This document shows positions 1 through 42,812 of a stretch of DNA of 42,812 bases, one piece after another (within the stretch, counting starts at the first letter, position 1; every line of letters starts with the position of its first letter). This DNA is from Methanohalobium sp. GTDB taxonomy: Archaea; Halobacteriota; Methanosarcinia; Methanosarcinales; Methanosarcinaceae. A program made the position numbers and the translations under genes. The stretch lies in contig NZ_JAHENT010000117.1 in assembly GCF_018609725.1 (NCBI RefSeq), positions 1 through 42,812 of the forward strand. The letters run 5' to 3'. The notes below the pieces were generated by a model that saw only the letters and a program-made list of their open reading frames with translations, was not told the DNA's origin and searched no databases.

Positions 1-14
1 AATAAGAGTCTATT

Positions 15-1592
15 ATGAGCGAAACCGATGTTTTGAGAATGTTTGCAGAGGCAGGTTACCAGATCAGTCCGGATGCAGCCGAGCTAATAGCATCACAAAG
101 TTCACAGGATAAATTGGTGGATTATGTTCTCAAAAACATCGATGATTCTGTACTTGTTATTGATGTTGACGATATAGACTTTGATGGTTTTTTATCCCAT
201 AATGGAAATGGTTCAGAAGATGATACATCAACTGTAACTGAAAAATCGGCAGAAACAGAACCGAATTGTTCATCTGAGTCTTTTAATGCATCCTCTGTTA
301 CCCATTCTTCCCAGTTACAATCATCGTTTTCACCCGAGTTATCAGGAAAAACAGCCAATCCGGTCAATGTAATTTCTGATATAACAAACCAATCAACCTG
401 TGTTGGAGAATATATGGAATTTGTACAGTATTTTAGAGATAGGTACAGTAAACTTAGTGAGATAATACGTGGAAGAATTAATGCAAGACCAATAGAAAGT
501 CTTACCAAAAACCGAAGACTGGGTGATGGGGGAAACAATGATGAGGTATCTATCATAGGTATGATATCAGATGTAAGAACAACCACAAAAGGTCATAAGC
601 TTATTGAAATAGAGGACAATACCGGTTCACTTTCTGTTTTGGTACGCACAGTAGATAAAGAATTATTTGAACAGGCAAATTCATTTGTTCTGGACGAAGT
701 TGTCGGTGTAACAGGGATGCTAACCAACGATAAAAAACTGTTAATGGCTTCCAAATTCACATTGCCCGACCTTCCTAATACCAATTTCACAAACAAAGGC
801 AGTAATGGTAAAGCGGTGTTTATTTCTGATGTACATGTAGGCAGTTCGACATTCCTTGAAGATGAGTGGTTGAGGTTTATCGATTTTTTGAATGGGTATA
901 TTGATGACAAAAAAATGAAGGAAATTTCGAGCGATATAAGGTATGTTGTTGTTTCAGGTGACCTTGTGGACGGTATAGGAGTTTATCCAGGCCAGGATAA
1001 GGAACTTTCTATACCGGATGTATATGAGCAGTATAGGAAAGCAGCTGAATATTTCAAACAGATACCTGAACATATCACGGTTATCATAGGTCCGGGAAAT
1101 CACGATGCAGTAAGACAGGCAGAACCTCAGCCATGTTTTGGGGAAGAATTAAAATCCTATTTCCCGAAAAACATCACTTTTGTGGGTAATCCAGCAATGG
1201 TTGACCTTGACGGTGTTAAAGTATTGATGTATCATGGTCGTTCTATCGACGATTTCGTTGCATCAGTACCTCATGTATCCTATCAGAAACCAACTACAGC
1301 AATGGTTGAAATGATGAAATTCAGACATCTTTCTCCCATCTATGGAGGGAGAGTTTCAATTGCACCTGAAAAACATGACCATTTTGTAATAAATCAGATA
1401 CCTGATATACTCCATTGTGGACATGTACATACAGTAGGTGTTGAACCCTACAAGAACGTTCTGTTAATTAATTCTGGCACATGGCAGTCACAAACAGAAT
1501 TTCAGAAAAGAGTAAATCTGGTTCCCGACCCCGCCAGAGTTCCGGTGGTTGACCTATCGAATATGAAGACATCCATACTTAAATTTAACTAA
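15..1592 (+). CDS. polB: DNA polymerase II (PolD) small subunit DP1, 3'-5' exonuclease
   Basis: Small subunit of the euryarchaeal replicative DNA polymerase D; it carries the proofreading 3'-5' exonuclease and pairs with the large DP2 subunit, which is not in this window. The 525-residue protein has an N-terminal helical DP2-binding part, a Ser/Thr/Asn-rich linker (about 62-130), an OB fold (about 175-250) and a calcineurin-like phosphoesterase domain. Metal-binding motifs are all present: D272-x-H274, the GD of VVVSGDLVDG, G-N362-H363-D364, the MYHGR histidine and G-H470-V-H472. No catalytic residue looks lost, so it should be active. Only 14 bases precede the start, so promoter and upstream operon partners cannot be seen. 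The next gene has its own TATA box. Confidence 0.95.
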   Translation: MSETDVLRMFAEAGYQISPDAAELIASQSSQDKLVDYVLKNIDDSVLVIDVDDIDFDGFLSHNGNGSEDDTSTVTEKSAETEPNCSSESFNASSVTHSSQLQSSFSPELSGKTANPVNVISDITNQSTCVGEYMEFVQYFRDRYSKLSEIIRGRINARPIESLTKNRRLGDGGNNDEVSIIGMISDVRTTTKGHKLIEIEDNTGSLSVLVRTVDKELFEQANSFVLDEVVGVTGMLTNDKKLLMASKFTLPDLPNTNFTNKGSNGKAVFISDVHVGSSTFLEDEWLRFIDFLNGYIDDKKMKEISSDIRYVVVSGDLVDGIGVYPGQDKELSIPDVYEQYRKAAEYFKQIPEHITVIIGPGNHDAVRQAEPQPCFGEELKSYFPKNITFVGNPAMVDLDGVKVLMYHGRSIDDFVASVPHVSYQKPTTAMVEMMKFRHLSPIYGGRVSIAPEKHDHFVINQIPDILHCGHVHTVGVEPYKNVLLINSGTWQSQTEFQKRVNLVPDPARVPVVDLSNMKTSILKFN

Positions 1593-1605
1593 ATCATCCC
1601 GGTTG

Positions 1606-1615
1606 TTTTATATAT
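1606..1615 (+). promoter_or_regulatory. TATA box of taw1
   Basis: TTTTATATAT centred near 1611. Archaeal transcription normally starts about 25-27 bases downstream, here near 1637, almost on the ATG at 1640. No ribosome site precedes that ATG, so the mRNA is probably leaderless. Confidence 0.55.
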
Positions 1616-1639
1616 CTAAAATCTTAAATAAAAGTTAAA

Positions 1640-2575
1640 ATGCCCGACCAAATATACAATAATATTCCAGATTCCAGAACCCTTTTGAAAAATCAGGGAT
1701 ACAGTCTGGTAGGTAACCATTCAGCAGTAAAGACATGTCTCTGGCTCAAACGCTCTATTAAAGAGGAGGGAGCTTGCTATAAATCACGATTTTACGGTAT
1801 AAAGTCCCACTGCTGTATACAGATGACTCCCACGCTTTTATGCAATCAAAAATGTATTCATTGCTGGCGTCCTACTGAAATTGAAGTACCGGTTCCTGAA
1901 GAATGGGATTCTCCAGTTGAAATAAAAGGGTCTTCTATATACGCCCAACGTAAACTAATTTCTGGTTTTGGAGGTTCAGCTTCCAGAGAACGTTGGATGG
2001 AAGCCAATAAACCTGAACATGCAGCTATATCCCTTTCTGGAGAGCCGACACTTTATCCCTACCTTCCAGAGTTAATTGATGAATTTACAAAGGAGTGCAT
2101 AACTACCTTTGTGGTAACCAATGGTACCAGACCAGAAATGATAACAAGGATAAGACCCACCCAACTTTATCTCAGTCTGGATGCACCTGATAAAAACACC
2201 TATTTAGAAGTATGCAATCCTGAATCTCCTGAATTGTGGGAAAATATAAAAAAATCACTTTCTAATCTGTATAGCAAAAATGTCAGAACAGTAGTCAGGA
2301 TTACCCTTATAAAAGGTGTAAACATGTTTAATCCTGAAGGTTTTGCAAAACTGATTAATACAGCAAAACCTGATTTTGTTGAAATCAAGGCTTATATGCA
2401 TCTTGGATTTTCTCGTGGGCGTCTCTCCCGCGAATCCATGCCTTCTCATGATGAGGTATATGCATTTGCAAGTAAAATCGCTGATTATCTGGGTTATGAA
2501 GTGGCAGATAATGTTGAAATCAGTCGTGTAGTTCTTTTATCAAGACCTTTAGAATCGCTTCTGGGACAGTCATAA
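1640..2575 (+). CDS. taw1: tRNA 4-demethylwyosine synthase Taw1 (radical SAM)
   Basis: Radical SAM enzyme that condenses m1G37 of tRNA-Phe with two carbons of pyruvate to form the tricyclic imG-14 base, the first step of wyosine synthesis. The radical SAM cluster motif is C68-x3-C72-x2-C75 (CNQKCIHC). A second set C33, C46, C59, with the 13-residue spacing known from archaeal Taw1, would ligate the additional [4Fe-4S] cluster that binds pyruvate. The length of 311 residues is normal for the archaeal enzyme, which lacks the flavodoxin domain of eukaryotic TYW1. The gene follows polB by 47 bases but has its own TATA box and appears leaderless. Confidence 0.93.
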   Translation: MPDQIYNNIPDSRTLLKNQGYSLVGNHSAVKTCLWLKRSIKEEGACYKSRFYGIKSHCCIQMTPTLLCNQKCIHCWRPTEIEVPVPEEWDSPVEIKGSSIYAQRKLISGFGGSASRERWMEANKPEHAAISLSGEPTLYPYLPELIDEFTKECITTFVVTNGTRPEMITRIRPTQLYLSLDAPDKNTYLEVCNPESPELWENIKKSLSNLYSKNVRTVVRITLIKGVNMFNPEGFAKLINTAKPDFVEIKAYMHLGFSRGRLSRESMPSHDEVYAFASKIADYLGYEVADNVEISRVVLLSRPLESLLGQS

Positions 2576-2735
2576 CCTATATCTATAGTAAATCACATAG
2601 GGAAAACGACTATAGAACAAGGTTTACCCTGTTGTGACAGTATAAAGCCCGTTTCTTTACCTGATGCAATTATTTTGCTAATTAATACATCACATTATTA
2701 TCACAAATTCAAGTTAATCACGGAGTACCTATAAT

Positions 2736-3977
2736 ATGGTAGAACAATCAGCACATGACAAATACGAATTCAAGAAAAAGCTTGAAGAATTAAGGAATAA
2801 AAAGGGAAGAGGTACCGAATTAATTTCCCTGTATCTACCACCGGATAAACCTATATCTGAAGTAACATCCCAGCTTAAAGATGAATATGGACAGGCATCA
2901 AATATCAAATCCAAGGTAACCAGAACCAATGTACAGGGTGCGATTGATTCACTGGTCTCCAGACTTAAATATCTGGAAGAAGTACCTGAAAACGGTATTG
3001 TATTTTTCACAGGTGCAGTTGATGTCGGAGCCAATAAAACCAATATGGAGACCACTGTTATTGAGCCTCCTGAGCAACTTGTTACCTACAGATATCACTG
3101 TGATTCGTCCTTTTTCTTGGAACCACTGGAAGATATGCTCAAGGAAAGCAAGACCTATGGTCTGGTTGTGCTTGACAGGCGGGAGGCTACTATAGGTTTG
3201 CTTGTTGGAAAGCGTATAGAAACACATAGACATTTGACTTCTACAGTTCCCGGAAAGCAGAAAAAAGGAGGTCAAAGTGCAGACAGGTTCGAGCAATTAA
3301 GGTTGATAGCAATCCATGATTTCAACAAACGTATAGGTGAAGCTGCAAGTGATGTTTTCCTGAATGTAGATCAGGAAAACTTTGAAGGTGTACTTATAGG
3401 CGGACCATCTCCCACCAAAGAAGAGTTCAAAGAAGGTGAATTCCTTCACCACGAAATCCAGAAAAAAATACTGGGAATGTTTGATGTCTCCTATACAGAT
3501 GAGTCCGGATTATCCGAACTTGTTAATGCAGCAACCGATAAACTGGCTGACATAGACCTGATGAAAGAAAAAAAGCTTATGCAGCAGTTTTTCAATGAAT
3601 TGATTGCTGAATCCGGTAAAGCTGCATATGGTGAAGAGACTGTAAGAAAGAATCTGGAAATCGGTGCTGTTAATACATTGCTGATTTCTGAGGATATGAA
3701 GTCAGAAAGGGATATTATCCGGTGTAGTTCATGTGGATATGAGACTTCATTTACACGCAAACCATCAGGTCAGGTGACAGATTACGGAACCTGCCCAAAA
3801 TGTGGTGGGTCTTTTGAGTTTGTTGACAGTATCGATATTGTTGAAGACCTTTCTACTATGGCAGACCAGACAGGAGCAAAAGTAGAATTTATATCAACCG
3901 AATTTGAAGAAGGTTCTCAGCTTTTGAATGCATTTGGTGGTATCGTGGCGATATTGCGGTATAACACCGGTATCTAA
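2736..3977 (+). CDS. prf1: Peptide chain release factor aRF1
   Basis: Class I release factor that reads all three stop codons in the ribosomal A site and triggers peptidyl-tRNA hydrolysis. Both hallmark motifs are intact: N56-I-K-S59 in the stop-codon recognition domain and G178-G-Q180 in the catalytic domain. The C-terminal domain holds a zinc-ribbon-like pair CSSCG and CPKCGG (about 330-355) seen in many archaeal aRF1 proteins. The 413-residue length is usual. A GGAG ribosome site lies about 10 bases upstream of the ATG. It precedes argS by 33 bases and may be cotranscribed with it. If the organism decodes UAG as pyrrolysine, as methylamine-using relatives do, this factor would compete with that; nothing here proves it. 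Confidence 0.96.
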   Translation: MVEQSAHDKYEFKKKLEELRNKKGRGTELISLYLPPDKPISEVTSQLKDEYGQASNIKSKVTRTNVQGAIDSLVSRLKYLEEVPENGIVFFTGAVDVGANKTNMETTVIEPPEQLVTYRYHCDSSFFLEPLEDMLKESKTYGLVVLDRREATIGLLVGKRIETHRHLTSTVPGKQKKGGQSADRFEQLRLIAIHDFNKRIGEAASDVFLNVDQENFEGVLIGGPSPTKEEFKEGEFLHHEIQKKILGMFDVSYTDESGLSELVNAATDKLADIDLMKEKKLMQQFFNELIAESGKAAYGEETVRKNLEIGAVNTLLISEDMKSERDIIRCSSCGYETSFTRKPSGQVTDYGTCPKCGGSFEFVDSIDIVEDLSTMADQTGAKVEFISTEFEEGSQLLNAFGGIVAILRYNTGI

Positions 3978-4010
3978 TTTTATTGAAAGAATAGCTTATT
4001 GGGTGATTTT

Positions 4011-5708
4011 TTGTTTTTGGAGTTAAAAAAACAGGTAGAATCAATTTTAAATGATGCGGTTGTATCACTTGGATACGAGATTGATAGTCTGTATGTGGAA
4101 GCATCCCAGCATTCTGATGTGGCTTCAAATATAGCGTTTAGGCTGGCGTCAAAATATCGGCAAAATCCGAAGGACATAGCAGAAAAAATTGGTAATACTG
4201 CGGTAATTGGTAACAATTCATATATTGGAAAAATGGAGGTTACAGGGCCTTATCTGAATTTCTGGGCAAAACGTAATTATCTGGATGACACGGTTTTAAA
4301 AATCAGGAAAGAAAAAGAAGATTTTGCCAGTAATTTCAGCAGTGGTGACATTATTCTTGAACATACCTCTGCAAATCCAAATGGTCCTTTGCATGTGGGA
4401 CATATCAGAAATTCGGTTATAGGTGATACTCTATCTCGCGTACTCAAACATGCCGGTTATAATGTCAGAACCCAGTATTATGTTAATGATATAGGTCGAC
4501 AAATTGCAATCGTATCATGGGGACTTAAAAACTTCGGATTCGATGAATCAAAAAAGAGCGATCATGCAATAGCCGACCTGTATATCAGGTCTAATCAGGA
4601 ACTTGAAAAGGATACCTTTAAAGTGCAGGATATCGATCGCCTCATGCAGATGGTTGAAAACGGAGATGATGATACCATCAAAATTTTTGATGAATCTGTT
4701 AGGTATTCACTTGAAGGAACAAAACAGACTCTAAAAACTCTTAACGTTTCACATGATGAGTTTGTTTATGAATCTGAATTCATAAGAAACGGTTCTGTCT
4801 CAAAGATTATTGATGAACTTAAATCCACAGGACATACAGAAATAGATAATGGTGCACTTGTAGTTGACCTTTCAGATTATGGTTTTGAGAAACAACTTGT
4901 AATCCAGCGTTCAGACGGCACATCCTTGTACACCACCCGTGACCTTTCCTATCACGAACAAAAGAGTGCAGAATCAGACCGAGTAATCGACATACTTGGA
5001 GCAGACCATAAATTAGTATCGTCACAATTGAAAGCTACAATGAATTTACTCGGTAAAAAAGAGCCTGAAGTTGTAATTTTTGAATTTGTCTCTTTACCAG
5101 AAGGGTCAATGAGCACCCGAAAGGGCAAATTTATAACGGCTGATGATGTATTTGATAAGGTAAAATCTCAGGCTTACAAGGAAGTTGATAAACGCCGTCC
5201 TGATATGCCTGCTGATTTTAAAAAAGAAATTTCAGATCAGGTTGGTATGGGTGCAGTAAGGTATGACATAGTAAGTGTGTCTCCAGAAAAATCCACTGTT
5301 TTTGACTGGAAAAAAGCACTTGATTTTGAAAAACAGGGCGGACCTTATGTTCAGTATTCTCATGCACGTGCCTGCAATATTCTAAAAAAAGCAAAAACAT
5401 TCTGGAATCCAGAAAATTCAGTAAACCCTTCAGTTCTTGTGGAAGATGATGAAGTGGCACTTATTAAAAAAATGGCAAAATTTGATCAGGTGATAGACCG
5501 GTCTGCAAAAGAATTAAAACCCCATACAGTGGCTACCTACGCAAGAGAACTTGCTGATGATTTTAATCAGTTTTATCGCTATGTACCGGTAAATAGTGCT
5601 GAAGATGATGAGGTTAGGTATGCAAGGCTTGCACTTGTTGATTGTGCCCGTATTATGCTTGCAAACACACTCTATATACTTGGTATCAGTGCCCCTGAAT
5701 CGATGTAA
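4011..5708 (+). CDS. argS: Arginyl-tRNA synthetase
   Basis: Class I aminoacyl-tRNA synthetase charging tRNA-Arg. The N-terminal ArgS additional domain is followed by the catalytic core with the HIGH-type motif H128-V-G-H131 inside ANPNGPLHVGHIRNS, the KMSKS equivalent M-S-T-R-K-G (from residue 367), and a helical DALR anticodon-binding domain at the C-terminus. The reading frame is open to a TTG at 3999, but I place the start at the TTG at 4011: a GGTGAT ribosome site lies at 4002-4007, and the resulting N-terminus MFLELKKQ matches what I recall of Methanosarcina ArgS. That gives 565 residues. The alternative start would put the ribosome site inside the coding region. Confidence 0.94.
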   Translation: MFLELKKQVESILNDAVVSLGYEIDSLYVEASQHSDVASNIAFRLASKYRQNPKDIAEKIGNTAVIGNNSYIGKMEVTGPYLNFWAKRNYLDDTVLKIRKEKEDFASNFSSGDIILEHTSANPNGPLHVGHIRNSVIGDTLSRVLKHAGYNVRTQYYVNDIGRQIAIVSWGLKNFGFDESKKSDHAIADLYIRSNQELEKDTFKVQDIDRLMQMVENGDDDTIKIFDESVRYSLEGTKQTLKTLNVSHDEFVYESEFIRNGSVSKIIDELKSTGHTEIDNGALVVDLSDYGFEKQLVIQRSDGTSLYTTRDLSYHEQKSAESDRVIDILGADHKLVSSQLKATMNLLGKKEPEVVIFEFVSLPEGSMSTRKGKFITADDVFDKVKSQAYKEVDKRRPDMPADFKKEISDQVGMGAVRYDIVSVSPEKSTVFDWKKALDFEKQGGPYVQYSHARACNILKKAKTFWNPENSVNPSVLVEDDEVALIKKMAKFDQVIDRSAKELKPHTVATYARELADDFNQFYRYVPVNSAEDDEVRYARLALVDCARIMLANTLYILGISAPESM

Positions 5709-5798
5709 ACACAGCCACAAGTTGTATATATGATGAAATAAGACAATTGGTCATATAGTTTGTAATCAGAAAACAAACCTTACTAAATTTTTAAACTT

Positions 5799-5816
5799 TT
5801 GTGGAAGTATCCACAA
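5799..5816. promoter_or_regulatory. Perfect inverted repeat upstream of the FKBP gene
   Basis: TTGTGGA (5799-5805), loop AGTA, TCCACAA (5810-5816): a 7-bp perfect palindrome ending 17 bases before the TTG start. An AT-rich TATA-like stretch (about 5783-5795) lies just upstream, so the repeat falls near the expected transcription start. It could be a repressor operator or a 5' leader hairpin; no known regulator is recognised. Confidence 0.4.
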
Positions 5817-5832
5817 CTAAAGAGTTGATATA

Positions 5833-6291
5833 TTGCCTGTAAAACAAGGAGATAAAGTAAAAGTAGAATATGAAGGAACACTTGAAGATGGCTCTGTTTT
5901 TGACAGCACCGAAAACCACGGTGAACCACTTGAATTTGAAATAGGTTCCGGACAGATTATTGAAGGGTTTGAAGAATCAATCAAGGGCATGGAAGAAGGA
6001 GATGAAAAGCAATTCCAGCTCCAGCCTTCAGAAGCTTATGGAGAACCAAGGGACGATCTTAAAAGAGATGTTCCAAAGGAACAAGTTCCTGATGACCAGG
6101 AAATAACACCCGGAATGATGTTACTCGTTACTCTGCCTGATGAATCCCAGATTCCTGCAGAAGTACTGGATGTAACAGAAGAAAAAGTAACCCTTGACCT
6201 TAATCATCCACTGGCTGGTAAAGTACTGAATTTTAAAGTAAAAATCGATGAGATTGATGAATCCGGATCTGATGAAGAATCCGAATCTTAA
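5833..6291 (+). CDS. FKBP-type peptidyl-prolyl isomerase (SlyD-like)
   Basis: Peptidyl-prolyl cis-trans isomerase and chaperone of the short archaeal FKBP type. The N-terminal part shows GDKVKVEYEGTLEDGSVFDS and the GQIIEGFEESIKGMEEGD core of the FKBP fold. An insert-in-flap chaperone domain occupies about residues 70-130, as in SlyD and archaeal FKBP17. The tail is acidic (DESGSDEESES) rather than histidine-rich, so the nickel-binding tail of bacterial SlyD is absent. The start codon is TTG, giving MPVKQGDKV, which is the expected N-terminus. A 7-bp inverted repeat sits just upstream. A T-rich tract ends the transcript against the convergent lipoprotein gene. Confidence 0.93.
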   Translation: MPVKQGDKVKVEYEGTLEDGSVFDSTENHGEPLEFEIGSGQIIEGFEESIKGMEEGDEKQFQLQPSEAYGEPRDDLKRDVPKEQVPDDQEITPGMMLLVTLPDESQIPAEVLDVTEEKVTLDLNHPLAGKVLNFKVKIDEIDESGSDEESES

Positions 6292-6298
6292 TCCTAAT

Positions 6299-6320
6299 TT
6301 TTCCTTTTTCTTTTTTATTT
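6299..6320 (+). terminator. T-rich terminator after the FKBP gene
   Basis: A tract of almost only T on the coding strand right after the stop codon, typical of archaeal intrinsic termination. It lies in the gap between two convergent genes. Confidence 0.55.
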
Positions 6321-6325
6321 ATTAT

Positions 6326-6997
6326 TCAAAAACTTGTTCCACTGATGTTGGCACTGTTGCTGTAGCCTCTTTTTTCCCAGTACCCTTCATAACTTTGGTT
6401 TGTAAATTCGATTTCTGTTATCCATTTAACCCACTTATAACCATATTTACTTTCAGCGACCAGCTGTAGAGGAAATCCTCTGTCACGTGGTAGGGTGACA
6501 TCATTGATTTTATAGGCTAAAATGATATTGTTATCAATTAAATAATCCAGTTTTAGTGAGGTGGAATACCCATCTGCAGAATAGAAAATCACATTTGTGG
6601 CATTTTCTTTGACACCCGTTTTATTGAACAGGGTCTTTAAAGGAACACCAGTCCATTTTGCGGTAAAACTCCATCCTTCTACACAGTTCAAATCAATGAC
6701 TTTTGAAACATTGGAATAGGATTTTATCTGTTCATATGTAAAGTTTTCAGGATTTTCTACCATGCCGTTTATTTGTAGCTTGTAGGATTCAATATTGATG
6801 TTTGGTGTACCTTTTATATCACGGGTCTGTTGCTGGTCAATAGGAGTTAAATCAATACCTTGATAGTTTTTAGCTTCAGTTTGATTTCTGAATATTTCGG
6901 TATCGGAAGTATCCGATGGAGTGGATGAAAGGCAACCTGAAACAAGTATTAAAAAAACCACACAAACAATGGCGTATATAATTTTTAAGATTTCCAT
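6326..6997 (-). CDS. Membrane-anchored lipoprotein with sulfite-oxidase-like molybdopterin domain
   Basis: A 223-residue predicted lipoprotein. I chose the ATG at 6997, not the upstream in-frame ATG at 7081, because it gives a clean signal peptide MEILKIIYAIVCVVFLILVS ending in the lipobox VSG-C22, and a GGGGAT ribosome-site-like element precedes it. After an acidic linker (about 23-65) comes a domain resembling the oxidoreductase molybdopterin-binding family (sulfite oxidase, MsrP). C105 in the NCVEGWS motif matches the Mo-ligating cysteine of that family. The dimerisation domain, heme domain and MsrP partner are missing. The protein probably faces outward, bound by a lipid. It follows the two methyltransferase genes by 64 bases and may be cotranscribed. 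Substrate unknown; molybdopterin binding is inferred. Confidence 0.8.
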   Translation of the reverse strand: MEILKIIYAIVCVVFLILVSGCLSSTPSDTSDTEIFRNQTEAKNYQGIDLTPIDQQQTRDIKGTPNINIESYKLQINGMVENPENFTYEQIKSYSNVSKVIDLNCVEGWSFTAKWTGVPLKTLFNKTGVKENATNVIFYSADGYSTSLKLDYLIDNNIILAYKINDVTLPRDRGFPLQLVAESKYGYKWVKWITEIEFTNQSYEGYWEKRGYSNSANISGTSF

Positions 6998-7061
6998 AAT
7001 GTTGTAATATCCCCTAAAAAGATATAACTGTAATATAAAAATAACTTTCTCCAGAATCTGT

Positions 7062-8096
7062 TTATGACTTATAATATTCATTTCGAGCCTGAACCATTGC
7101 TTTTAGATTGGCAAGAGGAGATTCTGGAGCAATTCCGCAACCAGGAGCCAGTACATCTACGCCATTTTCAAGACAGTCAAAAGATTCTGATATAACCTGT
7201 TCCGGAGTTCCATTATATAATGTCTGGGAAGTGGACACATTACCAATAACGATATTATTGTTTTTATGTGCAGTTTCTACTGCTGTTTTAAAGTCCCCGA
7301 CGTTTTCTTCAATACTGATACCGTTGAAACCACATTCTACCATAGATGGTATTATTTTGTCCGATTTTCCACAAACATGAAGTACACGATTTCCTTCAAG
7401 GTTTTCTGCAATTTTTGTGTATCTGGGTTTTAGAAGATTATTAAAATCGTTCGGTGGAAGCAAATCCGGTGATGCTACAGCCTCTGCTATACATACTGTA
7501 TCTGCACCGTGTTTTAGACAGGCATTTGCATATTCTATACAGGCATCGGTACACACATCCAGCAGTTTTTCGACTATTTCACGGTCCTTTAGTAACCATT
7601 TCATAAACGTTTTTATATCTGCAATATTGGACGCAAGGTCTATAGGACCTTCAACACCTACAATAATTGGCAGTTCATCTTTAACTTCTTCTTTGATGAT
7701 ACGGGATGCATCCAGAATCGTGGGTATTCTTCCATTTTCAAGAAAATCTTCTGGTAATTCTAGTTCCCTAATTGCTTCTTCTGACAATCCACTGGTTATA
7801 GAAGGAGTTCTTTTTTTTGTTCCAATATCGATTTCACATCCCAATGCTTCACCTAGTGTGACCATATCGAACGGATATCTCACGGTTTCAAATCCGGCAA
7901 ATTTAGATGCTGAAATTGCCAATGTAGCCATTTTCTCAGAATCTCTATCTGCTTCGGGTCTTTGTGAGCCTGAAAGTTCCATCAGGTCGACAGGAGACAT
8001 GCTGGTAAATGACCCGACCGGAGTTTTATCAACTGTTTTCCCCTTAAGTACTCTAACCATTCTTTCTTTTGGTGTTATCTCATCCATTTTCATCAT
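7062..8096 (-). CDS. Methylcobamide:CoM methyltransferase-like protein (MtaA/MtbA family), copy 2
   Basis: Member of the uroporphyrinogen-decarboxylase-fold family that includes MtaA and MtbA, which move a methyl group from a methylated corrinoid protein to coenzyme M in methylotrophic methanogenesis. The zinc ligands of the family are present: H240-V-C242 in VLHVCG and C320 in APGCGIAP. The length of 344 residues is typical. The start overlaps the stop of the upstream paralogue by 4 bases (ATGA), which implies translational coupling; ATGs at 8096, 8093 and 8087 are all possible. The two paralogues are clearly diverged, so they probably act on different corrinoid proteins or form a heteromer rather than being a recent duplicate. 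Whether CoM or another thiol is the acceptor cannot be told from sequence. Confidence 0.85.
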   Translation of the reverse strand: MMKMDEITPKERMVRVLKGKTVDKTPVGSFTSMSPVDLMELSGSQRPEADRDSEKMATLAISASKFAGFETVRYPFDMVTLGEALGCEIDIGTKKRTPSITSGLSEEAIRELELPEDFLENGRIPTILDASRIIKEEVKDELPIIVGVEGPIDLASNIADIKTFMKWLLKDREIVEKLLDVCTDACIEYANACLKHGADTVCIAEAVASPDLLPPNDFNNLLKPRYTKIAENLEGNRVLHVCGKSDKIIPSMVECGFNGISIEENVGDFKTAVETAHKNNNIVIGNVSTSQTLYNGTPEQVISESFDCLENGVDVLAPGCGIAPESPLANLKAMVQARNEYYKS

Positions 8097-9106
8097 CTCT
8101 GGTAGTATTCATCTCTTGCATCCACAAGAGCCTTTATGTTTTTTAGTGGTGTATTGGGAGCAATTCCGCAACCTGGGGCCAGTATATCAACCCCTTCTTC
8201 CAGACAATTTTTTGCCTCGTTTTTAACATCATCATAACTACGCATCAGCATAGTTCCAGAAGTTGAAACATTACCTATAAGCTTTGATTTATCTCCAAGA
8301 ATTTCTTTTGCAGCCTGAAGATCTATTATTTTTTCTTCAACACTTATTCCTTCAAACCCACATTCTGAAAGTGGTTCAAGTACAGCATCAATATCACCAC
8401 ACATATGGGATACTTTAAAGCCCTTAACATTCCTGCAGAATCTCTGATATTCTGGTTTTATGAAACTCTCAAACATAGCAGGATCAATCAGGTCAGGACC
8501 TGCAGTACCATCGGGTACACAGACTACATCAGCACCGTGTTCAAGGAGGTTGTTGGCATGGCGAATACATATATCTGTACTGGCTTCCAGAAATTGCCGT
8601 ACATATTCAGGTTTTTTGATTAACCCAATCAAAAAATTGGATGTACCCATCAAATGGGCGGTAAGGGTTGCGGGACCTACCAGCCCCGCTATAATTGGAA
8701 CATTTTCATCCAATTCATACCTAATTAATTCAGCTACTTCTAACATGACAGGAATTCTGCCTCTTTTTTCAAGGTCATCAGGAATTTGTGGAATATCGGA
8801 AGTATTGGAATAGGGGTTTGATACAATTGAAGGCTGGATATCCATAGCACCCATATTTACCTCACATCCCATCGCTTCAGCAAGGACAGTAAGACAAAAT
8901 GGGTATCTTACAGCCTCCAGCCCTGCAATTTCATGTCCTCCAACCGCGAGTTTTACCATTTTTTCAGGGTCACTGTGGGCTTCTGGCCATTCAGAATCTG
9001 TCATTCTCATAAGTTCAACAGTTGCTGTCTGGGTGACAGATAGAGCAGGAATAAAATCTACTTTTTTTCCTTTCAGACAGTTTACAAGTCTATCTCTTGG
9101 ATTCAT
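8093..9106 (-). CDS. Methylcobamide:CoM methyltransferase-like protein (MtaA/MtbA family), copy 1
   Basis: First gene of the minus-strand pair. It has the same UROD fold as its neighbour, with zinc ligands H234-M-C236 (SHMCG) and C313 (APGCGIAP). The N-terminal [11 protein letters not shown] and [21 protein letters not shown] segments resemble authentic MtaA/MtbA closely, so a role in handing corrinoid-bound methyl groups to coenzyme M is likely. It has 337 residues. A GGTAGATC element close to the ribosome-binding consensus precedes the ATG. A TATA box on the minus strand lies at 9155-9165. No corrinoid protein (MtaC/MtbC/MttC type) or substrate methyltransferase is present in the window, so its partner is encoded elsewhere. 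It is divergent from the methionine synthase gene. Confidence 0.87.
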
Positions 9107-9154
9107 GAGGATCTACCTTTCTGCTGTAAGTTAATAATATATTGGTTTAAGTAG

Positions 9155-9165
9155 TTATATTTATT
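9155..9165 (-). promoter_or_regulatory. TATA box for the two methyltransferase genes
   Basis: On the minus strand this reads AATAAATATAA. The predicted start would be near 9137, leaving a leader of about 30 bases with a ribosome site. It sits in the 143-base divergent promoter region. Confidence 0.4.
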
Positions 9166-9217
9166 GAATTGTTTACTGTCTTCCCTTATGTAAATTGTTT
9201 GCAAAACCCCGCCAAAC

Positions 9218-9226
9218 ATATAAATA
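9218..9226 (+). promoter_or_regulatory. TATA box of the methionine synthase gene
   Basis: ATATAAATA centred at about 9222. The expected transcription start (about 9249) coincides with the ATG at 9250, and there is no ribosome site, so the mRNA is probably leaderless. This also decides the start in favour of the ATG over the GTG at 9244. Confidence 0.6.
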
Positions 9227-9249
9227 GTATCTAAAATAAGTTAGTGTTC

Positions 9250-10275
9250 ATGACTGAGTTAATTTTCGATGAAATTGGCAGTTACCCTTTACCAGAAGGA
9301 GTAACAAAAGAATGGTTAGCTCATGCTTTTTCAACTCGTGAAGAGGATGAGCAATTATTTTCGATTATCAATAATACTTTCCAGAAAAAAATCGATGCAG
9401 GAGTACAGGTTCCAAATTATCCACAATTCCAGGATATGAACCAACAGTTTTTGTCCATAATCAATGACGAGGAATGTTCAGACGGACCCTATGAGGTCAA
9501 AGAAGATTGTGCAAAGATAATGGAGCTTGAAGCAATTGAACCAGCAGCCCAAAAGTACAGGGAAGAACATGGTGAAAAACTTGGTATCCGTGTCTGCATC
9601 ACAGGACCACTGGAACTGTATCTTAAAGAATTTGGAAGCACCGAATACACCGATATTTTGAACCTGCTGGCATCCAGTGTCGATAAATTTGCTAAAAAAG
9701 CAATCGAATCGGCAAAAAATTTCTATGTAAAAACTATTTCCATTGATGAGCCAAGTATAGGAATCAATCCGCAGATAATGTTTAGCGATTCTGAACTCAT
9801 TGAAGCGTTAACGACAGCATCACAGTCTGCAAACAAACTGGGTGTAGATGTGGAAATTCATCTTCATTCACCCATACATTATCATTTGGCAGCGAGGACA
9901 CCTTCGATAAATGTAATAGGTGTTGAATCAGCCGCAAATCCTGATTATCTGGAACTTATTGATAAAAAGTTACTGGAAGATACAGATTCATATCTGAGAG
10001 TCGGAGTTGCACGTACTGATGTATTCAATCTCGCTGCTGTACTTAATGAAAAATACAATACCAATGTCTGGAAGGATTTGGAAAAGTTTGAAGAAATAAT
10101 CACAGGTTTGGAAACTCCTGAAACGGTAGCCAAAAGACTTGAAAACGCCTATTCCAAATTCGGTGACCGGGTCAAATATGTGGGACCTGATTGTGGTCTT
10201 GGTTCATGGCCGACCCAAGAAGTGGCAAGTCGTTTACTTAACAATGTTGCCAGAGGAATAGCCGATTTTAAATAA
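9250..10275 (+). CDS. MetE-like core methionine synthase (corrinoid-dependent type)
   Basis: Homologue of the C-terminal catalytic domain of cobalamin-independent methionine synthase MetE. With only 341 residues it lacks the N-terminal half, like the folate-independent core methionine synthases of methanogens that take methyl groups from corrinoid proteins. Candidate zinc ligands are H204, E226 and C315 (PDCGLGSW). The family cysteine two residues after the first histidine is here H206 (IHLHSPIHYH), which is odd; another residue may replace it, or the protein may do a related reaction. It is divergent from two corrinoid-dependent methyltransferase-like genes, which supports a corrinoid methyl donor. 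The start is the ATG at 9250, chosen from TATA spacing. Confidence 0.82.
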   Translation: MTELIFDEIGSYPLPEGVTKEWLAHAFSTREEDEQLFSIINNTFQKKIDAGVQVPNYPQFQDMNQQFLSIINDEECSDGPYEVKEDCAKIMELEAIEPAAQKYREEHGEKLGIRVCITGPLELYLKEFGSTEYTDILNLLASSVDKFAKKAIESAKNFYVKTISIDEPSIGINPQIMFSDSELIEALTTASQSANKLGVDVEIHLHSPIHYHLAARTPSINVIGVESAANPDYLELIDKKLLEDTDSYLRVGVARTDVFNLAAVLNEKYNTNVWKDLEKFEEIITGLETPETVAKRLENAYSKFGDRVKYVGPDCGLGSWPTQEVASRLLNNVARGIADFK

Positions 10276-10286
10276 TAACTCTTTGC

Positions 10287-11303
10287 TCAGTTAATATTTA
10301 TTATTATATCATCCAGAATTTCCATAGCAATTTTTACAAATACTGGAGTGATATTTATTTCTATATAGGCGGCAGCAAATAACACGACCGTAACTGTGGT
10401 TAATAATATCCATAACGGTTTGGATTTCAGATAAGTTTTTGTGGTTGAATTAACTTGTTCAAGGCTCTGGTATATACTGGCAATATTATTACCCCTGAAC
10501 AAACTATTATTTTTAACTGTACAGGATTGTATTTTTGCGAACCTGTGTCCCATGGATGCAGTAAGAATCAGTGCAGGCAGTTCCAGTATTCCGTGAGGTA
10601 GTATCGAGGAAACGAAATAGGAAAATGAATATATTCCACCAAACAGTATTCCTTTTAGTCCCATAACTTCATATCCATCGATTATACCATTGAAAATAAA
10701 ATAGGAAAAAAGCAATCCAATTAATATACCATTGACAAAAACAATTATTACTGGTATAGTATATGGGAGTAATTGTGCGATTTTTTGATAATCGTATTCG
10801 CTAAATCCGCTATAATACCATATAGAATCCTGTGTATATTCAGGATTTTGTTTATATCCGTTTTGTTTGTAACTTTTATTACTTTTTGTAGTAAGCTTAT
10901 ATATTTTATTGGAAAAAAACCTGAATAACTGTTCTGTTTTGATGGAAAAGGTTGAGTATTTCTTATTTTTTAATCTGTGTTCCAAATCACCAAGTAGTGC
11001 GTGATGGATATATACAAACAACCCTGTACCGGCTGCTGCGGTAAAAGCGGCAATAGTGTTGAATATGAATATCGACCAAACAGGGCTAATATATTTAGCA
11101 CTGACTTCAACTTTTTTGGTAGCAGTACTTGATGTTGTAGTGATTGCTTTGTTGACGGTTTCAGGACCTGTAAAAGAATTAATAATAAGATAAAGACTAA
11201 ACCCCAGCAAACACGCAAAACCAATAGCCATAGCAAACAATTTAAGAGACCACAACACATCAGATTTTTTAATACTAAATGTTTTATCAGAAAAATTATT
11301 CAT
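10287..11303 (-). CDS. SpoIIM/DUF95-family integral membrane protein
   Basis: Multi-spanning membrane protein with the signature of the stage II sporulation protein M family (COG1300): LPHGILELPALILTASMGHR near residue 230. Five or six hydrophobic segments are visible (about 20-45, 75-100, 180-205, 210-250, 300-325). A charged, Lys/Tyr/Asn-rich cytoplasmic stretch (about 110-170) interrupts them. In archaea these proteins have no link to sporulation and their function is unknown. I start at the ATG at 11303, preceded by GAGAGG at proper spacing; the ATG at 11318 would place that site inside the gene. It is divergent from the KaiC-like gene, whose leader has the same ATGAGAGG arrangement. Confidence 0.8.
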   Translation of the reverse strand: MNNFSDKTFSIKKSDVLWSLKLFAMAIGFACLLGFSLYLIINSFTGPETVNKAITTTSSTATKKVEVSAKYISPVWSIFIFNTIAAFTAAAGTGLFVYIHHALLGDLEHRLKNKKYSTFSIKTEQLFRFFSNKIYKLTTKSNKSYKQNGYKQNPEYTQDSIWYYSGFSEYDYQKIAQLLPYTIPVIIVFVNGILIGLLFSYFIFNGIIDGYEVMGLKGILFGGIYSFSYFVSSILPHGILELPALILTASMGHRFAKIQSCTVKNNSLFRGNNIASIYQSLEQVNSTTKTYLKSKPLWILLTTVTVVLFAAAYIEINITPVFVKIAMEILDDIIININ

Positions 11304-11477
11304 AATTTGGCCTCTCATTAACCCTGTAAACTCTTATAATACTAAAACAATTTTTGACATTTATAAATTACTATCAATACATTATTTGTATATTATTAAA
11401 ATTATATCGATGAATTAAAATATCTTTGGTACAAATATTATTATATTAATATGTTAACTTAAATGAGAGGTTGCGTC

Positions 11478-12227
11478 ATGGTAACAAGAATACAGACCGG
11501 AATTTCAGGATTTGATGAGCTGGTTCAGGGGGGTCTGCTGTCAGAAAGGGTATATCTGGTAAACGGACCACCTGGCAGTGGTAAAACAACTTTTGGGATA
11601 CAGTTTCTGACACATGGCGCTGCAAATGGTGAAATTGGTTTATATATAACCTTAAATGAAAGTCCTCAAAATGTTATTGATGACATGTCTAATTATAAGC
11701 TTGGCATACCTTCTCTTATTAGAAAGAGAAAACTCCTTTTCGCAGACCTTGGTCCAAGGATGGAATATGGCTATTCAGATGAAATGAATGAAGTAATTTC
11801 TCCCAATTATGATGTTGGATACGCTCCGGTAGATTCGGAAGCTCCTTCACCAAATCTGGTTTTTAAACAGATTACTGCCTATGTCATGGAGTACAATGTC
11901 AAAAGGCTGGTAATTGATTCTGTATCAGCTATACGTTTTACAAGTAAAGACCGTTCATTGGAAGAAAAAGAGATGAGCCGGTTTATAAGAAGTTTAAAAA
12001 ATCTGGGATGTACAACAGTACTGTTATCAGAAATGGTGGATCCTACATCCTATTCTACAGAACAGTTTTCATCTCATGGTGTAATTTTCCTGCATAATTT
12101 CCTCTATCAAAAAACAATGACAAGAGCCTTACAGATTATAAAGATGCGAGGAACCAATCATGATTGTAATATGCGAGGTCTTGAATTTACTGAGAAAGGT
12201 CTAAAAATTAACGACCAGCTGAGCTGA
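11478..12227 (+). CDS. KaiC-domain (RadA/RAD55-like) ATPase
   Basis: Single-domain RecA-superfamily ATPase of the archaeal KaiC-like group, 249 residues. The Walker A motif is GPPGSGKT (residues 30-37, catalytic K36); Walker B is the RLVIDSVSAI stretch. N-terminal TRIQTGISGFDELVQGG is typical of the group. These proteins are widespread in archaea and are linked to signalling or motility, but this one cannot be assigned a precise role. The start is set at 11478 because GAGAGGT at 11465-11471 is a good ribosome site for it; the ATG at 11463 overlaps that site. It is followed after 13 bases by a small charged protein, which is probably translated from the same mRNA. Confidence 0.85.
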   Translation: MVTRIQTGISGFDELVQGGLLSERVYLVNGPPGSGKTTFGIQFLTHGAANGEIGLYITLNESPQNVIDDMSNYKLGIPSLIRKRKLLFADLGPRMEYGYSDEMNEVISPNYDVGYAPVDSEAPSPNLVFKQITAYVMEYNVKRLVIDSVSAIRFTSKDRSLEEKEMSRFIRSLKNLGCTTVLLSEMVDPTSYSTEQFSSHGVIFLHNFLYQKTMTRALQIIKMRGTNHDCNMRGLEFTEKGLKINDQLS

Positions 12228-12240
12228 TGGGGGAGTTTAG

Positions 12241-12750
12241 ATGATAGATTTTTTCAAAAAAAGTAATGATACAAGGAAATTATCCAGTACCAGTGAATCC
12301 CGAAATACTGAAGTATTGAAAAAAGTTTATGACCTTGGTTTTGAGGTAGGTTATAATAAACATTCTGAGCTTGGATGGGTTACTGACAAGTATTCTCGTT
12401 TGTACTCGTTATCGAAAATGTATGGACTGGATGAATATGTACATCGATACTATATAAGGGGGAAAAGGGAAGGAGCTCAGGAAAAAGAACAGAATTTATA
12501 TGCAAGTTTGTCCAGAGAAGAAAAAAAGAACAAAGATGAAGAAAAGGAGTTGCAGGAGTCACAGGAACTGAATTCCGAAACCAATTTTGAGAGTGGATTT
12601 GGCTGTACATACAGCAATGATTACGAATGTATCCAGTCACCAGCTCAAAAACCTACCATGATGGATTTGCCTGATTTTCTTGCAAAACCCAAAAAACTTG
12701 AAAAACCTGATAGTGTAAAAGGGTTTAAACCATTTACACATAGGCGATAA
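12241..12750 (+). CDS. Uncharacterised hydrophilic protein downstream of KaiC-like ATPase
   Basis: I do not recognise this 169-residue protein. It starts with a strong GGGGGAG ribosome site 5 bases before the ATG. The N-terminal half (about 25-80) looks globular, with VYDLGFEVGYNKHSELGW and aromatic-rich YSRLYSLSKMYGLDEYVHRYY. A highly charged helical segment rich in Lys and Glu follows (about 80-110), probably a coiled coil, then a low-complexity tail with two cysteines and ending in KGFKPFTHRR. No signal peptide or membrane segment is seen. Its 13-base distance from the KaiC-like gene suggests it is the ATPase's partner or regulator; that is inference from position only. Confidence 0.7.
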   Translation: MIDFFKKSNDTRKLSSTSESRNTEVLKKVYDLGFEVGYNKHSELGWVTDKYSRLYSLSKMYGLDEYVHRYYIRGKREGAQEKEQNLYASLSREEKKNKDEEKELQESQELNSETNFESGFGCTYSNDYECIQSPAQKPTMMDLPDFLAKPKKLEKPDSVKGFKPFTHRR

Positions 12751-12764
12751 ACATATTACAAAAA

Positions 12765-13808
12765 TTATGCATTAACAAATCCATAACCTATAAACCTTTG
12801 TTTATCATTATTAAGGTTGGCGATTATAAACCTGTCAGAACTATTATAGGCTATTCCTTTTGTACCTGAAAACTCCACCAGATATTCATATCCGGGTTTT
12901 GCATGTTCTATATTGTTACCGTTTGATGTAATATTTTCAACTCGTACAGGGGTAGATTGGAGACCTGTAAACAGATGCAAAACATCTCCTACTATAAATC
13001 CATCTGTTAACTGGGTTAGTGTGCAGTTAAGGGTGAAATCAGTACTAACTAATTCATTATTGGATATTATAAAACCTCTGTCGATTTCTTTGGTCTGTAC
13101 ATGCTTTAGAGCCAATCCTACACGTGACCCAGCCCCTGCACTTTTTGTATCTTCATCATGCATCTGTATCGAGCGTATTTCCAGTGGTTTTTCTAAAGGA
13201 TACAAGTACATTTTGTCCTTTGAATGTATTGTTCCTTGGGACACCGATCCAAGAGCAACACATCCGATGCCTGTAACATTAAAAACCTGATCAATAACAA
13301 CACGGGGTGGTTTATCATCCAGTGATTTCTTTTCTTTGAATACAATGTCTCCCAGTTCAAATATCATATCTCTGAGTTCATTCATTCCTTCAAATGAGGT
13401 TGTTGATGTTGAAATGCAGTCCCAGTTTTCAAGATTTGTACCTGCAGTCACCTTTTTTATTTGTTCTTTAAGTTCTTCTATTGCATATGGATAGGTTGTA
13501 TCAGATTTTGTTAAAACAAATATCCCGTGCTGATATTTCATGATGTCCAAAGATATTATGCATTCACCAACAGTTGCATTGAGACCTTCCGGTGGCACAC
13601 AGATGAGGGCAATATCTGAAAGGCTGAGAGCTGTAATCAGTGGTTTTACAGATTCTGGATATCCGTTCGCATCTATGGCTGTAAGTATTCTTCCACCCTT
13701 GGAATACTCAAATTTTGTAATGTCTGATTCATCCTCTTTTTTTCCCAGATGTGATGCCAGACTAGTTCTTCCACTCTGTTCGCTTCCAATAATTGCTACG
13801 CTTGTCAT
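12765..13808 (-). CDS. EF-Tu/SelB-like translation factor homologue with degenerate P-loop
   Basis: Archaeal paralogue of the EF-Tu/SelB GTPase family, 347 residues, with a short G domain followed by two beta-barrel domains similar to EF-Tu domains 2 and 3 (PRVVIDQVFNVTGIGCVALGSVSQG). The P-loop reads G8-S-E-Q-S-G13-R14-T-S: the invariant lysine is arginine. The DxxG motif (D46-A-N-G49) and TKSD (100-103, for NKxD) remain. Switch I is much shorter than in EF-Tu. The protein may bind GTP weakly or act without hydrolysis. It is the last gene of a minus-strand series after the RNA ligase (28-base gap). A role in translation or in handling a special tRNA is possible but not shown. Confidence 0.8.
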   Translation of the reverse strand: MTSVAIIGSEQSGRTSLASHLGKKEDESDITKFEYSKGGRILTAIDANGYPESVKPLITALSLSDIALICVPPEGLNATVGECIISLDIMKYQHGIFVLTKSDTTYPYAIEELKEQIKKVTAGTNLENWDCISTSTTSFEGMNELRDMIFELGDIVFKEKKSLDDKPPRVVIDQVFNVTGIGCVALGSVSQGTIHSKDKMYLYPLEKPLEIRSIQMHDEDTKSAGAGSRVGLALKHVQTKEIDRGFIISNNELVSTDFTLNCTLTQLTDGFIVGDVLHLFTGLQSTPVRVENITSNGNNIEHAKPGYEYLVEFSGTKGIAYNSSDRFIIANLNNDKQRFIGYGFVNA

Positions 13809-13836
13809 GCCCTTGCCCTTAATTCTAAATTATATT

Positions 13837-15006
13837 TTAACTTTTCCACAAACTGCCGTTCCAGATTGCCTTTGTTTTATCATTGGTACTCTGGTTAAGT
13901 TTTCTGATTGCTACCAGATATTCGTCACCCACCTGTAGGGGGGTACCAAATATAGCATTTATTCCCATTCTTTTAAGATGTTTTTCAAATTCATAAATCG
14001 TTTCAGGTTCTTTTACCCGGATCTGGACATCCTCGTGTACTTCTTCTCCTTCTGCAACTTTACTCATAGTCCTGCTCATTGGCTCCAGTATGCTCCTGCC
14101 AAGCTGTAAACAGCGTTCTTGGAATTCTTCTTCGGATTCTCCCCACTCAACTGACTGGAAACCTTCACGGATAACTCTTGAATAGAAATAATCCCTTCCA
14201 AAATCGTTGTAGAATTTGAATCCTTCTATAAGGTCTGCACAGTTACTCTCAGAACTTGTATACTTTATTGCGTTTATTCGCATCTGTGGATCTTTGATTA
14301 CTACACCTTCGCGCTCTTGTTTCCCTATTTCTTTGATAATTCTGGTGATATTTTCAGGAGCCTCTTCGATTTTATATTCTCCAAAGAGTTGAACCTGATT
14401 TAAATTATAATCGTTCATAAGTTTTCTTCGTTCATATACAGGTAAAGGTTCCCCTGTGTTTTTATATCTGATATCAAATATGAAAAAGTCAAGTGATTCT
14501 ATATTGTAGATGCTTTTTGGAACATAGGGATTATCGGGACCCACCATTTCCCCGTATAAAACAAGTTCTGGATGTTTTTCAAAAAATTCCTGCCCGATTA
14601 AATATTTTGCACGTTCTGTGGTATAGGGACAGACTATACCACTCCGGGTAAAAGCAGTAACATCACCGTTAATACTGGCTACTCTAACGTTGTAGCCGTT
14701 CATTTTTTCTTCCACAGAAACGGTGCCTGAATTTTTAAAATGGCTTTTTACAGCAGGTTCTACAGCCATTGCTCTTTTTATTTTGGGGAAACCTCTTATC
14801 AATTCAAAGTATCCATTGTTTTGATATAGAACTGTTCCGGTTTCGATTTTGGATACTTTTTTGTCAAATCTAAATAGGTTCTGATATTTGCCCCAGTTTT
14901 GTAATATCCTTTTTTTGGATGTCAGTTTTTCAACTTTTGATGGGGGCAGGTTCAGAAATTCTGCCACACCATCAATATCGAGTTTAGTATTTGATTCAAA
15001 GCTCAT
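13837..15006 (-). CDS. ATP-dependent RNA ligase, archaeal Rnl3 type
   Basis: Homodimeric archaeal RNA ligase of the Pab1020/MthRnl family. It joins 5'-phosphate and 3'-hydroxyl RNA ends through an adenylated lysine. The nucleotidyltransferase motif I is E-E-K101-M-N-G, giving K101 as the adenylated residue. Motif III is FFIFDIR, motif IV EREGVVIKD, motif V IKYT. The 389-residue length includes the N-terminal extension and C-terminal dimerisation region of the family. The biological substrate in archaea is not firmly known; circular RNA formation has been reported for the family. It lies between a four-CBS protein (28 bases upstream) and the EF-like gene (28 bases downstream), probably one operon. 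Confidence 0.92.
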   Translation of the reverse strand: MSFESNTKLDIDGVAEFLNLPPSKVEKLTSKKRILQNWGKYQNLFRFDKKVSKIETGTVLYQNNGYFELIRGFPKIKRAMAVEPAVKSHFKNSGTVSVEEKMNGYNVRVASINGDVTAFTRSGIVCPYTTERAKYLIGQEFFEKHPELVLYGEMVGPDNPYVPKSIYNIESLDFFIFDIRYKNTGEPLPVYERRKLMNDYNLNQVQLFGEYKIEEAPENITRIIKEIGKQEREGVVIKDPQMRINAIKYTSSESNCADLIEGFKFYNDFGRDYFYSRVIREGFQSVEWGESEEEFQERCLQLGRSILEPMSRTMSKVAEGEEVHEDVQIRVKEPETIYEFEKHLKRMGINAIFGTPLQVGDEYLVAIRKLNQSTNDKTKAIWNGSLWKS

Positions 15007-15034
15007 GTTGGTCTTTGTTAAACTTTGCGTATAA

Positions 15035-15811
15035 TCAATCAGCCATGCTTTCTATGATGTTCCTTCTTGTAATGATTCCTACAAGTTCGTCTTCAAGGTT
15101 GAGTACTGGCACTCCACCGATGTTATCTTCAATCATCATATTGACAACATCAGATGTAGGTGTATTTGTATAGACGGTTTTAACACCTCTTGTCATAATG
15201 TCTTCGATAATCAGGTTTCTTATCCTTGTATCCTGTTTATTACCCGCAACAAGGTCACGGAATGCGCGCATGGATTTTGCAATGTCCTTTTCTGTAACAA
15301 TACCTACAATTTTTTCATCTTCAACAACAGGAACTCTTCCAATATTGTTTTCAAGCATCTGATGTCTGATATGAATTACACGATCACTGGGATTTGCCTT
15401 TAGAGGGTCTTTTTGCATTATTTCTCCTGAATAACCATCAAAATGATTATTTTTCAACAGTTCTTCAGGTGTAACCCAACCGTATATATCATCGTTATCT
15501 GTGACTACTATAACTTTTCCTTTGTTTTTCATCAGGGTTATAGCATCTTTGATATCTGTATCAGGCAAAACTTTTGAATAATCATCAGAAACAGCAGTAG
15601 CTACATGTAGTGATGATGCAGGTTTGTTGCCTTTTTTACGTGTTCCAAGTTCTTCATTAAGGCTTCTCATGGTAAGTACGCCCATGATTTTATCGTCATG
15701 GGTTACGAGCAACCTTCGGGTATTTTTCTTCTCCATGACATCAAGCGCATGGGATGTTGTATCAGATTTATCGATGGTAGGTGGCTCCACCATTATTTCT
15801 TTAACTTGCAT
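15035..15811 (-). CDS. Four-CBS-domain protein, array member 5
   Basis: A 258-residue protein made of four CBS domains and nothing else visible. The domains begin at the [26 protein letters not shown] and EDIMTRGVK segments and end in the typical [24 protein letters not shown] and GIITRRNI strands. CBS pairs usually bind adenosine nucleotides (AMP, ATP, SAM) and act as energy or ligand sensors. The second domain is the least canonical. An AGAGGT ribosome site precedes the ATG. It is the last of five tandem CBS genes and is 28 bases upstream of the RNA ligase gene, so it may regulate or be coexpressed with the ligase. Confidence 0.88.
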
Positions 15812-15864
15812 ATATGAAACCTCTTAATTTGTCCTAAATGTTTTTTATAATTATAGAGTAGACC

Positions 15865-16725
15865 TTACTCAGATAACTGATTCTGTATAGCTCTTAGTAT
15901 ATCACTTCTGCTAATTATTCCGGCTATATCTTCATTTTCTCTTACAGGTAAGCCCAGAACATTTTCATCAATCATAATTTTTGCGGCATTGTTAAGAGAA
16001 TCACTACTGTCTATTACATGAAGCTGTGTACTCATGATGTCTTCTGCCACCAGTGAAACCTTTTCCACATCCCGGTATACCCTTTGACCACCAGTTTCGG
16101 GTTTTCTAGCCATTTTTATTTCTTTGGATTGGAGTTTTCCTTCATCGTCTTTAAGGGTATTTAAAGCCAGGTCTCTGGTAGATATCATACCTACGGTCTC
16201 ATCGACATCGTTTACTACAAGGAGTTTATGTATATTGCTTTTTTCCATTTCATCTATTACATGGTTTATAGTATGATGTCTGTGAACAAATATCGGATTT
16301 TTTGTCATCCATTCAGAAACATTACCTTCCAGTGGACTGTTTTCAGAAATATATCTAACAATATCTATCCTTGTTATAATACCGGCTACTTTATTTTTCA
16401 TGACAGGAAGGCTACTTATATGATTCTCAAGTATCATACTGATAGCCTGTGATATTGATGCACTGGAATAGATTGTTAATGGAGACTCGGTCATTACCCT
16501 GTCGATTAAAATATCATCTACAGGTCTTCTCTTCCATGTTGGTCCTGATTGAGCCTTTTTCCTGCTCAAATCAGACATTGTTACTATTCCTACCATTTCC
16601 TCTTCATCATCAACAACAATAAGAGTGTTGATTTTATGTTTTAGCATCAGGTTACGTGCATGTGCAACGGTATCATTTGGTTTTACTACATAAACCGGTG
16701 AACTCATGATGTCTTCTACGGTCAT
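15865..16725 (-). CDS. Four-CBS-domain protein, array member 4
   Basis: A 286-residue protein of four CBS domains, starting VEDIMSSPVYVV, DRVMTESPLT, SEWMTKNPIF and AEDIMSTQLHV, with a charged linker of about 30 residues between domains three and four. No catalytic domain is fused. I start at the ATG at 16725, which has a GATGAGGAT ribosome site just upstream and gives an N-terminus (MTVEDIM) like that of the neighbouring gene at 18574; the frame is open to 16752. It is followed by a 53-base gap to the next CBS gene. Ligand unknown. Confidence 0.87.
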   Translation of the reverse strand: MTVEDIMSSPVYVVKPNDTVAHARNLMLKHKINTLIVVDDEEEMVGIVTMSDLSRKKAQSGPTWKRRPVDDILIDRVMTESPLTIYSSASISQAISMILENHISSLPVMKNKVAGIITRIDIVRYISENSPLEGNVSEWMTKNPIFVHRHHTINHVIDEMEKSNIHKLLVVNDVDETVGMISTRDLALNTLKDDEGKLQSKEIKMARKPETGGQRVYRDVEKVSLVAEDIMSTQLHVIDSSDSLNNAAKIMIDENVLGLPVRENEDIAGIISRSDILRAIQNQLSE

Positions 16726-16759
16726 TTTTATCCTCATCTGTTTTTGCTTCAAAATAATT

Positions 16760-17767
16760 TTATTCTACAATGGCTTTCAGGAAGTCTCTTTCTGTAATTA
16801 TTCCTATAAATTCACCATTATCAATTATTGGTAGAGAACCTACATTATTTTCCTGCATAAGGCTTGCTGCTTCGCCAAGGTCTTTATCAGAAGTTGTCCA
16901 GACTACATCTTTTGTAATCATTGAACTTATAGGCTCGTTTAAAGGTTCATGTACATTACCTGTTATAAGTTTTTCAAAGGCTTTACCACTCCCAAGGTAA
17001 TTCATAATATTTGTTGCAGTAACAATTCCAAGTAATATACTGTCTTTGACTACCGGCAATCTTCTAAAGCCTTCATTCATCATAATTCTTGCAGTTTCTT
17101 CTATAGTAGCATTGGATTTAACTCTCATCACGTTTTTGTTCATGTATTCTCCAACACTTTTGTTTGTATAAACTCCATCAATAAACTGCAAAAAATCACG
17201 TTCTGTACAGATTGCACGGACACGAAAGTCCTCGTCCACAACCGGTAGACCACCGATGTTTTTGGTATTCATTGTGTTAAGTGCTTCATCTATACTGTCT
17301 GTGTTATGGAGATATACTATGTCGTTTTCCATTATTTCTCGTATTTCCGCGTTTATTGCTGCTATAAGATTTCCGTTATAATGGTTTTCAACAAGTAGGT
17401 TTTTATCTCCACCACCCATGAAATTTATAATATCAACAGAGGTTACAATTCCTTCAAGGCGGCTGGTACCAGCGTCAGTAATGGGTATACGTCTAAAACC
17501 TTTGTTCATCATTGTTTTGATTGCACCCATTATAGTTGTTGTTGGTGGAACAGTTATAACATCCCTTTTGGCAATAGCCATTATGTCTCCTTCATGTTCT
17601 GCTTCATGCCCCTGAAAATCCACTGGACCAAGTTCTTGGACTCCATCGGTTGTATGGAGTTGAGGGTCTTTTTTTCTGGATATTTTTTCTTTATCCTGTG
17701 CATGCATCTTTTCTTGCATTCTAACTTTTTTTTCCGAAACTATATTCCTTTTTTCTCTTATATCCAA
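16760..17767 (-). CDS. Four-CBS-domain protein with charged N-terminal extension, array member 3
   Basis: A 335-residue protein with a basic/acidic N-terminal extension of about 60 residues (KVRMQEKMHAQDKEK and following) before four CBS domains. Domains one and three share a distinctive MMNxGFRRxP motif, and domains two and four an NxGxLPxxD motif, so the protein looks like a duplicated CBS pair. The start is best placed at the TTG at 17767: the sequence GGTGAT (17777-17772) is the ribosome site, and the GTG at 17776 lies inside it. The extension may bind RNA, DNA or a partner. It is 39 bases from the preceding gene of the array. Confidence 0.86.
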   Translation of the reverse strand: MDIREKRNIVSEKKVRMQEKMHAQDKEKISRKKDPQLHTTDGVQELGPVDFQGHEAEHEGDIMAIAKRDVITVPPTTTIMGAIKTMMNKGFRRIPITDAGTSRLEGIVTSVDIINFMGGGDKNLLVENHYNGNLIAAINAEIREIMENDIVYLHNTDSIDEALNTMNTKNIGGLPVVDEDFRVRAICTERDFLQFIDGVYTNKSVGEYMNKNVMRVKSNATIEETARIMMNEGFRRLPVVKDSILLGIVTATNIMNYLGSGKAFEKLITGNVHEPLNEPISSMITKDVVWTTSDKDLGEAASLMQENNVGSLPIIDNGEFIGIITERDFLKAIVE

Positions 17768-17806
17768 AGTAATCACCTTAAATTAATTTTTATGGTTTAT
17801 TTCTTA

Positions 17807-18574
17807 TTATCTCAGACATGCTTCCAGTAGGTCGTTCCTGTCTACAATTCCTACCACTTTATTGTTGTTTACAACTGTTAACCTTCCTACGTCATAGTGA
17901 ATAATCTTGTCTATGGCTTCTGTAATAGGAGTATCAGGAGTTATTGTATAGGTCGGAGTGGACATTATCTTTTCAACTCTGGAACTTTTTTCAGGAGAAT
18001 TTATTCTTGCATGTCCTGATTTGATGATATCCCTTCTGGTAATCACACCCATTGGTTCATTTTTCTGGTTAACAACAGGTATGCCGGTATAGTCCCAATC
18101 CAGCATATTGTTCCATATTCTTGCTACATTATCATCGGTATAGCATGTTATTACTTTTGTATTCATAATTTCGCCGATTGTCTCTGGTGATCGCCTTGAA
18201 GGGTTTATTTTTTCCAGTAAATCACGGTTGCTTATAATCCCAGCAAGCTTTTTCTCGGTTGTTGATACCATAACTGGTGACCTATGTAATTTAGCATCCA
18301 AAAGGAGTTTTGATGCTTTCAAAATATCAGTACCCTGTAAGATAGTTGGGAATACACGTTCAAAACCTTTTACAGTTAAATTGGATTTGGTGGATGTGAT
18401 ATTTAGTATATCCTGGTCGGTAAGAAGACCTGTTACATGATTTGAATCATGATTATCTACAACAGGAACACTTCGCAAAAAATAATCTCTCATTAGTTGT
18501 CTTGCATGGGTAATATAATCGTTCTCAGTTACTTTTACCGGATCTTTTGTCATTATATCTTCTACTACTGTCAT
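17807..18574 (-). CDS. Four-CBS-domain protein, array member 2
   Basis: A 255-residue protein of four CBS domains. Segments VEDIMTKDPVKV, KGFERVFPTIL, IGEIMNTKVITC and VEKIMSTPTYTI mark the domains; the second lacks the usual D-I-M start and is the most diverged. Strand endings GLLTDQDI, GIISNRDL, GVITRRDI and GIVDRNDL carry the S/T-x-x-D signature used for ribose binding in CBS proteins, so nucleotide binding is plausible. A GGGGGAT ribosome site precedes the ATG. No fused effector domain. It is 45 bases downstream of the first array gene. Confidence 0.87.
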   Translation of the reverse strand: MTVVEDIMTKDPVKVTENDYITHARQLMRDYFLRSVPVVDNHDSNHVTGLLTDQDILNITSTKSNLTVKGFERVFPTILQGTDILKASKLLLDAKLHRSPVMVSTTEKKLAGIISNRDLLEKINPSRRSPETIGEIMNTKVITCYTDDNVARIWNNMLDWDYTGIPVVNQKNEPMGVITRRDIIKSGHARINSPEKSSRVEKIMSTPTYTITPDTPITEAIDKIIHYDVGRLTVVNNNKVVGIVDRNDLLEACLR

Positions 18575-18619
18575 GTAATCCCCCTTTAATCATTAACAAC
18601 ATAAACTATGAACAAATAG

Positions 18620-19255
18620 TTATGTATTATCTCTACAACTTTCGCACAACATCATGCCATTAAACATTTTAAGGTATTCTGAAAAAGTTCCACAATATTC
18701 ACAAATCCCCTGTTCGACGCTCTGAGATGTTTCAGATTGTTCACTGCTTGTTTCTATATCCGAATTTATTGTAAAGTACTGTCCCTGGTTCATTTCGATT
18801 AAATTTTTCAAAATTGTATTAAGTCCTGAAGAGATTGTCAGTATATCCCGGTCAGTGATGAACCCTACAATTTTGTCATCCTGCATTACTATAAGCCTTC
18901 GAATGTTGGATTTTACCATCAATTCCGCTGCATCGATTACACTGGTTGAAGGTTTAGTGGTTATAAGTGGTGAAGACATGACTTCACCGGCGGTTATTCT
19001 GGAAGGTCTGATATCTCCTGTTAATATTTTTTTAACCAGGTCTCTTTCAGTTATGACTCCAACAGGGTCATTGTTTTGCATAATTATGATACTTCCAACA
19101 TTGTTTTTGCTCATTTCTTTAGCAACATCAACCACACTAGTATCGATATCTATTGTATAAACGCTTTTGTTCATTATTTCGTGAACTGTCAAATTGTCGT
19201 CAAGTTCCTTATATGGTTCACCCGCTTCAATATCTTTCTGAGTTCCTAATGCCAT
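18620..19255 (-). CDS. Two-CBS-domain protein with C-terminal zinc ribbon, array member 1
   Basis: First gene of the five-gene CBS array, 211 residues. Two canonical CBS domains (VHEIMNKSVYTI to GVITERDL, and AGEVMSSPLITT to GFITDRDI) are followed by a linker and a C-terminal C-x2-C ... C-x2-C element (CEYCGTF and CESCRDN), a probable zinc ribbon. Archaeal CBS-zinc-ribbon proteins are known, and their ribbon may bind nucleic acid or protein. I start at the ATG at 19255; the in-frame GTG at 19264 lies in the GTGAT ribosome site. A TATA box at 19332-19340 on the minus strand probably drives the whole array. Confidence 0.88.
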   Translation of the reverse strand: MALGTQKDIEAGEPYKELDDNLTVHEIMNKSVYTIDIDTSVVDVAKEMSKNNVGSIIIMQNNDPVGVITERDLVKKILTGDIRPSRITAGEVMSSPLITTKPSTSVIDAAELMVKSNIRRLIVMQDDKIVGFITDRDILTISSGLNTILKNLIEMNQGQYFTINSDIETSSEQSETSQSVEQGICEYCGTFSEYLKMFNGMMLCESCRDNT

Positions 19256-19331
19256 AGGTATCACTTTATTTGTTTAATCGTTCAATATCGACCCACATTC
19301 TGTCCCACCTTTTAGAGTATCTATACGATGG

Positions 19332-19340
19332 TATTTATAG
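19332..19340 (-). promoter_or_regulatory. TATA box for the CBS gene array
   Basis: On the minus strand this reads CTATAAATA. The predicted transcription start near 19310 gives a leader of about 55 bases before the first CBS gene. No other strong promoter is obvious in the short gaps of the array. Confidence 0.45.
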
Positions 19341-19466
19341 ATGTTTGTAATCTGCAGGCTTTATTACTACACATCTACCATAATTTACTTAAGTGTAATA
19401 TTAGGGCAAAATGATAATACAAATAATCCAAAATTGGATAAAAAAATAAAAAGAAATATTTCGGCT

Positions 19467-20006
19467 TTATTGGGTGTAGTCCATACACATGTCAACAAAC
19501 CCTTCAGTTTGCCATTCCAGTAATTTTTCTTCGTTTTCGGTAAGTTTTGTCTCCAAACCTTCAAATAACCCGATAAATCCGACAAGTGCCAGTATGTTTA
19601 CATTTTCTATAGTTTCTTTTTTAAGTACACCATATTTCATCAATTCTATAACGCGTTTCCAGAAAACAGGACTGTTTCGAAGTATTTCTGCTTGAGTAAA
19701 TAATATTTCATCGATTTTCAGGTCACTGTTTAACTCATCCAGTAAATCCTTTGATAATTTCTTTTTTCCTTTTTCTGTTATTGAATCTATTTTTAATTGT
19801 CCATTTTCTTTTTTGGTTTTAATGTAGCCTTCCCTTTCGAGTCTTAGGTTTTGTGACTCAGTTTCTTTTTTGTTGTATTTTTCGTTTTCAATTGTTCTTC
19901 TGTTTAATTCTTCAGCGTTGTTTACAGGACAGCTAATACAATCTCCTCGGGGATGGATACATTCTAAGTCTGTTTTTTGGCAATAAAAACATTCGTTTTT
20001 TATCAT
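19467..20006 (-). CDS. Uncharacterised cysteine-cluster protein with winged-helix-like middle
   Basis: A 179-residue protein that I cannot name. The first 26 residues hold C6-x2-C9, C16, C23-x2-C26 and H18, a likely zinc-binding knuckle. The middle (about 50-90) reads LRLEREGYIKTKKENGQLKIDSITEKGKKKL, which resembles the recognition helix and wing of archaeal winged-helix regulators. The C-terminal half is helical and acidic (FIGLFEGLETKLTENEEKLLEW). A TATA-like box within an AGTC...GACT quasi-palindrome lies at about 20035-20050 on the minus strand. A DNA- or RNA-binding regulator is plausible. It is a stand-alone gene. Confidence 0.65.
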   Translation of the reverse strand: MIKNECFYCQKTDLECIHPRGDCISCPVNNAEELNRRTIENEKYNKKETESQNLRLEREGYIKTKKENGQLKIDSITEKGKKKLSKDLLDELNSDLKIDEILFTQAEILRNSPVFWKRVIELMKYGVLKKETIENVNILALVGFIGLFEGLETKLTENEEKLLEWQTEGFVDMCMDYTQ

Positions 20007-20271
20007 CGTTTTTCCACTCGGTTATTGTTTTTAGTCACTATATAGACTATTTCCCAGATTCTTAATCTTCTACTCCCCTCACGTCGTCAATAGGAAATTC
20101 TCAAGATTTGCAAGATGTAAATTTATGGTTCAGCTGATTGTATGATTTGGGCTGATACATCCAAGTATACTAAAAGTAATTGATATATTTTTATTCTTTT
20201 ACATCTTAAAAATAAAAAATTAGCAATTTTAACTATTATTATTTTCAATCTGATTTTAAAGCTACTATTTT

Positions 20272-20280
20272 TTTATAATA
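20272..20280 (+). promoter_or_regulatory. TATA box of the RHH coiled-coil gene
   Basis: TTTATAATA centred at 20276; the ATG at 20303 is 27 bases away, so transcription should start on the start codon. No ribosome site is visible, supporting a leaderless mRNA. Confidence 0.55.
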
Positions 20281-20302
20281 TGTAATACAATATTTTTACT
20301 GT

Positions 20303-20761
20303 ATGTCAAAGGTTAAAATCAATACAAGTATACCTCAGGAATACAAAGAGATGATTGAACAATCAAGGTACAGTCAAACGTATTGTGTTACAGAAGCTTT
20401 AAGGCAGTTTTTTTATGGTTCCGATGTTCAAAATCATGAGACATCATCAGATGAAAACAAAAATAGCGGTGTGGATGTATCGGTTTATGAAGAAAGAATA
20501 CAGGAACTAAAGCAGGACAAAGAAAGACTTTACAAACTGCTCGGTAACAAAGATTTGCAACTACAAAACAAAGATAACCAGCTCACTGAAAAAGACAACC
20601 AGCTTAAAAACAAGGAATATCAAATAAGTTCAATGTTTCACAAAATAAATACTGTAGAACAGAAGCAGAACAACAAACCCCACCTGACAGACCATCTGGA
20701 AACAGATGACGGCAACCCCGGGTTATTAAAACGTCTAAAATCCAAGTTTACGAATAATTAA
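20303..20761 (+). CDS. Small ribbon-helix-helix-like protein with coiled coil
   Basis: A 152-residue protein. The N-terminal KVKINTSIPQEYKEMIEQSRYSQTYCVTEALRQFFYG has the strand-helix-helix pattern of ribbon-helix-helix DNA-binding domains. From about residue 55 to 115 it is a coiled coil with repeats of KDNQLTEKDNQLKNKEYQ type, and the C-terminus is basic (LLKRLKSKFTNN). Such an architecture is common in plasmid and chromosomal small regulators or tethers. It is leaderless and isolated, 7 bases from the end of the convergent RPA gene. The 296 bases before it hold only AT-rich promoter sequence. Function is not assignable beyond likely DNA binding. Confidence 0.7.
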   Translation: MSKVKINTSIPQEYKEMIEQSRYSQTYCVTEALRQFFYGSDVQNHETSSDENKNSGVDVSVYEERIQELKQDKERLYKLLGNKDLQLQNKDNQLTEKDNQLKNKEYQISSMFHKINTVEQKQNNKPHLTDHLETDDGNPGLLKRLKSKFTNN

Positions 20762-20768
20762 AGTAGGG

Positions 20769-21905
20769 TTACAAAAATACGACCCTGCTTCTGTTTCCTG
20801 CACTTAATTCAACATCATCCTGATAACCGGGTTTTGAAGTTGCATCAATGACCTGTATTTTGGAATCGAAATCCAACCGCTCTATCAAATTGGCTTTTTC
20901 ACCCCATAAGGCTATCCGTATCCGACCGGTATCATCCGAAAGGTAAATATTGGCTACTGTATTGGTTGATCCATCTTTTTTTGTAAACTCTTTCATATCT
21001 CCAAGACCTGAGACAGCACCCTCTACAGAATAGAGTTTCCGAGATGATGCATCAATCTCTTCTATAGGAGTGAAATGTTCCTTGTAATCTACATTAGTGT
21101 TTGTCTTTTTAATTAACCCGTAATTGCCAATCTGGATTTCAACTTCCTGATTGTAATTATTTGTACGGGCAAATCCATTGATTATTTCTACATTATCATT
21201 ATAATCAACTTCTTTGACAAGGTCTGCTTTGTCGTCCCATAATGTCACTTTGATTTTTCCGGTGTCATCTCCTATCTGAAGGTTGCTGACTCGACCCTGT
21301 GAACCGTCTTTTCTTTGGAAGGTTTTAACATCCCATATATTAAGAACCTTGCCCAGTATATTGATGTCTCCGGTTCCATCTTCTATATTTTCAATTTTTT
21401 GTGAATTGGCTGATGTGTCTATATGTTCACCCGCTTCATCGATTGTACCGTATTGACCAATGTGTACTTCCAGACCTTTGTACCCTTCTTTTGCGTAACC
21501 GCTTATCTGAAGACTCTGGTCTACTTCAAATTCACCGGATTCTATCAAACTGGCTTTATCATCCCATAATGTTAACCTGATAGAGCCTGTTTCATCTGCT
21601 ACTATAAGGTTTCCTACTTTCCCTTCTGTACCATCGTTTTTATTAAAATTCTTGGTATCAAAAACAGATATCACTTTTGCGATAAATTTAACGTTGTTGT
21701 TGGGGCTGATATCTGAAATTTTTACCACATCATTTCCGGTTTCACTGACTCCAAGGTCGTTGGCAACGAGTAGTGCGGCAGTTTTTCTATCACATAAACC
21801 GCTCATTTGTTCAACCTTTTCATCTACTTTGGATAGGAAATCTTCCCTGCTAATCGAATCTTCAAGTTTATCATAGATTTTATCTATTTCTTCGGTTTCA
21901 CTCAT
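20769..21905 (-). CDS. Replication protein A homologue (three OB folds)
   Basis: Single-stranded DNA-binding protein of the euryarchaeal RPA type, 378 residues. An N-terminal helical region (about 1-55) is followed by three OB folds (about 70-155, 175-260, 285-375). Each repeats the same core, of the form KDGS-x-G-x-V-x-N-L followed by DDTGKIKVTLWDDKA, so they arose by internal duplication. Methanosarcina has a four-OB RPA1 and two-OB RPA2/RPA3 with zinc fingers; this one has three OBs and no zinc finger. The GGTGTT element before the ATG can serve as ribosome site. A TATA-like box lies about 50 bases upstream. Expected to act in replication and repair. Confidence 0.88.
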   Translation of the reverse strand: MSETEEIDKIYDKLEDSISREDFLSKVDEKVEQMSGLCDRKTAALLVANDLGVSETGNDVVKISDISPNNNVKFIAKVISVFDTKNFNKNDGTEGKVGNLIVADETGSIRLTLWDDKASLIESGEFEVDQSLQISGYAKEGYKGLEVHIGQYGTIDEAGEHIDTSANSQKIENIEDGTGDINILGKVLNIWDVKTFQRKDGSQGRVSNLQIGDDTGKIKVTLWDDKADLVKEVDYNDNVEIINGFARTNNYNQEVEIQIGNYGLIKKTNTNVDYKEHFTPIEEIDASSRKLYSVEGAVSGLGDMKEFTKKDGSTNTVANIYLSDDTGRIRIALWGEKANLIERLDFDSKIQVIDATSKPGYQDDVELSAGNRSRVVFL

Positions 21906-22108
21906 GGTAACACCAGTGATGGATTAATTATTAAAGGTAACTATCAATTTAATTTTGCTACATAAATAAAAATATTTAATTAATTTAATTCTTTAACCAA
22001 TATTTATAATAATTTGTTTGAAAAAATACGAAATTATTACTCATTTTTGTAGGTATTTTCTTGAGGGGAGTGTGTATCTACTACTAAAAAGAAAGTTCAG
22101 GTTTTATA

Positions 22109-22128
22109 AAATAATTTGTAAATTATTT
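22109..22128. other. Near-perfect palindrome followed by a T-run upstream of kptA
   Basis: AAATAATTT, centre GT, AAATTATTT, followed by more T. It lies in the 281-base divergent region between rpa and kptA, along with a 12-base direct repeat TTTTTGTAGGTA at 22044-22055 and 22173-22184, the second copy abutting the kptA start. It could be a terminator, operator or leader hairpin. Confidence 0.35.
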
Positions 22129-22186
22129 TTTTGTTAAGTTTTGGCAAGATATATTAACAATAAATAACATTGTTTTTGTAGGTACA

Positions 22187-22813
22187 ATGATTCGTAAATG
22201 TAATGAACATGGCTATTTCAGAGGCGAAGTCTGTCCTGAATGTAATACAAAAGGCAGACATGTTCTTGGTGACCGTTATGAAGAACGACTGGGAAAATTC
22301 GTATCTGGAGCATTGAGACATTTTCCAAATGCAACAGGTTTAGATATGGATAAAAAAGGTTGGGTAAACCTTGACCAGTTTTGTAATGCTTTAAAGCAGA
22401 AATATAAATGGGCAACGAAAGAATCATTAATATCTCTTGTAGAATCTGACATTAAAAACCGATATGAAATCGATGGCGAATATTTGAGAGCTTGCTATGG
22501 ACACTCGGTAGATGTAGAACTTAACCATTCCGAATGCGAACTTCCATATTTATACTATGGGGTAAGCCAGGAAGAGGCGGATATGATTCTTGAGAATGGT
22601 ATAAAACCCGTACATCAGCAGTATGTCCATTTAAGTACATCATATGACAAAGCAAATGATGCTGCACAGGTTCATACAGATAATCCTATAATAATAAAAA
22701 TAGACGCAGATGTTGCAAGAGAAGATGGAATGTCATTCATGTCTGCAACAGATGAAATTGTTTTGGTTAAACAGGTGCCATCAGAGTATTTAAGTGTTGC
22801 AAATTTTGATTGA
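22187..22813 (+). CDS. kptA: RNA 2'-phosphotransferase KptA/Tpt1
   Basis: Homologue of Tpt1/KptA, which transfers a splice-junction 2'-phosphate of RNA to NAD+, giving ADP-ribose 1'',2''-cyclic phosphate. The N-terminus has the archaeal zinc knuckle (C5, H8, C16, C19). The active-site signature R44-H45 in ALRHFP, R101-ACYGH-S and Y147-V-H148-L-S are present. The usual YHG motif reads Y123-Y124-G, so the histidine is replaced. Length (208) is normal for archaeal members. In archaea, tRNA splicing does not leave a 2'-phosphate, so the natural substrate is unclear. The gene converges on rtcA, another RNA-end enzyme, with a 22-base gap. TAGGT upstream of the ATG may be the ribosome site. Confidence 0.88.
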   Translation: MIRKCNEHGYFRGEVCPECNTKGRHVLGDRYEERLGKFVSGALRHFPNATGLDMDKKGWVNLDQFCNALKQKYKWATKESLISLVESDIKNRYEIDGEYLRACYGHSVDVELNHSECELPYLYYGVSQEEADMILENGIKPVHQQYVHLSTSYDKANDAAQVHTDNPIIIKIDADVAREDGMSFMSATDEIVLVKQVPSEYLSVANFD

Positions 22814-22835
22814 TATAATTGAATGAAATGTTTGG

Positions 22836-23840
22836 TCACTGGGAGGTGACCCGAAATAATCCGTTTTCTTCCATTATATTAAATTCAACATCAAGAAATT
22901 GTTTGGTAACCCATATGTTTGTTTTTGTGTGTTGGGTAATATCTCTAACAGTATAAGAACATCCCAGAAAAAGTCCCATATAGGGTATTAACTGGTCAGC
23001 AAGATTTATATCAACATCTTCTCCGGATACCAATTCAATGCTTACATTATCTGCAGCCATTTTCCCGACTTCTTCTGCAGGAAAACCTCTTTTTCCCAGC
23101 GCACTACCACCACACAAATTTCTCCATAATGTAATACCAGTACCTGTAGAGGGATTGTTTGTGACTTCGGTGGCAATATTACAATCAAAATTTTTATGAT
23201 TAAGATGGTAGATAGCAGATTCAGCCTGTCTCTGTGAGATATGTTCAGGCAGGTTTGAACAATGTGATATACCATAAATTTTGGAAACTGTTGATTTTTG
23301 ATTGGAAAAATCAAATTTGTGAAGTTTTTTAGGTTTCAAGTTTGCATACACAATTCCCATACCTTTTGGGTAGTAACCACGTCTGATGTTTTTTATTTCA
23401 CATGTGTAACCCATTTTTGATAGAGCTGTAACTGTTACATGTTTTAGATAATCAATTGTTGGAGACCAGGCTACATCTGTTCCCCCTGTTATTTTGAGCT
23501 GGATATCTTCGTTGGATCTTATAACCAGTGGCATTATACACTGTAACAATAGGGTTATACTTCCTGCAGTTTTTATATCAACGTCGAAGTAACCCCCCTT
23601 TATTTCACCTGGAAAAAAACTGATACATGATGACCCCGAATATACTCCATCAATTTGTGCATTGCAAATACGTGCAGCAGTTTCAAGAGTTTTTATATGC
23701 TGTTGTTTGAGTCCTGGATTTGAACGAAATTTGCGTATGTTATAAATTTTCACATTTTTACCGGTAGTGGCAGATAGAGCAATCGCAGTTCTGACGATTT
23801 GACCTCCGCCTTCACCATATGATCCGTCGATTTCAATCAT
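22836..23840 (-). CDS. rtcA: RNA 3'-terminal phosphate cyclase RtcA
   Basis: Converts RNA 3'-phosphate to a 2',3'-cyclic phosphate through a covalent histidine-AMP intermediate. The N-terminal IDGSYGEGGGQIVRTA and the FRSNPGLKQQH segments are hallmarks of RtcA and exclude the nucleolar Rcl1 branch. The nucleophile is predicted as H304 in TQHTKTNI. The length of 334 residues is typical. The frame is open to 23882, but the true start is the ATG at 23840 (MIEIDGSYG), which overlaps the end of the upstream flavoenzyme gene by 8 bases, so the two are translationally coupled. It faces kptA tail to tail. Confidence 0.94.
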   Translation of the reverse strand: MIEIDGSYGEGGGQIVRTAIALSATTGKNVKIYNIRKFRSNPGLKQQHIKTLETAARICNAQIDGVYSGSSCISFFPGEIKGGYFDVDIKTAGSITLLLQCIMPLVIRSNEDIQLKITGGTDVAWSPTIDYLKHVTVTALSKMGYTCEIKNIRRGYYPKGMGIVYANLKPKKLHKFDFSNQKSTVSKIYGISHCSNLPEHISQRQAESAIYHLNHKNFDCNIATEVTNNPSTGTGITLWRNLCGGSALGKRGFPAEEVGKMAADNVSIELVSGEDVDINLADQLIPYMGLFLGCSYTVRDITQHTKTNIWVTKQFLDVEFNIMEENGLFRVTSQ

Positions 23841-25236
23841 ATTTTTGATTATCCATGTTTTTATAGGCGTCCTTAACAGCATACGTTATAGGGTCTACCA
23901 GTTCAGATACTGGTGGAGTGTAACAGGTTTCCATTTTCAACATATCATCAATGGATGTTTTTTTCCTTATTGCAAGGGATAACCCATCGATTCGTTCTTT
24001 TACACCTTTTCCGCCAATAATCTGTGCTCCTGAAAGACAACGATTATTGAATAACAGTTTGATGTATATTTTTTCTCCACCCGGATAATATCCTGCTCTT
24101 GTAAAACCTGTTGATGAACCGGTTACAGTGTTTATTTTATTTTTATATGCAGTTTCTTCTGTGAGACCGACGTTACCAACCTGATAATCTCCAATAACTC
24201 CAATCCACGGATTTGTAATGGGATTAAAAGTTGATGTTTTCTCCAAAAGGTTTTCTGCAATAACAGATGCCATTCTTCTTGCAGTACTTGCAAGCTGACT
24301 GACAAAGGGATTTCCGGTTACAAAATCATAAACCTGAGCACATTCTCCGCCTGCAAATACATCATCAAGGTATTTATTATCGTATTTTACCTGCAGTTTA
24401 TTGTTTACCAACAATCCGCCGCTTTCACCAACAGAGATACCCGTATTTTTTGCAAGTGATACTTCGGGGTTAACGCCTGTAGAAATTACAACGGTGTCAG
24501 CAGAGATGTTTTTTATCTTTCCCGTTATATTTTCTTTAATTGTAACCGAATCGGTAGTGTTAGAACCGTTTATGGATACTGGAGTGTGACCTGTCAAAAG
24601 GTTGATACCTTTTGAATCAAGATGGTTCTGCAGAATTTGTGACATGTCAGAGTCAAGGTTGTGGGACAACACGGTTTTACTACGGTTGATAAGAGTTGTG
24701 TTGATACCTCTTTTTACACCGGCTACAGCGATTTCGACTCCTATCCCTCCAGCACCGATTACTACCAGATTTTTTGATTTTTCCAGGTTATTCTGGATTT
24801 CTATCCCATCGGATAATGTTCTAAGTGTATATACATTGTCCATTTTTATAGATTCTTTCAGGGGTTCTGGTATAAAAGGAGAACTACCTGTAGCAACAAC
24901 AAGTTTATCGTATATTACTGTGTCATTTTGGGTATTTACAGTATGGTTTTCAAGGTCAATGGAGTTAACCTGTGTATTAAGTCGGACATCAATACCCATG
25001 TCTTTGAATAACTTTAGATTTTTAACTATAAGTTTGTTGAAATCTGGAATATCACCGGCGAGTACAAAAGGCATTCCGCACTGGCTGTAGGCTGTATGTG
25101 AGTCTTTTGATAACACTTTGATGTTGTAATTTCCGTGGCGCTGGACATGAGTAGCAACAGCCATTCCTACAGCTCCACCTCCAATGATAATTAATTCCTG
25201 TTTTTTTGTATTTTTCTTTGGTATATTCCCCACCAT
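23833..25236 (-). CDS. CoA-disulfide reductase / NADH oxidase family flavoprotein
   Basis: FAD- and NAD(P)H-dependent oxidoreductase of the pyridine-nucleotide-disulfide family, 467 residues. FAD binding is seen in IIIGGGAVGMAVA near the N-terminus and in the later DVFAGGEC motif; NAD(P) binding in VVIGAGGIGVEIA. The single active-site cysteine C53 in YSQCGMPFVLAGDI is the mark of CoA-disulfide reductases and NADH oxidases/peroxidases rather than two-cysteine reductases. The C-terminal dimerisation domain is complete. It may reduce CoA disulfide or related thiols, or protect against oxygen. Coupling to rtcA by an 8-base overlap is curious, since no functional link is known. Confidence 0.88.
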   Translation of the reverse strand: MVGNIPKKNTKKQELIIIGGGAVGMAVATHVQRHGNYNIKVLSKDSHTAYSQCGMPFVLAGDIPDFNKLIVKNLKLFKDMGIDVRLNTQVNSIDLENHTVNTQNDTVIYDKLVVATGSSPFIPEPLKESIKMDNVYTLRTLSDGIEIQNNLEKSKNLVVIGAGGIGVEIAVAGVKRGINTTLINRSKTVLSHNLDSDMSQILQNHLDSKGINLLTGHTPVSINGSNTTDSVTIKENITGKIKNISADTVVISTGVNPEVSLAKNTGISVGESGGLLVNNKLQVKYDNKYLDDVFAGGECAQVYDFVTGNPFVSQLASTARRMASVIAENLLEKTSTFNPITNPWIGVIGDYQVGNVGLTEETAYKNKINTVTGSSTGFTRAGYYPGGEKIYIKLLFNNRCLSGAQIIGGKGVKERIDGLSLAIRKKTSIDDMLKMETCYTPPVSELVDPITYAVKDAYKNMDNQKYD

Positions 25237-25381
25237 ACTGGTTAATAATTGAGATTGTTTATTAAGTGTATTGTCTATTAGTTTTAAAATCTAGTGATGT
25301 TAGGTAATTTCCTAACAAAAAGAATAATTTTATTATGTTTTAAATCTAACTCATTGTTAAAAAGATAAAGGAGGATTAATC

Positions 25382-25867
25382 ATGCCTGATTTATCTATTT
25401 CCAAGGGAATTGGCATATTACTGGTAATAGTTGTTTTCAGTAGTGGATTGCTTTTTGCAACTGCTTCAGAATTGAATTTGGGAATAAATAATACAAATAA
25501 AATCCCAGAAACTTCTTTGGGTGATGGACAAAATGACTCTCAGATAAATAATACAAACCAGTCTGGATATATCAGTGGACTGGCAAAAATCGATGATATT
25601 AATTTGGAAAGAAACCCTGATAATCAATTGCTGGTCAATGTAAGTGGTCACCTTTCTGATGGCTGTACAGAAATTGATGAAATTGTAAAACAAAAAATAA
25701 GGAATAAATTTATAATCAATATTACTACCAAAAGACCAAAAGATGCGATGTGTTCTCAGGTAATAAATCTATTTGAGAAAGAATTTAAATTTGATATTAG
25801 TGGAATGGATAAGGACAACTTAGAAGTTAAAGTAAATGGGGTAACTAAATCCTATTTATCTGAATGA
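25382..25867 (+). CDS. Secreted or membrane-anchored small protein, function unknown
   Basis: A 161-residue exported protein. A hydrophobic segment at about 9-29 (GIGILLVIVVFSSGLLFATAS) is a signal peptide or anchor. An Asn/Thr/Gln-rich linker (about 33-62), rich in N-x-T/S sites, precedes a compact domain with two cysteines, one in DGCTEID and one in DAMCSQVI, probably forming a disulfide. The pattern resembles a widespread extracellular domain of unknown role found near protease inhibitors or beta-sandwich lipoproteins; this is a weak impression only. The ribosome site AAAGGAGG is very strong, 7-8 bases before the ATG, suggesting high expression. It is divergent from the flavoenzyme gene. 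Confidence 0.75.
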   Translation: MPDLSISKGIGILLVIVVFSSGLLFATASELNLGINNTNKIPETSLGDGQNDSQINNTNQSGYISGLAKIDDINLERNPDNQLLVNVSGHLSDGCTEIDEIVKQKIRNKFIINITTKRPKDAMCSQVINLFEKEFKFDISGMDKDNLEVKVNGVTKSYLSE

Positions 25868-25896
25868 TTTGTTTGTCAGCAAGTAACTTTTATAAA

Positions 25897-25911
25897 GTTT
25901 ACTTTGTAAAC
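25897..25911. repeat. 15-base perfect palindrome GTTTAC-TTT-GTAAAC
   Basis: Arms GTTTAC and GTAAAC around TTT, 30 bases after the end of the secreted-protein gene. It may be part of a terminator for that gene or a protein-binding site for the following promoter. Confidence 0.45.
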
Positions 25912-25927
25912 AATTAAATTTAATATC

Positions 25928-25937
25928 TTATAAAAAT
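25928..25937 (+). promoter_or_regulatory. TATA box in front of the 14-bp hairpin element
   Basis: TTATAAAAAT centred at about 25932. The expected transcription start is 25951-25958, which is just where the left arm of the hairpin begins. This spacing supports a short RNA gene. Confidence 0.45.
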
Positions 25938-25950
25938 ATTGTAACAGTAT

Positions 25951-26035
25951 GGGAGTTGTAGAACTTATTGTGCCTCATTGGATTAGCCCCAAAACTCAGC
26001 TAATTTTTTTAGTTCTGCAACTCCACCTCTTTGTT
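25951..26035 (+). ncRNA. Candidate small structured RNA (14-bp stem with inner hairpin)
   Basis: Left arm GGAGTTGTAGAACT (25952-25965) pairs with right arm AGTTCTGCAACTCC (26011-26024): 13 Watson-Crick pairs and one G-U. Inside, ATTAGC (25982-25987) pairs with GCTAAT (25999-26004) around an 11-base loop. A T-rich stretch (CTCTTTGTTTT) follows and could terminate transcription. A TATA box lies at the correct distance upstream. The G-U pair rather than perfect identity suggests an RNA stem, not just a DNA palindrome. No known RNA family is recognised, and the strand is inferred from the TATA box. Confidence 0.45.
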
Positions 26036-26194
26036 TTAATGACTATTATTACATCTATAATTATTTGTCATATAGTAGTTATTAACCACAAATTTATTAA
26101 ACTACTACTAACTTCCTATTTATGGGTAATCAATTAATGATTACATTCATAATACAAAAATCACTAATACATTCACAAAAATATTAAAAGATGT

Positions 26195-26684
26195 GATTAT
26201 CCAACGCAAAATAGTTTGGATTTAATAAATATTACAGTGTATACAACATCAGTATTACATTAATAATTAAAGACATATAAAAAACAGAACAAGTTTGATA
26301 TACAATAACAATGATTATGGATTCCAACACATAACAAAGGATTTCGATTTAATAGAAAACTTATAATTGTCACTAATTTGATATAATAATACTTTACAGA
26401 AATCCTTACTTATTCAGAATCATCAACCAAAACGCAATAATCATTGAAATCAAATTAATGATTAAAGAGGTAACTCATTGTAATTCAGACAAATAAAGAT
26501 AAATTGGCATGAGTATCCGGCAGGCAACTCATGTATTAATTGAAAATTCGGTTTCAATCAGAGTACTAACAAAATTAGTGTATTGGGTTTTAAATCAACT
26601 GGTTAATCTCAATAATAGTTCTCGAGTTAGATATCAATTTGCCCATCAAACTTGTTCTGTTTTTCTATTTTGCATTGGATAATC
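26195..26684. repeat. Nested 20-bp inverted repeats spanning 490 bases
   Basis: Outer pair: GATTATCCAACGCAAAATAG (26195-26214) against CTATTTTGCATTGGATAATC (26665-26684), 19 of 20 complementary. Inner pair: AAAAACAGAACAAGTTTGAT (26280-26299) against ATCAAACTTGTTCTGTTTTT (26645-26664), 20 of 20. The two right arms are contiguous, while the left arms are separated by 65 bases (26215-26279). So a roughly 40-bp inverted repeat was either interrupted on its left side or forms a helix with a large bulge. Weaker internal pairs of 7-10 bp exist (26309-26318/26437-26446, 26337-26345/26399-26407, 26371-26379/26572-26580, 26508-26514/26527-26533, 26539-26545/26552-26558), several expected by chance in such AT-rich DNA. 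It is either a large structured RNA or a decayed transposable element. Confidence 0.8.
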
Positions 26685-26724
26685 CATATTTGATATCTAT
26701 AACAGCCATTATGGAGATATTCAT

Positions 26725-28083
26725 ATGCAAAATCAGAACCATAATCAAAATAATCAAAATCAATCAGCAGATACCACTAAATATATCATCCATTCAAAAA
26801 TCAGTGCAAATGGAATAATTGAGCGTCCTGATATAGTAGGAGCAATTTTTGGACAGACAGAAGGGTTGCTCGGAAAAGACCTTGACCTGCGTGACCTTCA
26901 AAAGACTGGTAGAATAGGAAGGATTGAAGTCTTAATAAGCGGTAAAGGCGGTAAATCAAAAGGAACTATTCTGATACCATCCAGCCTTGACAGAGTTGAA
27001 ACTTCTGTTCTGGCAGCTGCCCTTGAAACTATAGATAGAGTGGGACCATGCAGTGCCAAAATAGAAGTAAGTAAAATCGAGGATATACGAGCCACAAAAA
27101 GAAAAAATATTATTGAAAGAGCTCGAATGATTTATTCTTCGATGTTTGATGACAATCTCCCTGAATCTCAGGAAATCGCAGATGAAGTACGTGAATCCCT
27201 GCGAATCCATGAAATGGAATATTATGGTAAAAATAAAATTCCCTGTGGACCGGAAGTATTTGATTCTGATGAAGTGATTCTTGTAGAGGGCCGTGCTGAT
27301 GTACTTAACCTACTGCGTTATGGGATAAAAAATACAATCTGTGTGGGTGGTACAAATATTCCATCCGAAATAGCGGAAATTACAAAAAAGAGAAACGTAA
27401 CTGCATTTACAGATGGTGATCGTGGCGGAGTGCTCATAATAAAAGAGCTTTTACAGGTTGCTAATATCGATTATATTGCCAGAGCTCCTGAAGGTAAAAG
27501 TGTTGAAGATTTGGTACATAGGGAGGTAATGAGGGCACTACAACAAAGAGTCCCGATAGAACAGGCCATGGAATCATATACTTCAAAACCTGTTGAGTCA
27601 TCAAAAACTGGAAAGTCTGCAAGGGATTCTAAACGCAAGGATAACAGGTCACAAGATTTACAAAAATCTTCCAGTTTAAAACCGAAAAATCTGGATAAAG
27701 AAACCGAGGCTGTGTCCCAACAAGAGGTTCAGGAAAGTTTTACTGAAGAGGTTGAAATAACTGAAGAACCTGTTGTGACTGAAGAACCGGAACCCCAGTT
27801 TAAATTTAAACCGCATATAGATGCAATATCCGGTACACTTGATGCACGTCTTCTTGATTCAGGGGAAGAACTGGTTGAGGAAATAGCAGTAAGGGACCTC
27901 GTTAATAAATTGAAAAATTATAATGGTGAGGTAGTAAGTGTGGTTTTTGATGGGGTGATAACCCAGAGGATTCTTGATGTATCATCAGAAAAAGGAATCA
28001 AAAACCTAGTTGGTGTGAAACTGGGAAATGTGACAAAAGTACCCACAGGAATTAACATTTTTACTGAAAACGATTATTGCTAA
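26725..28083 (+). CDS. dnaG: Archaeal DnaG (TOPRIM primase-like, exosome-associated)
   Basis: Archaeal DnaG, 452 residues, a TOPRIM-domain protein with primase activity in vitro that is also a stable subunit of the archaeal RNA exosome, where it helps bind poly(A)-rich RNA. The TOPRIM catalytic glutamate is E188 in VEGRAD and the acidic DxD is D230-G-D232 in FTDGDRGG. An N-terminal domain (about 20-165) with [26 protein letters not shown] is typical. A charged, low-complexity Ser/Lys/Glu linker (about 285-360) joins the conserved C-terminal domain. GGAG at 26713-26716 is the ribosome site. The 857-base noncoding stretch upstream is unusual for a housekeeping gene. A T-rich terminator follows. 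Confidence 0.95.
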
Positions 28084-28110
28084 TTTCTTTATTTCTTTAT
28101 TTTTTTGTGT
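28084..28110 (+). terminator. T-rich terminator after dnaG
   Basis: Repeated TTTCTTTATTT units ending in a run of seven T right after the dnaG stop codon, typical of archaeal termination. Confidence 0.5.
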
Positions 28111-28274
28111 CATATTTGTCATGATTAATCATAAATAATAAATAGAAAATTACTTATAAATAATTGGGGAAAATTTTTTCCGTCAATAATGACTTTATTT
28201 AAAGTCTAATTAATAATTATCGAGTATATTAAAGTTCATATAAAAACAGCATGATTAATAAAAGGTTGGTCAAT

Positions 28275-28559
28275 ATGCACAAAGATGAATTAATACAATT
28301 GCATACACTGATGGCTCAATTGAAACGATATTTTGAATGTCAGGGCGTTGAATGTGATTTCAGCGAATACAAGTCCCTGTCCATCAGTCCAGTGCACGTC
28401 CACCGTAGCAAGGCAGAGCACAAACATGCAATATTTGTTCTTGGAAATGATATAGCAAAAATAATTTCTGAAGATGAAAATATGGGAGGTGGAAGAACCT
28501 CTGAAAGAATGCAGGAACTTGCAGCAAGGACAGGAAATAAGGTTATTCAGGATAATTAA
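28275..28559 (+). CDS. UPF0058 family protein
   Basis: Small archaeal protein of the UPF0058 family, 94 residues, function unknown. The start MHKDELIQLHTLM is typical of the family. The frame extends to an ATG at 28251, but AGGTTGGT at 28263-28270 is a good ribosome site for the ATG at 28275. TATA-like boxes are at 28225-28234 and 28238-28248. A His-rich stretch (SPVHVHRSKAEHKHAIF) and the GGGRTSERMQELA C-terminal segment are conserved marks. Helical, no membrane part. It stands alone between dnaG and the convergent rimI-like gene. Confidence 0.85.
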   Translation: MHKDELIQLHTLMAQLKRYFECQGVECDFSEYKSLSISPVHVHRSKAEHKHAIFVLGNDIAKIISEDENMGGGRTSERMQELAARTGNKVIQDN

Positions 28560-28599
28560 AGGGTATATCCATTTGTAACCCTTGATTCGTATTTATTGT

Positions 28600-29079
28600 T
28601 TATTTTATATCCAGTAGATTATTATATGAATTCATATTACAGGGAGGCTGAAGGTATGCTTTCATTATAATACCGTCTTCACCATCTGAATAATAATTTT
28701 TTTCAACCCAGCACTGGACAAAACCCATACTATTGTACAGTTTCTGTGCACGAACATTACTTTTCCTTACCTCAAGTCTGGCATATTTTATTCCTGTCCT
28801 GCAGAATAGATTTAATATAGCCTTGAGCAGTTCTGACCCGATACCTTTGTCTCTATAACCTTTTTTTACAGCCAGGGTAAATATACGCCCTTCGTTTTCA
28901 TATATCTGATATCCTACTACATAGCCCGCTACTTTGTCTCCTACAGTAGCCACTATAAAACCATCACTGTTCATCTCATAAAAATTGATGTAGACGAACG
29001 GATTGTGTTCGCTAAATGTTTCTATTTCAATTTCTAAGATGTCCTCAAAATCTTCCGGTTCAAAGTATCGAAGATTCAT
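28600..29079 (-). CDS. GNAT N-acetyltransferase, RimI/Naa10-like
   Basis: N-terminal protein acetyltransferase of the archaeal RimI-like group, 159 residues. The acetyl-CoA binding loop is RDKGIGSELL (Q/R-x-x-G-x-G/A) preceded by the beta strand IFTLAVKKGYR. C-terminal motif VRKSNVRAQKLYNSMGF is diagnostic of RimI-type enzymes. Archaeal members acetylate protein N-termini, including Alba. It lies 30 bases downstream of arcS on the same strand, probably in one transcript. A cysteine/asparagine-rich tail (PPCNMNSYNNLLDIK) goes beyond the usual family end. Confidence 0.87.
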   Translation of the reverse strand: MNLRYFEPEDFEDILEIEIETFSEHNPFVYINFYEMNSDGFIVATVGDKVAGYVVGYQIYENEGRIFTLAVKKGYRDKGIGSELLKAILNLFCRTGIKYARLEVRKSNVRAQKLYNSMGFVQCWVEKNYYSDGEDGIIMKAYLQPPCNMNSYNNLLDIK

Positions 29080-29109
29080 TGTATCGTTTTGATATTTCCA
29101 GTTTATCGG

Positions 29110-30951
29110 TTAAGTTTTTTTCACATGACGTAATGTTATGGCTATACCCCTTGTGGATTTTTCCATTTCTCTGCCGCTCATCAGTGCTCTGCCTACACCG
29201 ATAGCATTCTCTCCCGAGATAAGGACTTCATCACCGGGTCTGATTGAAATATCAGCCTCCAGTATTCCCGGTGCAAGAATCGAACCTTTTGGTACAAAAC
29301 TACCAATTTTGACTACATAATTGTCATGTGGAATTAGCAGTTCAGCACCACGGACAGTTAAAGATAGAGTTCCATGGTGTGGTACAAGAGTAGCGATTTG
29401 TTCTTTGTTCAGATAAACCTGATGTTTGGGATAAGGGGCTTTAATTACAGCATCATCTGGAACAAGTATGTTACCTGCACCTTTACCAAACTGGTAATCA
29501 GCAATCGCACGCATAAGGTTGTGTTTTGACATTGGTTTTGGTTGGGTGCGTTCATAACTCAGATTTTTAATAGTATCTTTAAGAACCTCAAGAGATTCTT
29601 TGGATGTCACATCATTTTCACAGGTATATATGATTTCTATCCCAAGTTTTCTGGCGGCTAAATCACAAACTTTTTTATATGCACCGTCTATATGTGCGAT
29701 TACATAGGAATATTTGTTTTTAGAAAGATAATTTACAAGACAATCGGTGACCCATTCCACTTCATCGGCGTCCCAATGACCTGTAACTGCGATATCATAA
29801 TGCGCAGCTGGATATGTAAGTTCAAGTTCTCGGGGAACGATTCCGAGGGGGGATGTCAGGACGAGTTCATGGACGTACTTGCGGTATTTACCCAGAGTAT
29901 CGATAAATTTCTGGTGGGAATTGGATGTGGAGTAGGGTTTTCGAGCAGAACAAGGGAGTAGCAATAAAATATCCTTTTTAGGAGGGGTGTATCTGTTCTG
30001 TACCCTTTCAGCAAAACGGGTGATTTCAGGGCGGTTTAGGGATTCGCTCGTATTTGCAGTAAGTTGAACTGTCCGAGTAGTAGGAAATTGTTCTTCTAAA
30101 TAACATTGGTCAAAATCTGCAATACGTAAAAGAGCTGTTAACCAGGGTTGACTTCTGCATTGTCCTTCTACGTATTCACGCAGATATCCTTTTCGCATTT
30201 TTTCGCGTACAAGAGATAATTCAGAATCAAGCGTATTTTTGTTGTGTTTTTCAAGAATAATCCCACGATTTTCCGCATCCATCGATTTTATATCATCAAC
30301 GGTTACAGATGCACATGCATCACATCTACATGGCAGTTCTGTGATGTTATAAAGATAAAATTTTCCTGATGATGTTAGATAAATGTCATTGTATGCTGAT
30401 AAAGTGGCACGGGTATAATCAAATACATCGGCTCCAATATATATAAGCATTGCAAGATTTTCAGGAAGCGCAATGTTTGGAACATAAACAGCAGTATCAT
30501 GAGGTATTTTTTCTTTCAAATCTTTTAGAGCGTTGAAAAATTGTCTGGCGTTGTTTTCAAGACCGCCACCACCTTCCATTATATATAAGTCACTGTTTTT
30601 GGTCTTTTTACCGGGGTGAAAAACACTTCCTGTAGCGCCACTTGTTTCGATATCATAATTACCGGTAGTATCTAATACGGCCTCATCAGGTACATTATAG
30701 GGATAATTCTGGTGCGGCAATATTATAAGATTATTCTCACCTACTTTCTGTCGCAACTGGTTTAAATATTGGTTATCAAAAACATGTTGTCCCTGTTTCC
30801 ATATAGAACCAGCGTCAATAATCGGTAACTTCTCAGTATCTCCGATATCTTCGGTGTTAATAATACATGGTGTTTTTAGTGTCCTACTAAGACTAAGTTT
30901 CCCCAATCTTGCTTTTCCGTCTCGTTGTTCTACTTCAAAATGTTTTGTCAT
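29110..30951 (-). CDS. arcS: Archaeosine synthase alpha subunit ArcS (TgtA2)
   Basis: Enzyme of archaeosine formation at tRNA position 15: it attaches lysine to preQ0 in the D-loop, and a radical SAM partner (RaSEA) then releases the archaeosine. The 613-residue protein has an N-terminal TGT-like barrel with a CRCDAC zinc site (C208, C210, C213), an ArcS-specific domain with the signature PCSARKPYSTSNSH (333-346), and a C-terminal PUA domain (about 535-610) binding tRNA. The arrangement and length match euryarchaeal ArcS rather than the catalytic TGT. The RaSEA gene is not in the window. Downstream is the RimI-like gene. Confidence 0.92.
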   Translation of the reverse strand: MTKHFEVEQRDGKARLGKLSLSRTLKTPCIINTEDIGDTEKLPIIDAGSIWKQGQHVFDNQYLNQLRQKVGENNLIILPHQNYPYNVPDEAVLDTTGNYDIETSGATGSVFHPGKKTKNSDLYIMEGGGGLENNARQFFNALKDLKEKIPHDTAVYVPNIALPENLAMLIYIGADVFDYTRATLSAYNDIYLTSSGKFYLYNITELPCRCDACASVTVDDIKSMDAENRGIILEKHNKNTLDSELSLVREKMRKGYLREYVEGQCRSQPWLTALLRIADFDQCYLEEQFPTTRTVQLTANTSESLNRPEITRFAERVQNRYTPPKKDILLLLPCSARKPYSTSNSHQKFIDTLGKYRKYVHELVLTSPLGIVPRELELTYPAAHYDIAVTGHWDADEVEWVTDCLVNYLSKNKYSYVIAHIDGAYKKVCDLAARKLGIEIIYTCENDVTSKESLEVLKDTIKNLSYERTQPKPMSKHNLMRAIADYQFGKGAGNILVPDDAVIKAPYPKHQVYLNKEQIATLVPHHGTLSLTVRGAELLIPHDNYVVKIGSFVPKGSILAPGILEADISIRPGDEVLISGENAIGVGRALMSGREMEKSTRGIAITLRHVKKT

Positions 30952-31048
30952 GTATCTGTGATACCTCTTTTATAGATGTAAATTTTTGGTTTGATATTTA
31001 CCGCAACTTTTAAGTTTTTGTATCCTATTTGATACTTAGAGTTTTTGT

Positions 31049-32422
31049 ATGAAATACATTGAAAAACTACATGAGATTGTAGGCAAAAACCGGGTCAGTA
31101 CTTCTTCTCCAGAACTTTATTGTTATTCATGTGATGCATCCCAGATAAAAGGTATGCCAGATTATGTAGTACGTCCCGATAGTACAGAGCAGGTATCCAA
31201 GATTGTACAGTTTGCAAATAAACACAAAATACCGGTAACCTCAAGAGGTGCAGGAACAGGTCTTGCAGGAGGAGCAGTACCAATAAGCGGAGGTATTGTT
31301 CTTGATCTGTCATCCATGAACCGGATACTTGATGTAGATATTGAAAATCTTCAGGTAGCTGTTGAACCGGGAGTTGTTCATGCCAAACTCAATGAAAAAC
31401 TAAAATATCATGGATTTTTCTTTCCACCTGATCCTGGCAGTTCCGCTATGTGTACTATAGGTGGATTAATCGCCAACAATGGAAGTGGTATGCGTTCGGT
31501 CAAATATGGAACAAGCTCCCGTTATGCACTCGACCTTGAAGTTGTTATGGCTGACGGAACAGTTATCAATACAGGTTCAAAGACCCTGAAAACGGTTGCA
31601 GGTTACAATCTGACAGGTCTGATGGTGGGTTCTGAAGGCACGCTTGGAATTATTACAAAAGCGGTGTTGAAAGTAGCTCCACTTCCCAAAGCACGTACTG
31701 TAATACTGGCATCGTTTGAAAATCCCGAACTTGCGGGAGAAGGGGTGGTTAAAACACTGTCATCAGGAATAGTCCCTTCTGCATGTGAAATACTTGACAA
31801 AACTGCGATTGAAGCGTTAAATGCATTTGACCCGAACCTTAATTTACCCGATGTAGGCGCTATTTTAATGTTTGAAGTTGATGGTACAGGAGGTGCGGTA
31901 GAAGAGGGAGCTAAATTAATAGAATCTTCCTGTTCATCACTTGCGACCAATGTTAAAAGTGCATCAACCAAACAGGAAAGTGAAGAATTATGGAGAGCCA
32001 GAAGATTGGTGGGTGCTGCCATTTCCCGACTTGATCCCAATCGTACACGTGTGTATGTAGGTGAAGATGTAGGTGTTCCTATCAAAGAAATACCCAAGAT
32101 GCTTAAAAAAGTTCGTGAAATCTCAGAAGAATTCAATATCCCAATTATGACATACGGACATATAGGTGATGGAAACCTGCATACAGGAATGGCTATTGAT
32201 GTGCTGGATGACAGCCAGTGGGACAGTTTGAATAAAGCCGGTGATAAAATACATAGAACTGCTATAGAACTTGGCGGAACAGTTAGTGCAGAACACGGTA
32301 TAGGTGGAGCTCGTTCTAAATATATGGAACTTGAACTTGGTCCTGCGCTGGATGTAATGCTTAATATCAAAAATGCACTTGATCCAAATAACATACTTAA
32401 CCCCGGAAAACTGGGGGTGTAA
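31049..32422 (+). CDS. FAD-linked oxidase GlcD family (D-lactate/glycolate dehydrogenase)
   Basis: Flavoprotein of the vanillyl-alcohol-oxidase fold, 457 residues. The FAD-binding PCMH domain (about 35-215) shows TSRGAGTGLAGGAVP and PDPGSSAMCTIGGLIANNGSG; the C-terminal FAD-oxidase domain ends with HGIGGARSKYMELELG and DPNNILNPGKLG, as in D-lactate dehydrogenases and GlcD. YGHIGDGNLH is the conserved active-site segment. It oxidises a D-2-hydroxy acid, likely D-lactate or glycolate. The next gene, 8 bases on, encodes the iron-sulfur subunit, so electrons flow from FAD to [4Fe-4S] clusters and probably to a membrane carrier such as methanophenazine or a disulfide. Substrate not determined. Confidence 0.9.
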   Translation: MKYIEKLHEIVGKNRVSTSSPELYCYSCDASQIKGMPDYVVRPDSTEQVSKIVQFANKHKIPVTSRGAGTGLAGGAVPISGGIVLDLSSMNRILDVDIENLQVAVEPGVVHAKLNEKLKYHGFFFPPDPGSSAMCTIGGLIANNGSGMRSVKYGTSSRYALDLEVVMADGTVINTGSKTLKTVAGYNLTGLMVGSEGTLGIITKAVLKVAPLPKARTVILASFENPELAGEGVVKTLSSGIVPSACEILDKTAIEALNAFDPNLNLPDVGAILMFEVDGTGGAVEEGAKLIESSCSSLATNVKSASTKQESEELWRARRLVGAAISRLDPNRTRVYVGEDVGVPIKEIPKMLKKVREISEEFNIPIMTYGHIGDGNLHTGMAIDVLDDSQWDSLNKAGDKIHRTAIELGGTVSAEHGIGGARSKYMELELGPALDVMLNIKNALDPNNILNPGKLGV

Positions 32423-32430
32423 TCAAATTC

Positions 32431-33507
32431 ATGACTGAATCAGAAGACAAATCCGATTCTTATCTCAGGTCAATACTAAAATGTGTACGTTGTGGAACAT
32501 GCCGTTCAGTATGTCCTGTCTTTGATGAACTTGGCTGGGAATCATCAGGAGCTCGTGGACGTATGCTTATAGCACATGCTCTTTCACAGGGTATGGATGT
32601 TGATTCTGATGTACTGAACAGCCTCAACACATGTACTACTTGTGGTTTATGTGAGCAAAATTGTCCATCAGGAGCAAAACCTCCAGATGTTATTGAAGAT
32701 ACCAGACGTCAGCTTGTTTTGAAAAACAAAATGACAGATAAACAGGCTGAACTCAGGGAAAATGTAACCAAATACGGAAACCCACTTGCAGAAACATCTG
32801 ACAGATATTCTTGGCTGGGGCAAGAATCTGCAGATATTAAAAGCCATGCAGAATATGTATTTTTTGTGGGATGTCTTGAATCTTATCGATATCCAGAGGT
32901 AGCAAAAACGACATTCGATATATTGAAAAAGTTCGATGTAACTCTCTTACCGAATGAGCATTGCTGCGGGTCACCTCTGATTCGTACCGGTTTTGAAGCG
33001 GATGATGTGACCGAGGAGAATGTAGAACAGATTAGAAAAATCGGAGCTCATACAGTTATTACTGGGTGTGCAGGTTGCTATACCACTTTCAAAAATGATT
33101 ATCCAGATGAGTTTAATGTTAAACATGTTTCAGAATTTCTGGCAGACCATATAGATGAACTGGATTTAAATCCACTGGATATAACTGTTACCTATCATGA
33201 CCCCTGCCATATAGGGAGAAAACATGGAATATACGAGGCACCTCGAAAAGTTATAAAGGCAATCTGTAATCTCAAGGAGATGAACTCAATACGGGAAAGT
33301 GCCAGATGCTGTGGAGGAGGCGGAGGAGTTCTTTCTGGATATCCAGAATTATCCCATTCAATTGCAGAAACACGGATGGCTGAAGTACCGGAAGGTGTGG
33401 ATTACGTGGTAACTTCATGTCCAATGTGTCGTAGAAACCTGAGTCGGGGCAATAAAAATATTCCAGTAATAGACCTTGTTGAACTTGTGGCACTTGCCAT
33501 AAAATAA
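32431..33507 (+). CDS. Iron-sulfur subunit, GlcF/HdrD-like
   Basis: Partner of the flavoprotein encoded 8 bases upstream, 358 residues. Two ferredoxin-type [4Fe-4S] motifs are complete: C18, C21, C24, C28 and C68, C71, C74, C78. Two CCG domains follow: HCCGSPL with GCAGC, and CCGGGGG with SCPMC, a family shared by GlcF, LldE and heterodisulfide reductase HdrB/HdrD. The C-terminal CCG domain could hold a noncubane cluster acting on thiols or disulfides. No membrane anchor is present. It converges on the YgiQ gene with a 14-base gap. Confidence 0.9.
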   Translation: MTESEDKSDSYLRSILKCVRCGTCRSVCPVFDELGWESSGARGRMLIAHALSQGMDVDSDVLNSLNTCTTCGLCEQNCPSGAKPPDVIEDTRRQLVLKNKMTDKQAELRENVTKYGNPLAETSDRYSWLGQESADIKSHAEYVFFVGCLESYRYPEVAKTTFDILKKFDVTLLPNEHCCGSPLIRTGFEADDVTEENVEQIRKIGAHTVITGCAGCYTTFKNDYPDEFNVKHVSEFLADHIDELDLNPLDITVTYHDPCHIGRKHGIYEAPRKVIKAICNLKEMNSIRESARCCGGGGGVLSGYPELSHSIAETRMAEVPEGVDYVVTSCPMCRRNLSRGNKNIPVIDLVELVALAIK

Positions 33508-33521
33508 AATTAAAAAAAGGA

Positions 33522-35363
33522 TCATTTCTTATTTTTTCTTCGTGATATCAGGCATTTCCATGCGTTACCTATAAGATCCATACGGTTGGCTTTTTTCAAT
33601 CCTTCGTATACCAGTTTGTGGTTTTTCGGATTTTTATACTGGAGAAGTGCACGCTGGATACGTTTTTCTTTCGGAGAATCCGGTATATACACCTTTTTAC
33701 CTGTGAAAGGGTCGATTCCAGTATAGAACATGCAGGTAGAAACAGTCATAGGAGTAGGTGTAAAATCCTGTACCTGTTCTGTATATCTGCCAGTATCCCT
33801 TATATATTCAGCCAGTTCTACCATGTTTTCGATTTTGCTGCCTGGATGACCTGAAATTAAAAAGCTTACAAGGTACTGTTCTTTTCCAAATTTTTTGTTG
33901 ATTTCATTGAATTTACTGGCAAACTCTTCAAAAACCTGTTTTCCCGGTTTTCGCATGACATCTGTTACCTCATCAGAGAAATGTTCAGGAGCAACCTTAA
34001 GCTGTCCTCCTACATGATGAGCACACAGTTCTTCCATATAATTTTCATCCTGTAGAGCAAGGTCATGACGGATACCATAACCAATGAGAACTTTTGAAAC
34101 ACCGGGTATCTGTCTTAGACGCCTTAACATATCAATACTTTTGTTATGTTTTGTGTCAAGAGATGGACAGGGTTCAGGATAAAGACAGAATTTGTTTTTA
34201 CATACACCACTTTTGTGCCATTTTTTACATTCCATCCCATACATATTGGCACTGGGTCCACCTACACCTGATATAGTGCCTTTAAAATCAGGTCGTTCTG
34301 TGAACCCGGTAGCTTCTCTAACAATAGATTCAATACTTCGGCTTGTTATTATACGCCCTTGATGCTGGGTTATAGCACAGAATGAGCAGTTACCAAAACA
34401 CCCTCTGTGAGAAGTTATTGAAAATTTAACTGTGTCCAGTGCAGGGATGGGTTCTTTATATGAAGGGTGAGTTTCCCTTGTAAAAGGTAGTTCATAAACA
34501 TGGTCAAGTTCCTGCTGGGTCAATGGACGCATTGGTTTGTTCTGGACGATTATGGTTTTAGGGTGGGGCTGGATAATGGCTTTTCCATTTATGTAATCCT
34601 GTTCCTCATATATCGTTTTAAAGGCGCTTGCATATGATTTTTTATTTGTGGAAACTTCATCGTAGGATGCAATTTCCACGTAATCATTTAAATAATCATC
34701 TTTCTGCTTTTTCCATTTTTTAACCGCAAGTTTCCATACAGTTCCATCGATATTTTGTATTTCGTTGACCGATTTACCATTGTCAAGTTGTTTGGCTATT
34801 TCTATGGTTTGTAATTCTCCCATTCCGTAAACCAGTATATCGGCGGGAGCATCGGCAAGTATCGATTTGCGGACTTTATTGGATAAATAATCATACTGCG
34901 CAAAACGTCTAAGCGATGCTTCTATACCACCGAGTACAATGGGTACATCAGGATATACCTCTTTTAATCGGTTTGTATAAACCAATGTAGCTCTGTTGGG
35001 ACGGCGGTTTTTCTCACCACCCGGTGAATATGCGTCACTGCTTCGCGGTTTCAGACTGGAAGTATAGTTGCTGACCATAGAATCGGTATTACCCGCAGTG
35101 ACTGCAAAAAAGAGCCTTGGTTTTCCCAATTTTTTGAAATCATTGATGTTGTTCCAATCCGGCTGTGCAATGATACCTACACGGAATCCTTCATCTTCCA
35201 GTACACGTCCTATGATAGTGGCCCCGAACCCAGGATGATCTACATATGCATCTCCGGTTATAATAATCACATCCAGCTCTTCCCACCCGCGTTTATTTGC
35301 ATCTTCCAAACTCATGGGAAGAAAATCGGATGTCGGGAATATATTGTGTTTGAATTTTTTCAT
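33522..35363 (-). CDS. YgiQ family (UPF0313) radical SAM protein
   Basis: Large radical SAM protein, 613 residues. The N-terminal half contains the YgiQ-specific domain (DAYVDHPGFGATIIGRVLEDEG), a Rossmann-like part resembling B12-binding folds. The cluster motif is C322-x3-C326-x2-C329 (GCFGNCSFC). The C-terminal region has VAPEHFSDEV and TPTPMTVSTCMFYTG, typical of YgiQ. The reaction is unknown in the whole family; a role in tRNA or small-molecule modification has been suggested. The start overlaps the end of the metallo-hydrolase gene by 4 bases (ATGA), so translation is coupled. It is the last gene of a four-gene minus-strand operon. Confidence 0.9.
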   Translation of the reverse strand: MKKFKHNIFPTSDFLPMSLEDANKRGWEELDVIIITGDAYVDHPGFGATIIGRVLEDEGFRVGIIAQPDWNNINDFKKLGKPRLFFAVTAGNTDSMVSNYTSSLKPRSSDAYSPGGEKNRRPNRATLVYTNRLKEVYPDVPIVLGGIEASLRRFAQYDYLSNKVRKSILADAPADILVYGMGELQTIEIAKQLDNGKSVNEIQNIDGTVWKLAVKKWKKQKDDYLNDYVEIASYDEVSTNKKSYASAFKTIYEEQDYINGKAIIQPHPKTIIVQNKPMRPLTQQELDHVYELPFTRETHPSYKEPIPALDTVKFSITSHRGCFGNCSFCAITQHQGRIITSRSIESIVREATGFTERPDFKGTISGVGGPSANMYGMECKKWHKSGVCKNKFCLYPEPCPSLDTKHNKSIDMLRRLRQIPGVSKVLIGYGIRHDLALQDENYMEELCAHHVGGQLKVAPEHFSDEVTDVMRKPGKQVFEEFASKFNEINKKFGKEQYLVSFLISGHPGSKIENMVELAEYIRDTGRYTEQVQDFTPTPMTVSTCMFYTGIDPFTGKKVYIPDSPKEKRIQRALLQYKNPKNHKLVYEGLKKANRMDLIGNAWKCLISRRKNKK

Positions 35364-36007
35364 AATTGTAAGTATTTTAGTTGTTTGGATGCCTGATGTG
35401 ATTGTTTAATCTGTCCATTCACATTGTCAACACTGACATTGCCATGTCCAGGATACAGAACTTTTACATCAAATTCGGTAAGCTTTTCTATTGATTTTTC
35501 CAGTTTATCGGCAGATCCACCATCAAGATCAGTGCGTCCAACACTGCCTGAAGGGAATACAGTATCACCTGAAAACAGAGATTTAGATTGCGGCTCATAG
35601 AGGCATATACAACCTTTTGTGTGTCCCGGGGTATGGATAATTTGAAGGTATTCATCATCTGCAATTTGTACCTTGTCACCATCTTTGTAGATAATATCTG
35701 GTTCTATACCGGGAGCTTTGTATCCGAAAAGGTCTGCGGCACTTGCACTGTTGTCTTTTAGACATTCAACATCATCTTCATGGATTGCTATTTTTGCTCC
35801 ACTTTTATCTGCAACCTCTGAAGCTGCACCTGAGTGGTCAAAATGGCAATGGGTAAGTATTATTTCATCTAATGTGTTTAGGCCGATATGGTTTTCAAGT
35901 TCCTTTATCAATGTTGCCGCATCCATACCGGTATCGATAAGGAATTTTTTGTTAATCAGGTAAATATTGGAATCATAGGGTGAAGCATTGATTTTTTGTA
36001 CATGCAT
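35360..36007 (-). CDS. Metallo-beta-lactamase fold hydrolase (glyoxalase II-like)
   Basis: A 215-residue zinc hydrolase. The metal motif H53-x-H55-x-D57-H58 (THCHFDHSG), H129 (TPGHTKG), D148 (FSGDTVF) and H188 (YPGHGN) are all in place for a two-metal site. Short proteins of this group act as thioester hydrolases like glyoxalase II or on unknown substrates; methanogens lack glutathione, so the thiol would be another one, for example coenzyme M or B. AAGGAGC precedes the ATG. It overlaps the YgiQ gene by 4 bases and follows tatD by 38 bases. Confidence 0.88.
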   Translation of the reverse strand: MHVQKINASPYDSNIYLINKKFLIDTGMDAATLIKELENHIGLNTLDEIILTHCHFDHSGAASEVADKSGAKIAIHEDDVECLKDNSASAADLFGYKAPGIEPDIIYKDGDKVQIADDEYLQIIHTPGHTKGCICLYEPQSKSLFSGDTVFPSGSVGRTDLDGGSADKLEKSIEKLTEFDVKVLYPGHGNVSVDNVNGQIKQSHQASKQLKYLQL

Positions 36008-36045
36008 AGTTTATGCTCCTTTTTATCAAATAGGTCATATTTGGT

Positions 36046-36807
36046 TTACAATCCAAAAACACGATTCGTATTTTCTGCAGTTTTATAAGCTATATATGAT
36101 GCATCTGTGTTTAGGATGTTTGCTATTGTCTCCACAGAATTGACAATAAATGCTGGTTCATTTCTTTTTCCACGATGTGGTGATAAATAGGGGCTGTCTG
36201 TTTCCAGCAACGTTTTATCAATGGGTAATTCTCTAACAAGGAATTGATGGTGTTTAGAAAAACATACAAGAGTTGCTATGGATATGTAGTATCCCATACC
36301 GGTAATTTTTTTCATGGTTTCAATTGAACCACTGTAACAGTGGAAAACAACATTATCAAGGTGTTGGACAAGGTTTAATATTTTGTCTTCGGCATCTCTT
36401 CCATGGATTACAAGGGTTTTGTCAAATGAGTCAGCCAATTCAACGACCTTTTTGAATGCCTGCAACTGGTCATCTTTTTCAGACTCATTTTTGCAGTGAT
36501 AAAAGTCCATGCCTGCTTCTCCAATACCGACTGTAGCTTCAAGATTTTGCTCAATCTGGGACAGAATATCATCAACAACATTATCCTTTGAATTAGAAGC
36601 TACCATAGGGCTTAAGCCAAGGGTGGCATGAATATTGGGATATTTACCAGAAAGTTTTAAACTTGATTCATTTGTCTTGTAATCTATTCCGGAATTTATT
36701 AGTTCTGTTACTCCGTTAAGATTTGCACGTTCTATAGCTTCTTCTCTGTCTTTATTGAATTTTTTAAAATCGAGATGGCAATGTGAATCGATTATATTGT
36801 ATGACAT
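36046..36807 (-). CDS. TatD family metal-dependent hydrolase
   Basis: A 253-residue TIM-barrel hydrolase of the TatD family, expected to be a metal-dependent deoxyribonuclease or 3'-5' exonuclease. Metal ligands are visible: H9-C-H11 at the N-terminus (DSHCHLD), a central GIGEAGMDF glutamate, VIHGRD, VFHCYSG and E-T-D-S-P (LLETDSPYL). All catalytic residues seem present. Some archaeal TatD proteins are misassigned and process unknown phosphodiesters. It is 14 bases downstream of the LeuA/CimA gene, in the same operon. Confidence 0.88.
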   Translation of the reverse strand: MSYNIIDSHCHLDFKKFNKDREEAIERANLNGVTELINSGIDYKTNESSLKLSGKYPNIHATLGLSPMVASNSKDNVVDDILSQIEQNLEATVGIGEAGMDFYHCKNESEKDDQLQAFKKVVELADSFDKTLVIHGRDAEDKILNLVQHLDNVVFHCYSGSIETMKKITGMGYYISIATLVCFSKHHQFLVRELPIDKTLLETDSPYLSPHRGKRNEPAFIVNSVETIANILNTDASYIAYKTAENTNRVFGL

Positions 36808-36821
36808 ATATGAATCTGGTA

Positions 36822-38370
36822 TTAACTTTTACTTTTTAGCATAATGTTTAGGGATGTTATTAAAGCATCAACTGATGCAATCACAATATCCGCACTTGCT
36901 GAACGTGCTGATATTATTTTTCCTTTCTCATCTTCTACGCCAATGGTAACTTCAGCGAGAGCATCTGATCCACCTGAGATTGCTTCTATCCGGAAATCGT
37001 GAATATTTATTGTAGCATATTCCCCGATTATCTCCTCTACCGCTTTTATAGCGGCATCAACAGGACCTACACCTGTGTTTGATGCAATTGTTTCACTGTC
37101 TCTGATAACCGCCTTTACAACGGCAGTAGGTGTACTTATATTCCCAGTCATGACAGAAAGTTCTTTCAGTTTGATGGCATCTTTTCCGGAAGGTTTACCC
37201 ATCACAGTGGACGCAATAGTATATAGATCGGCATCTGTTATACGTTTGCCCTTATCAGCGATTGATTTTATGTTGTCGATTATTTCATTTAATTGTTCAT
37301 CTGTTGGGTAGATTCCTGCAGTTTCTAGTGATTTTTTAATTGCGTGTTTGCCTGCATGTTTTCCAAGTACAATACGCCGGTTTTGACCAACCATTTCAGG
37401 AGTCATTATGCCGGGTTCAAAGGTATCGGACTTCTCAAGTACACCATGTGTATGTATTCCAGATTCGTGGGCAAAAGCGTTTTCTCCAACAATAGGCATA
37501 TGCGCTGGAATGTTGATGCCAGTATATCGCTCTATCATTTTTGCAGTTTCCATTATATATTCGGTGTTTATGTAGGTCTTTGCACCGTAAATGGAGTTTA
37601 AACTCATTGCAGTTTCTGCAAGATCAGCGTTTCCGGCTCTTTCACCCAGACCGTTTATAGTAACCTGTGTTTGACTTGCTCCAGCTTCCACTGCCATCAG
37701 GCTGTTAGCTACTGCCAGTCCAAAATCATTGTGGCAGTGGACGTCAATAGGTATGTTTACATTATTATTGATATCACTTATAAGGTTATACATACTGGAA
37801 GGGGACATTACTCCTACGGTATCAGGTACATTAATAATGTCGCATCCTGCATTTTCAACTGATTTGTATATATCAATAAGGTAATCATAATCAGTGCGTG
37901 TGGCGTCCATGGCTGAAAATAGGCATTTTATATCATAATCTTTTATGTATTCCACAGCATCAACTGCCATCTCCAAAACTTCTTCCTTGCTTTTATTTAT
38001 GGTATGTATCCTCTGCACATCAGATGTAGATACAAATGTGTGAATCATATCTACGCCGGTTTCTACACATGCGTCAATGTCTTCTCTTTTGACCCTTGCA
38101 AGACCACAAACATCAAGACTTAATCCTGCATTTGCTATAGCCTGTACAGATTCACGATCGCCTTTAGTTGAAACTGCAAACCCTGCTTCCAGAACATCTA
38201 CACCTAATTTATCGAGCTGGTGTGCAATATTCAACTTTTGTTCTGTATTTAATGAGATACCAGGAGTTTGTTCTCCGTCACGAAGTGTGGTGTCAAAAAT
38301 ACTTATTTGTTTGTTTCTGATATGTTCAGTCCCGTAAAAAACGATCCCTCTTATTCACTTTTATAACCAT
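36822..38370 (-). CDS. 2-isopropylmalate / citramalate synthase (LeuA/CimA), with apparent N-terminal frameshift
   Basis: Condenses acetyl-CoA with a 2-oxoacid (2-oxoisovalerate for leucine, or pyruvate for isoleucine). The uninterrupted frame runs from 36822 back to a TGA near 38355; it encodes FDTTLRDGEQTPG, the start of the catalytic TIM barrel, but contains no ATG, GTG or TTG before that motif. An ATG at 38370 in another frame, 35 bases from a TATA box, reads MVIKVNKRDRF and would fuse to YGTEHIRNKQISIFDTT if one T of the six-T run at 38336-38341 (A on the plus strand) were absent. This points to a sequencing error or true frameshift. The C-terminal LeuA dimerisation domain (about 390-510) is present, so it is not AksA. 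Intact length would be about 515. Confidence 0.8.
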
Positions 38371-38400
38371 AGTTATCTGGAATAAAATTATCAATTATAG

Positions 38401-38410
38401 TATAAAAATA
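38401..38410 (-). promoter_or_regulatory. TATA box of the LeuA/CimA operon
   Basis: On the minus strand this reads TATTTTTATA. The expected start near 38379 gives a leader of about 9 bases before the ATG at 38370. That supports 38370 as the true start and so the frameshift reading. Confidence 0.5.
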
Positions 38411-38593
38411 AAACGTTGCTTTTTGGATTATAATCGCTTATTTTTTATTTATAGGTTGTAACTGATGTAAAATCACTTTAATTTATACTTTTTCTTATAT
38501 ATCCTATATTCAAGTATAGAGAATATATATAGATATATATTTTATATGGAAAACATATATATAACCTATTGTGAATTCGGAATTGGGATCAAC

Positions 38594-39622
38594 ATGAAAA
38601 AAGATGAATTATCAAATACCAATGTAAAGAAAACAGTATTAATGTTGATCGGTATTATTGCATTTTCAGTTGCTTTAGCTGGATGTGTAAGTGATACCGG
38701 ACAGAATGATGACCAATCACAAGACCAGAGCGCAGATAGTGGAAATGGAGAAAACCAACAACTTTCTGGTCAGGTTATAGTTGATGGAAGTAGTACAGTT
38801 TATCCCGTATCTCAGGCAATGGCAGAAGAATTCAAGAAACAGCATTCTGAAGTCAAAGCTTCAGTAACATCCTCGGGAACAGGTGGAGGTTTCAAGAAAT
38901 TCGTCCAGGGTGAAACCGATATCAACGATGCCAGTAGACCAATAACGCCCAGTGAATCACAAAAATGCAAGGAAAATGGAATTGAATATGTGGAATTTAA
39001 GGTTGCTACAGACGGAATATCTGTTGTAGTAAACCAGAATGCTAACTGGATAGATTCTGTATCCAAAGACACACTGGCTGAAATTTGGGGTCCAGAAAAT
39101 CCTCCGCAAAAATGGAGTGATGTAAAATCCGAGTGGCCTGATAAAAATGTAGAACTTTATGGACCAACCAGTGCATCAGGTACTTTTGATTTCTTTACTG
39201 AAAATATAGTCGGTGAAGAAGATTCCAGTAGAACTGATTACCAAACAACAGAAAATGATAATTTCATAATTAAGGGTGTAAAAGGTTCAGAAAATGCAAT
39301 GGGATATTTAGGTTATGCCTATTATCAGCAAAATGAGGATAATGTTAAAGCAATAGGTATAAACGGAGTAAAACCTACGGTAGAGTCTATATCTAATGGG
39401 GAGTATCCTCTGTCAAGACCTCTGTATTTTTATGTAAACATCGACCATCTTAAAGAAAATGAGACACTTAGAGAATTTGTTAAATTCTATATAGAAAATG
39501 CTGATGGTGAGATAATAAGACAGGTCGGATATGTTCCAGCTACAGAATCTCATCAAAATGATTTGATGAATAAATTTGAAAATGTAATGGATGGAAATTA
39601 TGAAGTCAACTACAAAAGTTGA
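38594..39622 (+). CDS. pstS: Phosphate ABC transporter substrate-binding lipoprotein PstS
   Basis: Extracytoplasmic phosphate receptor of the high-affinity Pst system, 342 residues. A signal peptide (about 12-30) ends in the lipobox ALAG-C31. An acidic, Gln/Asn/Ser-rich linker (about 32-60) leads to the binding domain with VIVDGSSTVYPVSQAM, SSGTGGGFKKF and DASRPITPSE, all typical of phosphate binding. I start at the ATG at 38594 after the GGGATC ribosome site; the frame is open to 38546. Upstream is a very AT-rich run of TATATA (38500-38570) that could hold several TATA boxes. A T-rich terminator and a hairpin separate it from pstC. Confidence 0.94.
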   Translation: MKKDELSNTNVKKTVLMLIGIIAFSVALAGCVSDTGQNDDQSQDQSADSGNGENQQLSGQVIVDGSSTVYPVSQAMAEEFKKQHSEVKASVTSSGTGGGFKKFVQGETDINDASRPITPSESQKCKENGIEYVEFKVATDGISVVVNQNANWIDSVSKDTLAEIWGPENPPQKWSDVKSEWPDKNVELYGPTSASGTFDFFTENIVGEEDSSRTDYQTTENDNFIIKGVKGSENAMGYLGYAYYQQNEDNVKAIGINGVKPTVESISNGEYPLSRPLYFYVNIDHLKENETLREFVKFYIENADGEIIRQVGYVPATESHQNDLMNKFENVMDGNYEVNYKS

Positions 39623-39644
39623 TTTATAAACAAATATTCTTCCT

Positions 39645-39661
39645 ACTTTTTAATTTTTTTA
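39645..39661 (+). terminator. T-rich terminator after pstS
   Basis: Oligo-T tract on the coding strand about 25 bases after the pstS stop. Partial termination here would give more PstS than the membrane components. Confidence 0.45.
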
Positions 39662-39673
39662 ATTACGCAGAGC

Positions 39674-39706
39674 CGTAAAAACTTTATAGCCAATATACGT
39701 TTTACG
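39674..39706 (+). other. Hairpin between pstS and pstC
   Basis: CGTAAAAAC (39674-39682) and GTTTTACG (39699-39706) pair over 8 bp with one bulged A, around a 16-base loop. It may stabilise the pstS mRNA end, act in attenuation, or be an operator for pstC. Confidence 0.4.
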
Positions 39707-39770
39707 AACAAATAAAACAGTCTGATAACAAAATATTTTTTGATGGATACCAACAAAAAAGGCTGGAATC

Positions 39771-40679
39771 ATGGATAACAGGCTTAAAATTAAAAGAACC
39801 AATCCTAAAGTTTTAAAAGAACGTGCGATTAAATCGGCATTGTTTTCCTGTGCTTTTGTATCTTTGCTGGTTACTATACTTATAATCGCTACTCTATTAG
39901 GGGATGCTATTAACTTTTTTACTGAAGTTTCGATTGTGGAATTTTTAACTGGTACAAACTGGTCTCCTTCTATGAAACCCTATAGTTTTGGTGTATTACC
40001 ACTTGTTACAGGAACATTAATGATTACTGTCATATCAGCGGTAGTAGCAGTTCCACTAGGTGTTGCAACTTCTGTTTATTTAAGTGAATATGCAGATAAG
40101 AAAGTAAGAAAAGTGGTAAAACCTGTTCTTGAAGTATTGGCAGGTATCCCTACAGTAGTCTATGGTTTTTTTGCATTGACTTTTATAACACCAGTGCTAC
40201 AGACCATATTTCCTGAAATAAGTCTGTACAATGCGTTAAGCGCTGGAATAGTAGTAGGTATTATGATACTTCCTATGATATCCAGTCTTAGTGAAGATGC
40301 TATGAGTTCTGTACCGGATGACCTGAGGGATGGAGGATATGCGCTTGGAGCATCAAAATTTAATGTGACAACCGGCATTGTGGTACCTGCATCTATTTCT
40401 GGTATTCTTTCTTCGTTTATACTGGGCATATCAAGAGCTATAGGTGAAACAATGGCAGTAACTATTGCAGCTGGCAGACTTGCAAACATGTCAGTTGACC
40501 CTCTAAAATCTATAGAGACAATGACCGCTGCAATGGTTGAAGTTGCTGAAGGGGACATAGCAGCTGGGACAGCTGCATATGATTCGCTTTTTGCGATAGG
40601 TCTCTTGTTGTTTGTAATTACACTTGCAATGAATATGGTTAGTCAGTATCTTAAATCAAGATACAAGGAGAAATACTGA
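39771..40679 (+). CDS. pstC: Phosphate ABC transporter permease PstC
   Basis: Inner-membrane permease subunit of the phosphate importer, 302 residues with about six membrane segments. The conserved cytoplasmic loop of ABC permeases, [22 protein letters not shown], is present, and the N-terminal region has the PstC-type first segment with extracellular [10 protein letters not shown]. It pairs with PstA. A GGCTGGA element upstream of the ATG may be the ribosome site. It is followed with no gap by pstA: its TGA is adjacent to the pstA ATG. Confidence 0.93.
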
Positions 40680-41531
40680 ATGGATGTTAGATCAAATAAA
40701 GGGGACTTAAAAGGGCAAATATTCCTGTTTTTACTTGTAATTGCAACGTGCGTTGGTGTGGCGTCCCTTGCAATATTGGTCTATAGCGTGTTGGAAGATG
40801 CAACAGGTTGGTTTGACCTTGCGTTTATATTCAATTCGCCATCTAGGTTTCCTGAAGAAGCGGGTATATATCCAGCACTTATAGGATCTATTTATCTGAT
40901 GTTGCTTGTAGCAGTTTTTTCATTTCCGCTTGGTGTAGGAACTGCTATATATCTTGAGGAATATGCGGGGCAAAGTCGAATCAAAAATATAATTGAATTA
41001 AATATATCGAATTTAGCAGCTGTACCTTCTATAGTTTATGGTTTACTTGGGCTGGCTCTATTTGTTAGAGCGTTAAATATGGGGAGAAGTCTTATTGCAG
41101 GTGCTTTAACACTTACGCTTTTAATTCTTCCTATTGTGATTGTATCGTCACAGGAGGCTATAAGAGCAGTACCTGATTCGCTCAGGGATGCTTCCTATGG
41201 AATAGGATCTACCAAATGGCAGACAATTAGAAAAATAGTTATTCCTGAGGCCTTGCCTGGTATAATGACTGGAACAATTTTGTCATTGTCCAGAGCAATA
41301 GGTGAAACAGCACCTTTGATTATGATAGGGGCTGCTACTTCTATGTATTCAGCGCCTGATGGTATATTCAGTCTTTTCAGTGCAATGCCTCTGCAAATCT
41401 ATGCATGGGTCGGGCAGCCTCAATATGCTTTCCAGGAAGGTGTTGCTTCTGCAGGTATATTATTGCTACTGATTGTACTTTTAACCATGAATTCAGTGGC
41501 TATACTAATTCGAAATAGGTTCCAAAGGTGA
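40680..41531 (+). CDS. pstA: Phosphate ABC transporter permease PstA
   Basis: Second membrane permease of the phosphate importer, 283 residues and about six membrane segments. The ABC permease loop is [23 protein letters not shown], preceded by [23 protein letters not shown]-type and [12 protein letters not shown] segments mark PstA. The start ATG immediately follows the pstC stop, with AAGGAGA inside the pstC end as ribosome site. The gene ends in AGGTGA, which also serves as ribosome site of pstB. Confidence 0.93.
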
Positions 41532-41537
41532 AACTTA

Positions 41538-42353
41538 ATGCCAAATATAAATGTAGAGGAAGCATTAGCAGGAGATTCTGCAAATGTTAAATCTTTTAAT
41601 AATCCCATCATTGATGTAGAAAATCTTAATTTATGGTATGGTGAAACTCATGCATTAAATGAGATAACTTTAGAAATACCTGAAAAACAGGTAACTGCTA
41701 TCATTGGTCCAAGTGGTTGTGGTAAATCAACTTTTCTGCGCACATTAAACAGGATGAATGATAGGATTCCAAATGTTAGAATTGAAGGAAGTATCATCTA
41801 TGATGGGATAAATATCTATGAAGGAGATATTGATGTGGCAACATTAAGAAAAGAAGTTGGGATGGTATTTCAAAAGCCTAATCCATTCCCCAAATCTATC
41901 TATGAAAATGTTGCTTATGGTCCCAAGGTGCATGGTGTTAATGATAAGACCAAATTAAATGAAGTTGTAGAGAAAAGTTTGAAGAATGCGGCTCTTTGGG
42001 ATGAGGTAAAGGATCGGCTTGATGCTTCAGCTATGGACCTTAGCGGAGGTCAGCAGCAGAGGTTGTGTATTGCCAGAGCTTTAGCAGTTGAACCTAAAGT
42101 TTTACTGATGGATGAACCAGCCTCTGCTCTTGATCCTGTAGCAATGTCTAAGATTGAAGATTTAATTCATGAACTTAAAAAGAATTATACTGTAGTAATA
42201 GTAACTCATAATATGCAGGAAGCTGCAAGAGTCAGTGATTATACAGCCTTCTTCCATCTGGGTGAATTAATAGAATATTCCAAAACCAAGAAGCTTTTTG
42301 AAAATCCTGATAAAAGAATGACTGAAGAGTATATAACTGGAAGGTTTGGATGA
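41538..42353 (+). CDS. pstB: Phosphate ABC transporter ATPase PstB
   Basis: ATP-binding subunit driving phosphate import, 271 residues. Walker A is GPSGCGKST, the ABC signature LSGGQQQR, Walker [13 protein letters not shown], and the switch histidine lies in VTHNM. The Q-loop reads VFQKPNPFP, which is characteristic of PstB. The ribosome site AGGTGA overlaps the end of pstA. A phoU gene usually follows this operon, but none is visible in the 459 bases left in the window. Confidence 0.96.
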
Positions 42354-42812
42354 ATGAGACATCCTGACCGTAACTTTTATATATTAAGATGTTGTTGTGA
42401 GGATGCTCTTTATGAGGCGAGTTGGTGCGAACGATGCATCAATTTATGAGTCGTAAAGGGTTAAAATTTGAACATCACAAATTTTGATTATTCGTTAAAT
42501 AAACCTCATCTATGTATGAGGTGGAGACATAAATTATATATAACATGAACAACCTATATCAGAGGTTGCTCATCACCTCCATAAGTGGAGATAGGAGTTT
42601 TTTCCTGTCTGACGTTGGATCTGCCAGTTCGGTTAATCTTGACTGGTGGTGGTTGTTATTCTATACAATCGCTATCAAAGGGAAAGCTGGACTGTTCAGT
42701 TACTGAATTAACCCTGCAATTTCTATGATTGTAATATACCAGGTGGACTTAAGTAAGTTGGTATGACCAATAGTGAGTTCGACCAAATTTTTCATCTAAA
42801 ATTCTGGTTGAT
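42354..42812 (+). other. Gene-free, hairpin-rich segment after pstB (possible structured RNA)
   Basis: No convincing reading frame is visible. A TATA box (TTTTATATAT, 42375-42384) predicts a start near 42405. Downstream lie many hairpins: AAAATTTG/CAAATTTT (42463-42470/42478-42485), ACCTCAT/ATGAGGT (42503-42509/42516-42522), GATAGGA/TCCTGTC with one G-U (42590-42596/42603-42609), CTCCA/TGGAG (42577-42581/42586-42590), CCAGT/ACTGG (42624-42628/42642-42646), TTCAG/CTGAA (42695-42707) and a 10-bp bulged helix at 42782-42808. A long-range pair AGGGTTAA/TTAACCCT joins 42457-42464 to 42708-42715. The segment runs off the window. It could be a structured noncoding RNA, a leader, or the 5' part of a mobile element. 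Confidence 0.45.
42375..42384 (+). promoter_or_regulatory. TATA box after pstB
   Basis: TTTTATATAT, 22 bases after the pstB stop; predicted transcription start near 42405. It is flanked by an inverted repeat, GAG-a-CATCCT (42356-42365) with AGGATGCTC (42400-42408), which could be a regulator site. Confidence 0.4.

Follow-up and report, generated by a model that had tools for sequence, protein, structure and literature searches.

A conserved structured RNA ahead of dnaG in Methanohalobium and related archaea, a likely leader of the dnaG mRNA

In Methanohalobium sp., nested inverted repeats precede the gene dnaG, and their arms pair to form the stem that closes a long folded RNA. Here, we describe this element in a 42,812-nucleotide stretch of DNA (contig NZ_JAHENT010000117.1 of assembly GCF_018609725.1; the window) and in related genomes. 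That it is a conserved structured RNA can be stated with high confidence on computational grounds: structure and position are conserved, selection acts on the structure, and the link to dnaG is exclusive. The better of two readings of its role, and in our judgement a likely one, is that the dnaG mRNA begins with this RNA as a 5′ untranslated, cis-regulatory leader. Read in this way, the RNA probably controls the amount of DnaG protein.

The closing stem consists of an outer and an inner helix (table 1). Both arm pairs are found mechanically where a preliminary description of this DNA had placed them, and its account of their layout is accurate: the right arms are contiguous, the left arms lie 65 bases apart, and the sole mismatch of the outer pair is a single transition, which sets C against A in + strand RNA and G against U in − strand RNA. 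It had also correctly reported dnaG downstream of the arms and a further pair, TAGATATCAA/TTGATATCTA, around the right arms. Arms of this kind are not expected by chance, as had been claimed, and the margin is wide; perfect inverted repeats reach 20 nt in the intergenic stretch of 857 nt, compared with a maximum of 9–15 nt in each of 40 dinucleotide shuffles. When folded, the intergenic stretch lies 5.6 s.d. below shuffled sequences as + strand RNA and 5.3 s.d. below as − strand RNA. The 65-base segment is a branch inside the left strand, not a disruption, and its counterpart in many relatives is a much shorter interruption.

Table 1. Parts of the element and its surroundings, in window coordinates; the 5′ hairpin and the two alternative arms were read from the sequence.
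Feature	Position	Strand	Remarks
Promoter-like motif AACCACAAATTTATTAA (BRE/TATA-like)	26084–26100	+	about 25–30 nt 5′ of the putative RNA start; position relative to dnaG shared by 38 genomes (12 genera) and also by other families; best site in the genome by sequence profile R1
5′ hairpin GTAATCA-ATTAA-TGATTAC	26126–26144	+	hairpin at the equivalent place in relatives
Outer closing helix, left strand, core motif GCAAAATAG	26195–26214	+	19/20 complementary to 26665–26684
65-nt segment between the two left strands	26215–26279	+	RNA branch or bulge
Inner closing helix, left strand	26280–26299	+	20/20 complementary to 26645–26664
RNA core enclosed by the closing helix	26300–26644	+	
Alternative arm TAGATATCAA	26628–26637	+	complementary to 26690–26699
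Inner closing helix, right strand	26645–26664	+	100% conserved in sister species
Outer closing helix, right strand, U-rich CTATTTTGCAT	26665–26684	+	family form CTATTTTTGCAT
Alternative arm TTGATATCTA	26690–26699	+	
Shine–Dalgarno GGAG of dnaG	26713–26716	+	GGAG before ATG conserved in the family
dnaG	26725–28083	+	452 aa; always downstream of the element

A common order of parts, namely motif, 5′ hairpin, left strand, core, right strand, Shine–Dalgarno sequence and dnaG ATG, is shared by 38 genomes from 12 genera. The family form of the motif is AACCACAAG-TTATTAA, also written AACCACAA-TTATTAA, which is an archaeal BRE/TATA-like sequence. Left strands in the family resemble GCAAAAATAG, with (G/A)CAAA..ATAG as the counterpart of the outer left strand. 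The core is poorly conserved between genera and ranges in length from a few hundred to more than 1,000 nt, and the distance from motif to ATG in the 12 genera of the family runs from 475 to 1,836 nt. Wherever the element is found it lies upstream of dnaG and on the same strand. Motif and hairpin, used together as a sequence profile, match strongly ahead of dnaG and at no other place in the genomes to a comparable degree; the covariance model built for this 5′ element came without base pairs, because the hairpin failed to align across genera, and served as a sequence profile only. One weak match (G027, L003; E = 3.2e-4) falls in an AT-rich stretch on a contig other than that of dnaG, and was rejected as an ortholog.

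The distribution extends beyond the family, and many others among the methane-related archaea are included. A scan of named genomes recovers the motif at 65 of 80 dnaG loci, where five of the 15 motif-less loci have less than about 550 bases of upstream sequence, and where the genomes are partly identical to the 38-genome set, so that the two counts are not independent. Genomes with the motif include Methanococcoides, Methanolobus, Methanomethylovorans, Methanohalophilus, Methanosalsum, Methanosarcina, Methanoperedens and Argoarchaeum, while Methanimicrococcus and Methanofrustulum have a long non-coding stretch with no recognisable motif. Other families of the order carry shorter versions, with about 290–670 nt from motif to ATG. 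Outside the order, a compact form with about 200 nt from motif to ATG is found at L083 and its relatives L174–L176, where it is closed by GGTAAAAATAGCTAA/TTAGCTATTTTTCC at L083, and pairings comparable to this one occur at L082, L084–L086 and L076–L077. Taking all forms together, motif and start codon are separated by about 200 to more than 1,800 nt. The upstream regions of dnaG at L182 and L183, which we take to be Archaeoglobus-like from their sequence context, and at several other loci have no such leader. Two high-G+C, haloarchaea-like loci, L089 and L092, have the motif CTATTT(T) ahead of dnaG, at distances of 43 and 68 nt; the haloarchaeal versions that this suggested were rejected, as pairing with an upstream strand does not rise above shuffles.

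Pairing of the two strands is maintained while their sequences change. When the 38 genomes of the 12 genera are folded separately, the minimum-energy structure of most contains the closing helix between equivalent strands. A second, inner stacked helix is also present in relatives with different sequences, such as TAATTTACAACAT/ATGTTGTAAATTA in the ANME-3-like group, where the window has AAAAACAGAACAAGTTTGAT/ATCAAACTTGTTCTGTTTTT. The left/right duplex of the window, at −39.5 kcal/mol, is more stable than all 32 cross-genus combinations in both directions. Among 60 leaders compared with shuffled left regions, pairing reaches p ≤ 0.05 in 37 and p ≤ 0.01 in 18, the signal being weak in Methanolobus genome by genome and negative in haloarchaea. 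When 31 closing-helix cores are aligned, pairs occupy 362 of the 465 cells, a count that none of 2,000 reshufflings of partners attains (maximum 356), although one of the 31 rows (L092) is a local hairpin that should not count. The closing stem in 11 Methanosarcina leaders is a long composite stem.

Covariation is clearest in Methanolobus. From 13 leaders of this genus RNAalifold selects the 5′ hairpin and the closing helix, along with two weaker helices, and compensatory changes of the kind expected of a structured RNA are present in the hairpin and in the closing helix. One pair of the closing helix is A–U in seven species and G–C in five (compensatory in 5/13), and two pairs of the 5′ hairpin exchange in the same manner (AU in nine and GC in three; CG in five and UA in four). 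The predicted pairs are standard in 92.5% of cells, compared with 27–52% when the strands are slid, and the covariation score of 0.206 is reached by none of 500 shuffles. Related sequences inflate such shuffles, and the slide control and the exchanges themselves therefore weigh more. The preliminary description had offered two interpretations of the repeats, and the one that stands is a giant hairpin RNA with a bulged or inserted domain, given that the position and structure of the helix are kept and that compensatory changes occur in relatives; the other, a decayed transposable element (MITE), falls on evidence set out below.

Comparison with a sister species shows where change is tolerated. 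From promoter motif to start codon the two species are 96.1% identical, whereas dnaG is 94.4% identical (85.8% at third codon positions) and the 215 nt directly upstream of the motif only 85.1%; the RNA is conserved more strongly than the gene that it precedes. The right arms do not differ at any of their 40 bases, and the single substitution within the arms, A to G at 26196 in the sister species, keeps a G–U pair in + strand RNA. The 65-nt segment carries a 4-nt insertion in the sister species, and part of the core (26421–26545) is 99.2% identical. A 571-base query finds one place in the genome of the window and one in the only other genome of the genus among those searched, and sub-queries from the arm region yield nothing in these two genomes beyond AT-rich chance matches.

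Further structures are found in the same neighbourhood. Between the upstream gene and the promoter motif, a hairpin at 25951–26025 has a 14-bp terminal stem (GGAGTTGTAGAACT...AGTTCTGCAACTCC) and a loop of about 45 nt, and is retained in the sister species though both stem strands have changed; it may serve to terminate the upstream gene, or may itself be a small RNA. Methanococcoides-, Methanosarcina- and ANME-3-like genomes share a conserved intergenic hairpin of about 65 nt next to dnaG, GAACGAGCGAGTTTGGGAGTGGGGGGTTA...CCCGCTCGTTC (L032 at about 550–635, L008 at about 590–655, L034 at about 128–190, also L018 and L051), which has no Rfam match in the loci scanned. In the ANME-3-like group, repeated palindromic units (e.g. 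AAGAAAATCCTCGC...GGATTAACTTG) lie between the RNA and dnaG (L021 at about 1225–1440, L020 at about 1190–1420).

As a leader of the dnaG mRNA, the element may work as follows. Transcription would start about 25–30 nt after the promoter-like motif and continue into dnaG, and the RNA would form the 5′ hairpin and, with the left and right arms as its closure, a large domain, whose U-rich right strand lies shortly 5′ of the ribosome-binding site. Whether the closing helix is made or broken would decide how frequently transcription or translation runs on into the gene, with the helix switching in response to a bound protein or ligand. The mechanism we prefer is one in which the closing helix and its U-rich right strand govern read-through or ribosome access to dnaG. 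Judging from complementarity within the window, TAGATATCAA and TTGATATCTA may form a local hairpin around the right arms, probably as a competitor of the closing helix, at the level of the genus only. Sequestration of the Shine–Dalgarno sequence by the segment that follows the helix was considered as a general mechanism and is unsupported overall in a shuffle test; it is not above shuffles in most genera, exceeds them only in genus g6 (one of two genomes) and g8, and is marginal in g13. The preferred candidate for the binder is DnaG itself, since an RNA-binding subunit of the exosome could plausibly control its own synthesis. The archaeal protein (aDnaG) binds RNA with a preference for poly(A) within the exosome (PMC7667871). 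In its widest form, the proposal is of an ancient class of cis-regulatory RNAs spread through much of Halobacteriota, ranging from compact leaders of less than 200 nt to more than 1 kb in Methanosarcina, in which DnaG, the exosome or a ligand controls dnaG through the long-range closing helix; this we put forward tentatively, with more doubt than conviction.

The main rival is an independent, trans-acting large non-coding RNA that has its own promoter, ends at or near the U-rich right strand and sits beside dnaG through conserved gene order. The promoter-like motif would then belong to this RNA, the closing helix would bring its two ends together, a feature of large ornate RNAs, and the run of five U in the right strand would suit archaeal termination. 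The spacing between right strand and ATG bears on both readings. It is about 180–410 nt in Methanosarcina and the ANME-3-like group, which speaks for a separate RNA since dnaG could have its own promoter there, but only about 25–35 nt in the compact relatives, which leaves little obvious room for one. No copy was found away from dnaG in any genome searched, whereas trans-acting RNAs usually leave their neighbours over such evolutionary distances, and we consider an independent RNA unlikely.

Inverted repeats alone cannot tell RNA from DNA, and the arms could also be read as a protein-binding or replication-associated element that acts at the DNA level. Long chromosome contigs often begin at the replication initiator gene, and in several complete chromosome records dnaG with its leader is situated some 24–33 kb into the sequence (contigs of G001, G006, G008, G011 and G031). 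A DNA element, however, is hard to reconcile with interrupted and bulged helices of varying sequence that contain G–U pairs and compensatory changes, with a conserved enclosed core, or with the fixed order of promoter, hairpin, helix and Shine–Dalgarno sequence on the dnaG strand, and it is very improbable. A decayed MITE or a local inverted rearrangement, which inverted arms of about 40 nt with an apparent 65-nt insertion had brought to mind, has next to no probability: the element is single-copy in both Methanohalobium-type genomes and orthologous in the sister species, so the arms are not a MITE, and the same anatomy recurs across many genera at the same place, always 5′ of dnaG, in lieu of the presence and absence between relatives that marks a transposon. 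No target-site duplication was noticed. Local rearrangement was what the preliminary description would have been left with in the absence of copies, transcripts and conservation, and the arms are conserved in relatives.

The leader RNA that we favour matches no family in Rfam 15. When the window and 20 related loci were searched whole and on both strands, no family scored at or above its gathering threshold; the only hit, to mir-1, is at chance level (E 2.8), and a known RNA family was accordingly rejected. The window contains no tRNA or tmRNA. No description of this RNA was found in the open-licence literature: the main text of a dRNA-seq study of Methanolobus psychrophilus does not mention dnaG (PMC5378194), and dnaG and Methanosarcina are absent from the main text of a 2010 survey of 104 candidate structured RNAs (PMC2864571).

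Among large ornate RNAs, GOLLD, ROOL and OLE (PMC12286853) are likewise structured and non-coding with 5′ and 3′ regions joined by a long helix, but they are bacterial and have no sequence or Rfam match to the dnaG element. Unlike them, the dnaG element is tied to one gene and is shorter than 200 nt in some families. In riboswitch-type leaders a P1 helix adjoins the expression platform and closes the structure. The dnaG leader resembles them in that the 3′ strand of its closing helix is found a short way 5′ of the Shine–Dalgarno sequence and, in the window, in a possible competing hairpin; it differs in having no identified ligand or conserved binding core, no Rfam match and a core whose length varies several-fold. 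Comparable too are rne (RNase E) and pnp (PNPase) of E. coli, RNA-decay genes with autoregulatory structured leaders. In these cases a long structured 5′ leader likewise precedes a gene whose product takes part in RNA decay; the leaders are, however, bacterial and of other structure, autoregulation has been tested there and is only proposed for the archaeal leader, and the latter reaches 1 kb or more. To our knowledge, long structured leader RNAs have rarely been described in archaea, and the dnaG RNA, which has no Rfam entry, is family-wide and occurs in shorter form elsewhere, Methanoperedens and Argoarchaeum being among the other families. DnaG is an archaea-specific RNA-binding subunit of the exosome, and an RNA that precedes its gene therefore makes it possible to test directly whether RNA decay in archaea regulates itself, a question that can be approached in genera with genetics such as Methanosarcina.
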